DNA of 64,000 nucleotides, from positions 62,001 to 126,000 of the forward strand of contig JAEUUZ010000003.1 in assembly GCA_016786765.1 (NCBI GenBank), given 5' to 3'. The notes under the pieces were generated by a model, which saw only the letters and a program-made list of their open reading frames with translations, was not told where the DNA came from and searched no databases. How positions within the stretch are numbered: the first letter of the stretch is position 1; each line of letters begins with the position of its first letter. The position numbers and the translations under genes are program-made. Positions 1-64,000 of the stretch are shown here, piece after piece. The DNA comes from Chitinophagales bacterium (lineage in GTDB: Bacteria > Bacteroidota > Bacteroidia > Chitinophagales > LD1).

Positions 1-1
1 C

Positions 2-2440
2 GGTAAATTTGCCATCATTCGCGGACTTTCCGATCGTTATAATATTGCACTCCTAAACAATGTTATGCTTCCCAGTACTGAGCCCGACAGAAAAGCTTTC
101 GCTTTCGATGTTTTCCCTTCTAACATTTTAGATAATATTATAATCATGAAAACTGGACAACCGAACCTTCCGAGTGAATGGGCCGGGGGGATAATTCAGC
201 TCAACACAAGAGACATTCAGGAAAAAAACTTCATCAATGTTAGCTATGGCATTGGTGTTAATGAAGGAACCACCTTCAAGGCTTTTGATGTATACGAGGG
301 AAGCAAAACTGATTTTCTTGGATTCGACAACAGCATGCGAAACTTACCGAGTAACTTCCCGGGTATTGTGGCATTAAACGATTTAAAAATTAAGGGAAAA
401 AACGACTCGCTTGTGTCTTTAGGTAAACAAATAAATAACAGCAGTTGGAAAGTGAACCAAAAAAAGATGGCTCGTCCTAATCAAAGCCTTCAACTTAGTG
501 GAGGGTTTGCTATCCGAAAGAAAGCCGTTCAATTTGGAGGTGTTTTTGCTTTATCGTATTCTAACGCGCTACAATACGCTGATGGAAAACGAACTCGCTT
601 TGAAAGTACAGGTGAATATTATTACGATTATAACGACCAACGCTATAACACTTCCGTTACCGCTGCTCTACTTGGTAATGTAGGCGTTGTAATTAAAAAC
701 AACCACAAAATTAGTTGGAAAAACATTTACACCATTAACAGCGATAATACGGTTTACGAACGAGAAGGAATCAGCATTTTTAGTGCAACAGAGCAACAAA
801 GAAAAAGCCTTGAGTTCATTAGTTCTAGAGTGCTTAACTCCAATCTTTCGGGAGAACATATGTTTTCTAAATATAAAATCAAACTTAAGTGGAACGGGGG
901 GCTTGTTTTGGTTAATAGAGATCAACCGAAAACAATGCGTTATAGTTACGAAAGATTCTACTCAAGCGCTGTTCCACTTGGGCCGAATACCTCAACCGAT
1001 CCCTTCATCTATCAAATTCAAAATGGCGGTAGCGACCCAAAGCTTAGCGCGCTCTTCTACAGTAAATTATCCGAAAAAGTATACAATGCGGGTGCCGATT
1101 TAACTATACCATTCAAACTGTTTAAGGAAAAGCAATCGGTTTCTTTCGGTTATAGTTTCCAACATCGTCAACGCGATTTTGAAGCAAGAAACTTATTCTT
1201 TGATTACACCAGCGCCAACTATGGAAGCGACCCTATCATTCAAGACCCGAACGTAGACCACATCATCAATCAAGCGAATTTTGAAAACGGGAAACTCACT
1301 TTAAATCAGGTAGCACTTCCTACCGATTTATATCAAGCAAAGTCTAACCTACATGCTGCCTACGTAATGCTCGAAAATGCTTTCGGTAGTCGTGTTAAAG
1401 CGGTTTGGGGATTTAGGTTCGAATCGTTTAGCCAATCGCTTACAGCACCAACAAAAATTGGATTTGAAGTAATTCCTCACGATCCTGAACCGCCTACTAT
1501 TCAAACCAAACTAGAAGATAGTACATACGTTAAACAATACTTTAGTGGAGCATATACTTCCGATTCATTAGGGAAAGTGAAGACTGTTTTTCCCCTACTC
1601 CCTTCGGTTAACCTCATCTTTAAGTTAAACGAAAACATGAATCTACGTGCATCCTACAGTCAAAGTATGAGTCGTCCGGAATTTAGAGAAACGTCTCCCT
1701 TTGCCTACTACGATTTTCTTCGCGATGTTAACTTAACCGGAAATGTTGCGCTTCAACAAACCTTTATTCATAATGCCGATTTAAGATATGAGTGGTTTTT
1801 GGGGAAAGGACAAAGCTTTAATGTGAGCGCATTCTACAAAAACTTTACAAACACCATTGAGCTTACATCTATGGCTGCAGGTGGTGTTCCGCAATTTCAA
1901 TATAGTAATTCAGGAAAAGCTTTTCTTGTTGGAGCAGAATTAGAAGTGCGCAAAAACTTTGGCTTTATTTCGAAGCAAATGGAAGACCTCGTTTTTGTGG
2001 CAAACATGAGCTACATCTACAGTCGTGTTAACTTAACATCGGTAAAAAACAATAGTAGTGACGAGCTAATAAGACCTATGCAAGGCCAAAGTCCTTACAT
2101 TATTAACCTTGGACTAAACTACGCGCATCCTAAATGGGGTACCGGTGCATCGATTTTGTATAACCAAACCGGACATCGATTATATGCCACAGGCGAAGTT
2201 GGGAACCCAGCATGGTACGAGCACTGGAGACCATTATTAGACTTTCAAATCAGCCAAAAATTTTGGAAAAACCGAGGCTTAATTCGCTTTACAATTAGCG
2301 ACCTCATCGCACAAAAAACCGTTTTCTATCAAAATGCCGATCTTGGGAAAGAGCGTCAATATCAAAAAGCTAAAGACAAGGTTGTGCTTAGCCAATCTAA
2401 CTTCAGAAATTACACCCTCCAGCTTTCATTTACATTTTAG
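2..2440 (+). CDS. TonB-dependent outer-membrane receptor, 5' end cut off by the window edge
   Basis: Outer-membrane importer energised through TonB/ExbBD; the substrate is not evident. The frame is already open at base 2, so the ATG at 65 is internal and the true start lies outside the window. The first visible residues carry the plug-domain signature (RGLSDRYN, then LPSTEPDRKAF and DVFPSNILDN), followed by about 750 residues of alternating aromatic/polar strands typical of a beta-barrel, ending in a C-terminal Phe (LSFTF). The signal peptide and the N-terminal carboxypeptidase-like domain usual in Bacteroidota receptors are missing only because of truncation. It is followed 100 bp downstream by an exported beta-helix protein on the same strand, a pairing often seen with receptors of this type. 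Family assignment is secure, ligand unknown. Confidence 0.93.
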   Translation, partial: GKFAIIRGLSDRYNIALLNNVMLPSTEPDRKAFAFDVFPSNILDNIIIMKTGQPNLPSEWAGGIIQLNTRDIQEKNFINVSYGIGVNEGTTFKAFDVYEGSKTDFLGFDNSMRNLPSNFPGIVALNDLKIKGKNDSLVSLGKQINNSSWKVNQKKMARPNQSLQLSGGFAIRKKAVQFGGVFALSYSNALQYADGKRTRFESTGEYYYDYNDQRYNTSVTAALLGNVGVVIKNNHKISWKNIYTINSDNTVYEREGISIFSATEQQRKSLEFISSRVLNSNLSGEHMFSKYKIKLKWNGGLVLVNRDQPKTMRYSYERFYSSAVPLGPNTSTDPFIYQIQNGGSDPKLSALFYSKLSEKVYNAGADLTIPFKLFKEKQSVSFGYSFQHRQRDFEARNLFFDYTSANYGSDPIIQDPNVDHIINQANFENGKLTLNQVALPTDLYQAKSNLHAAYVMLENAFGSRVKAVWGFRFESFSQSLTAPTKIGFEVIPHDPEPPTIQTKLEDSTYVKQYFSGAYTSDSLGKVKTVFPLLPSVNLIFKLNENMNLRASYSQSMSRPEFRETSPFAYYDFLRDVNLTGNVALQQTFIHNADLRYEWFLGKGQSFNVSAFYKNFTNTIELTSMAAGGVPQFQYSNSGKAFLVGAELEVRKNFGFISKQMEDLVFVANMSYIYSRVNLTSVKNNSSDELIRPMQGQSPYIINLGLNYAHPKWGTGASILYNQTGHRLYATGEVGNPAWYEHWRPLLDFQISQKFWKNRGLIRFTISDLIAQKTVFYQNADLGKERQYQKAKDKVVLSQSNFRNYTLQLSFTF

Positions 2441-2540
2441 TCGGTTTACACGGAAAAAGACAATAAAGGAAACAATTATTTAACGGTAGCAAAACCTAGT
2501 GTTTATGCTACCGTTGCATTTTTGTAGAAACAAATTAAAC

Positions 2541-4160
2541 ATGAAAATGAAATCTCTACAAAACACATTAGCTGCATTAATTGTGCTAATCTCCACAAGC
2601 ACATTTGCTGCTACCATTAGTGTTACGTCTGCAATTACTGCGAACACGAATTGGACCAACAATAATCTTTACGTCCTTTATGGAGATATCGTAATTAAAT
2701 CTGGCGCTACATTAACCATTGATCCTGGAACAATAATTAAAGGCGATAAAACCACCGGAGGAAGAATTGTTGTAGCCATGGGAGGAAAAATTAATGCACA
2801 AGGAACCGCATCACAACCTATTGTGTTTACGTCAAATCAACCTGCGGGTCAAAGACAGCGTGGCGATTGGTCCGGAATTGCGATATGCGGAAAAGCACCG
2901 GTTAACTTTAAAGATGCTAACGGAAATGCAATTCAAGGTAGATTGGAGTGTGGTCAAACAACCGACTACGATTTTGGTGGAACCGACCCGGCCGATAACT
3001 CAGGCGTATTAAGCTATGTGCGTATTGAGTATGCTGGTTTTGTGTGTGGATCTAACAGCGAGCTTAACTCGCTTACTATGGGCGGTGTAGGCGCTGGCAC
3101 TAAAATAGATCACGTTATGGTGAGCTACGGTCAAGACGATGGCTTTGAGTGGTTTGGTGGAACAGTAAATGCTTCACACCTTATTTCGTTTGCTTCGCGT
3201 GATGACGATTTTGATACAGATAACGGGTTCAGCGGTAAAGTGCAGTTTGGTTTAGTGGTAAGAATTGACACCATTGCCGATCAAGGCGATATATCAAACG
3301 CATTCGAATCAGATAATGATGCGAATAGCACGTACAATAATCCGGCAACAAAAGCTGTGTTTTCAAACATTACTGTTGTTGGTCCGGCACAAACCACCAC
3401 CTCTACAATTGATGCTAAATACGGTTGGGGTGCAAGAATTAGAAGAAACAGTTCTCTTTCCATTTTTAACTCTCTTTTCTTAGGTTATAAAAGAGGTTTA
3501 AGAATTGAAGGGGTTGGTTCACAAAACAAAGCATTGACCGATTCGTTAGAATTTAAATACAACATCATTGAAGGCAGTAAAGAACAAGCTTGGGAATCAA
3601 GTTTTGATTCTTCATACCTTGCCAATGCAACTACTTACAACACCGTTTATGGAGGCAATGCTAATGCTACACTTAAATTAGTAAACCCATTCAATAGAAC
3701 GAATCCGGATTTTAGACTTGAAGCTACCTCTCCGGCTTTAACGGGTGCGAATTTTACCAACACCAAACTAGCTGGTCTTCCTACAGTAAATTACAAAGGT
3801 GCTTTTGGTGGTACGGATGATTGGACCGCTGGTTGGGCGAGCTTCAATCCGCAAGCAATTCTATACACAGCTCCAACTGCTATAGACGAGGTAGTTAACC
3901 TTTCTAACACAGTGCTTGTTCCAAATCCTAACCAAGGAAAAGCGGCATTACTTGTTGACTTGAAAGAAAACGCAATGTTAGCTGTCGAATTGTACGACAT
4001 TGCCGGAAGACGTGTTGCCTCAATCGCAAATGGCGAATTTAATAGCGGTATTCAATCGTTAAACATCGATTTATCTGCTGTGAATAATGGCGTTTACTTT
4101 GTTAGCGTTATTATTGAAAATGCAGGTACCACCACGCTTAAAATGGTTGTCAATAAATAA
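2541..4160 (+). CDS. Secreted beta-helix-like protein with type IX secretion C-terminal sorting domain
   Basis: Predicted cell-surface or secreted protein of 539 aa with no recognisable catalytic motif. I chose the ATG at 2541 because it starts a clean signal peptide (Lys-rich start, hydrophobic core, STSTFA cleavage); an ATG at 2499 would only add an uncharged non-signal stretch. The body (about residues 25-450) is rich in Gly, Asn, Thr and short repeated strands (GTIIKGDKTTGG, GGKINAQG), as in parallel beta-helix proteins. Residues of about 460-539 form a type A T9SS sorting domain: VPNPNQGKA, LYDIAGRRV, NGVYFVSVI and a Lys-rich end. It lies directly after the TonB receptor, and a strong terminator follows, so the two may be expressed together and act at the same surface. 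Confidence 0.85.
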   Translation: MKMKSLQNTLAALIVLISTSTFAATISVTSAITANTNWTNNNLYVLYGDIVIKSGATLTIDPGTIIKGDKTTGGRIVVAMGGKINAQGTASQPIVFTSNQPAGQRQRGDWSGIAICGKAPVNFKDANGNAIQGRLECGQTTDYDFGGTDPADNSGVLSYVRIEYAGFVCGSNSELNSLTMGGVGAGTKIDHVMVSYGQDDGFEWFGGTVNASHLISFASRDDDFDTDNGFSGKVQFGLVVRIDTIADQGDISNAFESDNDANSTYNNPATKAVFSNITVVGPAQTTTSTIDAKYGWGARIRRNSSLSIFNSLFLGYKRGLRIEGVGSQNKALTDSLEFKYNIIEGSKEQAWESSFDSSYLANATTYNTVYGGNANATLKLVNPFNRTNPDFRLEATSPALTGANFTNTKLAGLPTVNYKGAFGGTDDWTAGWASFNPQAILYTAPTAIDEVVNLSNTVLVPNPNQGKAALLVDLKENAMLAVELYDIAGRRVASIANGEFNSGIQSLNIDLSAVNNGVYFVSVIIENAGTTTLKMVVNK

Positions 4161-4197
4161 TTACATTTTTTGTTGGCGTACAGTCATCGAAAAAAAC

Positions 4198-4231
4198 GAA
4201 AGCTCTCGCCCGTAAGGGTGGGAGCTTTTTT
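4198..4231 (+). terminator. Rho-independent terminator after the beta-helix protein gene
   Basis: GC-rich hairpin with arms AAAGCTCtCgCCC and GGGtGgGAGCTTT, loop GTAA, followed by a run of six T. It ends the receptor/beta-helix unit 38 bp after its stop codon. Confidence 0.85.
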
Positions 4232-4277
4232 GTACAATACAATATCCAAATCGTTGATATCAATTTGCAGGTTCTAC

Positions 4278-4307
4278 TTTGTATAAAGCCTTCATATTAT
4301 ATATTTG
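4278..4307 (+). promoter_or_regulatory. Bacteroidota-type promoter (TTTG-N18-TATATTTG)
   Basis: TTTG at 4278-4281 and a perfect TAnnTTTG box (TATATTTG) at 4300-4307, 18 bp apart, as expected for the primary sigma factor of this phylum. The last G is only six bases before the GTG at 4314, so the transcript of the downstream hydrolase may be leaderless. Confidence 0.7.
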
Positions 4308-4313
4308 CCCGAA

Positions 4314-5492
4314 GTGAGAGGGCGATTCAAATATTTTTTGTTGTTAAGTTTTGCTGTTTGTTATTCGTTTCAATGTCAGAACAATAACAATACTTCTGCT
4401 GCTCCGGTAGCGAAATCAACTTTTGTTGGGCATTCCGATTCCCTCAAGGTAGTGTACTCCAACCTCTTTTATAAACTCGATACTTTTTTCAAAAACAAAT
4501 ATCGTTTGGGCGGTTTCAATGGCGCTGTAATTGTGGCGAAAGGCGATCGCATTTACTATCAAACGGCCCTTGGTTACGAAAACTACCAAACGAAAGACAC
4601 CCTAACAACTGCTTCGTCTTTTCAAATCGCATCGGTGTCTAAAACCTTTACAGCCACCGCCATTCTGTATTTGGTGGAACACGGCAAATTGAAAATTGAC
4701 GATACCATCGGCACATTTATTCCCAATTTCCCGTACCGAAACATTCGCATCAAAGATTTGCTTTCGCACCGCAGCGGGTTGCCGAATTACTTGCATTTTG
4801 GTGAAGTGCTGTGGAAAGATAAAAGCCTTTACATGACAAACGATGCGCTGATTGAACTATTGAAGAAATTCCCGCGTATGGAAGGCTCTTATCTCCCGAA
4901 CAAGCGCTTCGAATACTGCAACACAAATTATGCTGTATTGGCCACTATTGTTGAAAAGGTTTCCGGCAAACGCTTTCCGGCTTTTATGAAAGAAACGTTT
5001 TTCGATCCACTAGGCATGACGAACTCTTGGATTAATGATGTAACCGATACTACGCACAGAAAAATTGCGATTAGCTATAATTCGCGTTGGATACCGCAAA
5101 AAGACGACCCCTATGATGGCGTATATGGCGATAAAGGGGTATATTCCAGTACATCCGACATGTTAAAATGGAACCTTGCCTTTTACCAAGGCAAACTCAT
5201 TAGCAACGAATTGCAGAAAGAAGCCTATTCACCCCGCAGTTTCGAACGTCCGGGTGTGCGCAACTACGGCTACGGCTGGCGTTTGATGAAACAGCCGAAC
5301 AACGAATACCTTGTTTACCACAATGGTTGGTGGCATGGAAATAACACCGTTTTCTATCGCTATGTGCCTGATACGTTTGCGCTCATCATTCTGTCAAATC
5401 GCTATAACCGTGGCGTTTACAACGTGCAGCCAATCTTCGACCTTATCAATGGAACAAGCTCTGCGGGAGGAAATATGAATGGTGAGGAGTAA
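4314..5492 (+). CDS. Serine hydrolase, class C beta-lactamase / penicillin-binding-protein-like family
   Basis: Exported serine hydrolase (about 392 aa) of the beta-lactamase/DD-peptidase fold; members act as peptidases, esterases or beta-lactamases and the substrate cannot be read from sequence. The three active-site motifs are present: SVSK (SxxK, about residues 107-110), YCN (Y-x-N, about 201-203) and HNG (about 336-338, replacing KTG as in many esterase-type members). A hydrophobic N-terminus ending SFQCQ suggests export, possibly as a lipoprotein, though the lipobox is not canonical. The TTG at 4305 lies inside the -7 promoter box, so GTG 4314 is the more credible start. It converges on the pirin gene with four bases between them. 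Confidence 0.85.
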   Translation: MRGRFKYFLLLSFAVCYSFQCQNNNNTSAAPVAKSTFVGHSDSLKVVYSNLFYKLDTFFKNKYRLGGFNGAVIVAKGDRIYYQTALGYENYQTKDTLTTASSFQIASVSKTFTATAILYLVEHGKLKIDDTIGTFIPNFPYRNIRIKDLLSHRSGLPNYLHFGEVLWKDKSLYMTNDALIELLKKFPRMEGSYLPNKRFEYCNTNYAVLATIVEKVSGKRFPAFMKETFFDPLGMTNSWINDVTDTTHRKIAISYNSRWIPQKDDPYDGVYGDKGVYSSTSDMLKWNLAFYQGKLISNELQKEAYSPRSFERPGVRNYGYGWRLMKQPNNEYLVYHNGWWHGNNTVFYRYVPDTFALIILSNRYNRGVYNVQPIFDLINGTSSAGGNMNGEE

Positions 5493-5496
5493 TTTC

Positions 5497-6204
5497 TCAC
5501 AATCCCATCGGCAATTCCATTAACAACACTTGAGCATCCGAAATCGCTTTTATTGTAACTTCATTTACATTGTTAATGCCAATACCATCTCGTTTAGACA
5601 GTGTTTCTCCTCCCACTTCAATACTGCCATCAATCACAAAAAGGTATACTCCATTGCTTGCCTTGTTTAGGTTATACGTTGTGGTATTTTCTTTTGAAAA
5701 ATCGCCCAGCGAAAACCACGTATCTTGATGGACCCACAATCCGCTTTTGTCGGGCGAAACAATGGTTTGCCATTGGTTCTGGCGGTCGGCTGCATCGAAG
5801 CGTTTTTGCATGTACCGAGGTTCCACGTTCTTCGCATTGGGCATTACCCAAATTTGAAGCAAACTTACCGGATGTTCGCTGCTGGCATTATGCTCGGAAT
5901 GATAAACACCGGTACCGGCACTCATCACTTGCACTTCGTTTTTTTCGATTACGCCTTCATTGCCCATACTGTCTCTATGGCGTAGCGCACCTTCCAAGGG
6001 AATGGTAATAATTTCCATGTTGTCGTGAGGATGCATCCCAAAACCCATTGTTGGCGCAACCCAATCATCATTCAGCACCCGCAAAACACCAAAATGTACT
6101 CGACTTGGATCGTAATAATTCGCAAAAGAAAAAGTGTGATTTGCCTTCAACCAACCATGATCGGCCGCGCCTCTAGATTCCGCTTTGTGTATAACCATTT
6201 TCAT
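5497..6204 (-). CDS. Pirin family protein (YhhW-like, cupin)
   Basis: Bicupin pirin of 235 aa, cytoplasmic. Family members bind iron and some have quercetin 2,3-dioxygenase activity or act as redox sensors; which applies here is unknown. The conserved N-terminal cupin signature is intact: ADHGWLKANHTFSFANYYDP, then GMHPHDNMEIITIPLEG, which supplies the metal-binding His/His/Glu, and a further metal-site His in TGVYHSEHNAS. The start was set at ATG 6204 (MKMVIHKAESRG); a TTG at 6222 lies in the -7 promoter box TAATTTTG (6220-6227), giving a leader of only about ten bases. The gene is monocistronic. Confidence 0.9.
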   Translation of the reverse strand: MKMVIHKAESRGAADHGWLKANHTFSFANYYDPSRVHFGVLRVLNDDWVAPTMGFGMHPHDNMEIITIPLEGALRHRDSMGNEGVIEKNEVQVMSAGTGVYHSEHNASSEHPVSLLQIWVMPNAKNVEPRYMQKRFDAADRQNQWQTIVSPDKSGLWVHQDTWFSLGDFSKENTTTYNLNKASNGVYLFVIDGSIEVGGETLSKRDGIGINNVNEVTIKAISDAQVLLMELPMGL

Positions 6205-6321
6205 ATCCCTATTTTGATGCAAAATTAAACCTTAAATCGGGCTTATAATCTTCGTTATGTTTTCTTAAGACTTCGAAAAGATTATATCTTCGCACCCATT
6301 TTAAAATTCACTTCAGATTTT

Positions 6322-7521
6322 ATGAAAATGTTTTTTACCGCATTGTGTTTTATTGGTTTGATGGGCTGCACAGGCAACTCCACAAAACAAGCCGAAGCAA
6401 CAACCCCGTCTAACGATACTGCAACTGTTCAAAGCCAAGAGCCGAAAGCTGTTGTGAACAGCAACAACAGCTATCAAAATACTGCGCTTTACCTTGCCGG
6501 TTTGGCAAAAACAGTAGAAGCCAATGTTCCTGCAGCGTTAACGGATAATAATGCCTATAAACTATTCTCCGATACCATGAACATCGGTTTCTCGAACATG
6601 GAAAAAAATCGTTTCGTGAAAATGCGCGAATGGGCAAAAACAGAATTGGCGCCAGAATTAGCGAGTCCTAAAACGGTGTTCTATCCGTTTAGCGGACCCG
6701 ATATTCTCCACTGCGTTCAGTTCTATCCTGATGCCGACCAATACATCATGATTGCCTTAGAGAAGTACGGTTCGTTGCCAAACTTACAGAAAATGGATAG
6801 CGCAAAAGCAGGCTATTACTTGTCATCTGTAACCAAATCATTGGAAGATATTTTCGGCAAAAGCTATTTCATTACACGTAAAATGTTGAAAGACGTTAGC
6901 AATTCCGTGAATGGTGTAGTGCCTTTAGTATCCGTATTTCTTGTGCGCACAGGATTTGAAATTAAAGACATTCAGTACAAACACTTAAACGATGACGGAA
7001 CGTTCACTGCTATTGTTGCCGATGCTTGTGGCAAACAAACGAACGATTTAGTTGAAATCTATTTCACGAAACCGGGTTCCGATAAAATGCGCAAGATTGT
7101 TTATTTCAAAACCAACCTTTGCGATGAGCCCTATGGAGGAATGCCTAGCTTTACCGAAAACAAAGCGTTGCAGAATTATTTGAACAAAATGCCGGAGTGT
7201 TATACGTATGTAAAATCGGCTTCATACCTCATGAACTACGGAACATTCAGCATTATTCGCAATATCTGTTTAGCAAAAAGCAAGTCGATTTTACAAGACG
7301 ACACAGGTATCGCTTTCCGTTATGTTGATAAAAGCAAATGGAACTACAAACTTTACGGTTCATACATTAAGCCTGTTGATGATTTCTCGGGGGTTTGGCA
7401 AGATGATTTAAGTGCTACCTACAAGAAAGACTCCGTCAATGTGAAAAAATTGGCGTTCTCTTTGGGTTACCATTGGGGCAATCAAGCAGGTCAAAACTTG
7501 ATGAAGTTCGAGCGCAAATAA
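6322..7521 (+). CDS. Predicted lipoprotein of unknown function (399 aa)
   Basis: I do not recognise this family. The N-terminus is a lipoprotein signal peptide with lipobox LMGC (Cys at residue 16), so the protein is probably anchored to a membrane on the periplasmic side or at the surface. A Thr/Ser/Asn-rich linker (about 20-50) is followed by a soluble domain with the motif FYPFSGPDILH (about residue 120) and several Cys and aromatic residues; no catalytic motif is evident. A promoter-like TATCTTCG lies at 6285-6292. The next gene, also a lipoprotein, follows by 87 bp on the same strand and could be co-transcribed. Confidence 0.7.
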   Translation: MKMFFTALCFIGLMGCTGNSTKQAEATTPSNDTATVQSQEPKAVVNSNNSYQNTALYLAGLAKTVEANVPAALTDNNAYKLFSDTMNIGFSNMEKNRFVKMREWAKTELAPELASPKTVFYPFSGPDILHCVQFYPDADQYIMIALEKYGSLPNLQKMDSAKAGYYLSSVTKSLEDIFGKSYFITRKMLKDVSNSVNGVVPLVSVFLVRTGFEIKDIQYKHLNDDGTFTAIVADACGKQTNDLVEIYFTKPGSDKMRKIVYFKTNLCDEPYGGMPSFTENKALQNYLNKMPECYTYVKSASYLMNYGTFSIIRNICLAKSKSILQDDTGIAFRYVDKSKWNYKLYGSYIKPVDDFSGVWQDDLSATYKKDSVNVKKLAFSLGYHWGNQAGQNLMKFERK

Positions 7522-7608
7522 GCTTTTCGGCATCCTGTTAAACTTTTTTACCATTTGATGGTCTAAAATGGCATTACAATTGTCTTAGTTCTGAAATAAA
7601 TATACGCC

Positions 7609-8136
7609 ATGAAGAATTTACTGCTGCTACTCTGTTTTGCAACACTATTGTCGTCTTGCAAAAATTTAGTGCCTTATACCGATGCGATTCGCCAACGCCA
7701 CAATTGGAGCGAACAAGAGTTGAAACAAATTCAATTCTATACCTCCGATCCTATTGTGTTGCAACGCAAAATTACAGAGGGCGGCACAGAGATTATCTCC
7801 GGAAAAATTAAAATGGTGAACGGAGAAAAAGTGGAAGAAATCATCATCAAAGAAAGAACTCCGGGTCTTTTAGTACGTGAAGCAAGTGGTAAGTTCAGCA
7901 TAAGTTTTGAAAAGAGCGATGATTATTTTGTCAACTTCGGACAAAACCCGAATATGCAGGGCCGCTATTCTATTGCCTTTTCAGGTTTGAAAAACAAAGT
8001 GGGCAGAATTAACTACAACGGTAAAGAATATTACACGGCCCCGGAAAGCGTAGAAGCTATTCTATTGGTAGATCTTCGTAAAATAGATAAAAGCGAAGTA
8101 AATCAACGTGTAGCAAGCGGTAGAAAAATAAAGTGA
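7609..8136 (+). CDS. Small predicted lipoprotein of unknown function (175 aa)
   Basis: Family not recognised. The signal peptide is followed by a lipobox LLSSC (Cys at residue 17), which predicts a lipid-anchored envelope protein. The mature part begins with VPYTDAIRQRHNWSEQEL and continues as alternating beta-rich segments (TEIISGKIKMVNG, PGLLVREASGKFSISFE). It is flanked upstream by another lipoprotein and downstream, 19 bp away, by an EamA exporter, all on the plus strand. Confidence 0.65.
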   Translation: MKNLLLLLCFATLLSSCKNLVPYTDAIRQRHNWSEQELKQIQFYTSDPIVLQRKITEGGTEIISGKIKMVNGEKVEEIIIKERTPGLLVREASGKFSISFEKSDDYFVNFGQNPNMQGRYSIAFSGLKNKVGRINYNGKEYYTAPESVEAILLVDLRKIDKSEVNQRVASGRKIK

Positions 8137-8155
8137 TTTTGGCTACCTTGGCGGC

Positions 8156-9034
8156 ATGAATAAAGCCTCCAACCAAAACATAACCAATTGGCTACTACTG
8201 CTTTCGCTTACGCTGATTTGGGGAAGCTCTTACATCTTAATTAAGAAAGGCTTGGTGGCTTTTGCTCCTATAGAGTTGGGGGTACTGCGACTTTCGTTAT
8301 CGTTTTTGGCCACCTCCCCGTTTTTGTATTCGGCACTAAAAGATAAAAGTCCGAAAAACTATTGGCGAATACTTACAGTAGGCTTGCTCGGTACCGGTAT
8401 TCCGGTTTTCTTATTTGCCTTTTCCACCACTAAAATCAGCAGCTCCGTAAATGGTATCATCAACTCGCTATCGCCTTTGTTTACTGTAATTACAGGTGCA
8501 GTGTTTTTCCAATTGAGCATTCAAAAACAAAAGATTTATGGCGTACTGATTGGCTTGGTTGGTGCAATGGTATTGGTGATTGGCCGGTACGGATTTAATT
8601 TCAATTTATCGGCATATGCATTACTTTCTGTTGCCGCTACCTTTTGTTATGGCACCAACTCTAACTTTGTAAAACAATATTTTCCGCAAGCAAATGCCTT
8701 ACACATCACCGCTATTGCGATGGCGATGATGGGTATACCGGCCACTTTTGTGTTGTTTGGCATTGGCGTTCCTACTAAAATCATCACCCATCCCGAAGCG
8801 GTTAAGTCGCTGCTGGGCGTTGTTTTCCTTGCTGTATTCGGAACAGTAATTGCCTGGATGATTTTTTACAAACTAGTGCAACGCACCGATGCGTTGTTCG
8901 CTGCTTCTGTTACCTATTTAATTCCCATTGTAGCGCTTACCTTCGGGTTGATAGATGGCGAAGGCTTTTCAGGCATACAAGTGCTGGGAATGGCGCTCAT
9001 TCTCTTGGGCGTATATTTTGTGAGTAGGAAATAG
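8156..9034 (+). CDS. EamA/DMT-family transporter
   Basis: Inner-membrane exporter of the drug/metabolite transporter superfamily with ten predicted transmembrane segments in two EamA repeats (292 aa). The signature LTLIWGSSYILIKKGL at the N-terminus and a second repeat beginning around residue 150 (LSVAATFCYGTNSNFVK) support this. Such proteins export amino acids, nucleosides or other metabolites; specificity is not deducible. The start ATG lies 19 bp after the preceding lipoprotein gene. It converges on rnpA with 6 bp between stop codons. Confidence 0.88.
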   Translation: MNKASNQNITNWLLLLSLTLIWGSSYILIKKGLVAFAPIELGVLRLSLSFLATSPFLYSALKDKSPKNYWRILTVGLLGTGIPVFLFAFSTTKISSSVNGIINSLSPLFTVITGAVFFQLSIQKQKIYGVLIGLVGAMVLVIGRYGFNFNLSAYALLSVAATFCYGTNSNFVKQYFPQANALHITAIAMAMMGIPATFVLFGIGVPTKIITHPEAVKSLLGVVFLAVFGTVIAWMIFYKLVQRTDALFAASVTYLIPIVALTFGLIDGEGFSGIQVLGMALILLGVYFVSRK

Positions 9035-9040
9035 GAGCCT

Positions 9041-9532
9041 TTACTTTTGCTGAAGGACGCGCAACAAACGCTCCATCGTCCCTTCCATTTCTTGATAGAC
9101 CTGTGTATAGTCCAAGAGTTCTTTGTGCTTGTACACCCAACTTAAAGCCATTTGCTTTTGTTGAGCAACAAGTTCTTCGTAGAGTTTAATTTTTTGTTTG
9201 CGATAGCTTTCGCGCATCAAGCGTTTAGCTCGGTTGCGATCTACAGCATGTTTGAATTTTTTTTTGGAGGCCGAAAACATGGCCTGTGCCGGAAAATGCG
9301 TGTTCAACGCTATGGGCAAATAAACAAGGGTAAGGCAATTGCTATGAATGACCTTACCCTCTTTAAAAAGTTGTTCTATTATTTTTTCCCGCTTGAGTCG
9401 CTCTTGGCTACCAAACGTTGCTTTATTCCCGAAATAACAGGAATAAACAGGATTACTTAAGTCGTTTTTCGTCAGAAACGGTAAGTTTCTTACGTCCTCG
9501 TGCTCTTCTTCTGGTAAGTACTTTTCTTCCAT
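9041..9532 (-). CDS. rnpA: Ribonuclease P protein component
   Basis: Protein subunit of RNase P, which binds the RNase P RNA and the 5' leader during tRNA maturation. The core runs from about residue 40 ([18 protein letters not shown]) and includes the RNR signature [16 protein letters not shown]; the core itself is normal in length at about 120 aa. The only ATG in frame (9532) lies inside rpmH, read in another frame; between the rpmH stop (9453) and the RnpA core there is no ATG, GTG or TTG. Either translation starts inside rpmH and adds about 37 residues, or a non-standard start (for example CTG at 9475) is used. The family call is secure, the start is not. Confidence 0.9.
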
Positions 9533-9608
9533 TTTTTGTACTCATTCTATCACGAAATCCGTGTTTATTGATTCTTTTTCTTCGGCTTGGTTGAAACGTT
9601 CTTTTCAT
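9453..9608 (-). CDS. rpmH: 50S ribosomal protein L34
   Basis: Fifty-one codon gene for ribosomal protein L34. Translation of the minus strand from ATG 9608 begins [20 protein letters not shown], continues [20 protein letters not shown] and ends [11 protein letters not shown] before a TAA at 9453, a complete and typical L34. It sits immediately upstream of rnpA, the conserved order in bacteria, and overlaps the first 80 bases of the longest rnpA reading frame out of frame. A consensus promoter lies 45 bp upstream. Confidence 0.97.
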
Positions 9609-9652
9609 TTCTAGCTATTTTTAAAATTACTATTTTTTCCGTTAAGGGAGGG

Positions 9653-9682
9653 CAAATATAAACATTGTTTCCACAAATCAAA
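9653..9682 (-). promoter_or_regulatory. Promoter of rpmH-rnpA (TTTG-N18-TATATTTG)
   Basis: On the minus strand TTTG (9679-9682) and a perfect TATATTTG box (9653-9660) are separated by 18 bp, the same geometry as at 4278-4307. The predicted transcript start is near 9646, leaving a leader of roughly 40 bases before the L34 start. Confidence 0.7.
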
Positions 9683-9749
9683 GCAGATTACACCCTATTC
9701 TACAATTTTTCTTCTCTATTTTCTCGTAGCTAATAGCTAGAAGCTTTTC

Positions 9750-11462
9750 TTACGAATTCATCGATGCAAAAAACTCATCGTTGTTTTTCGTGCCGCGCAT
9801 GTGTTTCAGCAACAAGCTCATCGCTTCCTCTGTCTTCATATCGGCCATGTGATTGCGCAGAATGTTCATTTTACTCACCACATCTTTGCCCAACAACAAG
9901 TCATCTCTTCGTGTACTTGAAGATGTAACATCGATAGCCGGATAAATACGTTTGTTTGATAATCGTCTATCCAACTGTAACTCCATGTTTCCGGTTCCCT
10001 TGAACTCTTCAAAAATTACCTCGTCCATTTTTGAACCCGTTTCAATCAATGCCGTAGCGATAACCGTCAACGAACCTCCGTTTTCGATTTTTCGGGCAGC
10101 ACCAAAGAATTGCTTTGGTTTTTGCATAGCATTCGCTTCAACACCTCCCGAAAGTACTTTTCCTGAAGATGGAGATACTGTATTGTATGCTCTGGCCAAA
10201 CGAGTAATAGAATCTAATACAATCACTACATCGTGGCCGCACTCTACCAAACGTTTCGCTTTTTGCAACACCACATTGGCCACCTTTACGTGCTTTTCAG
10301 CCGGTTCGTCAAAGGTAGAAGCAATCACTTCCGCACGAACAGAGCGTTCCATGTCGGTAACCTCTTCCGGACGTTCATCAATCAACAATACAATTAAATA
10401 ACATTCAGGATGATTGGCGGCAATGGCATTAGCAATTTCTTTAAGAATAGTGGTTTTACCGGTTTTCGGCTGTGCTACAATCATAGCACGCTGACCTTTT
10501 CCTATTGGAGTAAATAAATCAATTACGCGATTGGTAATGCTTGGTGAGCCTTCTTGCACCAAGTTCAACTTTTCATACGGGAACAAAGGCGTCAAATAGT
10601 CGAACGACACACGGTCTCTGATTTCTTCCGGTTTACGGCCATTGATCGTATCTACCTTCAACAAGGCAAAGTATTTTTCGCCTACTTTTGGGGGACGAAC
10701 ATATCCTCGCACGGTATCGCCCGTTTTCAAACCAAATAACTTGATTTGCGATTGCGATACATAAATATCATCCGGTGAAGACAAATAACTATAGTCCGAG
10801 GAACGCAAGAATCCGTATCCATCCGGCATCATCTCTAAAACACCCTCTCCGCCAACGATGGCATCTGTTTCAACACTGAAAATATCTTGTCCCGGACGAG
10901 GCCTGTGTTGACGCTCATTCGTGTTTTCTGTTTCATGTGATTGTTGATCGGCTTGTGCTTCTGTGTTATTGCTTTGTACTGATTGCTGCGTTTGTTGGGT
11001 TGCGTTTTCTTGCTGTTGCTCCGATTGTGTTTCCGGGGAATCCGAGTTGCCGGTGTCAACAGGTTGTTTTTCGCGCTGATCGCTTTGGCGTTCGTTTTTG
11101 CGAATAGGTTTGCGCTCCGGACGTTGTGCCTTTTGTTGTGTTTCTACCTTCACCTCTTCCACTTTTGCTTCGATTACCGGTTCTGCTTCAACAACAGTTG
11201 CTTCCACTTTTTCTTCTTCTACAGGTGGTCCAAATAGTGGTGTAGATGTTTTCTCTATTGGTTTGCGAATACGCGGTCTGCGTGCTTTTTCAGAGACAGG
11301 CTTGTCTTCTGTGTCCTCTTTCTGGGTAAGGGCTTGTGCATCCAAAATAGCGTGCACGAGAGCCGTCTTATCGAGTTTTTGGGTGTTTTTGATTTTTAGA
11401 TTGTCTGCGATTTGCTTCAATTCGGGCAAAATCAGGTCATTCAACTGTAGAATGTCGTACAT
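9750..11462 (-). CDS. rho: Transcription termination factor Rho
   Basis: Hexameric RNA-dependent ATPase that ends transcription of untranslated RNA (570 aa). Order of parts: an N-terminal helical Rho_N domain (residues 1-45), a low-complexity Glu/Gln/Lys/Pro-rich insert (about 55-195) typical of Bacteroidota Rho, the RNA-binding cold-shock-like domain (about 200-285, [20 protein letters not shown]), then the ATPase with P-loop PKTGKTT, Walker [11 protein letters not shown] and the C-terminal Q/R-loop region. It is monocistronic, with a CATATTTG box at 11604-11611 and TTTG 20 bp upstream, implying a leader of over 100 bases, which would fit Rho autoregulation (inference). Confidence 0.97.
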
Positions 11463-11603
11463 GTTAGATAAATTAAATAAATATTGATTGTTTTTTCTTC
11501 AATGCGATTGAAACTTTTTGCACGCGAGGCACTCCGATACCGATCCGATGATTTTTACGTTAAATGCTTTTGAAAAACGGAAAGGAAAGAATGATGTGCG
11601 GAG

Positions 11604-11635
11604 CAAATATGGATTATTGTTTTTAAAAATGCAAA
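11604..11635 (-). promoter_or_regulatory. Probable rho promoter
   Basis: Minus-strand TTTG (11632-11635), 20 bp spacer, and CATATTTG (11604-11611; 7 of 8 to TAnnTTTG). It lies about 140 bp upstream of the rho start codon. Confidence 0.45.
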
Positions 11636-11710
11636 TCAAAATGCATAATCCTCGAATTTCGAAAATCTAAATCCTAAATTTGGCGTTATAAAACCAAAAT
11701 TTTTCTCGCT

Positions 11711-12202
11711 ATGCCAAGTTTCGATATTATTAGTAAAGTTGATGCGCAAACGGCTGAAAACGCCATTAATGTTGCCAAAAAAGAAGTGGTAAACCGATAC
11801 GATTTCCATGGTTCTAAATCGGACATCGACTTCAACAAAAAAGATTTGGTGATCAATATTACTACGGAAAACGATATGCGCTTAGATGCCATTATCGATA
11901 TTTTGATTTCCCGAGCCGGAAAACAAGGCATCGACCCAAGAGCTTTTGATGTAAGTAAAGAACATTATGCATCGGGGCCTATGGTGAAAAAAGAAATTAA
12001 AATGCGCAACGGGCTCGATAAAGATGCTATGAAAAAAATCACGAAGGCCATTAAAGACTCCGGTTTGAAGGTGCAAGCTGCACAAATGGATAATATTATC
12101 CGTGTTTCGGCCAAAAAAATTGACGATCTGCAAGCCGTGATGGCCCTTTGCCGCAAAGAAGATTTTGGCTATGCTTTGCAGTTCGATAACATGAAATCGT
12201 AA
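11711..12202 (+). CDS. YajQ family nucleotide-binding protein
   Basis: Small cytoplasmic protein (163 aa, full length for the family) made of two ferredoxin-like halves. Family members bind nucleotides, and in some proteobacteria cyclic di-GMP; the role in Bacteroidota is not established. Diagnostic parts are the start PSFDIISKVD, the stretch EVVNRYDFHGSKSDI, and the C-terminal RKEDFGYALQFDN. A perfect TAAATTTG box lies at 11675-11682, 29 bp before the ATG. It is divergent from rho and followed 47 bp later by ybaB. Confidence 0.93.
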   Translation: MPSFDIISKVDAQTAENAINVAKKEVVNRYDFHGSKSDIDFNKKDLVINITTENDMRLDAIIDILISRAGKQGIDPRAFDVSKEHYASGPMVKKEIKMRNGLDKDAMKKITKAIKDSGLKVQAAQMDNIIRVSAKKIDDLQAVMALCRKEDFGYALQFDNMKS

Positions 12203-12249
12203 TATTTACGGCTCTATTTTGTATTTTGAACACTAAAAAATAAACACCA

Positions 12250-12525
12250 ATGGGCTTTTTCGACCAAATGAAACAATTGAACGAGATGAAATCCAAGATG
12301 GAGGACATCAAACGTAAAATGGACGAATTGGAAATTATTGAAGAAAACCAATTTTTAAAGGTGGTTGTCAGCGGCAATCGAAAAATTAAAACATTGGAGA
12401 TTAAAGACACTACTGTCTCTCCTGAAAATATGGTGCAAACCATTAATCGCGCCTTGGAAAAAACAGATGCCGAGGTTCAAAAACAAATGATGGGCGCCAT
12501 GCCAAATATTCCGGGACTAGGATAA
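12250..12525 (+). CDS. YbaB/EbfC family nucleoid-associated protein
   Basis: Short DNA-binding protein (91 aa) of the YbaB/EbfC family, which forms dimers with helical arms that clamp DNA. The N-terminal coiled helix (DQMKQLNEMKSKMEDIKRKM) and central strand segment (FLKVVVSGNRKIKTLEIKD) match the family; it is slightly shorter than the usual 100-110 aa. It lies between yajQ and a membrane protein and is not next to dnaX or recR, its usual partners in other phyla. Confidence 0.85.
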   Translation: MGFFDQMKQLNEMKSKMEDIKRKMDELEIIEENQFLKVVVSGNRKIKTLEIKDTTVSPENMVQTINRALEKTDAEVQKQMMGAMPNIPGLG

Positions 12526-12537
12526 AAATTAAAACCT

Positions 12538-13518
12538 ATGACAGTAAAACAATTAGACTTACTCAACATCGGATTAATGCTACTGGCTTGCGTTGTAGCG
12601 TTTGTTATTCCTTTTGAATTGTTTCTGTTAGCCTATGCAGTTTTAGGCCCACTCCATTATTTGACCGAAATTGGCTGGTTACACAATCGCAATTATTTCG
12701 CCACAGGCAAATACGATTTCGTGTGGTTGATTTTATTGTGTTTGGTGCTCTGTTCTTTCTTTTTCATTTTCACTGATGTACCGCAAGAGAATAACGCATT
12801 GTGCCTATTTCTGGCCTTTGCTAGCGGTCTAGCCATGATTTTATTCGACAATTTTGTTTACAAGGTACTTGCGATTTGTATTGGCTTTTTTGTTGGCGTT
12901 GCGCTACAAAACATTCCTGTTTTCTTTGTGTTGTTTGCCGTTTTATTGCCTACCATTATTCACGTTTTTGTGTTTACCGGGCTCTTTATTTTTTCGGGAG
13001 CATTAAAAAACAAAAGCATAACAGGCTATTTGTCGTTATTGGTGTTTATCCTTTGTGCCGTTAGCTTTTTCGTATTGCATCCACACTTTGCGTTTTATAA
13101 AGTATCCGATTATGCTAAAGATAATTTAGTGGCCACCAACTTTCATTTCGTGAATCAATACCTAATGTATTTGGGTGGCGAGAAAAACCCAACCCTCGAT
13201 AAAGTAATGGGTTCTGAAATGGGTTTCAGCATCATGCGTTTAATTGCATTTGCCTACACCTACCACTACTTGAACTGGTTTTCGAAAACATCTGTGATTA
13301 AATGGTATGCTGTTCCTAAAAAATGGTTAATAAGCATTGTTTTAATTTGGGTGTTTAGTGTTGCTCTTTACGCATACGATTATGTTACAGGCCTGAAAGC
13401 TCTGCTATTCTTGAGTATGTTGCATGTTTTTCTTGAGTTTCCGTTGAACTTCCGTTCATTCCAAATCATCAACACCTCCATAAAGGGCATGATTTTGGGA
13501 GATAAAACGGCATCGTAA
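12538..13518 (+). CDS. Polytopic membrane protein with membrane-edge histidine motifs, function unknown
   Basis: About nine or ten hydrophobic segments in 326 aa predict an inner-membrane protein. I do not recognise a named family. Unusual for a plain transporter are conserved-looking polar clusters: GPLHYLTEIGWLH (about residue 37), HVFVFTGLF (about 142), FAYTYHYLNWFSKT (about 240) and LHVFLEFPLNFRSF (about 301). Several His residues at helix ends could form a metal or haem site as in integral-membrane oxygenases and desaturases, but this is inference only. The gene starts 12 bp after ybaB and is followed 8 bp later by a TlpA-like gene, so it is probably part of an operon with both. Confidence 0.6.
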   Translation: MTVKQLDLLNIGLMLLACVVAFVIPFELFLLAYAVLGPLHYLTEIGWLHNRNYFATGKYDFVWLILLCLVLCSFFFIFTDVPQENNALCLFLAFASGLAMILFDNFVYKVLAICIGFFVGVALQNIPVFFVLFAVLLPTIIHVFVFTGLFIFSGALKNKSITGYLSLLVFILCAVSFFVLHPHFAFYKVSDYAKDNLVATNFHFVNQYLMYLGGEKNPTLDKVMGSEMGFSIMRLIAFAYTYHYLNWFSKTSVIKWYAVPKKWLISIVLIWVFSVALYAYDYVTGLKALLFLSMLHVFLEFPLNFRSFQIINTSIKGMILGDKTAS

Positions 13519-13526
13519 TTATACAT

Positions 13527-14873
13527 ATGAAAAAGGTATTCTTTTCTCTACTTAGTGCATTTGTCCTTAATTCGTTTAACGCGCAAGCACTTACTATTTA
13601 TGGAGAAATTTTAAATAACAACAATCTTCCGCTTCCTGCTCGTGTGTATCTAAAAAGTGTATCGCTTTCGGGCAACAACAGTCTCGATTCTGCCGATGTC
13701 AATGTTTTCGGAGCCTATACCCTCACTAAAAACGTTGATCAATACGGGCAGTATTATTTGTTTGTGGGAAAAATCAATTACACGGTGTTGCTTTCTCCCA
13801 ACGAACCTAGCCTTAAAATAACCAACGAGCTAGGCGACAAACAAAAGATTTGGATTGAAAATTCTGCTGAAAATGATGCCTATAAAATCTACAAAGAGTT
13901 TAAGGGTTATTACGAAACACAAATTTTGGCTACCATTCACAGCGGTTTACCGGCCGATACAATCCACCCAAAATTGAAACTGTTGCTAAGTCAGTATTTC
14001 GAGCAATTGCAACAAGTACGCGGCTTTTATCCAACTACTTTTACCGGAAGTGTGATTTGTAAAATGAAACAGTTTGCTTCAGTAGGTGCTTTAGCGCAGC
14101 AAAATAATACCCTCGAATTTTCGCGCAAACATTTTTTGGATAGTATTGATTGGAGCAACCCCGTGCAATTAGAAGAACTGAGTTTTGACGAAACGTTTAT
14201 GGCCTATGTATCTTCGATTTCAGACACTTCTTTCGCCAGTTTTCAAAAGTTTGAAGCATACCTCGCCTCGCTTAACAATGTGAATTTGGAATTATACAAA
14301 TACTATCGCAGACAAATTTTTAATTTCTACATGCTTGTGCATCAAGAACAAAAACTGGAGTATTTCATTCGTCAAACACTGGCCGATAGTAGGATAAAAG
14401 AAGTGCCGGTTTTAGAAACGCAGATGAATGAAGTAAAACGCGTATTGCCGGGCAACCCCTATATTGAGGTAATGGGGTTAGACGTTAACAATACGCTGTT
14501 GTCGCTTTCCGAAAACATAAAGAAAAACAAACTTTCGCTTCTTGTTTTTTGGGAACCCAGTTGTAAGCATTGCCGAGAATCTATGCCCGAATTATCTCGC
14601 ATTTTCAGTACTTACAAGAAAAAAGGATTCTCCATTTTCGCTGCCAATTTGAGTGATGAAGAAGCAGAATGGAAAAAAATTATTTCGGACAATCGTTTAG
14701 CGTGGACCAACGTAATGCTTCAAAGAGAGCCCAATAAAAAGGATGCGCCTTCTTCTTATTTCGTAATCTATACACCAACCCTAGTACTCTTTAATACTGA
14801 AGGAAAGATTTTACGTAGATTCATTGGCGTAAATGAACTAGAGCGTGAATTACAAAAACAACTAAAGCTATGA
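13527..14873 (+). CDS. TlpA-like thioredoxin-fold protein, exported
   Basis: Periplasmic thiol-disulfide protein of 448 aa. A signal peptide (cleavage near SFNAQA) leads into a beta-rich N-terminal domain like those of Bacteroidota TlpA/DUF4369 proteins, a helical middle section, and a C-terminal thioredoxin fold from about residue 335 with the active site WEPSCKHC (Cys346 and Cys349) and the cis-Pro region YTPTLVLFN. Likely role: reduction of periplasmic disulfides, for example in cytochrome or outer-membrane protein maturation; the partner is unknown. Its stop overlaps the start of the next gene by four bases (ATGA), implying translational coupling. Confidence 0.85.
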   Translation: MKKVFFSLLSAFVLNSFNAQALTIYGEILNNNNLPLPARVYLKSVSLSGNNSLDSADVNVFGAYTLTKNVDQYGQYYLFVGKINYTVLLSPNEPSLKITNELGDKQKIWIENSAENDAYKIYKEFKGYYETQILATIHSGLPADTIHPKLKLLLSQYFEQLQQVRGFYPTTFTGSVICKMKQFASVGALAQQNNTLEFSRKHFLDSIDWSNPVQLEELSFDETFMAYVSSISDTSFASFQKFEAYLASLNNVNLELYKYYRRQIFNFYMLVHQEQKLEYFIRQTLADSRIKEVPVLETQMNEVKRVLPGNPYIEVMGLDVNNTLLSLSENIKKNKLSLLVFWEPSCKHCRESMPELSRIFSTYKKKGFSIFAANLSDEEAEWKKIISDNRLAWTNVMLQREPNKKDAPSSYFVIYTPTLVLFNTEGKILRRFIGVNELERELQKQLKL

Positions 14874-15658
14874 GTAAACGTGCTGTAAAAGTGGCTGTTA
14901 TCTCTGATGTACACTTGGGTTTTTTGGGCTGTAAGGCTAAAGAATTGAATAAATATTTGAAATCCATTAAGCCGGAAATCCTCGTCATCAATGGCGATTT
15001 TGTCGACATTTGGCAATTCAGAACCTACTATTTTCCAAAGGCACATGCGAAGGTAATTCAACGAATTTTCAAGTTGGCGGCCGATGGCACAAAAATTTAT
15101 TTACTTACCGGCAATCACGATGAAGCCCTGCGTAATTACAGCGGTATGTCGTTGGGTAATATTGAATTGGAAGACAAGCTAATTCTTGAACTAGACGGCA
15201 AAACACATTGGTTTTTCCATGGCGATATTTTCGATGTTACGATGCGTGGATCGCGATGGTTAGCGAAGTTGGGTAATACCGGCTACGAATTACTTATTTT
15301 GTTAAACAAGTTCGTGAACGGCTTGCGTTATTTATTTGGCAAAGGGTCCATCAATTTCACCAAAGCAATAAAAGACGCTACAAAACGCGGAGTTAAAAAA
15401 CTCAACAACTACGAGATGGCTGCCGCAAACATAGCTATAGACAAAGGCTATGACGTGGTGATTAATGGCCACATTCATTTACCTGTTATCAAAGAAATTG
15501 AAACTGAAAACGGCTCCGTTACCTATATGAACAGTGGCGATTGGGTGGAGAACATGACTGCATTAGAATACCATAATGGCAAGTGGGAACTCATCCACTA
15601 CAATAACCTAAAATTCGAAAATCCGTACTTGAAGTTTGATATCAACGACCTGCCTTAA
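14870..15658 (+). CDS. Calcineurin-like metallophosphoesterase, LpxH/UDP-2,3-diacylglucosamine hydrolase type
   Basis: Binuclear-metal phosphoesterase of 262 aa. All metal-binding motifs are present in order: DVHLG (about residue 13), NGDFVD (about 44), GNHDE (about 82), FFHGDIFD (about 117) and NGHIHLP (about 201). The spacing and the GDIFD and DWVEN motifs resemble the LpxH-like family that cleaves UDP-2,3-diacylglucosamine in lipid A synthesis; a different phosphodiester substrate is possible. It overlaps the TlpA-like gene by 4 bp and the convergent porP gene by 4 bp at its 3' end. Confidence 0.85.
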   Translation: MSKRAVKVAVISDVHLGFLGCKAKELNKYLKSIKPEILVINGDFVDIWQFRTYYFPKAHAKVIQRIFKLAADGTKIYLLTGNHDEALRNYSGMSLGNIELEDKLILELDGKTHWFFHGDIFDVTMRGSRWLAKLGNTGYELLILLNKFVNGLRYLFGKGSINFTKAIKDATKRGVKKLNNYEMAAANIAIDKGYDVVINGHIHLPVIKEIETENGSVTYMNSGDWVENMTALEYHNGKWELIHYNNLKFENPYLKFDINDLP

Positions 15659-16680
15659 AATTTAGGACAATAACTCGGATACTGAATATAAGGATCGTTC
15701 TGCTTTTTGAAGATGTAAACAATGGCTAATTCAACTGCTCCTTGGGCTTTCGATGCACCGCGTAAATCAGAATGGTTCATGTCGTAACTGATGCCAATTC
15801 GGGCATTATAAACGTCCACACCAAGATTCAACACTGCGGCATCTTTCACGCGATAAAAAGCACCTCCGTACACACCAATGTTCTCGTTGGCTGTTTGATA
15901 GTTAACCCCAACTCCCAAGTTATACATTTGCGCAAACGATTGCATCATGAATAAGAATACGGGAGAAATTGTCCATTGATCTTGGTAACCTACTGTAATT
16001 TCACAACCGCCTTGCACCACATGTCTGCGTGCTAAACGATTGTTTTGGTCGCCAATAAACGATTCGCGCGGACTTGCAACATGGTGTAATGAATAGCCGA
16101 AATTAAATGCGAATCGGTCTTTGGGTCTTGACGTGAAAGCCGCACCAATCGTAACATCCGGATACAAGATAGATTTTCCACCATATTGCTCACCATTAGG
16201 TAAAGATGGGTTCCAGCCGTATTTATCGAGTTGTGTTTCAAAAATCAGGTCTTGAAAATTGATGCGCTTGTTCACTACACCGGCTTGAATTCCAAACGAA
16301 AGATGCGATCTTCCATACTGGCTAACCGATTGATGGTACGCTATGGAAAGCATTCCCGTATTGGTTTGTAGCGCTCCGTTTCCGGCTTTATCATTAAAAA
16401 ACATACCCCCAATACCTAGTCGATTATTGCCTAATGAAGTGGGTAAAACATTTCCGTCAATGGATGCCTGGAAAGTTTGATACGGTGAACCGGAATTCAT
16501 CGTTGGTATGGTGAACCATTGATTTCTGTAATTGAAAGTAGCTCTGAACAATCCGTTGAATTTGCCTGTGTATGCGGGGTTCATGGCTACCGGAGCTGCC
16601 CAATATTGCGAGAAGTGAATATCCTGCGCAAAAGAGCAACCAACAAAAATAGTTAGTAACAGAGTTAAAGCGTTTTTCAT
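15655..16680 (-). CDS. PorP/SprF family type IX secretion outer-membrane protein
   Basis: Outer-membrane beta-barrel of the PorP/SprF family (341 aa), which works with the T9SS machinery to export or attach surface proteins, including gliding adhesins. ATG 16680 was chosen because it opens a signal peptide (KNALTLLLTIFVGCSFAQ) followed at once by the family hallmark DIHFSQYWAAPVAMNPAYTG; longer in-frame starts add a non-signal extension. The gene is alone here; such proteins often sit beside their large secreted substrate, but none is adjacent. It fits the T9SS sorting domains found in two other genes of this window. Confidence 0.92.
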   Translation of the reverse strand: MKNALTLLLTIFVGCSFAQDIHFSQYWAAPVAMNPAYTGKFNGLFRATFNYRNQWFTIPTMNSGSPYQTFQASIDGNVLPTSLGNNRLGIGGMFFNDKAGNGALQTNTGMLSIAYHQSVSQYGRSHLSFGIQAGVVNKRINFQDLIFETQLDKYGWNPSLPNGEQYGGKSILYPDVTIGAAFTSRPKDRFAFNFGYSLHHVASPRESFIGDQNNRLARRHVVQGGCEITVGYQDQWTISPVFLFMMQSFAQMYNLGVGVNYQTANENIGVYGGAFYRVKDAAVLNLGVDVYNARIGISYDMNHSDLRGASKAQGAVELAIVYIFKKQNDPYIQYPSYCPKF

Positions 16681-16805
16681 GCCATTGAAAATCAGATTGT
16701 AATTTAGGGATTTTAATTGAAATGGACGAAGAATTTTGACGACTAACGATGGTTTGGCTTGCATTTTTAGCATTTTCGTTCTACAAATTCCTAGCTCCGA
16801 AGAAT

Positions 16806-17222
16806 TTACGGCAGATTTTCGAGGACAAATTTCCGACAATACTCTTTTATCATTAAACGCACTGTTGCAAATTGTTGCGCTATTTCTTCTTCACTTCCCT
16901 CTGCCTTTGCGGGGTCGGGAAAATTATAATGGAACCTTTTTGCTTGTGTTGGAAAGAATGGGCATTGTTCCCTTGCATGATCACAGACTGTAATCACAAA
17001 GTCGAAATCGATGTTTTGATATTCGTCAATATGGTTAGAGCTATGGTTAGAAATGTTTATCCCATCTTCCTTCATGGTGGCAACAGCCCGCGGGTTCACG
17101 CCATGCGTCTCAATACCTGCACTGTAAACAATAGCTTTCGCTCCGGCAAAAAGCCTCAAATAACCTTCTGCTATCTGACTCCGGCAGCTATTCCCTGTAC
17201 ATAAAACCAGTATTTTCTTCAT
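16806..17222 (-). CDS. arsC: Arsenate reductase, thioredoxin-coupled low-molecular-weight phosphatase type
   Basis: Reduces arsenate to arsenite for export (138 aa). The active-site loop CTGNSCRS (Cys8, Arg14) and the redox pair Cys80 and Cys87 in [11 protein letters not shown] show the thioredoxin-linked ArsC class, like the Staphylococcus type, rather than the glutaredoxin-linked one. It is the last gene of the arsR-DUF6428-acr3-arsC operon and overlaps the acr3 stop by four bases. Confidence 0.95.
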
Positions 17223-18289
17223 TGTTTTTGCGTGTAATATTTTTGCTTAAACCAATAGGCCAACTGAACTAAGCCTATCAGAGCGGGCACTTCTACCAAT
17301 GGTCCAATAACACCCGCAAAGGCTTGACCGGAATGCATTCCAAACACACCAATAGCAACCGCTATGGCTAATTCAAAATTATTCCCGGTGGCAGTAAATG
17401 CAATGGCGGTATTTGTGGAATAATCTGCACCCATTCGTTTAGCTACAAGAAAAGTGAACACAAACATTACCACAAAATAAACAACCAAAGGGATGGCAAT
17501 TCGTAGTACATCGAATGGAATCTGTACAATTAATGCGCCTTTTAAACTAAACATCAAGACAATGGTAAACAACAACGCTATCAGAGTTATGGGGGAAATA
17601 AACGGCACATATTTTTGCTCAAACCACTCCTCTCCTTTTAGTGCTACAAGGCTGTACCTGCTTATTATTCCGGCTATAAACGGAATACCGAGGTAAATGA
17701 AAACCGTTGTTGCTATTTGTGTTATGGTTATTGAAATGGGTAAACTTTTCAATCCGAAAATCGGAGGAACAACGGTTAAATAAAAATAGGCATAAAACGA
17801 GTACAGCAACACCTGCAAAACACTATTTACGCCAACTAAACCGGCAATATATTCACGATTGCCGTCTGCCAATTCATTCCACACAACCACCATGGCGATA
17901 CAAGGTGCTATGCCTATCAAAATAAGGCCGGTCATGTATTCCGGGTAGTTGCTTAAAAACACATATGCCAATAAAAACATAAAAAATGGTGCTACAATCC
18001 ATGTAATGAACAGCGATAGCGCAAGTAGCTTTACATTTTTGAAAAGTTGTGGAATCTTTTCGTAGCGCACTTTTGTAAGAGGTGGATACATCATTAATAT
18101 CAACCCTATTGCTAATGGAATATTGGTTGTTCCGTTCGAAAGGTTGTTAACGCTATTGGCTATTGCAGGAACATAGTAACCCAATGCCACACCAATGCTC
18201 ATGGCTAAAAAAATCCACAGGGTTAAATACCTATCGAGAAACGAAAGTTGTTTTCGTTCAATGCTTGGTGTACAATTGTTGGCCGACAT
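17219..18289 (-). CDS. acr3: ACR3-type arsenite efflux transporter
   Basis: Inner-membrane arsenite exporter with ten predicted transmembrane segments (356 aa, normal length). Diagnostic features include the N-terminal [14 protein letters not shown], the conserved membrane Cys in [14 protein letters not shown] needed for transport in the family, and [19 protein letters not shown]. It is translationally coupled to arsC by a 4-bp overlap and starts 9 bp after the DUF6428 gene. Confidence 0.96.
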
Positions 18290-18298
18290 ACTTTTGTT

Positions 18299-18772
18299 TT
18301 AGCAACAACCCCCACCCGGTGTGCAGCAAGAAGATGAAGCAGAAGTTAATGTCTCCAGTTTTACTTTCAGCTTTTCGGTTGGAATACCACATTTATCGGA
18401 AGCCAAGCAGTTTGTCTGTTTTGAGGTTAACACAAAATTCTTTCCATCAAAGTTTAACCCAAATTTGCCAATTGTGGTTGATTGATATTCGACTTCAATG
18501 TCTAGGTCTTCAATCCCAAGCGTTTTTTCCGACAAGGCTATAATGTTCAACAGCTTTTGTGGTTTGAGTCTATGGTCAAAATCATTCGCTTCCCATAGCT
18601 GTAAGCTAACAACCTTTTCTGTGCGAACGGTTCCCCCGCAATCGATAAAGTTTTTCGTTATCATTCCCACCTCCGTTACATGAAAATGCTCCGGAACCAT
18701 TGTTCCGTTTTCCAATGTAAAGTTAACATCTGTAAGGCTTTCAAGCGCCATTTTAAATGCGGACAGTTTCAT
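18299..18772 (-). CDS. DUF6428 family protein with C-terminal cysteine motif, arsenic operon
   Basis: Protein of 157 aa commonly found beside arsR in Bacteroidota arsenic operons; no biochemical role is established. It has Cys and His residues in the body (EHFHVTEVG, FIDCGG, CLASDKCG) and ends with SSSCCTPGGGCC. Paired cysteines of this kind readily bind trivalent arsenic, so an arsenite chaperone or buffer role is a reasonable inference. It lies between arsR (18 bp upstream) and acr3 (9 bp downstream). Confidence 0.8.
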   Translation of the reverse strand: MKLSAFKMALESLTDVNFTLENGTMVPEHFHVTEVGMITKNFIDCGGTVRTEKVVSLQLWEANDFDHRLKPQKLLNIIALSEKTLGIEDLDIEVEYQSTTIGKFGLNFDGKNFVLTSKQTNCLASDKCGIPTEKLKVKLETLTSASSSCCTPGGGCC

Positions 18773-18790
18773 ATTTCAATGTTTTAGTTT

Positions 18791-19123
18791 TTAGCAACAA
18801 TTGTTTTTTTTCTTTTCCAGTTTCGATGCCATACCCGAAAAGTAAACTTGTAATTGGCTGAGTATTTTCTCGTCTATGCAATAGCAAATGGCATTTCCTT
18901 CAATGTTTCCTTTAATCCATCCTGCAGTTTTTAATTCTTTTAAATGTTGCGAAACGGTTGGCTGTGCCAAAGGAAGTTCATTTACGATATCGCTACAGAT
19001 ACAACCCTCTGTTTTCATTAAATACTCTAATATGGCTACACGTGCCGGATGGCCCAAAGCCTTTGCTATAGCCGCTATTGCGTTTTGCTTTTCGGTGAAA
19101 TGATCTGTTTTTGTAGCGCCCAT
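18791..19123 (-). CDS. arsR: ArsR family arsenite-responsive repressor
   Basis: Winged-helix metalloid-sensing repressor of 110 aa. The helix-turn-helix is [17 protein letters not shown] (about residues 51-67). Cys41 and Cys43 in EGCICSDIV sit at the classical ArsR/SmtB alpha-3 site; a further Cys (NAICYCID) and the C-terminal NNCC could provide additional ligands. It heads the ars operon, and a palindrome overlapping its probable promoter (19134-19151) is the likely operator, giving autoregulation relieved by arsenite. Confidence 0.93.
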
Positions 19124-19133
19124 TTTAATAACT

Positions 19134-19151
19134 ATATTGCAATATTGCGAT
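19134..19151 (-). promoter_or_regulatory. Candidate ArsR operator
   Basis: Contains the perfect 10-bp palindrome GCAATATTGC (19139-19148) inside a near-palindromic ATATTGCAATATTGCGAT, 16 bases before the arsR ATG. On the minus strand TTTG (19164-19167) lies one spacer length upstream of a weak -7 box (CAATATTG) within the palindrome, so bound ArsR would block the promoter. Confidence 0.55.
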
Positions 19152-19208
19152 AAAGAATGAAAACAAAAAACAGATTCATTCCTTTATTAAAAATTTAACA
19201 GGTTTTAC

Positions 19209-20216
19209 TTAATCATTGATGCGTTTCCACAACTCATCTTTCAGCTTTTCGATGTTAGACTGTGTGGCTGAAGAGATAAAAACAAAGTCGATTTTCAATC
19301 TGCCTTTGAGTTTAGCTTTTAAATCTTTTTCGAGCATCTCTAACATTTCTTTATCCACTAGATCCGATTTGGTTATTGCTAAAAATCGTTGTTTGTTCAA
19401 CAAATCAGGATTGAAAAGCTTAAGCTCTTTGAGCAAAATTTTGTATTGTTCTACAATGTCATCAGCATCTACCGCTATAAGAAAAAGTAAGCAGGCGTTG
19501 CGTTCTATATGTTTCAAGAATCGGTCGCCTAGGCCTTTGCCAAGATGCGCCCCTTCAATTATTCCCGGGATATCAGCCATTACAAAAGACAAGTGGTCTT
19601 TGTATGCTACCATGCCTAGGTTAGGCGTAATAGTGGTGAAGGCATAATCGGCAATTTCAGGTTTAGCTGCAGAAACAACAGACAGTAGTGTTGATTTTCC
19701 CGCATTCGGAAAGCCTACCAAACCTACATCAGCCAATAGTTTCAGCTCAATAACAATCCAGCCTTCTTCGTTGGGTTCGCCCGGTTGAGCGTGTGTAGGT
19801 GCTTGGTTCGTAGGTGTTTTGAAAAAATCGTTTCCATGTCCGCCTCGTCCGCCTTTCTTCACAATCAACTCTTCTCCGTCTTCATTGATTTCTCCTATAA
19901 TTTCACCTGTTTCGAAATCGCGAGCAACCGTTCCTAGTGGCACATCTAAAATTTGATCATCACCGGCCTTTCCTGAACGCAATGCTTTATCGCCACGCAT
20001 TCCATCTTCTGCCATCACGTGTTTTCGGTATTTTAAATGCAGCAGTGTCCACAATTGCTTATTGCCGCGCAAAATCACATGACCACCCCTTCCTCCATCG
20101 CCACCATCGGGACCACCTTTCTCCACAAATTTTTCTCTTCGAAAATGCGATGAACCGGGGCCACCAAGACCGGACTTACAGTGAATCTTTACGTAATCAA
20201 TAAAATTCTCAGCCAT
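19209..20216 (-). CDS. obgE: Obg/CgtA GTPase
   Basis: Essential GTPase linked to 50S ribosome assembly and the stress response (335 aa). The glycine-rich Obg fold (residues 1-155, [18 protein letters not shown]) is followed by the G domain with P-loop GFPNAGKST, switch-[12 protein letters not shown] and TKSD. It ends directly after the G domain, without the extra C-terminal OCT domain found in some phyla, as is normal for Bacteroidota. The adk gene is 26 bp upstream on the same strand and the two probably form an operon. Confidence 0.97.
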
Positions 20217-20242
20217 GGGTTGCTAAACTATATTAGCGTGTT

Positions 20243-20815
20243 TTACAGGTTATTTATCTGGAAGCAAAGTGCTTCAAAAATCTCGTCAACAGAACCCTCT
20301 CCGGCAATTTCTGCCAGTTTGTGTTGTGCTGCGTAATAGTTGGCTAATGGAGCCGTTTTTGTGCGGTATTCTACCACACGGTTCTTTACGATTTCTTCGT
20401 TTTGATCATCGGCTCTTCCGCTGGTCTTTCCTCGTTCTAATATTCTTCTGGTCAATTCTTCTTCTGATACTTTAAGCGACAAAACTTTTAAAATTGGAAT
20501 TGTGCGCAATTCCAATAATTTGTCTAGCGCCTCTGCTTGTTTCACAGTTCTTGGAAAACCGTCAAACACAAAACCTTTTGCATCTTTATTGCTATCCAAT
20601 TTATTTTCAATCATGCCGATCACCACCTCATCCGGCACTAAATCGCCTCTATCCATAAGGGTTTTAGCCTCTAATCCCAACTTTGTTTGTCCTGCTATTT
20701 CTGCACGGAGCATATCTCCGGTAGACAAATGAATAAATCCGAATTTATTGATAATGTTCGTTGCCTGTGTGCCTTTGCCGCTTCCCGGAGGGCCAAAAAG
20801 TACAATATTCCTCAT
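20243..20815 (-). CDS. adk: Adenylate kinase
   Basis: Interconverts ATP + AMP and 2 ADP (190 aa). P-loop FGPPGSGKGTQA at the N-terminus, AMP-binding STGDMLRAE and FDGFPRTVKQAEALD, and a short LID (RRILERGKTSGRADD) without zinc-binding Cys, that is, the short form usual in Bacteroidota. It is upstream of obgE in the same orientation. Confidence 0.97.
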   Translation of the reverse strand: MRNIVLFGPPGSGKGTQATNIINKFGFIHLSTGDMLRAEIAGQTKLGLEAKTLMDRGDLVPDEVVIGMIENKLDSNKDAKGFVFDGFPRTVKQAEALDKLLELRTIPILKVLSLKVSEEELTRRILERGKTSGRADDQNEEIVKNRVVEYRTKTAPLANYYAAQHKLAEIAGEGSVDEIFEALCFQINNL

Positions 20816-20871
20816 GTTCCGATATTATTTTTAATCGAGCTAAAAGTATAAAAACAATCCTAAAAACAGAA

Positions 20872-20895
20872 AAGACCACCGCAATGGATGGTCTT
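20872..20895 (-). terminator. Probable terminator of the CocE/NonD hydrolase gene
   Basis: Inverted repeat AAGACCA / TGGTCTT, 10-base loop, just past the minus-strand stop at 20920, followed on the minus strand by TTTTCTG. It separates the hydrolase gene from adk. Confidence 0.5.
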
Positions 20896-20919
20896 CTGTG
20901 TCATATAACATTGTACTTT

Positions 20920-23900
20920 TTATTGACGCGTAAAGCGCTTCACTACATTTCCGTTTTTGTTGGATAGGTCGCGAACAGTAGCAAAATAAACCCCTGATGC
21001 ATATCCGCTTACATTAAAGATGGCGTTATCATCAAAACGTTTGGTTTCAATAACAGCACCCATAGCATCGGAGATCGTTACCTCATATTGTGAATCAGAC
21101 GGTTTGTTCACAAACAAGTGAATTTGATCGTTTGCCGGATTTGGATACAAGCTTACATTCAAATCAAACTCTTTAATGGTTTTTACCGAGGTAGGTCCTT
21201 GATAAGAAGCACAAGATCCGCCTAGTGTGTTGTCCAAAATTGGGAACTCGATTTGTGTTGGATGTTGTGCTGAGAAATGAACGCGTTGTACAGCTACCCG
21301 TGGCGCCATCTCAACTCCGTTGAAAATATACGACTGTCCATCGCCCGGATTTCTACGGAAAAATTCTCCATCATTCATCGGCAAGTTTGGATTCACTTGG
21401 TAACGTGTAAAGTTAGAGCTACTGATTAACACTACTACTTTATGGCCTTTACCCCAGCTGTATCCAATAGGAATTCCGTGGAATTCGTAATCCAACACTT
21501 CTCCGGAATTGATATTTTGATATGGCGTTGCCAAATCATCTCTGGTTTCAATTTTATCGAGGAAAGTTTTCACGTAATCTCTTGCACGAGCATTGATTAC
21601 CGCTTCTGTAACAAAATAAATTCTGCCATCCGGGAACTGATCGCCAATTCTAATCATCCAATCGGTATCGGTTGGTTTACCATCCAAAACGCCTGCAGGA
21701 TTTGATTTTGCCCACATTTTCACTTTCGGATAGCCGATTGTTGTTAGTGAGTCTACAATTGGCTCGCTCACAAATTTCAAAACGCCTTCTCTGTCCATAG
21801 TATATGGCGCATTCGTAGGATCTGTCCATTCCATTTGCCCTTGTGAAGTTCTCGTTCCATCAGGTGATCGCACAATCATATTCGACCCACCTACTGTTAA
21901 GATAGGATCGTTTGGATCGTGTACATAAACACGGTACCCTTCGTCTGTAGTAGGGGCGCTGTTGGTGAATGAACCATCGGCATGCATATACATGGTTTGC
22001 ATACGAATGTTTTTACATGGAGGGAAGCGCTCCGACTCCATCCAATAGTTACCCACCTTGTCGTTGCCGGTTACTCCTGCAGCGCGGTCAATAGAGTCGT
22101 CCGGTCCGGCAATATACATTCGGAATGTTGGCACATTATGAAAGTCTCTAAATGGAATTCCGCTTTCCGGAACCGAATCTGAGAAACCTAATGTTCCTGA
22201 ACCCAAACGAATTGGAAGAGGAATGGTTTTAATGGTCTCGGTGGTGTCGCTTGGATTGTCGCGCTCAGCATAACTCATGTTCGACAAATCGCCTTTACCT
22301 GCCAAGAAGTTAATCATTTTAGAAAAAGGCACCACATAGTCTGTGGCCGGAATTCTGATTTGGTGGCCCAATAAAAAGTCTTGCCAACGCGTTCCTGCGC
22401 GGATAACGAATTTCGGCTCTCCAATTTTTTGGTCAGTATTATAGTTCAGGTTGTATCGGAACCATGTAATTAAATCTGAATTGATGAGTGTTCCTAACGC
22501 CACATTCGCAAGGTTCACATTTCCGATGTCAATTTTAGTGATTTCGTTTACACTCTCCGGATACTGGCGGTCACCTGTAAGTCTGCTACCAATGGTTTGG
22601 TGCGCCCATGGTCCGATAATAATTTTTTGAAGACTTTTAAAGGAGTCGATAACGTGATCTTGCGTAAGCTGGAGTGTTCTAATTTGTCCTTCAATGAAAA
22701 TATCCCACCATCCTGTTAGGTGCAGAACAGGTGTTTGAAGATTTTCGTAACGGCTGTGTGTTAAATTCGGTCGAGGCAATTGTGTTGTTCCGTCTACGGA
22801 TTCTCCTTGTGCATCCACATACGCTACACTGGCATCCATATCGGCACGGCCGGCAGAATTCGGGTAAAAACCTGCAGGGCTCATAGGGTCGTTGGTGTAG
22901 GCCGGTTTTTCATACCAAGGATATCGAACTGTTGAGAAGTGGTCGATTGAAATATTGGCCGCTTCGAACTTATTTTGTTGCGCAATACGCGTTACACCAT
23001 TCACCGTATAAGGTTGTGGCAACTTATAATCGGCTGATGAGTGGATAGAGTTATCTCTATATCCAGCTCCGGTAGCAACATCTATTGGGTTCAAATCATC
23101 ATCCGTTCCGGTAAAAATTTGACCTTTCAACCAGCCGGTAACAATTCTGTTTCTGAATACACCGTTGTTATAGCCGGTAGACAAATAATGTTCAATGGTA
23201 GCTACTATAGGCAACAGGCATTTCAATTGCGGTACTGAATCCAAGATACGGTGTGCTGCAGCAAGTTGGAGCTGTGTGTTTCCTAACGCAGACGCACCAA
23301 TCATTCCAATACTTCCGTTATTCAGTTTTGTATTTGTGTGCGGATAGCCATTATAGTAATTTAAGAAAATTTCTTTAGCCGTTGAATCGCCATATGTTGC
23401 AATGTATGCCGAGTCGATAATCGCAATTTGTTTTACAGAGTTATATCCATCTTCATGGCGATTACTGTTTCTCGGATCCGATAAATCATAAGGGTCTAAG
23501 ATGTGGGAATAGCTTGGGTGATATCCATTTTTATTCCAACTGTCGCTATACATCGGGAAATATATACCACCTGAAGAGTAGCGCCCTCGCATATCTTGAA
23601 GCATGTAGTTATAGCCCAAGATAGACATGATGGAACCTAGAGCATCATATTCTTGTGCCGGCCCTTTGTCATATGGTGTACGCGTAAATACGGTTGGCAA
23701 CTGATACGGGTTGGCGTTAGGCTGTCCATTCAACGAATCATAAAGCATAATCTGCGCTCCTTTCGGAATAATTTCAACATTGTACCCCAAAATATTGGTT
23801 ACCAAAGAATCCCTTGTTCTTGGCACATAAAAATCGGTAAACAATTTTGTTCCATCGGGCATAACCAAAGGCACTGTAAACTTCGAAGTAAACTCCGAAA

Positions 23901-23991
23901 TATCATCGAGTTGTCCGTTGTTAGCAATTCCTTGCGAGTAACCCTGCATAAATGTAAATGCAGTTAAGAAAAGAGCGTAAATCTTTTTCAT
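20920..23991 (-). CDS. Secreted CocE/NonD (X-Pro dipeptidyl-peptidase S15-like) hydrolase with T9SS sorting domain
   Basis: Large exported alpha/beta hydrolase of 1023 aa. A signal peptide (cleavage near QGYSQG) leads into an S15/CocE-type catalytic domain; the probable nucleophile is Ser in GMIGASALGNTQLQ (about residue 234), and HLTGWWDIFIEGQ and GPWAHQT are family motifs of the acid/His region. A jelly-roll C-terminal domain follows (about 690-930), then a type A T9SS sorting domain (SLYPNPANDQIH, SGVYFATV, KRFTRQ). Likely an ester or peptide hydrolase at the cell surface; some family members act on cephalosporins or glutaryl amides. It is monocistronic and divergent from hflX. Confidence 0.88.
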   Translation of the reverse strand: MKKIYALFLTAFTFMQGYSQGIANNGQLDDISEFTSKFTVPLVMPDGTKLFTDFYVPRTRDSLVTNILGYNVEIIPKGAQIMLYDSLNGQPNANPYQLPTVFTRTPYDKGPAQEYDALGSIMSILGYNYMLQDMRGRYSSGGIYFPMYSDSWNKNGYHPSYSHILDPYDLSDPRNSNRHEDGYNSVKQIAIIDSAYIATYGDSTAKEIFLNYYNGYPHTNTKLNNGSIGMIGASALGNTQLQLAAAHRILDSVPQLKCLLPIVATIEHYLSTGYNNGVFRNRIVTGWLKGQIFTGTDDDLNPIDVATGAGYRDNSIHSSADYKLPQPYTVNGVTRIAQQNKFEAANISIDHFSTVRYPWYEKPAYTNDPMSPAGFYPNSAGRADMDASVAYVDAQGESVDGTTQLPRPNLTHSRYENLQTPVLHLTGWWDIFIEGQIRTLQLTQDHVIDSFKSLQKIIIGPWAHQTIGSRLTGDRQYPESVNEITKIDIGNVNLANVALGTLINSDLITWFRYNLNYNTDQKIGEPKFVIRAGTRWQDFLLGHQIRIPATDYVVPFSKMINFLAGKGDLSNMSYAERDNPSDTTETIKTIPLPIRLGSGTLGFSDSVPESGIPFRDFHNVPTFRMYIAGPDDSIDRAAGVTGNDKVGNYWMESERFPPCKNIRMQTMYMHADGSFTNSAPTTDEGYRVYVHDPNDPILTVGGSNMIVRSPDGTRTSQGQMEWTDPTNAPYTMDREGVLKFVSEPIVDSLTTIGYPKVKMWAKSNPAGVLDGKPTDTDWMIRIGDQFPDGRIYFVTEAVINARARDYVKTFLDKIETRDDLATPYQNINSGEVLDYEFHGIPIGYSWGKGHKVVVLISSSNFTRYQVNPNLPMNDGEFFRRNPGDGQSYIFNGVEMAPRVAVQRVHFSAQHPTQIEFPILDNTLGGSCASYQGPTSVKTIKEFDLNVSLYPNPANDQIHLFVNKPSDSQYEVTISDAMGAVIETKRFDDNAIFNVSGYASGVYFATVRDLSNKNGNVVKRFTRQ

Positions 23992-24139
23992 CTAGTTTGG
24001 TGGTTTGAGGCATGAATATAGCAAAGGATTTCTATTGGTTGAATTTTTATATCGCTTTTTTGTCTTACTGTTTTCTCGAACCGTTTCCGGAAATTAGCTT
24101 TCTGTCTATTTTCAAACACACTTGTTGCGAAATTCATGC

Positions 24140-24147
24140 TACATTTG
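24140..24147 (+). promoter_or_regulatory. -7 box of the hflX promoter
   Basis: Perfect TAnnTTTG (TACATTTG) 22 bases before the hflX start; no clean TTTG is visible at the expected upstream distance. Confidence 0.45.
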
Positions 24148-24169
24148 CAACGAATTAAACAAATAGACA

Positions 24170-25381
24170 TTGACAGAAACATCCACTATACATATAGAAA
24201 GAGCTGTTCTTATTGGCATTTCCACGAAAACCCAAAATGAAGAACAAACCCGCGAATACTTAGATGAACTTGAATTCTTGGCATTAACCTCAGGTGCAGA
24301 AACCGTAAAACGTTTTTGGCAAAACTTGCCGCACCCCGACCACAAAACCTATTTAGGAAAAGGGAAGTTAGAAGAAGTGGCCAATTATGTAGCAAACGTT
24401 GGTGTTGATTTGGTCATCATTGATGACGAGATTTCGCCTTCACAACAACGCAACATTGAAAAGATAGTGAAGTGTAAAGTGTTGGATCGAAGTATGCTCA
24501 TCCTCGACATTTTCGCGCAACGAGCCAGAACGGTGCAAGCCAGAACACAAGTAGAATTGGCTCAATTGCAATATATGTTGCCGCGTTTGAAGGGAATGTG
24601 GAGTCACCTCGACCGGGTAAAGGGAGGTATTGGTATGAAAGGTGCCGGGGAGAAGGAAATTGAAACGGATAGACGAATTGCAGAAAAGAAGATCTCGCAA
24701 TTGAAGTTGAAATTGAAAGAAATCGACAAGCAAAACGAGGTGCGCAGAAAAAATCGTGCAGAAATGATTCGAGTGGCATTGGTGGGTTACACCAACGTTG
24801 GGAAATCAACGCTCATGAACCTTTTGGCCAAAGAAGAGGTGTTTGCCGAAAACAAATTGTTTGCCACACTCGACACTACGGTTCGCAAAGTTGTCTTCAA
24901 CGCAGTTCCCTTTTTGCTTTCGGATACAGTAGGGTTTATCCGCAAACTTCCACATCATTTGGTAGAAAGTTTCAAATCTACATTAGACGAAGCCATAGAA
25001 GCCGATATTCTTTTGCATGTAGTCGATATTTCCCATGCCGCATTTCAAGATCAAATGCATGTGGTGAATTCGATTTTAGAAGAAATTGGCGCTAAAGACA
25101 AACCGGTAATTATTGTTTTTAATAAAATGGATTTATACGAAGCCAAGAATTTCGATGAATTTCTACCTTTGGATGTGAAGAAGAACATGTTGCTTGAACT
25201 CGAAAATTCGTGGATGGCTCGAACCAATGAAAACGCCATTTTTGTTTCTGCTACACAAAACCGAAATACGGGCGACCTCAGACATCTTATCTTTGAAAAA
25301 GTTCGAAAGCTCTATTTGGAACGCTTTCCCTACAAAGCGGGCTATTGGCACGATTATCTGAATGTAGAGACTGAAGGGTAA
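24170..25381 (+). CDS. hflX: Ribosome-associated GTPase HflX
   Basis: GTPase that splits or rescues stalled 70S ribosomes (403 aa). The N-terminal HflX domain contains GKGKLEEVANYV and VLDRSMLILDIFAQRA; the central coiled region has KGGIGMKGAGEKEIETDRR; the G domain shows GYTNVGKST and DTVGFIRKLPHHLVESF, with NKMD. The start is a TTG at 24170, as no ATG is available between the promoter box and the conserved region. The gene is monocistronic, ending at a strong bidirectional terminator. Confidence 0.96.
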   Translation: MTETSTIHIERAVLIGISTKTQNEEQTREYLDELEFLALTSGAETVKRFWQNLPHPDHKTYLGKGKLEEVANYVANVGVDLVIIDDEISPSQQRNIEKIVKCKVLDRSMLILDIFAQRARTVQARTQVELAQLQYMLPRLKGMWSHLDRVKGGIGMKGAGEKEIETDRRIAEKKISQLKLKLKEIDKQNEVRRKNRAEMIRVALVGYTNVGKSTLMNLLAKEEVFAENKLFATLDTTVRKVVFNAVPFLLSDTVGFIRKLPHHLVESFKSTLDEAIEADILLHVVDISHAAFQDQMHVVNSILEEIGAKDKPVIIVFNKMDLYEAKNFDEFLPLDVKKNMLLELENSWMARTNENAIFVSATQNRNTGDLRHLIFEKVRKLYLERFPYKAGYWHDYLNVETEG

Positions 25382-25400
25382 CCATCAATTTCTTATATAA

Positions 25401-25432
25401 AAAAACCGATAGATTACTGTCTATCGGTTTTT
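25401..25432. terminator. Bidirectional terminator between hflX and a lipoprotein gene
   Basis: Perfect 13-bp stem AAAAACCGATAGA / TCTATCGGTTTTT with a 6-base loop, lying between convergent stops at 25381 and 25451. The A/T tails serve both directions. Confidence 0.9.
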
Positions 25433-25450
25433 CGATTTTAAAATTTTGGG

Positions 25451-26107
25451 CTATTTTGTAAACGTTAGCGTTTCCGAATTGCTTTCTTCTTTTGTATAGG
25501 CAAAATCTCCTAAGCCGTCAGAATCATTTTTGGCTTCTTTGCTATTGGTTGCTCGCGTTAAAATGAGTTGGTCTTTCTTAATTTGAACCTCAAAAGTTCC
25601 GAAATTATATAGATTCAAAAGCTGCTTAGTTTCTGTTGCGTTTCCCCAATTCCAAGGAAAGTTGTAGGTTGTTGTTTCGGGTTGTGCTGAAGAGGGAACT
25701 ACCGGACCATTTATAATATGCGTATCGAACTGTGTAGACAGATCCTGCTTAGTATCGCTGTACGTCACTTTTCCATCTTTTGAAAAAGACAAGGTAAAGC
25801 TATGATTAGCGAGGGTTGTTGTTCTCATAAATGTTGTAGCACCCGGGGTTAATGTTGTTTGGCTGAAGTCTACTTTTGTTTCTTTCCCTCCGGAAACATT
25901 GCTCGTAGTTTCTTCTGTAATAGTTTGGTCGGGGGTTGCAGCAGCCACATAATTCTTTTGTTCCACTTTTCTTTCAGAGGAGCTTCTTGTGGACAGAGTC
26001 CATGTTCCATCGGTAAGATACTTATCGTAATTGTCGCGTTCCTTTGCGCAACCACTCATCAATAAAACAGCAACAACAGGGGCAATGAAATAAATTGATT
26101 TTCTCAT
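25451..26107 (-). CDS. Predicted lipoprotein, tandem paralogue B
   Basis: Lipoprotein of 218 aa (lipobox LLMSGC) of unknown function. It is clearly paralogous to the gene just upstream at 26135-26788: both begin the mature protein with CAKERDN(Y/F)DKYLTDGTWT and share a later ATETKQ/TTETKQ motif and a C-terminal FxK. The beta-rich pattern with KDGKVTYSDT resembles small lipocalin-like proteins of Bacteroidota (many are named lipocalin-like or DUF5004), but I cannot assign it with certainty. The spacing of 27 bp to its paralogue suggests co-transcription. Confidence 0.75.
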   Translation of the reverse strand: MRKSIYFIAPVVAVLLMSGCAKERDNYDKYLTDGTWTLSTRSSSERKVEQKNYVAAATPDQTITEETTSNVSGGKETKVDFSQTTLTPGATTFMRTTTLANHSFTLSFSKDGKVTYSDTKQDLSTQFDTHIINGPVVPSSAQPETTTYNFPWNWGNATETKQLLNLYNFGTFEVQIKKDQLILTRATNSKEAKNDSDGLGDFAYTKEESNSETLTFTK

Positions 26108-26134
26108 TCGTTTATTTGTTTTGGGTTTGAAAAA

Positions 26135-26788
26135 TTATTTCGAAAAATGATAGGCAACGCCTTGGTTGGATTCCGATGTTTTGACATATTCTCCTGTTCC
26201 GTCAGTTCCTGAACTGGTGCCTACTCCGGAAACGTTTAAGGCCATCGAAAAGCTGTTTTTGTTTATCGATACATTAAACGTCTGACCGTCAAAACTCAAT
26301 TGTTGTTTTGTTTCTGTTGTGTTCACCCAATACCAATAACCCTTTCTACTGTTTGTTCGTTCTGCCTCTGCAACATTTACTACAGGGCCGTTTCCTAATT
26401 CCGTATCATTTTGTGAGGACTGGCTTTTAGTGGCACTCGCCTGCTCGTAGGTACCGTCTTTATTGAATTTAAACGTTAGCTTTACCGTTCCAACTTTAGT
26501 TTCTCGTGTAAAAGTAGTTCCTCCGGGCACGTAGGTGGTTTGGTTATATCTCACGGTTGTCGCTTTCCCGTTTGCGTAGGTTGTTGTTTGTTGAGATGTT
26601 GTAGTTTTGGTAGGTACTCCAGGCAATACATAATCAAAGGTTTCCACATCTATTGATTGTTCATCTATAGAAGACATTGTCCATGTGCCGTCTGTTAAAT
26701 ACTTGTCGAAATTATCGCGCTCTTTGGCACAACCCGACAAAAGCGCTATGGAAACAATGGAAAAAAATAAAATGCTGTTTTTCCTCAT
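26135..26788 (-). CDS. Predicted lipoprotein, tandem paralogue A
   Basis: Lipoprotein of 217 aa (lipobox LLSGC) and first gene of a tandem pair with 25451-26107. The identical mature N-terminus (CAKERDN, DKYLTDGTWT) and equal length show a gene duplication; the middle regions have diverged strongly, while both keep a Thr-rich first half and KFNKDGTYE-like hairpin. No enzymatic motif is visible. Probably an envelope-anchored beta-barrel binding protein (inference). Confidence 0.75.
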   Translation of the reverse strand: MRKNSILFFSIVSIALLSGCAKERDNFDKYLTDGTWTMSSIDEQSIDVETFDYVLPGVPTKTTTSQQTTTYANGKATTVRYNQTTYVPGGTTFTRETKVGTVKLTFKFNKDGTYEQASATKSQSSQNDTELGNGPVVNVAEAERTNSRKGYWYWVNTTETKQQLSFDGQTFNVSINKNSFSMALNVSGVGTSSGTDGTGEYVKTSESNQGVAYHFSK

Positions 26789-26860
26789 AAGGTGAATTGG
26801 GTTATATTGAAATCTAATCTAATGTGTTTTTTTACTGATTCCTAACATTTGTGACGAATC

Positions 26861-27490
26861 TCATAATTCGAAAGCCGCACTATGAATTTCATGCCCGCCT
26901 TCAAAAGTCCGGATAGCAAACCCAAGACCGGAAAACAAGGCGCTTACCGCTGCTACTTTATCGGCAGTAATATATTGGTCGGATGTGCCATAAACAAAGG
27001 TTTTTCGTTTTGCCGAAAAGGCTATTTCTTGTGGGTTTGCCAGCATTTCCGCCCCTAGCTCACCGGCATATAAAACCAGTTCTTTTATGTCTAACTCGTT
27101 GTTGTTCAACCAACGTGAAACAGTTGTAGCGCCTTGTGAGAAGCCCAACACGTTGATTGTTGTATGTGCAGGTTTATCTTGTGCCATTTTTTGAAACACT
27201 TGATTGAGATAGGCTACATAATCTTTAATCTCATTTTCGCGATCGTCTTTGGTCATCCAAGTGGCGCCTGTTTTGTCGTAACCGCCTTTCAAATAACTGC
27301 GGTTTAACGCTTCCGGAGCCACGATATAGGTTTTCCCATCATCCCAAAAGTCGAACATTTTGATGAAGTCTTCCGCTCGTTGCAAATAGCCGTGAACCAC
27401 TATCCATATGTGCTCTGTGTTAGCATTTAGTGCTCCTAGCGAATAATATCGGGCGGTTTTAGTTACCGTAATGTGGTGTTCGTTGAGCAT
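26861..27490 (-). CDS. Alpha/beta-hydrolase, phospholipase/carboxylesterase family
   Basis: Cytoplasmic serine esterase of 209 aa, the usual length of this family. Oxyanion strand WIVVHGYLQ, nucleophile elbow LGFSQGATT (Ser about residue 116), and the catalytic His in GGHEIHS near the C-terminus; the acid is probably Asp in YGTSDQYI. Substrate unknown (short acyl esters are typical). The gene diverges from the rimP operon. Confidence 0.87.
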   Translation of the reverse strand: MLNEHHITVTKTARYYSLGALNANTEHIWIVVHGYLQRAEDFIKMFDFWDDGKTYIVAPEALNRSYLKGGYDKTGATWMTKDDRENEIKDYVAYLNQVFQKMAQDKPAHTTINVLGFSQGATTVSRWLNNNELDIKELVLYAGELGAEMLANPQEIAFSAKRKTFVYGTSDQYITADKVAAVSALFSGLGFAIRTFEGGHEIHSAAFEL

Positions 27491-27527
27491 GTCTTCGTTT
27501 AAGCCTTTACCTCTAACGTAAACAAAA

Positions 27528-27558
27528 TTTGCTTTTCACAAAAAGGAATCGTATGTTT
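27528..27558 (+). promoter_or_regulatory. Promoter of the rimP-nusA-infB operon
   Basis: TTTG (27528-27531), 19-bp spacer and a perfect TAnnTTTG box TATGTTTG (27551-27558). The predicted transcript start is near 27564, so the leader consists almost entirely of the hairpin at 27576-27600. Confidence 0.7.
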
Positions 27559-27575
27559 GCGCCAGATTTAGACGC

Positions 27576-27600
27576 AGAGAGGGGACCGAAAGTCCCCTCT
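27576..27600 (+). promoter_or_regulatory. Leader hairpin in front of rimP
   Basis: Perfect 10-bp GC-rich stem GAGAGGGGAC / GTCCCCTCTC with loop CGAAA, followed by CGCTTTTAT. It lies between the promoter and the rimP start (27615). It could be an attenuator, an RNA-stability element or a binding site for a product of the operon; the T run is too short for a strong terminator. Confidence 0.6.
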
Positions 27601-27614
27601 CGCTTTTATAGCCC

Positions 27615-28100
27615 ATGGAAATAAAAATGAAAATAGAAGGTTGGTTAGTTCCTTTTTTAGAGGAGCGCAATCTTTTTCTTGTTGAGCTTAAAGTGCAAGG
27701 CAAGAAAAAAATTGAAGTGTTTGCCGATAGCGACACCGGCATCTCTATCAACGAGTGCGCTGAAATTTCAAAGTTTTTGGGAGGATTGTTAGACGAAGCC
27801 GATATCATGAGCGATAACTATACGCTCGATGTGTCTTCCCCGGGTATGAGCAATCCGTTGCGCGTTCCTCGTCAGTATAAAAGACGAATCGGACGAACAC
27901 TCGAAATTTTGAAAACAGACGGCAAAGAAGTGGTGGGCGTTTTAGAAGAAGTGCACGATGATCATATTGTTCTGCTACCCGTGGTAAAGGAAACAAAAGG
28001 AAAGAAAAAGAAAACCGATGCGCCCGTTGAAGCGCCATTGGCTTTCTCGCTCAATTACGATGAAATCAAACGTGCATTGATTCAAATTAACTGGAAATAG
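27615..28100 (+). CDS. rimP: Ribosome maturation factor RimP
   Basis: Assembly factor for the 30S subunit (161 aa). Recognised by the N-terminal LFLVELKVQGKKKIEVFADSD, the INECAEISKFLGGLLD segment and LDVSSPGMSNPLR, plus its position immediately before nusA and infB, the conserved bacterial order. The start is at 27615 or at the next in-frame ATG (27627), which would begin directly at the conserved helix. The gene is expressed from a promoter with a structured leader. Confidence 0.95.
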   Translation: MEIKMKIEGWLVPFLEERNLFLVELKVQGKKKIEVFADSDTGISINECAEISKFLGGLLDEADIMSDNYTLDVSSPGMSNPLRVPRQYKRRIGRTLEILKTDGKEVVGVLEEVHDDHIVLLPVVKETKGKKKKTDAPVEAPLAFSLNYDEIKRALIQINWK

Positions 28101-28147
28101 AAAATTATTTAAAAACATAAATTCATAAATCTTCAAAACACATTAAT

Positions 28148-29461
28148 ATGAACAGTTTGGAACTGATAGACTCGTTTAGCGAGTTCAAATCCTTAAAGAA
28201 TATTGATCGCTCTACCATGATGAAGGTGCTGGAAGACGTATTTCGCACGCTATTGAAAAAGAAATATGGCGATACCGATAATTTCGACATTATCGTAAAC
28301 ACAGATAAAGGAGACTTAGAAATCTGGCAAAGACGTGAAATCGTAGAAAACGGAGAAGTAGAAAACGATATCACGCAAATTGCCATAAGTGATGCACAAA
28401 AAATTCAGGATGACTTTGAAATTGGTGAAGAAACGTATGAGAAAATTGAATTAGAGAGTTTCGGTAGAAGAAGTGTTTTGGCGGCAAGACAAACGCTTGT
28501 ATCTCGAATTATGGATTTGGAAAAAGACGAGACCTACAAAAAATATAAAGATAGAATTGGCGACATCATTAGTGCTGAGGTATATCAAGTATGGAAGAAA
28601 GAAATTTTATTGTTGGATGAAGAAGGTAACGAATTGTTGTTGCCGAAATCGGAGCAAATCAGGACCGATTTCTACAAAAAAGGCGAAACCCTTCGTGCAG
28701 TAGTGAAACGTGTAGATATGCGCAACGCATCTCCGGTTATCATCCTTTCAAGAACCGATGCTGCGTTTTTAGCTAAATTGTTAGAGCAAGAGGTGCCGGA
28801 AATTTTCGATGGATTGATAGTAATCAAAAACATTGTGCGTGAACCAGGCGAAAAAGCAAAAGTAGTTGTTGAGTCTTTCGATGATCGTATCGACCCGGTG
28901 GGTGCTTGTGTGGGCGTGAAAGGCTCTCGTATCCACGGTATCGTTCGTGAGTTGAGAAACGAAAACATCGATATCTTGAATCATACCACAAACCTAAGTT
29001 TGATGGTTCAACGCGCTTTGGCTCCGGCAAAAATCTTGTCGTTGGATATCAATCACGACAAAAAACGTATTGCTGCATACTTAGATCCGGATCAAATTTC
29101 GTTAGCCATCGGTAAACGTGGTGTGAACATTAAGTTAGCATCTAAACTCGTTGGTTTTGAAATAGATGTATACCGTGAAAACGATGATCATTCAGAAGAA
29201 GAAACTTTCGATATAGATTTAGAAGAATTTGCAGATGAAATCGATCAGTGGATGATCGATGAGTTGAAGAAAATCGGTTGTGATACTGCCCGTTCCGTTC
29301 TTGCATTATCGCATGACGAATTGGTAAGAAGAACCGACTTAGAAGAAGAGCAAGTAGAGGATATTTTAAAAATCTTGAACGCTGAGTTTGAAGACGAAAG
29401 TGCTGAAGAAGCTTCGGAAGAAGTAGCTGATGCACCTGAAACGACCGAAGACAATGGGTAA
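28148..29461 (+). CDS. nusA: Transcription elongation/antitermination factor NusA
   Basis: RNA-polymerase-binding factor acting in pausing, termination and antitermination (437 aa). Domains in order: N-terminal polymerase-binding domain (1-130), S1 domain (about 135-205), two KH domains (about 210-345, with DPVGACVGVKGSRI and SLAIGKRGVNIKLAS), and a short acidic C-terminal helix-hairpin-helix tail ending in a Glu/Asp-rich stretch. Second gene of rimP-nusA-infB. Confidence 0.97.
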   Translation: MNSLELIDSFSEFKSLKNIDRSTMMKVLEDVFRTLLKKKYGDTDNFDIIVNTDKGDLEIWQRREIVENGEVENDITQIAISDAQKIQDDFEIGEETYEKIELESFGRRSVLAARQTLVSRIMDLEKDETYKKYKDRIGDIISAEVYQVWKKEILLLDEEGNELLLPKSEQIRTDFYKKGETLRAVVKRVDMRNASPVIILSRTDAAFLAKLLEQEVPEIFDGLIVIKNIVREPGEKAKVVVESFDDRIDPVGACVGVKGSRIHGIVRELRNENIDILNHTTNLSLMVQRALAPAKILSLDINHDKKRIAAYLDPDQISLAIGKRGVNIKLASKLVGFEIDVYRENDDHSEEETFDIDLEEFADEIDQWMIDELKKIGCDTARSVLALSHDELVRRTDLEEEQVEDILKILNAEFEDESAEEASEEVADAPETTEDNG

Positions 29462-29467
29462 CAAATT

Positions 29468-29518
29468 GCTGTAAGGCGTTAGCTGCGAGTCGCAAGCTCA
29501 TGGTTAATGGTTTACAGC
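29468..29518 (+). repeat. Compound inverted repeat between nusA and infB
   Basis: Outer arms GCTGTAA (29468-29474) and TTACAGC (29512-29518) enclose an inner arm AGCTGCGA / TCGCAAGCT (29481-29498, one bulged A). It fills most of the 83-bp nusA-infB gap. It could be an mRNA processing or stability element, or a decayed intergenic repeat; there is no T run, so it is not a simple terminator. Confidence 0.55.
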
Positions 29519-29544
29519 CGACAACAAAATAAAAACAATTAAGC

Positions 29545-32319
29545 ATGAGCGAACTCAAGGCCATCCGTTTAGCAAAAGCCGCTACTACCTACAACGTGGG
29601 TATGGAGCATATTGTGGCTGAGCTAAAGAAAAACGGACTAACCGTAGAAAACAATCCAACTGCAAAACTAAGCCCTGATATGGTTTTGATTTTGGAGAAG
29701 GCATTTAATGCCGACAAAGCCATCAAAGCCGAAGCAGACGGTTCTAAGGTTTTGGAAAAAATCAAGAAGGAAACGCTTGAGCTGAAGGAAGAAATTCCGG
29801 TGGCACCAAAACGTGAAGTGGAGGAAAAAGAAGTGCTGATCAAAAGCAACAAGGTGATTGCGCCAGTTGAGGAAGTGGTCGCTCCAACACCACCGGTGCA
29901 AACCACCACAGCTCCTCCTGCAACAGAAGAGGGTAAAGTTGAAACCGAGTTCCAAAAGTTAGACGGGCCGAAAATTATCGGCAAGTTAGATTTAACGAAA
30001 CCGAAGAAAACCGTTAAGCCTAAAGCTGAAGAGCCAATAGCTCCTCCGGTGAAAGAAGTTGAGCCGGTGAAAGAAGTTGTAGTAGAAGCACCTCCGGTTG
30101 TAGAAAAAACAGAGCCTGCTGTCATTGAAAAAGTACAGCGTCCGGAAGAGGAAATTATCTACCATAAAACGGTACGCGTAGAGCTTGATGGCCCTAAAAT
30201 TATGGGTAAAATCGAACTCAAAACGCCAGAGAAAAAACCGAAAGAAGATCCGAACAAAAACAAGCCGGTTGACGCTAAGCGTGTAAGAAAACGTATAGAA
30301 AAACCAGTGCGTGAGCGTATCAATACTGCCGGTGGCAACAATAGCAACTACCAAGGCAATCGTCCTAACTTTAATCAACAAAACCGTCCTGCCGATAACA
30401 AGGGCACTGAGCCTGTTCAAATTTCTGAAAAAGAAATCGAAGACAAAATCAGAGCTACTATGTCGAAAATTCAAGCGATGACCAGTAAGAGTGATCGTTC
30501 GAAATTGAAACGTGGTAAGCGTGAGGCGATGCAAGAAAAGAAACAGGCAGAACTCGATGGTATCGACCACAGCAAACTGCAGCTAACAGAGTTCATCTCG
30601 GTGAGCGAGCTAGCAAGTTTGATGAACATTTCGCCTACCGAAATCATCAAAACTTGTATGGGGCTTGGTGTTATCGTATCTATCAACCAGCGTTTGGATG
30701 CCGAAATCATTGAGTTGATTTGTAGCGATAAAGGTTTTGAAGTTGAGTTTATTTCTGCGCAAGATCAAACCGCTTTCGAAGAAGAAGTAGACGATCCGGC
30801 AGATATGGTTTCACGATCACCCATTGTTACTATCATGGGTCACGTGGATCACGGTAAAACATCGTTACTCGACTTTATTCGTAAAGCCAACGTGGTATCG
30901 AAAGAAGCGGGAGGAATCACGCAGCACATTGGTGCCTACGAAGTGAAAACGGCAAGTGGTAAGAAAATTACGTTCTTGGATACACCTGGTCACGAAGCCT
31001 TTACGGCCATGCGTGCGCGTGGTGCGAAGGTGACGGATATTGCAGTAATTGTAATCGCTGCCGATGATGCGGTGATGCCACAAACCAAAGAGGCCATCAA
31101 CCACGCACAATCTGCGGGTGTTCCAATGATTTTCGCTTTGAATAAAGTAGATAAAGACGGAGCTAATCCGGAGAAAATCCGTGAGCAATTGGCAAGTATG
31201 AACTTGTTGGTAGAAGAATGGGGGGGTAAATATCAGTCGCAAGAAATTTCAGCTAAGAAAGGATTGAATATTGATGCACTATTGGATAAAATTCTTTTAG
31301 AGTCGGAGATGTTGGAATTGAAAGCCAACCCGGACAGAAGTGGCTCCGGTTCTATTATTGAGGCTACTTTGGATAAAGGTCGTGGTTACACTTCAACCGT
31401 TTTGGTACAAGCCGGAACATTGAACGTGGGCGATATGGTGGTAGCCGGTCCGTATTACGGAAAAGTGAAAGCCATGCTCGACTATAACGGAAAGAAAACG
31501 AAATCTGCAGGACCGTCTGTTCCTGTACAGGTATTGGGATTGAACGGAGCGCCACAAGCGGGCGAAAAATTCAAAGTATTCGACAACGAACAAGATGCTA
31601 AGGCTCTAGCACACAAACGTGCTCAAATCGACCGTGAGCAAGGTATTAGAACAAAGAAACACATTACCCTAGACGAGATCGGAAGACGTTTGGCATTAGG
31701 CAACTTCAAAGAGTTGAATTTGATTATCAAAGGAGACGTGGACGGTTCGGTAGAGGCGTTAGCAGATTCACTATTGAAATTGAGTACAGACGAAATCCAA
31801 GTGAGAATCATTCACAAAGGCGTAGGACAAATCTCCGAATCGGATGTATTGTTGGCTACGGCTTCTGATGCGATTGTGATTGGATTTAACGTTCGTCCTT
31901 CGTTGAACGCGAAGAAAATTGCGGATACTGAAAACATCGAGATTAAATTGTACTCTATCATCTATAACGCTATTGAAGAAATCAAGGCGGCTATGGAAGG
32001 ATTGTTGGAGCCTAAGATTGAAGAAAAAATCATTGGTAACTTGGATGTACGTGAAGTGTTCAACATCACGAAAGTGGGAACCATTGCCGGTTGCTTCGTT
32101 CGCGATGGAAGAATTTTACGTGCCTCGAAAGTGCGCTTAATCCGCGATGGTATTGTGGTTCACACTGGAGCATTATCGGCATTGAAACGTTACAAAGACG
32201 ATGTGAAAGACGTTGTTTCCGGTATGGATTGCGGGGTTCAAATTAAAGACTACCAAGACATTCAGGTGGGCGACTCTATCGAGGTGTTCGAAGAAATAGA
32301 AATTCAACGTAAGCTGTAA
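29545..32319 (+). CDS. infB: Translation initiation factor IF-2
   Basis: GTPase that positions initiator tRNA on the ribosome (924 aa). An N-terminal IF2N-like helix (residues 1-55) is followed by a long Pro/Glu/Lys/Val-rich linker (about 60-340) of variable composition, then a second IF2N, and the G domain with GHVDHGKTS (G1), DTPGHEAF (G3) and NKVDKDG (G4). Domains II-IV complete the protein. Two near-identical linker blocks ([11 protein letters not shown] and [11 protein letters not shown]) show internal duplication. Last gene of the operon, followed by a strong terminator. Confidence 0.97.
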
Positions 32320-32337
32320 CAGCTATATAACAAAAAC

Positions 32338-32369
32338 AAAAAAGGCTCGAATGTTCGGGCCTTTTTTTT
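32338..32369 (+). terminator. Rho-independent terminator after infB
   Basis: Stem AAAAAGGCtCGAA / TTCGgGCCTTTTT with a 2-base loop and a run of eight T, 19 bp after the infB stop codon. Confidence 0.9.
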
Positions 32370-32438
32370 ATAAAATCGTGATGTCTCTGAGAAATTATCA
32401 AATACAGGATATCTTACTTTCTTTTTTGCAATCGGTTC

Positions 32439-32510
32439 GCGAGAGGGATAGCAGCGGAAATCCTCTGCCAATTCCTATTGGACAGAGATTGTAGCGAATA
32501 GCCCGGTGAC
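32439..32510. repeat. Intergenic palindromic repeat of a type seen in Bacteroidota genomes
   Basis: GC-richer block in the AT-rich infB / carboxypeptidase gap. It begins GCGAGAGGGATAGCAGCGG, has a hairpin CTCTGcCAAT / ATTGgaCAGAG (32463-32487) in the middle, and closes with GATTGTAGCGAATAGCCCG. I recall this bipartite layout, two conserved halves around a variable hairpin, from intergenic repeats in flavobacteria; only one copy is in this window. Nothing else is seen in the 236-bp gap. Confidence 0.5.
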
Positions 32511-32555
32511 GATTCCCATCGGCACTCGCCCTACTCTTCCTATTTTTGAAGATTT

Positions 32556-34046
32556 TTAAAACCCGTAAATGCCGCTGTACTTGTCTTCTGCGTATTTCAA
32601 AAAGTGATTGAAGTTCAACTTTTCGCCTGTTACCTTTTCGCACAAATCTTGCGAATTGTAGAAACGGCCGTGTACGTGGATTTTTTCGCGCAACCAGGTT
32701 AATAACGGAGCGTTATCGCCTTTGGCAATCAAGTCGTTCAAGCCCGGAATGTCTTGCTCGGCTTGGCGGTAGTATTGTGCAGCATAGGCGCTTCCTAGCG
32801 AGTACGTAGGGAAATAGCCCAACAAACCGTGCGACCAGTGTACATCTTGTAAGATGCCCGTTGCATCATCGGCCGGAGTTATGCCTAAATATTTTTGGTA
32901 TTGTTCGTTCCAATAATTTTTCAAATCGGTCACATTCAACGTGCCTTCCATGAGCGCTTTTTCAATATCGAAGCGAATCATGATGTGGAAATGGTAGGTC
33001 AACTCATCGGCCTGTGTACGAATGAATGAAGGCTCTACACGATTGATGGCTTTGTACAATGTGTGCTGTGATATAGCCGAAAACTGCGCAGGAAAAGTCT
33101 TTTGTGCGATCTCGAAATTGTATTTCCAAAACGGCAATGCTCGTCCCACATTGTTTTCCCACAAGCGCGATTGCGATTCGTGTACACTCAACGATGCGGC
33201 CTCGCCCAAAGGCAAGCCATAATTGCCGGTGAGTAAGCCTTGTTCGTATAATGCATGTCCGCCCTCGTGAATAGCGCTAAACAAGCAATCGGTCATGTCG
33301 TTTTCGTTGATGCGGGTAGTTACGCGCACATCGGTAGCCGCAAAGTTAGTGGTGAAGGGGTGTGTAGAGATGTCTTGTCGGCCCGCTCCAAAATCGTAGC
33401 CCATTTGTTTTAAAATAGCGATGCTGTAATCCCATTGTTGTTGGCGATCGAAATGTTGATGCAAACAACTGTTATCGACTTGTGGTTGTGCTTTGATTTT
33501 TTCGAGCAAAGGTTTTAATCCACTGCGAACGGTATTGAAATATTCGTCCAACACCGCAGCGGTCATGCCCGGCTCGTAATCGTCTAACAATGCATCATAC
33601 GGATGTTTTTCGTAGCCTATGATTTCGGCTTGTTTGCGTTTGAGAGCAATCATCTTTTCGAGTTGAGGGGCATACAACGAAAAGTCGTTTGCTTTCTTCG
33701 CGTGTTCCCATGCCGCAAAGGTTTGCGAAACGGTCATGCTCATTTCTTCTACAAACTCTTGTGAGAATTTTTTCGCTTTTTGAAAATCAGACCATAGCAA
33801 TTCTACATTTCTTTTTTGCAAGGCATCTAGTGATGCATCGTCTTTTGCAGCCTGTAACAAGTTGCTGAATTTCTCGGATGTGCCCATCTCAAAGGCAATG
33901 CCCGAAAGGGTTGCAAGCTGACGCGATCGTGCCTCTACGCCATTGGCCGGCATATTAATTTCCATATCCCAATTCAATACGGCTGCTGCGTATTTTACAT
34001 CGGCAATGCGTTGGGCTTCTGTTTTCAGTTGTTCGAAAGTTGACAT
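32556..34046 (-). CDS. Carboxypeptidase Taq family (M32) metallocarboxypeptidase
   Basis: Cytoplasmic zinc carboxypeptidase of 496 aa, normal length for family M32. The zinc motif HEGGH sits in SAIHEGGHALYEQGL (about residue 263) and the downstream Glu ligand in EAASLSVHESQSRLWEN; the C-terminal HDR-like region HWSHGLLGYFPTYSLGSAYAAQ is also characteristic. Releases C-terminal residues with broad specificity. It is 51 bp downstream of a DEAD-box helicase on the same strand; no functional link is evident. Confidence 0.95.
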   Translation of the reverse strand: MSTFEQLKTEAQRIADVKYAAAVLNWDMEINMPANGVEARSRQLATLSGIAFEMGTSEKFSNLLQAAKDDASLDALQKRNVELLWSDFQKAKKFSQEFVEEMSMTVSQTFAAWEHAKKANDFSLYAPQLEKMIALKRKQAEIIGYEKHPYDALLDDYEPGMTAAVLDEYFNTVRSGLKPLLEKIKAQPQVDNSCLHQHFDRQQQWDYSIAILKQMGYDFGAGRQDISTHPFTTNFAATDVRVTTRINENDMTDCLFSAIHEGGHALYEQGLLTGNYGLPLGEAASLSVHESQSRLWENNVGRALPFWKYNFEIAQKTFPAQFSAISQHTLYKAINRVEPSFIRTQADELTYHFHIMIRFDIEKALMEGTLNVTDLKNYWNEQYQKYLGITPADDATGILQDVHWSHGLLGYFPTYSLGSAYAAQYYRQAEQDIPGLNDLIAKGDNAPLLTWLREKIHVHGRFYNSQDLCEKVTGEKLNFNHFLKYAEDKYSGIYGF

Positions 34047-34097
34047 TTTTATGCTTGTTTGTGTTTCGTCAAATGTATGTTTTTTAGGGAAATCGAA

Positions 34098-35378
34098 TTA
34101 GGCGTTGTTCGGTCTTTTTGCCTTATGAAATGGCTTTTTTCCCTTCGGCTTGTCGAATGTGTTGCGCTTGCGTTCCGGCTCGTAAGCAGGGCTTGTTCCT
34201 AACGCTTCCGGCAAAGTCAGTTTCGGAATTTCGTTGCCGATTAAACTTTCGATGTCAAAGAATTTCTTTTGGTCTTTTTCGTTGATGAATGTAATAGCTG
34301 TACCTGTACTTTCCGCACGGGCTGTACGTCCTACGCGGTGAATGTAATCTTCCGGATCGTTAGGCGTGTCGTAATTGATTACCAAACTGATGCCGTCAAC
34401 ATCTATTCCTCGCGATAAAATATCTGTACCAATCAATACTTGCAGCTGGCGATTTTTAAATTGACGCATAATTTCTTCGCGCACGTTTTGTTCTAAATCG
34501 GAGTGAAACGATTTTATTTGCACGCCCGCTTGGCGCAAGTCGATTTCGAGTTTTTTGGCCGATTCTTTTGTAGATGCGAAAATGATTACGCTTTTGTAAT
34601 CGCCTTGCTTTAAAATCTGTTTTAATAACGGCAATTTCTGATTGTCGTACACCACATAAGCTTGTTGCAAAATGCCTTCTGCCGGTTTTGAAATGGCAAT
34701 GTTAATCTGCTCCGGGTTCACCAAAATTTTATTGGCCAACATTCTGATTTTGGGTGGCATAGTAGCCGAGAACAGCACGGTTTGTCTGTTTTTCGGCAAG
34801 TAGCTGATGATGCGCAAAATATCATCCGAGAAACCCATATCGAGCATTCTATCGGCTTCGTCAAGCACTAAGTGTTTGAGTTTGCTTAAATCCGCAGTGT
34901 TTGAGCCTAGCATGGAAATCAATCGGCCCGGTGTGGCGATAATAATATCTACTCCTTTTGTAATCGCTTTTTTCTGTTGCTCCCAGGCCATTCCATCGCC
35001 ACCGCCATAGACCGCAATGGAACTGGTGTTGGTGAAATAGGCGAAGGCTTCTACTTGCTGATCGATTTGAATGGCAAGTTCGCGTGTTGGCGCAATAATC
35101 AGCGTGTCGATATGTGAAGATTGTTGCTCGGCAATTTTGTGCAGAATCGGCAACAAGTACGCTGCTGTTTTTCCGGTGCCGGTTTGTGCGCAGGCAATCA
35201 AGTCTTTATTCGCTAAAATGGCCGGTATGGCTTGTTCCTGAATGGGTGTGGCTTTTTCGTAACCCATGGCATCAAGACCTTCTAGAAGCGTCTCGTTAAA
35301 ATTAAATTCGTTGAATTTCAAAGTTGTGTTCTTTTTACGTTTATGTTGACCTACTCTTTGCGCTCGTTTCGACCGCAA
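34098..35378 (-). CDS. DEAD-box ATP-dependent RNA helicase (RhlE-like)
   Basis: RNA helicase of 406-426 aa. Motifs in order: Q motif GYEKATPIQEQAIP, motif I AQTGTGKT, PTRELA, TPGR, DEAD (VLDEADRMLDMGFS), SAT, and the C-terminal RecA domain with HRVGRTARA in place of the more usual HRxGRTGR. A basic Lys/Arg tail (RKRNTFDKPKGKKPFHKAKR) suits RNA binding. No ATG is present at the N-terminus: starts are TTG at 35378 or, fitting family length better, TTG at 35321 just before KFNEFNFNE. Probable roles are ribosome assembly or mRNA turnover. Confidence 0.93.
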   Translation of the reverse strand: MRSKRAQRVGQHKRKKNTTLKFNEFNFNETLLEGLDAMGYEKATPIQEQAIPAILANKDLIACAQTGTGKTAAYLLPILHKIAEQQSSHIDTLIIAPTRELAIQIDQQVEAFAYFTNTSSIAVYGGGDGMAWEQQKKAITKGVDIIIATPGRLISMLGSNTADLSKLKHLVLDEADRMLDMGFSDDILRIISYLPKNRQTVLFSATMPPKIRMLANKILVNPEQINIAISKPAEGILQQAYVVYDNQKLPLLKQILKQGDYKSVIIFASTKESAKKLEIDLRQAGVQIKSFHSDLEQNVREEIMRQFKNRQLQVLIGTDILSRGIDVDGISLVINYDTPNDPEDYIHRVGRTARAESTGTAITFINEKDQKKFFDIESLIGNEIPKLTLPEALGTSPAYEPERKRNTFDKPKGKKPFHKAKRPNNA

Positions 35379-35474
35379 TAGACAACCCGATGATACTCAT
35401 TTTTATCGTGTTTTATTAATTTTTTATTTCTTTGTGCGGTCATTTCAATCTATTCATTTTATTAAACATTCATC

Positions 35475-35981
35475 ATGCCTGTTTCTCCTGACAAAGTTGT
35501 AAGCATTTCATACCAACTACGAACTGAAGCTAACGGTCCTATTATGGACGAAGCGCCAAAAGATTCACCCTTCGATTTTCTGTGCGGACACGGAAATTTA
35601 TTAGATAAATTTGAAGAGCATTTGTTCGGTTTGGAAATCGGCAAAACGTTTGAATTCATTTTGTCGCCTGAAGAAGGATATGGCGAATATGAGCAAGAAG
35701 CGGTTATTACTATGCCAAAAGAGGCTTTCGTTTTAGACGGACAAGATGCCTCTGACATGATTGTTGTGGGGAACATTATTCCTTTGCAAGACCAAAACGG
35801 ACAACCATTCCAAGGAAAAATTACTGCTATTGGCGATGTGGACGTAACCATTGATATGAACCACCCTTTTGCCGGAAAACATCTGTTTTTCTCTGGCGAA
35901 ATTTTAGCAATTCGTGAAGCACATGCTAATGAATTAAGTCACGGACACGTGCATTCTGGAGGCGATCACAGTCATCATTAA
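35475..35981 (+). CDS. slyD: FKBP-type peptidyl-prolyl isomerase, SlyD family
   Basis: Cytoplasmic prolyl isomerase and chaperone of 168 aa with the inserted-in-flap (IF) domain (about 70-125). N-terminal DKVVSISYQLRTEANGP, the FKBP signature HGNLLDKFEEHLFGLEIGK and PEEGYGEYE support this. The His-rich tail (HGHVHSGGDHSHH) resembles the metal-binding C-terminus of SlyD, which delivers nickel in proteobacteria; a metal role here is inference. Confidence 0.92.
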   Translation: MPVSPDKVVSISYQLRTEANGPIMDEAPKDSPFDFLCGHGNLLDKFEEHLFGLEIGKTFEFILSPEEGYGEYEQEAVITMPKEAFVLDGQDASDMIVVGNIIPLQDQNGQPFQGKITAIGDVDVTIDMNHPFAGKHLFFSGEILAIREAHANELSHGHVHSGGDHSHH

Positions 35982-35996
35982 TCTTTTCGATGTAAA

Positions 35997-36031
35997 TAAA
36001 AAGTCCTCCGCCAGTGCAGGGGACTTTTTTT
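35997..36031. terminator. Bidirectional terminator between slyD and the ABC-F gene
   Basis: Hairpin AAAAAGTCCTC / GGGGACTTTTT (one T-G pair), loop of about ten bases, with T and A tails, between convergent stop codons (35981 and 36030). It overlaps the ABC-F stop region by two bases. Confidence 0.8.
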
Positions 36032-37928
36032 ATTCGCTTAATTCTAACCAGCGCATTTCCTTTTCTTCTAACTGCAAAGCAATTTGTCCGATGCGGTGTG
36101 TAAGCTGTTGTATTTGATCGAAGTTTAATTCGGTGTGTGTAAGCTTTTCATTGATTTCATCGCGTTCTTTTTCGAGTGCCGGAATTTCTTTTTCGAGTTT
36201 TTCGAATTCCATTTTTTCTTTGTTGTTCAACTTGCGTTTAGTAACCGGCTTTTGCTCGACTGGCTTTTCAGCTTTGGTTTCTAGGGCCTCTAACTTGACC
36301 TCTAAAATACTTTGGTTCTTGTTTTTCTTTTGTTGGTCTTGATAGAAACGGTACAAAGTGTAGTTTCCGGGGAAGTCGTTAATTACGCCATCGCCTTCAA
36401 ATACAAACAAGTGTTCCACCAATTTATCCATGAAATAACGGTCGTGCGACACAATCATCAAACAGCCCGGATAGTTTTCCAAAAACATTTCAAGTGTCTG
36501 CAATGTCAACAAATCCAAGTCGTTCGTAGGCTCATCCAAAATCAAAAAGTTCGGTGAACTGAATAAAACCGAAAGCAGTTGCAATCGTTTTTTCTCGCCT
36601 CCACTGAGTTTAGAAATGTAGGTGAACTGTTGTTCCGGTGTGAACTGAAACAGTTGTAAAAACTGGCCCGCAGATACTTTAGTGCCATCGGCCAGCGTGA
36701 AATTTTCGGCAATGTCTTTTACATATTCGATGATGCGCTTATCTTCTTTGATGTTCAAGCCTTTCTGATCGAAGTAGCCGAATACCACGGTTTCTCCCGG
36801 ATTTATTTTTCCGGAATCGGGCAATTCTTTGCCTTGTATGATATTAAGGAATGTGGTTTTCCCTACACCGTTTTTTCCGATGATACCAATGCGGTCTCCT
36901 CGTTTAAAGGTATAGTCAAAGCCTTTAAGGATAGGCTTTTCACCAAACGACTTATACAGTTTTTTGAGCTCGAGAATTTTTCCGCCCAAGCGCGACATTT
37001 TCATGCTTAGCTGCAATTCCTGATCCTCTTTTTTGGCGGAAGCCTTTTTTTCCAAATCGTAAAACGCATCGATACGCGATTTTGATTTTGTGGTTCGCGC
37101 TTTGGGCTGTTTGCGCATCCACTCTAACTCTTTGCGCAATAGATTTTTGGCCTTATCTAAACTGGCACCGGCAGCCACTTCTCGTTCGGCTTTTTTCTCT
37201 AGAAAGTACTCGTAGTCGCCTTTGTAAGGAATGGCTTCAGTTTCGGTGAGTTCAATAATTTCGTTGCAAACGTTATCGAGGAAGTAACGATCGTGGGTTA
37301 CGAGCAAGAGGGTAATACTATCTTGCGTTAAATAATTTTCCAACCAGTCAATCATTTCGAAATCGAGGTGGTTGGTGGGCTCATCCAGAATCAAAATTTT
37401 GTGCCCCATATCAAACTCAATATCCAAAAGAGTTTTGGCGAGTGATAAACGTTTCTTTTGTCCGCCCGACAGCGTTGATGTTTTCTGGTGCAAGTCGTAA
37501 ATGCGCAATACATTTAGAATTTGTTTCACTTTTTGTTCGTAGGTCCAGGCGTTGAGCTCATCCATTTTGCTCATCACGTCCTGTAGTTTATCAACGTCCG
37601 GATCTTCTTGTTCTATGATTTCTTCATAGTCTTTCACGGCTTCAATTACCGGATTGGTATGGGCGAAAATAGACTCGAGCACATTTTTTTGCGGGTCGAA
37701 TTGCGGATCTTGATCGAGGTAGCACACCATCACGTCTTTGTGCAGCCACACTTTGCCACTATCGGCTGTGTCGTTTCCGGCTATAATCCGCATTAGCGTT
37801 GTTTTTCCGGATCCGTTTTTGGCGATGAGCGCCACCTTGTCGCCCTGGCTGATGTGAAAAGTAATGTTATTAAAAAGCGGTTTGTCGATAAACGATTTGG
37901 TGAGATTTTCTACTGATAGGTAATGCAT
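36030..37928 (-). CDS. ABC-F family ATPase (Uup/EttA-like)
   Basis: Soluble twin-ATPase of the ABC-F class (632 aa), which acts on ribosomes rather than in transport. Two nucleotide-binding domains: first with AKNGSGKTTLMR, signature LSGGQKKRLSLAK and LILDEPTNHLD; second with GKNGVGKTTFLN, LSGGEKKRLQLL and LILDEPTNDLD. The inter-domain P-site tRNA-interacting linker is about residues 240-320, and the C-terminus (about 530-632) is a Lys/Glu-rich coiled coil as in Uup. Housekeeping rather than antibiotic-resistance type is likely but not proven. Confidence 0.95.
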   Translation of the reverse strand: MHYLSVENLTKSFIDKPLFNNITFHISQGDKVALIAKNGSGKTTLMRIIAGNDTADSGKVWLHKDVMVCYLDQDPQFDPQKNVLESIFAHTNPVIEAVKDYEEIIEQEDPDVDKLQDVMSKMDELNAWTYEQKVKQILNVLRIYDLHQKTSTLSGGQKKRLSLAKTLLDIEFDMGHKILILDEPTNHLDFEMIDWLENYLTQDSITLLLVTHDRYFLDNVCNEIIELTETEAIPYKGDYEYFLEKKAEREVAAGASLDKAKNLLRKELEWMRKQPKARTTKSKSRIDAFYDLEKKASAKKEDQELQLSMKMSRLGGKILELKKLYKSFGEKPILKGFDYTFKRGDRIGIIGKNGVGKTTFLNIIQGKELPDSGKINPGETVVFGYFDQKGLNIKEDKRIIEYVKDIAENFTLADGTKVSAGQFLQLFQFTPEQQFTYISKLSGGEKKRLQLLSVLFSSPNFLILDEPTNDLDLLTLQTLEMFLENYPGCLMIVSHDRYFMDKLVEHLFVFEGDGVINDFPGNYTLYRFYQDQQKKNKNQSILEVKLEALETKAEKPVEQKPVTKRKLNNKEKMEFEKLEKEIPALEKERDEINEKLTHTELNFDQIQQLTHRIGQIALQLEEKEMRWLELSE

Positions 37929-38047
37929 GGCGCGAAGATACTCGGTTACGGATGGCTACCAAAAGTGTGGCAATATATTTGTTGTATTTTATTAAAATCG
38001 GGTTGGTTTTTATACGCGATTTGTATGTTTACAAAAAAATTAAAGAA

Positions 38048-38452
38048 ATGAACTTTATCATTAAGTTGTTTTTGAATGCTGTTGCTGTTGTGATTGCTTC
38101 GTATGCGTTGAGCGGAATTCATGTTGACGGTTTTGGGTATGCCGTTGCCATCGCCTTTGTGTTGGCTATTCTGAACGTAAGTTTAAAACCTATCTTGGTT
38201 TTATTCACTTTGCCTGCCACCATTCTTACACTAGGAATATTTTTGTTATTTATCAATGCCGCTATTATCAAAGTTGCGGCTTGGTTAATTGGTTCTCCCG
38301 GCTTTGTTGTTGATGGCTGGGGTTGGGCGATTTTGTTCAGCTTACTGCTTTCTATCTTAAACAGTGTTTTAGAAAAAGTGGTGAAACCGGCAATTGCTCC
38401 TAAAGAGAGCGACACAAAAGTATACGACAAAGACGGAAACCGCATCGCGTAA
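38048..38452 (+). CDS. Small membrane protein, phage-holin-4 / YvlD family
   Basis: Integral membrane protein of 134 aa with four hydrophobic segments. The pattern LNVSLKPILVLFTLPATILTLGIFLLFINA identifies the YvlD-type family, named after holins but normally a chromosomal housekeeping protein of unknown role. ATG 38048 begins the first transmembrane segment and is the credible start; the open frame upstream to 37952 would add a second hydrophobic stretch. The C-terminus is polar (KESDTKVYDKDGNRIA). Confidence 0.85.
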   Translation: MNFIIKLFLNAVAVVIASYALSGIHVDGFGYAVAIAFVLAILNVSLKPILVLFTLPATILTLGIFLLFINAAIIKVAAWLIGSPGFVVDGWGWAILFSLLLSILNSVLEKVVKPAIAPKESDTKVYDKDGNRIA

Positions 38453-38453
38453 A

Positions 38454-38521
38454 TCGCCCCTGCTGGCCCCCTTCCTTCCGGGCGAAACATAAGCGTGTTT
38501 CTTTCGAGCGAAGCGAGAAAG
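38454..38521. repeat. Pair of GC-rich inverted repeats between two genes
   Basis: TCGCCC (38454-38459) and GGGCGA (38480-38485) form one hairpin around a pyrimidine-rich loop; CTTTC (38501-38505) and GAAAG (38517-38521) form a second. The block starts right after the YvlD stop. It may act as a transcription end signal or be an intergenic repeat. Confidence 0.4.
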
Positions 38522-38601
38522 CGGAAATTTTTTTGGGGTAAATTAAACTGACATTTCTCGGCATGCCTTGCTGAAGTCCTTTATTTTTAATAGTTTTCTG
38601 C

Positions 38602-39951
38602 ATGACAACAAAACGAATTTTTTTGTTTGCCGGCTTGCTTTGGGGGCTTTATTTCCCTTTGCGCGCGCAACATTTTTCGTTCGATAAATTCTTTGATGCC
38701 AATAAAGATTTGTTTGATTCTATTGTTTCCAATAAAGAAAAATACAAGCTACAAATTCTCTACACACAAATTGATCGCAACGAAAAACAAGAACCTCGTT
38801 TTTCTACATATTCTTTTGATGCCGATAAATACTACTACTACTGTGCAAGTACCATAAAATTGCCGGCCGCTGTTTTTGCCCTAGAAAAGTTGAATAGCAT
38901 AAGTAAATATCACGTTACTAAAGAAGATTCTTTTTCAATCGAAAATTTATCGTGCGATAATCTGACTGATGAAAATTTGTCCATTAAAAAAAAGCGAACG
39001 TGTATAGATCAACTGATTAAGGAAATGTTGTTAGTAAGCAACAACTATGCTTTCAATCCGCTTTACGATTTTATAACACCAGAACTTTTCAATAAAAGAT
39101 TACACGAGCTAGGATACAAAAATGCTGTAGTGTGCAGACGATTTGCCGGTTGCGATTCTTTGGAAAATTTATTGACGAATCCAATTACCTTTTATGATTC
39201 TTTTTCGGTGCCGAAAATTAAACAAGACGTTGTTTCTGCTTATGACTTAAAAGGTTACTCCGGACCTCTTTCTCCTTTGGTTGGAAAAGGAAATATGAAA
39301 AGTGGACAATTTATAAATGCTCCTTTTAATTTTTCAAGATTCAATTATATACCGCTCTCTAACTTGCACGATCTACTGCAAAAAATTATTTTCCCGGATA
39401 CTGTTTCTAAAAAAATAAATCTTACACAATCCGATTATAAATCACTGATGAAATATATGGGTATGTTTCCTCGTGAATCTTTTTATCCGGAATATAACGG
39501 AGATACTTTTCCGGATAACTACATGAAATTTTTTATTGGTCTTGATAGTGGAGAAACACGCATGCCTTCTAATCTTCGTGTTTTTAATAAAGTTGGACAA
39601 GCCTATGGTTTTATCACCGATTGTGGATATGTGGAAGACACTGTGAATAAAGTTGAGTTTTTCTTATCTGCATCTATCTACGTAAACAAAAACGAAATTT
39701 TAAACGATGGTATTTATGAATATGATGCCATTGGTTTTCCTTTTCTTCATCAGCTATTCAATAAAATTTACGAAACTGAACTTTTGCGTAATCGTGCTGT
39801 TAAACCGAAATTCCGGAAATTTTATTTTGATGAACACTTCACTGAACCAAAGGAAGAAATAGAAGAAAAATTAGATACTGAAATTCCAACCATTCAACTC
39901 GAGGAGAAAAAAGGAAAGAAACACCGCAAAAAGAAAAACAGAAAAATATAA
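38602..39951 (+). CDS. Exported serine hydrolase of the class A beta-lactamase-like fold
   Basis: Predicted periplasmic protein of 449 aa with a signal peptide ending near FPLRAQ. Motifs of the penicillin-recognising fold appear in order: ASTIKLP (SxxK, about residue 94), VSNNYAF (S-x-N, about 148) and NKVGQAYG (K-x-G, about 332), so acyl-serine chemistry is likely. It differs from true beta-lactamases by extra length between motifs and by a basic C-terminal tail (KKGKKHRKKKNRK). Likely peptidoglycan-related or unknown ester/amide substrate. Codons are more AT-rich than in genes to the left. Confidence 0.75.
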   Translation: MTTKRIFLFAGLLWGLYFPLRAQHFSFDKFFDANKDLFDSIVSNKEKYKLQILYTQIDRNEKQEPRFSTYSFDADKYYYYCASTIKLPAAVFALEKLNSISKYHVTKEDSFSIENLSCDNLTDENLSIKKKRTCIDQLIKEMLLVSNNYAFNPLYDFITPELFNKRLHELGYKNAVVCRRFAGCDSLENLLTNPITFYDSFSVPKIKQDVVSAYDLKGYSGPLSPLVGKGNMKSGQFINAPFNFSRFNYIPLSNLHDLLQKIIFPDTVSKKINLTQSDYKSLMKYMGMFPRESFYPEYNGDTFPDNYMKFFIGLDSGETRMPSNLRVFNKVGQAYGFITDCGYVEDTVNKVEFFLSASIYVNKNEILNDGIYEYDAIGFPFLHQLFNKIYETELLRNRAVKPKFRKFYFDEHFTEPKEEIEEKLDTEIPTIQLEEKKGKKHRKKKNRKI

Positions 39952-39952
39952 A

Positions 39953-40591
39953 TTACTTCTTTTTGGCTAATAATGTTTCTCCATCAATTACAGTCATTCC
40001 TTTTTCTACTAATGGAACATAATCATGTGGAACAACAACTGTAACTTGTGATCCTAGTTTAATCAATCCAATCAAGTCACCAATTTTCTTTACTTGCTCC
40101 GGTTCAACAAAATCAACAATTCTTCTAGCTAAAAATCCTGAAATCTGCACGATCTTGAAATGTTCTCCGGAATTATCTTCCATCAAAATTTCATTGTGTT
40201 CATTTTCATAACGAATTCCTAAATCGTTACTCATCAAAATTGCATTGTTAAAATTGCCGGCTGTATGTTTATGAGAAACAATTTTGCCATCAACAGGCAT
40301 ACGCTGATAATGGACATGCGTAGGATTCATTTGAATGGAAATAATATATCCGGCTGTATCCACATCGGTTGTCCACAGGTGGATAACTCCATACTTTTCT
40401 TTGGTTACATCCATCCACTGCTTATCGAACTTTGTTATTGAAACCACTTCTCCGTTTGCAGGTGAAACAACAGTATTCGTTATCTGTGGTATGTTACGTT
40501 TCGGACAACGCAAAAACCAAACTCTGTAAAACGTTAGACAGAATAAAACAATAATAATAAGCAGTATGGCAATTTTCTTGAGCAACTTCAT
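39953..40591 (-). CDS. Phosphatidylserine decarboxylase family protein
   Basis: Membrane-anchored proenzyme of 212 aa like the short-form phosphatidylserine decarboxylase that makes phosphatidylethanolamine. An N-terminal transmembrane helix is followed by SPANGEVV, NPTHVHYQRMPVDG (His92, His94) and the self-cleavage site KLGSQVTVVVP (Gly180-Ser181, source of the pyruvoyl group). In the E. coli enzyme the PADG Asp90 belongs to the Asp-His-Ser triad; here it is Asn46. The gene also carries three DnaA-box-like sequences (40356-40386). No phosphatidylserine synthase gene is adjacent. Confidence 0.82.
   Translation of the reverse strand: MKLLKKIAILLIIIVLFCLTFYRVWFLRCPKRNIPQITNTVVSPANGEVVSITKFDKQWMDVTKEKYGVIHLWTTDVDTAGYIISIQMNPTHVHYQRMPVDGKIVSHKHTAGNFNNAILMSNDLGIRYENEHNEILMEDNSGEHFKIVQISGFLARRIVDFVEPEQVKKIGDLIGLIKLGSQVTVVVPHDYVPLVEKGMTVIDGETLLAKKK
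40356..40386. promoter_or_regulatory. Cluster of three DnaA-box-like 9-mers inside the psd-like gene
   Basis: GTATCCACA (40356-40364), TTGTCCACA (40369-40377) and, inverted and directly adjoining, GGTGGATAA (40378-40386). Each matches 8 of 9 positions of TTATCCACA or its complement. The cluster lies about 200 bp from the gene-free gap at 40592-41061. Confidence 0.5.
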
Positions 40592-41061
40592 TTTTTCTTT
40601 TTGATATGGTAAATGTAATCCGTAAAAAGGAATCTTTTAGCAAAGCCAAATTATTATTCGTCCACAATACTAATTTGTATTAAATAAGATTTTAAAAAAA
40701 TAGATATTCAAATACCATTATTAGGACTGTGGATTGTTGGATATTTTATTATTACTTACTCTTGTTTTTGTTGTTATCCAACTTCTATCTACAGAAATTC
40801 ACAAAAGAAATGTTTCTTGAAACATAGGTAAATAAAGGGTTTGATTTAGATACTAACATTTTGCTATTTTAGCTTTCCACAGCCTTCATTGTATATCTTC
40901 ATATTCACATTCCTGTTTTTTCTATGTGGAATAGTATACGCTTATAAACATGTATATTTTCCTTTTAGTAAGCTGTTATTTTTTTCATGTCACAAAAAAA
41001 ATATGTCCTAAATATATCCACAATATAAACAGACTATTAACAACCTTTTTGTGAACTTCTT
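40592..41061. other. Gene-free AT-rich gap, candidate replication origin (oriC)
   Basis: The only stretch above 300 bp without a gene in this window. It is roughly three-quarters A+T, has no plausible reading frame, and holds imperfect DnaA-box-like sequences: TCGTCCACA (40659), TGTGGATTG (40729, inverted), TTATCCAAC (40774), CTTTCCACA (40873) and ATATCCACA (41014, 8 of 9). It also holds the inverted repeat ATGTTTC-TT-GAAACAT (40810-40825) and many T/A runs that could unwind. Together with the box cluster at 40356-40386 and the parS-like sites from 42.3 kb, an origin is a reasonable proposal, not a demonstrated one. Confidence 0.45.
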
Positions 41062-41634
41062 TTACTTCTTGTAATAGTTGTTTTCTTGGATGTATTCCCA
41101 AACATTATTTGGCAGAAAATATTGAACAGACAAGCCTTCTTTTATTGCTTCTCTTATGAACGTTGCTGATATATCAAGCTGAGGAAATTGTAGGAAGTGA
41201 ATATTTTTACTTTCTGAATATGGGTTTGTTTCACGATTTCTATTGTAAACATATATTGAATAGTCTCGCAAAATTATATCGGCATTTTTCCATTTATGAA
41301 GCGAAGTAAGGTTATCGCCTCCCATGATTATTGAAAAGGTATGTTTTGGATATTTTTCTTTTAAATGTGTAAGAGTATCTATTGTATAAGATGGTTTTGG
41401 TAATACAAACTCAATATCTGATGCTCTGAAGTTTAGATTATTTTCAATAGCGAGTTTCACAAGGAACAATCTGTCGTGTTCTTTTAAAAGATTGTTTGCC
41501 TTCTTAAAAGGACTTTGTGGAGAAACTACAAACCAGATTTGTTTTAGACTTGTTTTTTGCAAAATCATATTTGCAATAATCAAATGCCCATTATGTATAG
41601 GATTAAACGATCCAAAAAATAAACCGATGTTCAT
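41062..41634 (-). CDS. nadD: Nicotinate-nucleotide adenylyltransferase
   Basis: Converts nicotinate mononucleotide and ATP to deamido-NAD (190 aa). Nucleotidyltransferase motif GSFNPIHNGHL at residues 8-18 and the C-terminal ISATFIREA match (H/S)xxSxIR-type NadD motifs. It starts one base after the corA stop, so the two are probably co-transcribed. The AT-rich gap lies immediately downstream. Confidence 0.95.
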   Translation of the reverse strand: MNIGLFFGSFNPIHNGHLIIANMILQKTSLKQIWFVVSPQSPFKKANNLLKEHDRLFLVKLAIENNLNFRASDIEFVLPKPSYTIDTLTHLKEKYPKHTFSIIMGGDNLTSLHKWKNADIILRDYSIYVYNRNRETNPYSESKNIHFLQFPQLDISATFIREAIKEGLSVQYFLPNNVWEYIQENNYYKK

Positions 41635-41635
41635 A

Positions 41636-42631
41636 TCAAAAGTATTTCTTGAATTTGAAGTAAACGAGTAATACGATTGCTACAATTCCCATACCTCCTA
41701 ACGTAAAAAAGTATCCCATCTTTGCATGTAGCTCTGGCATATTATCAAAGTTCATCCCATATACACCCGCAATAAAAGACAAAGGAATAAAAATAGAAGA
41801 CATGATTGTTAATGTCTTCATCACTTCATTCATCTTATTATTCGCTTGAGCATGATAAAGTTCAATTAAGCTATTTACGGATTCTTTATGTGTATCTAAA
41901 TTATCTAAAACTCTTAACAAATGATCTGTTAAATCGCGTAAATATACTTTGTTCTCTTTTTCAAAAAACTGAACATCGTTACGCATAATAGTATGCAAAA
42001 TATCATTTACCGGAGAAATCGATTTTCTGATTCTAAGAATATCTTTTCTCCATTTTAGTAATTGGAAAAGATGTAATTTTTTGGGATGATTGTTGATTAT
42101 GTTTTCGAATAACCCAATTTCTTTGTAGATAAATTCTTCGATTTCAAAATAACTGTCAATGATAACATCCAGTAAGCTATAGAGTAAATAGTCTTCACCT
42201 CGTTTTCTTATATTATTTCTATTGTCTACAATTTTTTGTTTAATCGGAAGTAAAACTTTAGTATCAGATTCTTCAAAACTGATTAGCACATTGTTTTTTA
42301 CAAATAGAGAAATTTGTTGCGATTTCATTTCCTTTTCTACGTGGAACATTTGTAGAACCACAAACAAAGAATCGCCATAATCATCAATTTTAGGACGTTG
42401 TACAGTGTGGAAAATATCCTCAACGGCTAATGGGTGAATCCCGAAATTTTTACAAAGCGACTGCACCTTTTGCTCTTCGGTTAAACCAAAAACATGGATC
42501 CAATATTTTTTTTCTGCATCAATTGTCTGTGTCCAATCCGAAATATTTTTTTCTACAAAGGAATCAGCAGCATATTCTATTACTTTCATTTTTGTCTGCT
42601 TTTCTATTAAGGGCGATGCTTTCAACTCCAT
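41636..42631 (-). CDS. corA: CorA family magnesium/cobalt transporter
   Basis: Pentameric inner-membrane divalent-cation channel (331 aa). A large cytoplasmic N-terminal domain is followed by two C-terminal transmembrane helices; the filter motif GMN is present in VYGMNFDNMPE, with helix two running GYFFTLGGMGIVAIVLLVYF and a basic KFKKYF end. A parS-like site (42333-42348) is embedded in its coding sequence. Confidence 0.95.
   Translation of the reverse strand: MELKASPLIEKQTKMKVIEYAADSFVEKNISDWTQTIDAEKKYWIHVFGLTEEQKVQSLCKNFGIHPLAVEDIFHTVQRPKIDDYGDSLFVVLQMFHVEKEMKSQQISLFVKNNVLISFEESDTKVLLPIKQKIVDNRNNIRKRGEDYLLYSLLDVIIDSYFEIEEFIYKEIGLFENIINNHPKKLHLFQLLKWRKDILRIRKSISPVNDILHTIMRNDVQFFEKENKVYLRDLTDHLLRVLDNLDTHKESVNSLIELYHAQANNKMNEVMKTLTIMSSIFIPLSFIAGVYGMNFDNMPELHAKMGYFFTLGGMGIVAIVLLVYFKFKKYF
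42333..42348. promoter_or_regulatory. parS-like palindrome 1 (in corA)
   Basis: TTTTCTACGTGGAACA matches TGTTCCACGTGGAACA at 14 of 16 positions. Confidence 0.5.
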
Positions 42632-42706
42632 CTTCAGAAACTGATCTTTTGATTACAACAGAAAGATAGTTTTTTCTTGTTATTTTACTTTGCAAAATAA
42701 TGAAGG

Positions 42707-43507
42707 ATGTATATCTCTAGCCTGCAAAATGCGCGAATAAAAGAAGTTAAGAAGCTTGAAAAAAGCTCTATACGAAAGGAAACCGGCACTTTTCTTTTAG
42801 AAGGATTGAGAGAAATTAATCTAGCCTTCCGTGCAGGATATTTTTTTGATAGTATTTTTATATGTCCTACACGCATAAAAGAAACAGACGTCTATAACTT
42901 GAAATTTATTGAGCAAATTAAAGACACTGTTTCTGTTTTCACTGTTACAGAGGATGTTTATTCCTCTGTCGCTTATCGCGAATCAACAGAAGGCGTTTTC
43001 GCAGTTACTCGAACAAAGGGACACACACTTGCTTCACTACAGCTATCCAATAATCCTCTTATATTAGTTATAGAAGGCGTTGAAAAACCAGGTAATTTTG
43101 GTGCTATGCTTCGCACTTGTGATGCCGTACATGCTGATGCCGTTATTATTTGCGATGCCAAGACAGATGTTTATAATGCCAATGTTATTCGATCAAGTGT
43201 AGGTACCGTTTTTACAAATCAGATTGCTGTTGATTCTACGTGGAACGTTATTCAATTTTTGAAAGAACAGAACATTAATACTTATGCTGCGTATTTAGAC
43301 ACGAATCAAGAGTATTACGCATCAAATTTTAACCAGCCAACGGCAATAGTTGTTGGTACTGAAGCAGAGGGTCTTTCGGAAGATTGGGTAAATGCCTCTA
43401 GCTATAAAATTAAAATACCGATGCTAGGAGAAATTGACTCTTTAAATGTTTCTGTTTCAGCGGCTGTTCTTTTGTATGAAGCATTGCGACAGAGGAAAAC
43501 AAAATAA
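42707..43507 (+). CDS. TrmH/SpoU family RNA 2'-O-methyltransferase (RlmB-like)
   Basis: SAM-dependent SPOUT methyltransferase acting on rRNA or tRNA ribose (266 aa). An N-terminal substrate-binding domain is followed by the SPOUT core with motif 1 EKPGNFGAMLRTCDA, motif 2 VVGTEAEGLS and motif 3 IPMLGEIDSLNVSVSAAVLL. Member of the RlmB/TsnR group; the exact nucleotide is not deducible. It carries a parS-like site at 43232-43247. Confidence 0.92.
   Translation: MYISSLQNARIKEVKKLEKSSIRKETGTFLLEGLREINLAFRAGYFFDSIFICPTRIKETDVYNLKFIEQIKDTVSVFTVTEDVYSSVAYRESTEGVFAVTRTKGHTLASLQLSNNPLILVIEGVEKPGNFGAMLRTCDAVHADAVIICDAKTDVYNANVIRSSVGTVFTNQIAVDSTWNVIQFLKEQNINTYAAYLDTNQEYYASNFNQPTAIVVGTEAEGLSEDWVNASSYKIKIPMLGEIDSLNVSVSAAVLLYEALRQRKTK
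43232..43247. promoter_or_regulatory. parS-like palindrome 2 (in the rlmB-like gene)
   Basis: GATTCTACGTGGAACG; the right half ACGTGGAAC is perfect and the left half has two mismatches to the core GTTCCACGTGGAAC. Confidence 0.4.
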
Positions 43508-43513
43508 AGTAGA

Positions 43514-44215
43514 ATGTTCCCATTTGTTATTCTTTTATTGTTTTTACAGCAAGATGCCAAGAAGCAAAAAGAACCTACGTCTATAACCAATGGTTACATT
43601 GCATTAAGAAACAGAGATGAAGTAAAGATTACTCCTTTGCTTGATACCTTAGTAGCTGAACAGGAATATGTTTTTGATATTTCTTTTAAAAGTAAGTATG
43701 TTTTTTCCGAATTGTTTTTGGATAAAGGCGTTGCTATTCGTACGGCAAATACTTTAACGATTAAGCCTGTCAACAAAACGAATAAGACGGACACTGCAAC
43801 CCTTCGCATTATTGGCTTTTCGAGTAACAATAGAATTTTATTGTATCATCAATTTATTATTGAACCAATTAAGAATTTGTATCCAAGGGTTGCAAAAAAG
43901 CATACACTGGTTCTCATGAGTAATAATGCATTGGAACGAAATTCAACTTACTCAAAAAGTATGTTTGTAAAAGATGCCTCCTTTGAATATTATGAAGAAG
44001 ATTTATCAGATTCTGTTATTGTAGACGGGTTGACACTTTCAATAGTAAATGGAAGCGTTCGAAAAAACCTCTATACCAAGAAGCCGATCCTTACAAAGGA
44101 AATGCATGATGAGATTAAATCACTCAAACAAAACGCAATGGCCTATGTTCGACTAGACGTGAAAGTTGGAAAGAAAAGAAAATCAACCTGGACAAGGTTT
44201 ACAATAAAACCGTAG
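43514..44215 (+). CDS. Predicted exported protein of unknown function (233 aa)
   Basis: Not recognised. A very short hydrophobic N-terminus (FPFVILLLFLQQ) may act as a signal peptide or anchor. The mature part looks beta-rich with a first Ig-like segment (DTATLRIIGFSS at about residue 95) and a second half containing KSMFVKDASFEYYEEDLSD. Lys-rich C-terminus. It starts six bases after the rlmB-like gene on the same strand and converges on hpt, so it is probably in an operon with the methyltransferase. Confidence 0.65.
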   Translation: MFPFVILLLFLQQDAKKQKEPTSITNGYIALRNRDEVKITPLLDTLVAEQEYVFDISFKSKYVFSELFLDKGVAIRTANTLTIKPVNKTNKTDTATLRIIGFSSNNRILLYHQFIIEPIKNLYPRVAKKHTLVLMSNNALERNSTYSKSMFVKDASFEYYEEDLSDSVIVDGLTLSIVNGSVRKNLYTKKPILTKEMHDEIKSLKQNAMAYVRLDVKVGKKRKSTWTRFTIKP

Positions 44216-44219
44216 TATT

Positions 44220-44768
44220 TTATTTTGCCAATACGTAAATGTCTTTTAGGTTTCTTCCTAATTCATTATAGTCCAAACCATAACCTACAATGAAATCGTT
44301 GGGAATTTCAAAACACTTATAATCCACGGAATAATTGCCTTTGAAGGCCTCAGGTTTAAATAACAAAGTAGCAATCTTTAACGACTTTGGGTTTTTTTCC
44401 TGAAATAGAGGTAACAATGCTTGAAGCGAGTGGCCACTGTCAACAATATCCTCCACAATTATAACATCGCGCCCTGTAATGGTATCGTTAGGTCCTAGTG
44501 TCACATTGAGATTCCCGGTACTTTGTGTTCCCGAATAGGAAGAAGATTTTATAAACGTTATTTCACAATCAATGGATATTGACCGCATTAAATCAGCAGC
44601 GAACATAAAAGAGCCGTTCATAATGGCTACCAACAAAGGTTTTTTTCCTTCGTAGTCTTTGCTCAATGCTACACCAAGCGCATTTACCTTATCTCCAATT
44701 GCAGAGGCGCTTAAATAAGGTTTAAAAGAAAGGTCGTGAAGCTGTACGAGAATTTGAGCGTTTTCCAT
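44220..44768 (-). CDS. hpt: Hypoxanthine phosphoribosyltransferase
   Basis: Purine salvage enzyme joining hypoxanthine or guanine to PRPP (182 aa). The PRPP-binding motif VIIVEDIVDSGHSL is intact, with the family motifs AIMNGSFMFAADL and KSSSYSGTQSTG. The ATG at 44768 was chosen; the TTG at 44777 forms part of the -7 promoter box AATATTTG (44775-44782). The ATG is six bases past that box and lies within a parS-like palindrome (44761-44776), so the message may be leaderless. Confidence 0.95.
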   Translation of the reverse strand: MENAQILVQLHDLSFKPYLSASAIGDKVNALGVALSKDYEGKKPLLVAIMNGSFMFAADLMRSISIDCEITFIKSSSYSGTQSTGNLNVTLGPNDTITGRDVIIVEDIVDSGHSLQALLPLFQEKNPKSLKIATLLFKPEAFKGNYSVDYKCFEIPNDFIVGYGLDYNELGRNLKDIYVLAK

Positions 44769-44776
44769 GTGGAACA
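44761..44776. promoter_or_regulatory. parS-like palindrome 3 (at the hpt start)
   Basis: TTTTCCATGTGGAACA, 14 of 16 to TGTTCCACGTGGAACA. It spans the hpt start codon and touches the -7 box, so any bound ParB would overlap the hpt promoter. Confidence 0.45.
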
Positions 44777-44820
44777 AATATTTCCGCTAATTTCTAAAAA
44801 CAATTAGGTATTCAAAAATA

Positions 44821-45453
44821 TTATTTTTTTATGTCCGAGAATAGCTTTTCGAATTTATCTACCTTAGACTTTACAACGTACTGACAATAGGGTTGTTGTT
44901 TGTTTTGATTGTAGTAATTTTGATGATATTCTTCTGCTTTATAGAATACCTCAAAGGGTGACACTTCGGTTACAATAGGGTCAGTGTACACTTTTTCTTC
45001 TGTTAGTTTTTTGATAGCGTTTAGTGTAGCTTCTTTTTGATTTTCATTTCTAAAAAACACAACAGACCTGTATTGTGTTCCTTCATCAGCACCTTGTTTG
45101 TTAAGTGTAGTTGGGTCATGAATTGTAAAATAAACAGCAAGAATTTTTCCAAGCGAAGTTTCCTTTTTGTCAAAAACTATCTGTACAACTTCTGCATGAC
45201 CGGTTGTTCCGTTACACACCTCTCTATATGCTGGGTTCTTTATAAAACCACCACTGAATCCTGATTCTGAAGAAACAACACCTTTCATTCTTTGAAACAC
45301 AGCTTCCATGCACCAATAGCATCCTCCACCTAATGTAATCGTGTCTAATTCCTGTGTTCCCATATTATGTTCTGCTTTTGTGGTTTCTTTTTTTGTTTGA
45401 GCACTACACGAACCTAAAAGCGCTATCGATAATAGAAAAAGTAATTTTTTCAT
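44821..45453 (-). CDS. msrA: Peptide-methionine (S)-S-oxide reductase, lipoprotein form
   Basis: Repairs oxidised methionine in proteins (210 aa). Catalytic Cys lies in LGGGCYWCMEAVFQ, with GTTGHAEVVQI and PTTLNKQGADEGTQYRS typical of MsrA; the fusion partner MsrB is absent. The signal peptide with lipobox LLGSC (Cys16) places it in the envelope. Catalytic CYWC replaces the common CFWC. Next to the LysM glucosaminidase (34 bp upstream on the same strand). Confidence 0.94.
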   Translation of the reverse strand: MKKLLFLLSIALLGSCSAQTKKETTKAEHNMGTQELDTITLGGGCYWCMEAVFQRMKGVVSSESGFSGGFIKNPAYREVCNGTTGHAEVVQIVFDKKETSLGKILAVYFTIHDPTTLNKQGADEGTQYRSVVFFRNENQKEATLNAIKKLTEEKVYTDPIVTEVSPFEVFYKAEEYHQNYYNQNKQQPYCQYVVKSKVDKFEKLFSDIKK

Positions 45454-45487
45454 ATGTGTTTTTTAGAAATCTTTTTCTTTAGATTCT

Positions 45488-46510
45488 CTATTCTTTTAGC
45501 TTAATTTTTTGACCAATAGCTAAGTTCTCAGTCGTCAGTCTGTTTATGTTTTTAATTTCCGCAATCGTCATGTTGTGCTCTTTGGCAATTGTGTATAGCG
45601 ACTCTCCCTTCTTAACAATATGATAAGCTGTTTTGTTCATTGGGGCAGAGGTTTCGCACAAAGCAATAGTTTCGTCTTTGATTAACAAACGATCTTCTTT
45701 ATCTCCATTATAGCGTAAGAGTGCCGCCAATTGTACACCTAATTTTTGTGAAAGCAAACGGTATGTGATTGTTTCAGTAACTGTATAGGAACAATTATTG
45801 CCTTTTGTTCTTTTCGGTTCGATGAATAAAACATCTCCTTTTTTAAAAGAAAGCCGCACATCTGCATCATTAAAAAGATAAAGATTAGATGTGCTTATCC
45901 CACAACAATTACAAAAGTTTTCAATGGGCAAACTATCGTTGTAAATAATAGCTCTAGTTCCATTAATTATACATTGTGTTCCACATGGAACAGCGTTGCT
46001 CAAAGCCGTTAGTGTGTCTAGCTGAAACAATTTATATCGTTCTATTATTCCGATTAATACTTCCGGGTATTTTGGATTTGTTGCATAGCCGGCTTTTTTT
46101 AAACCGTATGCCCAACTGCTATAATCCGTTTTTGATAAATTGAATAAGGGTTTATACCAACCCCGAGAAAGCAGAAATTGAGAGTGATCTCTATACGACT
46201 CTTCCGGGTTTTCATAAACTCTAAAACACTCTTGCGGTGCATCGTCATCATGATGATATCCATTGCCTTTCCAATCTTTATGACATTTTATACCAAAATG
46301 ATTATTTGAGTTTACAGCTAATTTTGATTTACCTGCTGTGGACTCATGAATTCCTTGAGCAATGGTAATACTTGCAGGTATACCAAACTTTACCATTTCT
46401 TCAATAGCAATAGCTTTATATTTTTCTATATATGCACGAATGTCTTCATCGCGCTGTGCATATATAAACTGCGGTAATACTAAAAGAAGGAATAGATAAT
46501 ATTTTTTCAC
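45488..46510 (-). CDS. Glucosaminidase domain protein with C-terminal LysM
   Basis: Exported peptidoglycan hydrolase of about 340 aa. A signal peptide (YLFLLLVLPQFIYAQ) leads to a mannosyl-glycoprotein endo-beta-N-acetylglucosaminidase domain (about 20-170) with the catalytic Glu in AQGIHESTAGKS and NNHFGIKCH; the C-terminus (about 295-340) is a LysM repeat (HIVKKGESLYTIAKEHNMT). A middle region resembles a degenerate second LysM. The GTG at 46510 begins right after the preceding gene's stop (46515) and directly precedes the signal peptide, so it is preferred to upstream in-frame starts. Confidence 0.88.
   Translation of the reverse strand: MKKYYLFLLLVLPQFIYAQRDEDIRAYIEKYKAIAIEEMVKFGIPASITIAQGIHESTAGKSKLAVNSNNHFGIKCHKDWKGNGYHHDDDAPQECFRVYENPEESYRDHSQFLLSRGWYKPLFNLSKTDYSSWAYGLKKAGYATNPKYPEVLIGIIERYKLFQLDTLTALSNAVPCGTQCIINGTRAIIYNDSLPIENFCNCCGISTSNLYLFNDADVRLSFKKGDVLFIEPKRTKGNNCSYTVTETITYRLLSQKLGVQLAALLRYNGDKEDRLLIKDETIALCETSAPMNKTAYHIVKKGESLYTIAKEHNMTIAEIKNINRLTTENLAIGQKIKLKE
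45977..45992. promoter_or_regulatory. parS-like palindrome 4 (in the glucosaminidase gene)
   Basis: TGTTCCACATGGAACA, 15 of 16 to TGTTCCACGTGGAACA; both half-sites are perfect. Confidence 0.5.
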
Positions 46511-46514
46511 CAAT

Positions 46515-47144
46515 TTATTTTTTTCGTGCAATTGAAATTCCATCTCGAATCGGAAGTATGACAACTTCAAGCTCCGGATGGTTTAAAACGGCTATATTAA
46601 AGTTATGGATGGCTAGCGTGTCGCTATCCATTATTGCAGCGGCTACTTTCCCTTTCCATAACACATTGTCTGTTATTAACAGCGCACCGGAATTCATTTT
46701 TGGAATAAGAATGTTTAAATAATCAATGTATTTCTTCTTATCTGCATCTAAGAATATTAAATCGAAACTATCAGAAATTGTGGGAATCACTGAAATGGCA
46801 TTACCTATTATATATTCAGTTCTACGTGAAACATTGGCTTTTTCAAAAAAAGATTTTACATGCTCTTCCAATTCACTATTTATATCGATAGTATATAATT
46901 TTCCGCTTTCTTGTAATCCGGAGTGTAGACAAATTGTTGCATATCCTGTAAATGTTCCAACTTCTAATATTACACGGGGCTGTTTAATTTTCGAAATCAT
47001 TGAAAGTATTTGTCCTTGCAACTTTCCACTTATCATGTGGGGCATCTGTACTTTCAAATAAGTAAATCGCTCTACTTCGTCCAATACACTTTGTAAGGGA
47101 GAAGACTGTGCTATGCAATAATTTTCAATATCTGGATTATTCAT
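46515..47144 (-). CDS. SAM-dependent O-methyltransferase (caffeoyl-CoA / TrmR-like family)
   Basis: Class I methyltransferase of 209 aa. SAM-binding motif ILEVGTFTGYATICL, acidic loop YTIDINSE, metal-binding DLIFLDADKKKY and ITDNVLWKGKV match the cation-dependent O-methyltransferase family, in which bacterial members methylate small catechols or tRNA (TrmR). Overlaps the gamma-carbonic-anhydrase gene by 8 bp. Contains a parS-like site. Confidence 0.92.
   Translation of the reverse strand: MNNPDIENYCIAQSSPLQSVLDEVERFTYLKVQMPHMISGKLQGQILSMISKIKQPRVILEVGTFTGYATICLHSGLQESGKLYTIDINSELEEHVKSFFEKANVSRRTEYIIGNAISVIPTISDSFDLIFLDADKKKYIDYLNILIPKMNSGALLITDNVLWKGKVAAAIMDSDTLAIHNFNIAVLNHPELEVVILPIRDGISIARKK
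46818..46833. promoter_or_regulatory. parS-like palindrome 5 (in the O-methyltransferase gene)
   Basis: AGTTCTACGTGAAACA, 13 of 16 to TGTTCCACGTGGAACA; its right half GTGAAACA is the canonical parS form. Confidence 0.35.
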
Positions 47145-47658
47145 TCTCTTTAAACCAACTTGCGTACATCACATAATTATTTCCTATTCGCTCAATCAAA
47201 TGCTTAAAGTTTTTTTCATCCATTTCCTTTATTTTTTTTGCAGGCACACCCGCATATATGGAATTACTCTCTAATACCATATTCTCGGTAACTACACTTC
47301 CTGCACCAATAATTACATTTTTATTCACTACAACATTATCCATTACAATTGCGCCCATACCAATTAATACGTTGTCGTGTATAGTACACCCATGAACAAT
47401 TGCCCTATGCCCAATCGAAACAAAGTTTCCGATGTTAAGCGGTGCTGTTTGGTAGGTGCAGTGTAATACAGCCGCATCTTGTATGTTTACCTTGTTTCCG
47501 ATGTTTATGTAATGTACATCACCTCTAACAATAGCGTTAAACCAAACACTACAGTCGTCTCCCATTGTAACCTCTCCAACAACGGTTGCGTTTTCTGCAA
47601 GAAAACAGTTTGCTCCAAAGACCGGACTTTTTCCTCTTACCTTTTTAATTAGTGCCAT
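47137..47658 (-). CDS. Gamma-carbonic anhydrase family protein
   Basis: Trimeric left-handed beta-helix protein of 173 aa built from hexapeptide repeats. Family hallmarks: SVWFNAIVRGDVHYINIG, and the zinc His in DAAVLHCT, SIGHRAIVHGCTI. Homologues show carbonic anhydrase or carnitine-related acyl activities, or none. Overlaps the O-methyltransferase by 8 bp and is one base from the lipoprotein gene upstream; all belong to one minus-strand run. Confidence 0.93.
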   Translation of the reverse strand: MALIKKVRGKSPVFGANCFLAENATVVGEVTMGDDCSVWFNAIVRGDVHYINIGNKVNIQDAAVLHCTYQTAPLNIGNFVSIGHRAIVHGCTIHDNVLIGMGAIVMDNVVVNKNVIIGAGSVVTENMVLESNSIYAGVPAKKIKEMDEKNFKHLIERIGNNYVMYASWFKENE

Positions 47659-49302
47659 TTATCTGCTATTGGTGAAGTTTTTCTTTTCTTTTGCTGTTGA
47701 CAGTTTTTCAGTATTGTTTTTAGGGTTTATTTCTGCTTCAATATCCCATCCGCTTTTAATACTTACGGTCGACTTAAGTACTACCTTTTTTTCCGGTTGA
47801 ATTTTTTGCTCAAAATTTCCGCTGTCCCAGTAACCGTTTTTGTTATCATCAAAAGTTCCTACAATACTATAGTTACCGGCCGCAATACCATCAAATCTTA
47901 TTTGTTTTTGCAAAGGAGATAAATATTTTTTTGCTACAGTTTCGTCTTTTTCGTTTTTGATTTCAATAATTAGAAAGCTGCTATCAGTCTCACTAAGCTT
48001 GAGTATTAAATTTCCGGTTTCCATTTCTTTCGGGCATGAAAAAGAAAACGATTCTCCTTTTGAGTAATGGCCAAATATGTCTTTAATGCATGAGTCTCCC
48101 AATAGGACGATATACTTACTTCCTGTTTTTTTCACAAAAGAAAAGTGTATACGATTCTCCTCAAATTTTAGGAAAGAAGCTCTTGTCTCTATTGTTTTTG
48201 TTGAGTCTTCGGTAATCGATATTTTTGTCGGGTCAATTTTTTCAATCGGGTTACTTAGTGTAACGATAAATAATGATTGTGGTGCAATACCTATGATACC
48301 TCTCCCCTTTTTAAAACTTAGCGAATCTTTATTGCTTTGGTTTTTAATCTTTAATAGTGTTGTACTATCGTTAATTACCAGTCCTAAATCTATGCTATCC
48401 GGACTAGCATTTTTATACCAGTAAAATAACGTGTCTCTTGTTTCGTTTAGTGTGGCAAACTCTATATCATTTTTGGGCGAAGCGGTTACGCTTACTTTTT
48501 CTATGGGATGCGAGAAAGCTACATCTAATTTATTTCCACGTGGAACGTAGCTTTCAACAATTTTACCTTTTGGCGAAGGAAACAAATTCAATTTTAGATT
48601 ATTGATTGTGTCTTGTAGAAAAATAATGGAATCTAAAAACCCACTAATTCCATCACCTCGATCAAATAACCGATTCATGTTTTTGTCTTCAAATGCAGCA
48701 ACAATATACCGTCCCTTCTTAATGTTTCTTAAACTAAAAAGCCCTTCTTTGTTGGTGTTTGTAAAATAGAAGGGTTTGCTGTAGTCGGTGTTTTCCGGAT
48801 ACAAACCCACCATTACGTTTTCAACGGGCTTCATATCGTTTAGAGAAATACTTGAGCCACTTAAAACACAAACGTCTAAACTATCACCTGTTGAAAAACA
48901 GAAACTGAAATCTTGAATGGGATTTCCTTCGTTAATGTCCTTTATGGTGTTGCCAAACATTATACTGTAGGTAATGTTACTGTCAAGTGATTTTGGAAGA
49001 TCAACAAAAATCTTTTTCCCCTCCACAAAGAATTTAGCTGCCGGTTTCATTTCCGGAGTTACTTGGATCTGAGCAACATTTAAACTGTAATTCACAAACT
49101 CATCAAACTTCAGCACTATTTTTTTTGCCCTAAAATTTCTTGTTTCATTCGCGGGATAACTAGCTACAAGTTTCGGAGGAGTTGTATCTTTTGTTCCTCC
49201 TGTAGGTGCAATCTCATTTGCACAATTCGACAAGAAAAGCAATAGAAAAAAAGTAATGGACGAAAGAAAATATTTCACTATGTGCAAACGTACTTTTTTC
49301 AT
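47659..49302 (-). CDS. Ig-like domain lipoprotein (SbsA/Big_5-type)
   Basis: Envelope lipoprotein of 547 aa (lipobox FLSNC). After APTGGTKDTTPPKLVASYPA comes a bacterial Ig-like domain (about 35-135; KIVLKFDEFVN, FSFCFSTGD), then a carboxypeptidase-regulatory-like segment (GLFSLRNIKKGRYIVAAFED) and repeats of similar strands with Asp-rich loops (DKNMNRLFD, DDNKNGYWD) that may bind calcium. A common Bacteroidota protein of unknown role. Contains a parS-like site at 48532-48547. Confidence 0.88.
   Translation of the reverse strand: MKKVRLHIVKYFLSSITFFLLLFLSNCANEIAPTGGTKDTTPPKLVASYPANETRNFRAKKIVLKFDEFVNYSLNVAQIQVTPEMKPAAKFFVEGKKIFVDLPKSLDSNITYSIMFGNTIKDINEGNPIQDFSFCFSTGDSLDVCVLSGSSISLNDMKPVENVMVGLYPENTDYSKPFYFTNTNKEGLFSLRNIKKGRYIVAAFEDKNMNRLFDRGDGISGFLDSIIFLQDTINNLKLNLFPSPKGKIVESYVPRGNKLDVAFSHPIEKVSVTASPKNDIEFATLNETRDTLFYWYKNASPDSIDLGLVINDSTTLLKIKNQSNKDSLSFKKGRGIIGIAPQSLFIVTLSNPIEKIDPTKISITEDSTKTIETRASFLKFEENRIHFSFVKKTGSKYIVLLGDSCIKDIFGHYSKGESFSFSCPKEMETGNLILKLSETDSSFLIIEIKNEKDETVAKKYLSPLQKQIRFDGIAAGNYSIVGTFDDNKNGYWDSGNFEQKIQPEKKVVLKSTVSIKSGWDIEAEINPKNNTEKLSTAKEKKNFTNSR
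48532..48547. promoter_or_regulatory. parS-like palindrome 6 (in the Ig-like lipoprotein gene)
   Basis: ATTTCCACGTGGAACG; the central 12 bases TTCCACGTGGAA form a perfect palindrome. Confidence 0.5.
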
Positions 49303-49307
49303 TGATA

Positions 49308-51173
49308 TTATAATCTACCCAAACGAACCATTAACACTTGCACATCTGCCGGAGAAACGCCACTTATTCTACTCGCTTGACCCAAAGTTTCCGGTCTTAG
49401 TTTAGCCAATTTTTGTCGAGCTTCGATAGATAAAGATTTAAGATCGCTATAGTCAAAATCAGGATTAAGGCGAATGTCTTCTAATCGTAACATCTTATCG
49501 GCTAGCTCTACCTCTTTCTGTATATAGCTTTCATACTTCATTTCTATTTCAGCCGATTCAAATATTTCATTATCAAACTGTTGTCTCATTTCGTGAAGCG
49601 GCAAAACCCCCTTCTCCAACAAGGCTATATCTACATTCGGACGAGCCAAAACTTTCTCTAGTTTCAACTTTTGTTTTAATTCTGCACTATTCACGGAGGC
49701 TAAAACACCGTTCAGTTCTTCTGGAGAAACGCTATACTCTTTGAAGAATTTTTTCAATTCATTCATTCCCGCTACTTTTTGATCCAGTCGCTTTAATCTA
49801 TCTTCTTCTGCTAAGCCAAGCTTATGGCTTTTTTCGGTTAAACGTATATCTGCATTATCTTGGCGAAGTAATATTCTGTACTCCGCTCGAGAGGTAAACA
49901 TACGATAAGGCTCTTCAGTTCCTTTTGTTATAAGATCATCAATCAATACACCGATATAGGCCTCGTTTCTTTGTAAGGTGAAGGCCTCTTTGTGCTTCGC
50001 ATTTTGATGTGCATTGATTCCTGCCATTAACCCCTGACAAGCAGCCTCCTCATATCCTGTTGTTCCGTTGATCTGACCTGCAAAGAAAAGGTTCTTTATC
50101 AGCTTTGTTTCGAGCGTGTTTTTTAATTGCGTAGGCGGAAAATAGTCGTATTCTATGGCATAACCCGGACGAAACATTTTCATGTTTTCAAAGCCCGGAA
50201 CTGCCCTTAAAGCTCTATGCTGAATATCTTCAGGTAGTGAAGTGGAAAATCCGTTTACATATATCTCTACTGTGTTCCATCCCTCTGGCTCTATGAATAA
50301 TTGATGCGAATCCTTATCGGCAAAGCGATCAATTTTGTCTTCTACAGAAGGACAATACCTTGGCCCTAACCCTTTAATTCTCCCTGAAAACATAGGCGAC
50401 TTATCGAACCCTTCACGAAGAATATCGTGTACACCCTGATGTGTATGTGTAATCCAACAACAAAGTTGTTTTTCCGGCTTTGGAAGATTTTTGTACGAGA
50501 AACCAACAACATCTACATCCCCTTCCTGGCGTTCCATCTTTGTGTAGTCTAAACTTCTCCCGTCAATACGAGGAGGCGTTCCGGTTTTCATTCTACCGGC
50601 TTCAAACCCTAACGTTACAAGTTGCTCCGTTAGCCCATATGCCGCCTTTTCTCCTGCTCGTCCCCCACCAAAGTTTTTCTCACCAATATGTATTAATCCA
50701 TTTAAAAAGGTTCCATTGGTTAACACTACAGCTTTTGCTCTTATGTCTATACCCATGGAGGTTTTAACCCCAACAACTTGGTTGTTTTCAATCAAAAGGT
50801 TGGTTATCGTATCTTGCCAGAAATCCAAATTAGGCGTTTTTTCTAACATCGAGCGCCATTCCCCAGCAAACAACATACGGTCGTTTTGTGTTCTTGGGCT
50901 CCACATTGCTGGCCCTTTCGATCGATTCAGCATTCTAAACTGAACCATGCTTCTGTCCGAAACAATACCGGAATAGCCACCCATGGCGTCAATTTCTCTC
51001 ACAATTTGACCTTTTGCAATACCACCCATTGCCGGATTACAGCTCATTTGCCCTATGGTTTGCATATTCATGGTAATCAACAATGTGGAAGATCCCATAT
51101 TTGCTGCCGCTGCTGCTGCTTCACAACCCGCATGCCCCGCACCCACTACAATAACATCGTATTCTCTAAACAT
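49308..51173 (-). CDS. mnmG: tRNA uridine 5-carboxymethylaminomethyl modification enzyme MnmG (GidA)
   Basis: FAD-dependent enzyme that with MnmE modifies the tRNA wobble uridine (621 aa). FAD-binding VVGAGHAGCEAA at the N-terminus, CNPAMGGIAKG, MKTGTPPRIDGRSLD and the C-terminal FTSRAEYRILLRQDNAD are all intact. ATG 51173 (MFREYDVIVVG) is the correct start; the in-frame ATG at 51230 would translate the parS-like palindromes. In many bacteria this gene lies near oriC. mnmE is not in the window. Confidence 0.97.
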   Translation of the reverse strand: MFREYDVIVVGAGHAGCEAAAAAANMGSSTLLITMNMQTIGQMSCNPAMGGIAKGQIVREIDAMGGYSGIVSDRSMVQFRMLNRSKGPAMWSPRTQNDRMLFAGEWRSMLEKTPNLDFWQDTITNLLIENNQVVGVKTSMGIDIRAKAVVLTNGTFLNGLIHIGEKNFGGGRAGEKAAYGLTEQLVTLGFEAGRMKTGTPPRIDGRSLDYTKMERQEGDVDVVGFSYKNLPKPEKQLCCWITHTHQGVHDILREGFDKSPMFSGRIKGLGPRYCPSVEDKIDRFADKDSHQLFIEPEGWNTVEIYVNGFSTSLPEDIQHRALRAVPGFENMKMFRPGYAIEYDYFPPTQLKNTLETKLIKNLFFAGQINGTTGYEEAACQGLMAGINAHQNAKHKEAFTLQRNEAYIGVLIDDLITKGTEEPYRMFTSRAEYRILLRQDNADIRLTEKSHKLGLAEEDRLKRLDQKVAGMNELKKFFKEYSVSPEELNGVLASVNSAELKQKLKLEKVLARPNVDIALLEKGVLPLHEMRQQFDNEIFESAEIEMKYESYIQKEVELADKMLRLEDIRLNPDFDYSDLKSLSIEARQKLAKLRPETLGQASRISGVSPADVQVLMVRLGRL

Positions 51174-51204
51174 AGCGCAAAGGTAATCAAATACTTTTAT
51201 TGAG

Positions 51205-51220
51205 CGTTCCACGTGGAACG
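51205..51220. promoter_or_regulatory. parS-like palindrome 7, perfect 16-bp palindrome
   Basis: CGTTCCACGTGGAACG, fully self-complementary, with the complete core GTTCCACGTGGAAC. It lies in the mnmG/umuC intergenic region. Confidence 0.65.
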
Positions 51221-51230
51221 TTATGCGCAT

Positions 51231-51246
51231 AGTTCCACGTGGAACT
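51231..51246. promoter_or_regulatory. parS-like palindrome 8, perfect 16-bp palindrome
   Basis: AGTTCCACGTGGAACT, fully self-complementary, centred 26 bp from site 7. The pair fills the 87-bp mnmG-umuC gap. Confidence 0.65.
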
Positions 51247-51260
51247 ATGAAAGAGTGTCG

Positions 51261-52544
51261 TTATTTTGCCCTTTTTCCGATACGGGGAAGGTCTTTCCAC
51301 TTGGTGGTATATTCCGGAGAACGTTCTTCACAACGCGTTTTCCAATCTTGAGTCAGTCCTACAGAAGCAAACTTTACGGTATCGCGCCCCAGTTTTCGGT
51401 TTAGCATATCCATGGTTTTATTGAGTTTTACAACTTGTGGATTAGCTTCAACCGTGTCGAATAAATTTTTCTGAATGGCATTCTCGGGAACTAGCATAAA
51501 CAAACAAACGCCAGCCTTCTTGTACGCTACTCCGGACTGAAAGCCTTTTTCAGTAAGTTTTTGGGCTTCTAAAATAAGTTCATTTGTGTTTGCTGTTGCC
51601 GAAGAAAGGATAGAAAACTGCGTGTTTTTGTGATAAGGTATAGCATAATCGAACTTGTCGGAACGGAAAAATACTTGTATGGCCCCGGCAGCAGACTCTT
51701 GTAGACGAAGTTTTTCAGCTGCGCGTGCGGTATATGTGGCTATAGCCTCTTTTAAATCTGAAAGCGTGGTTACCGGTTTCCCAAAAGAGCGTGTACTGGC
51801 AATCATCTTTTTTATCTCAAGCCCCTCTCCTAATTCAATGCAGGGAATGCCGTTCAGTTCGTTGATTAGTCGAACGCCAACTACACCCCCAAGGTGTTTT
51901 TTTGCCCAAGCGGTATCCTTTTTCGAGAGTTTGAGGGCGGTATCTATACCCCAAAAGCGTAGTTTCTTGCTGTTATTTCGACCTACACCCCATATGTCTT
52001 CAATAGCAGTGTTGTCAAGCGCTTCGTTAATTTCGTCTACATCGCTGAGGATGAATACGCCATTGTGCTTTGCCTTTTGCTTTTTACAGATACGATTAGC
52101 TACTTTTGCGAGCGTTTTTGTTGCCGCAATACCAATGGAAACCGGTATTCCCGTCCATTGAAATACGGTGTCTTTTACCGTAGTTGCGTAATTTTTAAGG
52201 CAATTTGTAGGAATACTTTGCAGGTCTAAAAAGGCTTCATCTACAGAATATACTTCTATTTCTGGGTTGAAATAGAGCAAGGTTTCCATAACGCGTCTTG
52301 AAAGATCTCCATAAAGCGCATAATTGGAAGAGCAAACGGTGATGTTTTTGGCTTTAATTTCATCTTTCGCTTTAAAAAACGGGCCGCCCATAACTATTCC
52401 AAGTCGTTTAGCTTCATCATTTCGCGCAATAATACAGCCATCGTTATTCGACAAAACAACAATAGGTTTTCCTTTCCAATCGGGTCGGAAAACCTGTTCG
52501 CAGGAAGCGTAAAAACTGTTGCAGTCAACAATGGCTTTCATCAA
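51261..52544 (-). CDS. umuC: Y-family DNA polymerase, UmuC-like (Pol V catalytic subunit)
   Basis: Error-prone translesion polymerase of 427 aa. Palm motifs VDCNSFYASCEQVF (first Asp) and VYSVDEAFLDL (catalytic Asp-Glu) are intact; IEDIWGVGRNNSKKLRFWG is the helix-hairpin-helix thumb and the C-terminus contains the UmuC-specific DUF4113-like segment (FASVGLTQDWKTRCEERSP). Its start overlaps the umuD-like stop by four bases, so the two are translationally coupled, as in the umuDC/SOS mutagenesis system. Confidence 0.94.
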   Translation of the reverse strand: MMKAIVDCNSFYASCEQVFRPDWKGKPIVVLSNNDGCIIARNDEAKRLGIVMGGPFFKAKDEIKAKNITVCSSNYALYGDLSRRVMETLLYFNPEIEVYSVDEAFLDLQSIPTNCLKNYATTVKDTVFQWTGIPVSIGIAATKTLAKVANRICKKQKAKHNGVFILSDVDEINEALDNTAIEDIWGVGRNNSKKLRFWGIDTALKLSKKDTAWAKKHLGGVVGVRLINELNGIPCIELGEGLEIKKMIASTRSFGKPVTTLSDLKEAIATYTARAAEKLRLQESAAGAIQVFFRSDKFDYAIPYHKNTQFSILSSATANTNELILEAQKLTEKGFQSGVAYKKAGVCLFMLVPENAIQKNLFDTVEANPQVVKLNKTMDMLNRKLGRDTVKFASVGLTQDWKTRCEERSPEYTTKWKDLPRIGKRAK

Positions 52545-52978
52545 AAAGTGTTTGCGCCAGCCAAAACATCATGAATAACAAATGTAACAACCCCCCAATG
52601 TTCAAAAACAATCGGTTTTTTCGCTTTCTGCTGCAAATAGAAAAGAGAAATGTTGTTCCCGAGCTTCACAAAGCGATCCAAAACAAATTCATTTTCATAA
52701 CAAGCCACCACAATGCAACTATGAAAAGGCGAAATCGAACGATCAATCACCAACAAATCGTTTTTCAAAACATTTAAGAATTTGAAATCGTCATTTTCAA
52801 CTTTCATAAAAAAAGTAGAAGGCGTATTTTTTACCATCAGTTCATGTAAATTCAAAATTTTGTCGGAATAATCATCTGATGCGGCCGGAAATCCACTCGG
52901 AATTAACCGTGAATCGCGCTTTTTTGTTAAAAACAAGCTGGATTTAGATACAGATTGAAATGATATAGGCAATTCCAT
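52541..52978 (-). CDS. UmuD-like protein lacking the Ser-Lys autocleavage dyad
   Basis: LexA/UmuD-fold protein of 145 aa, partner of the downstream UmuC. The fold is recognisable from SGFPAASDDYSDK, LNLHELMVKNTPSTFFMKV, LKNDLLVIDRSISP and VTFVIHDVLAG. Aligned by eye to E. coli UmuD, the nucleophile Ser60 (GDSM) falls on Asp64 (NDDF), the base Lys97 falls on Asp101 (FVLDRF), and the cleavage bond Cys-Gly is Ser28-Gly29. It should therefore not self-cleave in the usual way and may act permanently as a UmuC cofactor. ATGA overlap with umuC. Confidence 0.85.
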   Translation of the reverse strand: MELPISFQSVSKSSLFLTKKRDSRLIPSGFPAASDDYSDKILNLHELMVKNTPSTFFMKVENDDFKFLNVLKNDLLVIDRSISPFHSCIVVACYENEFVLDRFVKLGNNISLFYLQQKAKKPIVFEHWGVVTFVIHDVLAGANTF

Positions 52979-53079
52979 TGCTATTTAATTTAGTTTTGCT
53001 AAAATAAATAGTTTTGTCGAAAAAAAGGCATTTAAATCAATAAAAAAAGAATACTGTCGGTAAAAACGAGCTAAATGGC

Positions 53080-53087
53080 TATTTTTG
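53080..53087 (+). promoter_or_regulatory. -7 box in front of the interrupted methyltransferase gene
   Basis: Perfect TAnnTTTG (TATTTTTG), 28 bases before the ATG at 53116. It supports that ATG, rather than an internal TTG, as the original start. Confidence 0.5.
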
Positions 53088-53115
53088 TGAACTAAAATTA
53101 CCCAAATTCTAAAAT

Positions 53116-54048
53116 ATGAAGAAATGGATACTCAAGGCAATTGTTCTTTGAACAATTGCCTATTTACCCTATGCAACCCAAATTAATTTTCTGTTTCAGA
53201 AATATGTAACAAAGGGAGTCTTTCTCTCAGATGAATATTTTTACGACCGCCTCGGTCATGGGCGAGATCATTTGATTGCTTATCAAAAATATTCCAAGAA
53301 ATCTTTTCCGCAGACTAGCCTAGAGATTGGAACTGGCTGGTACCCTGTAGTTCCAATTGCGTTTTTTTTGGCCGGAACAACAAAGATCTATTCTGTCGAC
53401 ATAACTTTTTTAACCTCAAAGCAAAGGGTTAAAACAACAATAGAGAAATTTCTAGAAAGCTTTGAAAATGGTCGGTTGAAAGAATATGTTGCGGTCAATG
53501 ATGAACGAATGCGCGCGCTCAAAGAGTTGTTCGACAACTATGATTTGTACACGCTCCAAGAGGTTTTGCAAAAATTGAACGTTACTTATTTGGTTGAAGA
53601 TGCTCGCAAACTTTCGCTACAGAACGATTCCATCGATTTGGTAAATTCCAACAATACATTTGAACACATCTATCCGGAAATTCTAATTCCTATTTTAAAA
53701 GAATTTAAGCGAGTGTTGAAAAAGCAGCAAGGCGTGATGTCGCACGCAATTGACATGTCGGATCATTTTGCACATTTTGATAAAAGTATTTCCATCTATA
53801 ACTTTCTTCGGTTCTCTACAACGCAGTGGAAATGGATAGATAACAGCATTCAACCGCAAAATCGACTTCGTTTTTCAGATTATCAAAAGATTTTTTCCGA
53901 CTTGCAACTTCCGGTTATAGCGCAAACATTTCGGCCGGGAAATAGTATAGAAGTTGCTCAAATCCCTTTAGCAAAGCCATTTTCAGACATGAATCCAGAG
54001 GCCGTGGCGATAAGCCATTGCTATTTTGTTGTTGTTTTGAACGAATAA
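53116..54048 (+). pseudogene. Class I SAM-dependent methyltransferase, reading frame interrupted by TGA at codon 12
   Basis: The frame begins MKKWILKAIVL, meets TGA at 53149-53151, then continues in the same frame without any other defect: TIAYLPYATQINFLFQKYVT, KGVFLSDEYFYDRLGHGRDH, and the methyltransferase body LEIGTGWYPVVPIAFFLAG (SAM-binding), VEDARKLSLQNDSIDLVNSN and a C-terminus at 54048. No ATG or GTG lies between the TGA and the core; the only usable internal start is TTG 53272, which would delete about 50 N-terminal residues that look conserved. The TGA sits in the loop of a perfect inverted repeat (53135-53161), and inverting the 5-bp core restores Gln-Arg and an open frame. So the gene is either switched off or recently broken. 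Substrate unknown. Confidence 0.8.
53135..53161 (+). repeat. Perfect inverted repeat (hairpin) containing the in-frame stop
   Basis: Arms AGGCAATTGTTC (53135-53146) and GAACAATTGCCT (53150-53161), 12 bp each, around TTT. Seen as 11-bp arms, the core is CTTTG (53146-53150); its reverse complement CAAAG would change codons CTT-TGA to CAA-AGA. Confidence 0.9.
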
Positions 54049-54067
54049 AAAGGGGATGCGAAAAAAA

Positions 54068-54685
54068 TTAGAAGGTGCCTACGCGAATAAATACTCCGCC
54101 AAAAACACCACTCACGCGGTAGGTTTTTAAACGATAGTAATCTTGTCCGAAAACGGCTCTGGCACCTACACCCGCGCCAAGACGAAAATTTTTGTGTGCA
54201 TTCCAAATGGCATTTACTGAAGGAATAACAATACCATAGTTAAAGTGTTTTTCTGCGCTTGGGTTTCCTAATCCATCAGCGGGTTGTACAAATTTGCAAT
54301 CGGCCCAACCCACAGAAATTTCGGGGTTTACAGAGAAGCGCTTTTTTGCAAAAGCAATGTATCCGAAATTAAGGGAAGCCGATTGATGACTAGCCCCAAC
54401 TTTCACCGATTTATCAATCAACGGAAGCAACTTCACCACGTTCACAGGAGTCGATAAAAGATTGTAGCGAACCCCGATGTAATATTTATAGTTGATTACC
54501 CAATTCACCCCAATGCCGCTAATCATCGATACTTTGTTGAATACATAAGCGCCTTGTCCCTCAAACTGCACAAAAAAGGCAGAGTGAAATTTCTTTGCAT
54601 AGAAGAATGGTTTCTGCACACTGTCTTGCTGGCTGTATGCCGACAGGCAAAAAAGAAAGGAAAATAGTAGTGCGTATTTTTTCAT
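54068..54685 (-). CDS. Small predicted outer-membrane beta-barrel protein, unknown function
   Basis: Exported protein of 205 aa. ATG 54685 starts a signal peptide (MKKYALLFSFLFCLSAYSQQ); a TTG at 54703 belongs to the promoter region. The mature protein alternates amphipathic strands (NYKYYIGVRYNLLS, FRLGAGVGARAVFG) with aromatic ends and terminates in Phe (FIRVGTF), as outer-membrane barrels do. No specific family recognised. Convergent with the interrupted methyltransferase, 19 bp apart. Confidence 0.7.
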   Translation of the reverse strand: MKKYALLFSFLFCLSAYSQQDSVQKPFFYAKKFHSAFFVQFEGQGAYVFNKVSMISGIGVNWVINYKYYIGVRYNLLSTPVNVVKLLPLIDKSVKVGASHQSASLNFGYIAFAKKRFSVNPEISVGWADCKFVQPADGLGNPSAEKHFNYGIVIPSVNAIWNAHKNFRLGAGVGARAVFGQDYYRLKTYRVSGVFGGVFIRVGTF

Positions 54686-54792
54686 TCTGTTTGCAAAATA
54701 CAATTTCCAAATGAAAAATAGATGTTGATGAAAAAAGACGAAGTTCTATTGAAAACCACAATAGCCCCAAAGAAAACTTTGTTTTAAATTAG

Positions 54793-54800
54793 TACGTTTG
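54793..54800 (+). promoter_or_regulatory. -7 box of the exonuclease gene promoter
   Basis: Perfect TAnnTTTG (TACGTTTG) ending only five bases before the ATG at 54806, suggesting a leaderless transcript. Confidence 0.5.
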
Positions 54801-54805
54801 CCGCC

Positions 54806-56143
54806 ATGTTTGCAGTCATCGATGTAGAAACCACCGGAAATCAATATGGTAATGATAAAATTACTGAAATTGCTATCATCGTAACTGACGGAGAAAAAAT
54901 CATTTCTGAGTTTCAAACCCTTATCAATCCTAATCGTTCCATTGATCCTTTTGTAGAAAAGCTCACCGGTATCACTAATGCTATGGTACAAAACGAAAAA
55001 CCGTTTGAAGCCTATGCCGAAAAAATATTTTCGATGATACAAGGCAATCTTTTTGTGGCCCATAATGTGTCGTTTGATTTTCCGCTTGTTGATAGACAGT
55101 TGGCGGCTGCAGGGTTTCATCTCAATGTTTCGCAAATTGATACCATTGCCTATGCACGAAGAATTGTTCCGGGGCTACTTTCTTATTCTCTCGGCAACCT
55201 CTGTGATGCAATAGGCATAAGCCATACCGACCGTCACCGGGCCTATGGCGACACTTTGGCAACAGCAGAATTGTTGCATTTTTTAATTGCCCGAGACGGA
55301 GAAAAAAGGGCTCTGAAATCCTTGCTCAGTCATGGCTTGGATGAGAATTGTATTCCCCAAAACTTAACGGCACAAACGTTTTTATCGCTTTCGCCAAGCC
55401 CGGGATTATTTACGTTTCGCAGAGCAAACGGAGATTTGATTTTTATTGAGGCCACCAAAAATGTTCGCAAAAAAGCCATTGAAAAAATTCAACAGTTATA
55501 TGCCGAAATAGCCGACAAAGAGTTGTTTCACGACATTGTACATGTTGAGGAAGAGCTGACTGGAACGGAATTGATGGCAAAATTATTCAAGCAGGAACGA
55601 GTTTTGAAAGAAAAACCGCTAGTAGGTAAAGTCTTGAAAAATCCTTTACCTCCCTATTTTGTGGTGATGGCCGAAAACAGCGCAGGTGTGTATCAATTGA
55701 AAGTGGTAAGCCGCAAAGAGGCAGAAGGTTTTCAGGGTATACCTTTTACTTCGAAATCATATGCGAACAAAACCATTGATAAGTTGATGAAGCTAAACGG
55801 TCTTCATGCCGCTTATGCTCAGGTGATGATGGAGCAAGACGAGCGCTTGTTGCAAGCACGGAGGATAGAATACAATTTGCGTCTCGAAAATGTTTTGTTG
55901 AGTAGCACCTATCGTTATCCGAATATGATAGTTATAGATAAGGGTATTGACAAAGAAACGTATGCGGTGCTGTGGATTGAAAACGGCCAATACAAAGGCA
56001 GAGCTTATATTTCAGCCGATACGCAAATTGATAAAAATAATATTAGCGAAATTATAGAGCATCGCGAAGAAACGGCAGAGGCACAAAAACTCATTCGCAA
56101 TTATTTAAAAAAGGCGAAGGTGGTTAAGTTGATTCGGTACTAA
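54806..56143 (+). CDS. DnaQ-like 3'-5' exonuclease fused to a degenerate GIY-YIG domain
   Basis: Two-domain nuclease-related protein of 445 aa. Residues 1-165 form a DEDDh exonuclease like Pol III epsilon: DVETTG (Exo I), HNVSFDFPLV (Exo II) and HRAYGDTLAT (Exo III His/Asp). From about residue 200, PGLFTFRRANGDLIFIEATK matches the start of a GIY-YIG (UvrC/Cho-type) nuclease, but GIY is GLF and YIG is FIE, so this half may have lost catalysis. The remaining C-terminus is of unknown fold. DnaQ plus UvrC-like fusions are known in other bacteria, suggesting a repair role. Confidence 0.85.
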   Translation: MFAVIDVETTGNQYGNDKITEIAIIVTDGEKIISEFQTLINPNRSIDPFVEKLTGITNAMVQNEKPFEAYAEKIFSMIQGNLFVAHNVSFDFPLVDRQLAAAGFHLNVSQIDTIAYARRIVPGLLSYSLGNLCDAIGISHTDRHRAYGDTLATAELLHFLIARDGEKRALKSLLSHGLDENCIPQNLTAQTFLSLSPSPGLFTFRRANGDLIFIEATKNVRKKAIEKIQQLYAEIADKELFHDIVHVEEELTGTELMAKLFKQERVLKEKPLVGKVLKNPLPPYFVVMAENSAGVYQLKVVSRKEAEGFQGIPFTSKSYANKTIDKLMKLNGLHAAYAQVMMEQDERLLQARRIEYNLRLENVLLSSTYRYPNMIVIDKGIDKETYAVLWIENGQYKGRAYISADTQIDKNNISEIIEHREETAEAQKLIRNYLKKAKVVKLIRY

Positions 56144-56935
56144 CTACCAATCTTTTTCAATTTTCACATCAACAGGTTTGCCTTGTTTTTTCTGCATTTT
56201 TTCCTGTGTTTTTTGCTCTTCGTTTTGAAGGGCTTGCAATAATTTTTCAGCAGCTTCTTTAGATAGTTTTGGCTGTTGCCCTTGCTGTTGTTGATCTTTA
56301 TTATCTTTCTGGTCGCCCTTACCTTGATCGTCATTTTTTTCTTGTCCGTCTTTTTTCTGGTCGTCTTGTTTTTGATCCTTGTTGTCTTGCTTGTCTTTTT
56401 GATCTTGCTTATTGTCTTTGTTTTGATCGTTTTTGTTGTTTTGATTCTGATTTTTTTCTTTCAGCTTAGCATTCGCATACGCTAAATTATACTTCGAATC
56501 TCTGTCGTTTGGATTCAGCTTAAGTCCCTGTTTATATGCATTTACAGCTTCTTCATATTTTTTGTCTTGTAAGTAGGCGTTTCCTAAATTGTGAAAAGCT
56601 TGTGCTTTTTGTTTTGGGTCGGTGAGCGTTTTACTTGCTAACAAAAATTGCTTTGCCGCATCTTCATTGCGGTTTTGTTTGTAGATAGCATCGCCCAAAT
56701 TGAAAATGGCTTCCGGAAAATTGTTTTTTTTCTCCAACGCCTTTTTATAATTCGCTTCCGCATCTGCATAGTTTCCTTTATCGAAACTTTTGTTGCCGGC
56801 ACGTGTAAGGCCTCGCTCTTCTTGGGCTTTAAGCGAATGTGTGAAAAACAAAATCAAAATCGACAGAAGAAGAGATTTCTCCCTGCGGTCGAAATGACGA
56901 TGGATAAAAAGGGCTATGTTTAATAATCTTTTCAT
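56144..56935 (-). CDS. TPR protein of the Bat operon (BatC-like)
   Basis: Periplasmic or membrane-associated tetratricopeptide protein of 263 aa, last gene of the Bat operon. A signal peptide (LLLSILILFFTHSLKAQ) is followed by three or four TPR units (residues about 45-155: YADAEANYKKALE, PEAIFNLGDAIYKQ, AFHNLGNAYLQDKKYEEA) and then a low-complexity Lys/Asp/Gln tail (about 160-225). The signal-peptide front contains HFDRREKS, encoded by a known type of intergenic repeat (56872-56898). TPR partner of the vWA proteins BatA and BatB. Confidence 0.88.
   Translation of the reverse strand: MKRLLNIALFIHRHFDRREKSLLLSILILFFTHSLKAQEERGLTRAGNKSFDKGNYADAEANYKKALEKKNNFPEAIFNLGDAIYKQNRNEDAAKQFLLASKTLTDPKQKAQAFHNLGNAYLQDKKYEEAVNAYKQGLKLNPNDRDSKYNLAYANAKLKEKNQNQNNKNDQNKDNKQDQKDKQDNKDQKQDDQKKDGQEKNDDQGKGDQKDNKDQQQQGQQPKLSKEAAEKLLQALQNEEQKTQEKMQKKQGKPVDVKIEKDW
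56872..56898 (-). repeat. Bacteroidota intergenic-type repeat inserted in the BatC-like signal peptide
   Basis: On the minus strand the 27-base segment reads GTCATTTCGACCGCAGGG followed by AGAAATCTC, a sequence I know as a frequent intergenic repeat in Bacteroidota. Here it lies inside a gene and codes for the HFDRREKSL stretch. Single copy in this window; membership in the repeat family rests on recall. Confidence 0.55.
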
Positions 56936-56937
56936 GC

Positions 56938-57942
56938 TTACAAATTCAATCGAAGTTTACTTCGTCTTTCGGTGAACAGAAAATCAATCAATAAAAAGAG
57001 CAACGAAACGATAAGGCAATATTGAAACTGATCGTCATAATCTGTAAACACCATTTCCTCAAAATCCTTTGTTTCTAAGCGACCTAAGTCTTTTAGAATG
57101 GCAGAAACGGTTCCTTCGTTGTTGTCAAGTAAATACGACTTCCCGTTACCTTTCATGGCAAGCTGACGGAGCGCATCCTTATTCACTTTCGACAACACAA
57201 TGTTACCATCACCATCGCGTTTGAAATCGCCATTGGCCAAAGGAATTGGGCCGCCATTATCGGAACCTACGGCAATAGTATATACTTTGATGCCAGCCTT
57301 GGCCGCTTCTTCTACTGCAGCATCAGAACCCTCTTCATTATCTTCGCCATCAGAAATAATAATCAATGCTTTTGATTTGTTATCTTCTTTGGCAAACGAC
57401 TCTTTTGCTAAATCAACAGCTTGAGCAATTGCTGTTCCTTGTGTAGGGACCATATCGGGCGATACCGATTTCAAATACATCTTCGCTGCACTGTAATCCA
57501 CTGTTTGCGGCATTTGTAGATAAGCACGGCCGGCAAAGACAATCATTCCTAATCGGTCGTTTTTCAAATCGTCAATAAACTTCGAGATGAAATTTTTGGC
57601 TTTTGATAAACGGTTGGGTTGCACATCTTCGGCCAACATACTTTTCGATACATCGAGTGCAATCATTACATCAATGCCGCTGCGTTTGACTTTCTCTTGT
57701 TTGGTACCGATTTGTGGATTGGCGATGCCCAATACCAGAAAAACATAAGCAAACGAAAGCAAAAGAAATTTGGTTATCAGTTTTGTTTTTGAATAATCGG
57801 GCATCAACGATTTAACTAAATCTTTGTTTCCAAGTTTTGCGATTTGCTTTTTTTTCCAACGGGCATTCCAAACAAAGAAAAGCAGTGCCGGAATCAATCC
57901 CAGCAAAAGCCACAAGTATTCTATATGTTCGAATCTAAACAT
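56938..57942 (-). CDS. batB: Von Willebrand factor A domain protein BatB
   Basis: Inner-membrane protein of 334 aa with N-terminal transmembrane helices (about 10-25 and 55-75), a vWA domain (about 90-290) and a C-terminal helix. The metal-ion-dependent adhesion site DVSKSML (DxSxS), later Thr in PTQGTAIAQ and Asp in ISDGEDNEEG are intact, so it can bind a divalent metal. Part of the Bat complex proposed to link MoxR ATPase activity to periplasmic function or oxidative/aerotolerance stress. Two bases separate it from the TPR gene; the batA stop lies three bases upstream. Confidence 0.93.
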   Translation of the reverse strand: MFRFEHIEYLWLLLGLIPALLFFVWNARWKKKQIAKLGNKDLVKSLMPDYSKTKLITKFLLLSFAYVFLVLGIANPQIGTKQEKVKRSGIDVMIALDVSKSMLAEDVQPNRLSKAKNFISKFIDDLKNDRLGMIVFAGRAYLQMPQTVDYSAAKMYLKSVSPDMVPTQGTAIAQAVDLAKESFAKEDNKSKALIIISDGEDNEEGSDAAVEEAAKAGIKVYTIAVGSDNGGPIPLANGDFKRDGDGNIVLSKVNKDALRQLAMKGNGKSYLLDNNEGTVSAILKDLGRLETKDFEEMVFTDYDDQFQYCLIVSLLFLLIDFLFTERRSKLRLNL

Positions 57943-57945
57943 GCT

Positions 57946-58959
57946 TTACGGAAAAGATTTTAAAATTGTATAACGACTCCACCACTCCAAACACAATAAA
58001 ATCAATGCTAACAGCGCAAACACCAAAAATTTTTCGGTTTTATGGGTGTAGGCTGAAACCAAAATTTTTGTTTTCTCTAGTTTGTCAATTTCCTGAAAAA
58101 TATCTTCTAACTTTTTATTATTAGTGGCACGGAAATATTGTCCACCCGTTTTTTTCGCCACGTCTTTCAACAACGGCTCATCAATTTGCACTTCAGCATA
58201 ATCGTAAACTAAATTGCCCTGTGCATCCATGGCTACAGGTGTGTAGGCCTGACCTTGCGTTCCCACACCAATCGTATACACCCTAACTCCATACTGAACG
58301 GCAATATCTGCAGCAGTTGTAGGGTCTACCAATCCTTTGTTGTTCACTCCATCGGTCATTAAAATAACGACTTTGCTTTTCGATTCGCTTTCTTTTAAAC
58401 GCTGAGTGGCAGTGGCCAAGCCCATTCCAATGGCAGTACCATCTTCAAGCAAACCGTTTTTAATATCTTTCAATTGGTTTTTCACAACGGCATGGTCGAT
58501 AGTAACAGGACATTGCGTGAAACTCTCCCCGCCAAAAATCACTAACCCTACACGGTCGTTCGGACGACCATCAACAAAATCTAAAGCGGTTTTCTTTGCC
58601 GCCTCAAGCCTGTTAGGTTTGAAGTCGCGCGCCAGCATGGATGAAGAAACGTCCATACTCATAACAATATCGATACCCTGGGTGGTTACCTTCGATTCAT
58701 CAAATGACGTTTGCGGACGAGCAATGGCCACCAACAACGAAACAACTGACAGCATTCTGAGTATTGGCAACCATTCTATAAGTTTTCCTTTAATAGGATT
58801 TCGGAAGTTTTTAAACGCGGAAGTTTCAGAATAGGTAAAGGCAGGAACTGCGGTTTTTCTTCTCTTTAACAAAAGGAAACCCATGAACACAACCGCAACA
58901 GGAATTAACCATAATACCCATTTGTTGGCAAAAGTGATATGTTCTAATCCGAATATCAT
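57946..58959 (-). CDS. batA: Von Willebrand factor A domain protein BatA
   Basis: Inner-membrane vWA protein of 337 aa with helices near the N-terminus (about 13-28 and 60-78), the vWA domain (about 90-285) and a C-terminal helix (FLVFALLALILLCLEW). MIDAS residues are intact: DVSSSML, EDGTAIGMG and MTDGVNN. Precedes batB in the same orientation and overlaps the upstream BatD-like gene by four bases (ATGA). Confidence 0.93.
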   Translation of the reverse strand: MIFGLEHITFANKWVLWLIPVAVVFMGFLLLKRRKTAVPAFTYSETSAFKNFRNPIKGKLIEWLPILRMLSVVSLLVAIARPQTSFDESKVTTQGIDIVMSMDVSSSMLARDFKPNRLEAAKKTALDFVDGRPNDRVGLVIFGGESFTQCPVTIDHAVVKNQLKDIKNGLLEDGTAIGMGLATATQRLKESESKSKVVILMTDGVNNKGLVDPTTAADIAVQYGVRVYTIGVGTQGQAYTPVAMDAQGNLVYDYAEVQIDEPLLKDVAKKTGGQYFRATNNKKLEDIFQEIDKLEKTKILVSAYTHKTEKFLVFALLALILLCLEWWSRYTILKSFP

Positions 58960-59900
58960 CCTTGGTTTTCAGTGTTTTGTTGTTCCGCTTTTTTCTTGGT
59001 GTGTTCCACAAAGGCTTTTGCATTTTCCATGCTTCTCATATTCTGATCCGGAAGAGGAGTCATTTTTGCAAACTTCGCGAAATCGGCCAGCTGCAAGGTT
59101 TCTATCAATCGATTTTGATGTTCGCGACTAATCGATAAAGAAGAAATGAGTTTAGCAATTTCATCGGTTGTTGATTCCATTGCCAAAATATCGTAGCGGT
59201 ATTCCAAATAGCTACGCAGAATATCGCTGATTTTAGAATAGTAGAGTTTGTGTTGATCGTTTTGCCACAATTTTTGTTCTTCCAGTTTTTTCAATTCATT
59301 CAAGGCCCATATATGTTCCGGTTCTGTTGGGCGAGTTGATTCAACAATAGTTTCATTCTTTTTGTAATATTTTCGATAAAGGAAGAAGCCTATAATTAGC
59401 GCTAGTAAGGCTATTCCGGCAACAATCCACCAGAAAAATTCGCGTAATTCATAGCTTACCTTCAGTGGTGCTTTTATGGGCTTAATTGGTTTTGCAGTGT
59501 CAACATCAAGCGTTTTAACGTTAACTACATAATCATTTGTGAAAACCGAATCCGTTGCTTTTTGTTGATTGAGAAAGAAAATAGCTTGTGGAGAAATTAC
59601 ATAGCTGCCCGAGTCAAAAGCAGACACCACAAGTGTTTGCGTAAATACCGACTTATCACCTAGAGCACTTGTGTCAATTTTCGAACGTTCTATGATTTCA
59701 ATTTTTCCAAGCGTATCGCCATCAAATTTAGGCCATTGGATGACATGCGTTTTGGGTGACTGGATGGTCAACTTTAAATTCAGATGATCGCCAATTTCGA
59801 TGTGGTTAGAGTCGGCCTTAAGTGTTGCCGATACTTGAGCAGAAGCGCTACAAGTCAGCAAAAACAATGCACCTAGCAATATGTTTAGTTTGCGTTTCAT
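58956..59900 (-). CDS. Bat operon membrane protein with beta-rich periplasmic domain (BatD-like/DUF4381-type)
   Basis: Protein of 314 aa with a signal peptide (LLTCSASAQ), a beta-rich periplasmic region (about 25-150; IEIGDHLNLKLTIQSP), one transmembrane helix (FFWWIVAGIALLALIIGFFLY, about 160-180) and a cytoplasmic helical tail (about 185-314). This layout resembles proteins placed between DUF58 and batA in Bacteroidota Bat operons. Overlaps both neighbours by four bases, implying tight translational coupling. Molecular function unknown. Confidence 0.82.
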   Translation of the reverse strand: MKRKLNILLGALFLLTCSASAQVSATLKADSNHIEIGDHLNLKLTIQSPKTHVIQWPKFDGDTLGKIEIIERSKIDTSALGDKSVFTQTLVVSAFDSGSYVISPQAIFFLNQQKATDSVFTNDYVVNVKTLDVDTAKPIKPIKAPLKVSYELREFFWWIVAGIALLALIIGFFLYRKYYKKNETIVESTRPTEPEHIWALNELKKLEEQKLWQNDQHKLYYSKISDILRSYLEYRYDILAMESTTDEIAKLISSLSISREHQNRLIETLQLADFAKFAKMTPLPDQNMRSMENAKAFVEHTKKKAEQQNTENQG

Positions 59901-60919
59901 CTTCTTACACCTCTTTCTTTAAACATTTGCATTAAATCTTTTACGTAGTTGCTAGTGGTTTCAATAGAAATAAACTGAGCACCACTTTTGGCAAAAAGCA
60001 TTTTGCTGTTTTGTTGTCGGTTTTCGAATTGTGAACGAATCTCGTTACGCAATTTTTTATCGGAAGTATCGGCAAAGAAGGACTGTTTGGTTTCAGCATC
60101 TTCAATGTATACCAAACCAACATCTTCCATGAGGTGTTCACGTTTATCGAAAAGTTGAATGCCAATAAAATCGTGCTTTCTGGAAACAATGGCTAACTCT
60201 TTCGTATAGTTTTCTTTCGCTTGAAAGTCGGAAATAAGAAACGCAATACTTTTCTTCTTGTTTACATTGTTGAAGTACTGCAGAACAGTTGCAATATCGG
60301 TTCCGGAAGATGTAGATGCGAAACCGTCTATTTCCGAAATGATGCGCAAAATGTGCGACTTTCCTTTTTTAGGTGGAATGTATTTCTCTACCTTATCGCT
60401 GAAAAAAATCACCCCTACTTTATCGTTGTTGGTAATGGCTGAAAACGCCAAAATACCGCTGATGATTTCAATGATTTCTTTTTTAAATTCGTTCTGTGTA
60501 CCGAATAGTGTGGATTTGCTGACATCCACCATAAGCATCAATGTGAGCTCTCGCTCTTCCTCAAATACTTTTACGAATGGCTTTCCGCCACGAGCCGTAA
60601 CATTCCAATCGATGGCGCGCACATCATCGCCATATTGGTATTCGCGCACTTCAGAAAACGACAAACCCCTTCCTTTAAAGGCAGAATGATAACTTCCCGA
60701 GAAAACCTGGTTAGAGAGTTTTCGCGTGATGATTTCGATTCTTCGGATTTTATGTTGCTTGGAGGAGGGTTGGGTGTTGTTGGTTGAGGGTTGTTGGTTG
60801 AGGGTTGGGAGTTGGGAGTTGGGTGATGAAAGAATAGCCGGACCCTTCTTTTTTCTGAGCAAGAAAAAGAGTCCAATGAAGAGCGCTATAGCCCCAATAA
60901 GTATAGCTATTACAATCAT
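59897..60919 (-). CDS. DUF58 domain protein of the Bat operon
   Basis: Protein of 340 aa with one N-terminal transmembrane helix, a Pro/Ser/Asn-rich linker (about 25-55) and the DUF58 domain, which has the characteristic FSEVREYQYGDDVRAIDWN followed by a vWA-like fold with DVSKST. Acts with MoxR in membrane or metal-centre assembly in other systems; the precise role is unknown. The stop of the upstream four-helix gene overlaps its ATG by four bases. Confidence 0.93.
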   Translation of the reverse strand: MIVIAILIGAIALFIGLFFLLRKKKGPAILSSPNSQLPTLNQQPSTNNTQPSSKQHKIRRIEIITRKLSNQVFSGSYHSAFKGRGLSFSEVREYQYGDDVRAIDWNVTARGGKPFVKVFEEERELTLMLMVDVSKSTLFGTQNEFKKEIIEIISGILAFSAITNNDKVGVIFFSDKVEKYIPPKKGKSHILRIISEIDGFASTSSGTDIATVLQYFNNVNKKKSIAFLISDFQAKENYTKELAIVSRKHDFIGIQLFDKREHLMEDVGLVYIEDAETKQSFFADTSDKKLRNEIRSQFENRQQNSKMLFAKSGAQFISIETTSNYVKDLMQMFKERGVRR

Positions 60920-61293
60920 TTTAAATTTTTCTCTTTGGTTAAATAGTTTATAAATCCTATCAATTGCTTTCGAGTACTCTCTAGTGTTAATAATACAGCA
61001 TCAACTTCTTTTTCTGCAGCAAAGTTCAAATCAACGGATAGCAATAATTGTGTTTCTAATTCATTGAGCGAACCTTTGGCCATGTGCAAAAACTGAATGG
61101 TTTCTTTTTTGTATTGTCGTCCATGTCCCTCAGCAATATTCGAAGCCACAGAAATGGCCGCTCGTCTAAGTTGATTGGTTAGGCCAAATTGTTCTGATGC
61201 AGGATAAGCCTTTGTCAAAGAATATACATCAATACATAGGCTTCGCGCGGAAACCCATACGTTCAAGTCTTTATATGTTTTATATTCTTTCAT
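60916..61293 (-). CDS. Four-helix-bundle protein (23S rRNA intervening-sequence type)
   Basis: Small helical protein of 125 aa of the family first found encoded in 23S rRNA intervening sequences and often next to other genes in Bacteroidota. Family hallmarks: YKDLNVWVSARSLCIDVY, FGLTNQLRRAAISVASNIAEG, and TIQFLHMAKGSLNELETQL. ATG 61293 fits the family start; an in-frame start 21 bases upstream is less typical. It is wedged between moxR and DUF58 in the Bat operon, and overlaps the DUF58 start. Function unknown. Confidence 0.92.
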   Translation of the reverse strand: MKEYKTYKDLNVWVSARSLCIDVYSLTKAYPASEQFGLTNQLRRAAISVASNIAEGHGRQYKKETIQFLHMAKGSLNELETQLLLSVDLNFAAEKEVDAVLLTLESTRKQLIGFINYLTKEKNLK

Positions 61294-61358
61294 CAAATAA
61301 TTTTCACCAAACACGGCATTTCACCCAACCCCCAACCAAATACCCTCAACCCAAATTC

Positions 61359-62369
61359 CTACGGTACCTCTACAATATTTAAGATTTCGCTGATGATTTC
61401 ATCGGGTGTAATGTTTTCAGCTTCGGCTTCGTATGTCAATCCAATTCTATGGCGCATTACATCGTAACAAACAGCGCGCACATCTTCCGGAATTACATAA
61501 CCTCTGCGTTTAATGAAGGCGTATGCTTTGGCTGCAATGGCCAAGTTGATGCTAGCACGCGGAGAGCCTCCGTAGCTGATGAAAGGCTTAATTTTGTTGA
61601 GCTTGTAATCTTCCGGTTTACGCGAAGCAAAAACAATATCTAGAATGTAGCGTTCAATTTTTTCGTCCATGTACACTTCACGCACCGTTTTTCGGGCATT
61701 AGCTATAGCTTCTTTTGAAATTACAGGATTGATTGTAGGTTGTTCTAACGCCATATTCTGACGAATAATCATTTGCTCTTCGTCTTTTTTAGGATAGTGA
61801 ATAATTACCTTTAGCATGAAACGATCTACTTGAGCTTCCGGTAAAGGATAGGTTCCTTCTTGTTCGATAGGGTTTTGAGTAGCAAGCACCAAGAACGGTT
61901 CGTCTAGTTTGTAAGAAAAATCGCCAATGGTTACCTGGCGTTCTTGCATGGCTTCGAGCAATGCCGATTGCACTTTTGCCGGAGCACGGTTAATCTCATC
62001 GGCCAAAACGAAGTTTGCAAACACCGGCCCTTTTTTTACCACAAAATCATTGTCTTTTTGGTTGTAAATCATCGTTCCAACAACATCTGCCGGTAATAAA
62101 TCGGGCGTAAACTGAATACGTGAAAACTTCGCATCAATGGCTTTTGCCAACGATTTGATAGATAGCGTTTTTGCTAATCCCGGTAAACCTTCAAGCAAAA
62201 TATGCCCATTGGCTAAAACGGCAAGGAGCAATTTTTCGGTCATGTTTTTTTGTCCAACCACCACTTTGCTCAATTCCATATTGAGGATATCAACGAATGC
62301 ACTTTCGCGATTTATTCTGTCGTTAAGCGCTGCAATATCCACCGATTGCGAAGACCCAATAATTTCCAT
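61359..62369 (-). CDS. MoxR family AAA+ ATPase of the Bat operon
   Basis: Cytoplasmic AAA+ chaperone-like ATPase of 336 aa, first gene of the Bat operon. Walker A EGLPGLAKT, Walker B VLADEINRAP with the family motif KVQSALLEAMQE, sensor NPIEQEGTYPLPEAQVDRF. Works with vWA proteins to remodel or activate target complexes. ATG 62369 gives the usual N-terminus; the open frame reaches 62408 but crosses the promoter box TAACTTTG (62387-62394). Confidence 0.95.
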   Translation of the reverse strand: MEIIGSSQSVDIAALNDRINRESAFVDILNMELSKVVVGQKNMTEKLLLAVLANGHILLEGLPGLAKTLSIKSLAKAIDAKFSRIQFTPDLLPADVVGTMIYNQKDNDFVVKKGPVFANFVLADEINRAPAKVQSALLEAMQERQVTIGDFSYKLDEPFLVLATQNPIEQEGTYPLPEAQVDRFMLKVIIHYPKKDEEQMIIRQNMALEQPTINPVISKEAIANARKTVREVYMDEKIERYILDIVFASRKPEDYKLNKIKPFISYGGSPRASINLAIAAKAYAFIKRRGYVIPEDVRAVCYDVMRHRIGLTYEAEAENITPDEIISEILNIVEVP

Positions 62370-62386
62370 GTTCGAATGATTTTGCA

Positions 62387-62394
62387 CAAAGTTA
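62387..62394 (-). promoter_or_regulatory. -7 box of the Bat operon promoter
   Basis: Perfect TAnnTTTG (TAACTTTG) on the minus strand, 17 bases before the moxR ATG; no clear TTTG at the usual upstream distance. Confidence 0.5.
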
Positions 62395-62473
62395 TCTTTA
62401 ACAAGCATTCGCGCCTCTAAAAAAAAGTTAATGAAAGGTAAGCGGTTGTTGGGGTTAAGAACTTTTTACATAT

Positions 62474-62507
62474 AAAAAAACCGCAGCATAATTGTTGCGG
62501 TTTTTTT
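62474..62507 (-). terminator. Terminator after the DUF3078 gene
   Basis: Stem AAAAAAACCGCA / TGCGGTTTTTTT with a 10-base loop, 20 bp past the DUF3078 stop codon on the minus strand; its T/A tails could work both ways. Confidence 0.85.
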
Positions 62508-62526
62508 GATAACGAATTTTGTATAA

Positions 62527-63603
62527 TTAGAATTTGTAACCAATACCTAAGTTGAAGGCTTCACGGAATTGCGTTCCACGACCTTTGTAAGCTGTACCGT
62601 CACCTCTGAATTTAGGTGTAGCCACATCATGATCGTAAATCAATTGTGTTTCTAGAGAGGCTTGAAGGAATTTGTTGATTTTAAACGAAATCAGTGTAGA
62701 CCAGTTTACGTCTGTATTTCCACGGTTATCGTAGTACAATTTGTCGGTCATAGAAGACGGTGCAGAACCAGCGCCATTGATAGCTTCATAATCTGCAATT
62801 TCTGTAGCAACTAAAGCGTCTTTGTGATGTTTATCCAAATAGTTTTGGAATAATTCTACAGACGTTTTCAAGTTCACGTTTTTGAAGATGTCTTTTTGGA
62901 AATCTGCTCTAAGAAAAGCACCAAACTCCGCTCTATAAATTTTCCCTTTTTCAACACCATAACGCGTTACGTCTACGTTGTTTGTACAGAACGTAAATTT
63001 ACCGGCAACAGGCGAAAGATAAACAGAAAAGTAGCTCACAGGTTTGTAGTTAATACCCAATGAAAGGGTTAGGTAAGCCGGAGCAGCAAATTGTGAAATT
63101 TTTGTTTTTACAGAATCGCCAGGGTATTCGTAACCGGGCGTTATTTGGCTTCTAAAGTCAACTAAACCGGCAACAAACCATTTGTTCTTTTTGTCGATAG
63201 AATAACCCGCTTTAGAAGTAAGTTGTAAGATGTCTACGTTCTTACGCACCGGAAATTTATTGTTTTTCAGGTCTCTCAACTTTCCTTGGGCAATAATACC
63301 CCACGAAACGATTAGGTCGTTATCCCAAGCCCATTTTCCTTTAGCGTATTTCACAGAAGCATTTCCGTTCAAGAGCACAGAGATAGAGTTTTGACCACCA
63401 CCCGCCCAGTTAACAAGGGCAACCTGACCGAAGTTAGCATTAACAGATCCTGCAAATTTCCAATGTTTCACCGAGTCGGTTACAACAACAGCGGCATCCT
63501 TAGGTTTTAAAGCAGCTTCTTTAATTGCTTTTTCATCGTCTTGCGCAAAAGCGGCAACACAAAGAAGAAGTAGAGTAGAAAGAGAGAGTAATCCTTTTTT
63601 CAT
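62527..63603 (-). CDS. DUF3078 family exported protein
   Basis: Predicted outer-membrane or periplasmic protein of 358 aa in a Bacteroidota-specific family of unknown role. ATG 63603 begins a signal peptide (MKKGLLSLSTLLLLCVAAFAQ); a longer frame to 63711 adds an improbable charged extension. The mature part starts with an Asp/Lys/Ala-rich segment, then W-K-F-A-G and FGQVALVNWAGGGQNSISV, characteristic of the family, and ends with an aromatic strand (NLGIGYKF), consistent with a beta-barrel. Confidence 0.9.
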   Translation of the reverse strand: MKKGLLSLSTLLLLCVAAFAQDDEKAIKEAALKPKDAAVVVTDSVKHWKFAGSVNANFGQVALVNWAGGGQNSISVLLNGNASVKYAKGKWAWDNDLIVSWGIIAQGKLRDLKNNKFPVRKNVDILQLTSKAGYSIDKKNKWFVAGLVDFRSQITPGYEYPGDSVKTKISQFAAPAYLTLSLGINYKPVSYFSVYLSPVAGKFTFCTNNVDVTRYGVEKGKIYRAEFGAFLRADFQKDIFKNVNLKTSVELFQNYLDKHHKDALVATEIADYEAINGAGSAPSSMTDKLYYDNRGNTDVNWSTLISFKINKFLQASLETQLIYDHDVATPKFRGDGTAYKGRGTQFREAFNLGIGYKF

Positions 63604-63771
63604 AAAAAGTAATTTGGTTAGAAATATTTTCCATCGCAAATATCGAATATTATGCCAAAAATCAATAATACGAGCTAGCAACAAAAAATATCTTTTCGGC
63701 AGACCCTGCAAAATTTTTTCTCATTGAAAATCAACGAATTGAGAAATTGTTTAGTACTATGTATTGCAAGT

Positions 63772-63802
63772 TACAATGTTTTGTATATATCTTTGCATTG
63801 TA
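63772..63802 (+). promoter_or_regulatory. padR promoter with flanking inverted repeat
   Basis: A perfect TAnnTTTG box (TATCTTTG, 63788-63795) lies between inverted 7-mers TACAATG (63772-63778) and CATTGTA (63796-63802), 17 bp apart. The arrangement suits autorepression by the PadR protein encoded just downstream. Confidence 0.5.
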
Positions 63803-63828
63803 TTTAACAAACAATAAAAGCAAAAATC

Positions 63829-64000
63829 ATGGATATAGAAAACAGTAAAGCTCAGATGCGCAAAGGCGTGTTAGAGTTTTGTATTCTTTCTGTGCTATCG
63901 CAAGGCGAAAAATATCCCAGCGATATCTTGGAAGAATTAAAAAGCGCAAAACTTTTGGTGGTAGAAGGAACATTGTATCCTTTGCTTACCCGACTAAAAA
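63829..64000 (+). CDS. PadR family transcriptional regulator, 3' end cut off by the window edge
   Basis: The visible 57 codons start MDIENSKAQMRKGVLEFCIL and continue SVLSQGEKYPSDILEELKSA, then VVEGTLYPLLTRLK, the PadR winged-helix signature (G-TLYPLL-RL). PadR proteins repress multidrug or stress-response genes, often with adjacent membrane proteins. The remainder lies beyond the window. ATG 63829 is 33 bases after the promoter box. Confidence 0.92.
   Translation, partial: MDIENSKAQMRKGVLEFCILSVLSQGEKYPSDILEELKSAKLLVVEGTLYPLLTRLK

Follow-up and report, generated by a model that had tools for sequence, protein, structure and literature searches.

A 470 bp gap between psd and nadD in the genome of an uncultured Chitinophagales (Bacteroidota) bacterium raises the question of whether this locus is the chromosomal replication origin, oriC. 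The gap lies in a stretch of 64,000 nucleotides that was analysed as a whole ("the window"; positions 62001-126000 of contig C6), in a 3.62-Mb genome assembled in 66 contigs; contig C6 has a length of 491 kb, of which 446 kb were examined. The original prediction described the gap as gene-free and roughly 75% A+T and placed mnmG 8 kb away, and the locus proves to be so arranged:

39953-40591, minus strand: psd, phosphatidylserine decarboxylase family (PF02666), predicted to carry part of the origin
40592-41061, no strand: candidate oriC intergenic region, nadD-psd gap, 470 bp, 74% A+T
41062-41634, minus strand: nadD, the gap's other neighbour (TIGR00482)
49308-51230, minus strand: mnmG (gidA), origin-region marker gene (TIGR00136, E 1e-252)

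The psd product matches the NCBIfam Psd models, but under their curated cut-offs. The locus lies in a low-G+C island (window positions 38000-50000; 31-36% G+C vs. ~40% around it) that spans the putative origin and most of the parS cluster described below.

The gap contains the following DnaA boxes and box-like 9-mers:

40658-40666, plus strand: DnaA box TCGTCCACA, on the far margin of the A+T block, with TCATCCACA at the equivalent place in the congener G017
40728-40736, minus strand: DnaA box CAATCCACA, next to the DnaA-trios; the box followed by TAATAA is kept in relatives
40736-40744, minus strand: weaker tandem DnaA box ATATCCAAC, assigned by sequence
40873-40881, plus strand: DnaA-box-like CTTTCCACA, from the scan for TCCACA cores
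40925-40933, minus strand: DnaA-box-like TATTCCACA, from the scan for TCCACA cores
41014-41022, plus strand: DnaA box ATATCCACA, matching the E. coli consensus at 8 of 9 positions and conserved in G017

The results indicate that the gap has five TCCACA cores, vs. a mean of 0.17 in shuffled sequence, with none of 2000 shuffles reaching five, and that each of the 39 other gaps of at least 150 bp in the 446 kb of contig examined has at most one. Extended to 40346-41061, the region has seven TCCACA sites, a higher density than anywhere else in the 446 kb. (The scan for box clusters covered this 446 kb of the 3.62-Mb genome and 20 kb around dnaA.) The five gap boxes of the original prediction, one of them matching at 8 of 9 positions (ATATCCACA, 41014-41022), are thus present at a density far above that of every other gap on the contig. 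Its reservation that several boxes are imperfect is correct, in that the remaining gap boxes are poorer matches to the E. coli consensus, yet they share the TCCACA core of the lineage, in which the DnaA box is roughly [CT][TA]ATCCACA. Over the whole window, 9-mers within one mismatch of the E. coli box show no enrichment beyond chance (22 vs. 17 expected); the exact sequence TTATCCACA forms no clusters anywhere in the genome (G000) and is depleted genome-wide to about half the level of a reversed control (30 vs. 58). Because the exact sequence is both depleted and unclustered, the E. coli consensus is of little use for finding boxes in this genome. Two more box-like 9-mers, ATATCCACA and TTATTCACA (minus strand), occur at window positions 39622-39650, inside a beta-lactamase-family gene that faces the end of psd.

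The box cluster is conserved among relatives. A psd gene could be located in 26 family genomes, and also in named Bacteroidetes and Chitinophagales bins; 21 orthologous gaps, including those of 20 relatives, were compared, each upstream of psd or of psd together with a "cdsA-like" gene (a provisional name, given without a family search, for a gene of ~260 residues). In an unbiased k-mer test over the 21 gaps, the top-enriched 7-mer was ATCCACA, with 57 occurrences vs. 1.4 expected and at least one in every gap. The sequence TGTCAACA is present in 15 of 21 gaps (0.5 expected; for example L096, 8685-9183, and L098, 9457-9994), and ACATCGC in 12 of 21 (0.6 expected); judged by this recurrence, both are further conserved motifs of the putative origin. 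Alignment reveals one element that every gap shares, made up of a DnaA box (or a 9-mer resembling one), a few bases, CTAATAA or CTAGTAA, and an A+T-rich stretch. The box is often two boxes in tandem (the tandem pair is TATCCAACAATTCACAG in L108 and, in g2 relatives, TATCTAACAATTCACAG), and TTAATACA often follows the A+T-rich stretch. In the window the core reads ATATCCAACAATCCACAGTCCTAATAATGGTATTTGAATATC on the minus strand and comprises:

40662-40714, no strand: probable DNA unwinding element, an A+T-rich block and the best-conserved noncoding stretch
40672-40744, minus strand: core unwinding element (BUS-like), with tandem DnaA boxes, spacer, DnaA-trios and A+T-rich stretch; matches model R1
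40715-40724, minus strand: CTAATAATGG, with two canonical DnaA-trios (TAA TAA) past the spacer, in (nearly) invariant columns in A3

Identity to the congener G017 is 80-88% over most of 40662-40741, where A+T content reaches 88%. In a basal unwinding system (BUS), the parts occur in the order DnaA boxes, spacer, trios (PMC8287927; PMC6669920), with a DnaA box or tandem pair, a spacer of up to 16 bp, and trios on the same strand (PMC8287927). The locus has this layout, and the A+T-rich unwinding element to be expected beside the boxes of an oriC is present at 40662-40714. The published BUS search wants at least three consecutive NAN trios (PMC8287927). The tract in the window, TAA TAA TGG, has two strict trios, which counts against the locus as an oriC; several relatives have three or four.

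An origin is also expected to lie near a minimum of cumulative GC skew. Over the 446 kb examined, the raw cumulative skew has its minimum as a broad plateau at ~85-185 kb, and the skew at fourfold sites has its minimum at ~77-130 kb and bottoms out at 87 kb, which is 16 kb left of the candidate. The candidate, at 102.6-103.1 kb of C6, falls inside both minima, in keeping with the original prediction, and the V shape of the skew was reached with a frequency of only 0.0002 upon shuffling genes. The genome being in 66 contigs, the minimum is that of contig C6 alone, which, like its breadth, counts against the oriC reading, as does the corrected skew minimum of the relative G018, which lies 28 kb from the gap. 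The original prediction had raised the objection that minus-strand genes predominate to the right. They do, and we count this against the candidate; as an argument from leading-strand bias, however, the objection is answered, because gene-strand bias does not follow the skew on this contig. Its minimum is at 190 kb of the contig, and we rejected it as an origin marker.

To extend the analysis beyond the genus, we used a sequence-only model of the core, R1, trained on 12 sequences from other genera, without this genus. R1 matches the window at 40672-40744, with 21.3 bits (20.3 bits in a whole-genome search). The genome has one other match of similar score, at C59:140848-140890 (L228; 21.1 bits). 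We set it aside as probably a chance match: it covers only 43 bp, and there is no box core within 500 bp of it. The score of just 20-21 bits for the element itself, and the similar score on C59, would nonetheless count against the oriC reading. Over the order, 206 of 298 genomes have an R1 match with an E value of 0.1 or lower, vs. ~30 expected by chance. In two near-complete genomes of another family of the order, the position of the match could be set against the skew, and in both it falls at a GC-skew flip. In G040, every sample between 0 and 1.3 Mb has negative raw skew, the samples between 1.4 and 2.6 Mb have positive skew, and the sign changes back near 2.7-2.8 Mb, ~1.4 Mb from the flip; the R1 match is at 1,330,410-1,330,477, at the flip, in a gap with six TCCACA cores and 17 kb from parS. 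In G299, the skew is -0.027 at 870-880 kb and +0.106 at 880-890 kb, a local turn; the R1 match is at 882 kb, and far from 882 kb the skew is noisy.

Clusters of boxes alone are no proof of initiation, and the skew minimum of contig C6 is broad; the locus might accordingly be read as a datA- or DARS-like site that titrates or reactivates DnaA close to an oriC that itself lies elsewhere in the region. We regard this as very unlikely, given the tandem-box, spacer, trio and A+T-block layout of the locus, the presence of the same element at the skew flips of G040 and G299, and the absence of any other comparable cluster on the 446 kb.

The reading as oriC is further favoured by parS, which is expected near the origin in a ParABS genome and is found here. 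Sites with up to two mismatches to TGTTCCACGTGGAACA number seven genome-wide, and five of the seven are in the window, at 42333-51246, 1-10 kb to the right of the gap, in a parS cluster that is unique genome-wide. The first of them starts 1.27 kb from the gap, as the 1.3 kb of the original prediction implied:

42333-42348, no strand: parS-like TTTTCTACGTGGAACA, the first site
44761-44776, no strand: parS-like TTTTCCATGTGGAACA, up to two mismatches
45977-45992, no strand: parS-like TGTTCCACATGGAACA, up to two mismatches
46818-46833, no strand: weaker parS-like AGTTCTACGTGAAACA, three mismatches
48532-48547, no strand: weaker parS-like ATTTCCACGTGGAACG, three mismatches
51205-51246, no strand: parS pair GTTCCACGTGGAAC, at the start of mnmG

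Next to mnmG, directly after the strongest parS pair, comes a umuC/umuD-like translesion polymerase pair (window positions 51261-52978). The genome has one ParB gene, on contig C3. Also on another contig than the candidate is dnaA (C49:32176-33576), in agreement with the statement in the original prediction that no dnaA is near. Since dnaA is usually origin-linked in bacteria, the origin might be sought beside dnaA on C49; the 20 kb around dnaA, however, lacks both a box cluster (no 500 bp holds more than two cores) and a parS-like site, and we rejected C49 as the origin contig, with next to no probability left to it.

The association of the core with parS is general. In six of eight members of the family tested, parS is 3-32 kb from psd. 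Two apparent exceptions in the family, G025 and G002, have the core away from psd and ~4 kb from a parS pair (core at 143.6 kb and parS at 147.5 kb in G025; core at 185.4 kb and parS at 189.1 kb in G002). Among 22 well-matched genomes of other families, which were picked for high scores and are mostly in few contigs, parS-type matches occur in 19, and for 17 of these the nearest is within ~18 kb of the R1 match; in the other two (G126 and G255) the sole parS-type match is single and weak. In near-complete genomes, the core is 2-18 kb from parS. The genes beside the element vary over the family: genus g1 and some members of g2 have nadD there, g3 has other genes, and in g2 the cdsA-like gene lies between the element and psd. 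In G005, a box cluster (L215; C128, 19402-20000) is less than 1 kb from a parS pair and psd is on a different contig, as if the origin had perhaps been moved or rebuilt. The gap lies upstream of psd and thus probably includes the psd promoter, but that it is nothing other than a promoter or regulatory region of psd, with TGTGGA repeats bound by a transcription factor, is scarcely credible, inasmuch as the element stays with parS over the family while the neighbouring genes change, the core motif is the DnaA box, and a search of 40592-41061 against Rfam found no RNA family.

We conclude that 40592-41061, together with the boxes in psd described below, is very probably the chromosomal oriC of this Chitinophagales bacterium. 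The interpretation put forward in the original prediction is supported by box density, by the skew plateau, by the unique parS cluster, by the conservation of boxes and core, and by the skew flips in relatives.

The steps of initiation that go beyond these sequence features are taken from the cited work on B. subtilis; by analogy, we infer the following. DnaA would bind the cluster of lineage-type boxes (near [CT][TA]ATCCACA), including the tandem pair at 40728-40744, would pass from the tandem pair onto the same-strand TAATAA trios (40718-40723), and would open the A+T-rich block at 40662-40714. The helicase would be loaded at the opened block, and two forks would start. ParB, bound to the parS cluster at the right, would then segregate the new origins.

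The predicted origin resembles the BUS-type oriC of Bacillus subtilis (incC) in having, on one strand, tandem boxes, a short spacer, trio repeats (5'-TAA/TAG) and an A+T-rich stretch, and in having an additional, more distant box cluster (PMC6669920; PMC8287927). It differs in that it is not beside dnaA or dnaN, in that the box consensus is relaxed to [CT][TA]ATCCACA, in that this genus has just two strict trios, and in that some boxes are inside the psd coding sequence. Like oriC of Escherichia coli (gidA/mnmG-mioC), it is apart from dnaA and has mnmG (gidA) in its vicinity; unlike oriC of E. coli, it is 8 kb from mnmG and has parS sites nearby. E. coli is not known to have a chromosomal ParB-parS system. 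As in the parS clusters of ParABS systems, palindromes near TGTTCCACGTGGAACA are grouped near the origin and there is a single ParB gene, but here several sites are degenerate by 1-3 bases and parB is on another contig. A literature search for papers on oriC in Chitinophagales found none. The kind of origin, an ordinary bacterial oriC, is known; what is new is its location and composition in this lineage, and the boxes in coding sequence.

The boxes in coding sequence are the three at 40356-40386 that the original prediction placed at the border of the gap, correctly describing each as matching at 8 of 9 positions and the last two as inverted and abutting. All three are inside psd, a point that it did not make:

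40356-40364, plus strand: DnaA box GTATCCACA in the psd coding sequence, 8 of 9; codons 76-78, with high synonymous identity
40369-40377, plus strand: DnaA box TTGTCCACA in the psd coding sequence, 8 of 9; at the peak of synonymous constraint
40378-40386, minus strand: DnaA box TTATCCACC in psd, 8 of 9; inverted, abutting TTGTCCACA, and seen in this genus only

Across 18 psd genes from three genera, synonymous identity peaks at codons 71-77 (0.91 vs. a gene mean of 0.49), which are exactly the boxes GTATCCACA and TTGTCCACA. At position 74, the codon is ACA in 17 of 18 threonines, vs. 27% of threonine codons elsewhere in psd, and at position 77 it is GTG in 18 of 23 valines; kinship inflates these counts, and they should be judged against the remainder of psd. 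Neither G002, in which psd is off the parS contig, nor genus g3 has kept the TTGTCCACA box. The codon pattern supports an origin that would extend into psd, where the boxes may make up a second patch that binds DnaA and assists in its recruitment. It is possible, though we advance it tentatively, that the origin is a two-part one, with the second patch kept in the psd coding sequence by selection on silent codon positions, and that this could let origin-bound DnaA control membrane-lipid synthesis, or could tie initiation to membrane-lipid synthesis.

The boxes in psd appear to be a clear example of silent positions in a gene being constrained by origin sequence. The conserved core would provide an order-wide marker with which to find origins in metagenome bins and draft genomes, in which dnaA is no guide to their position.
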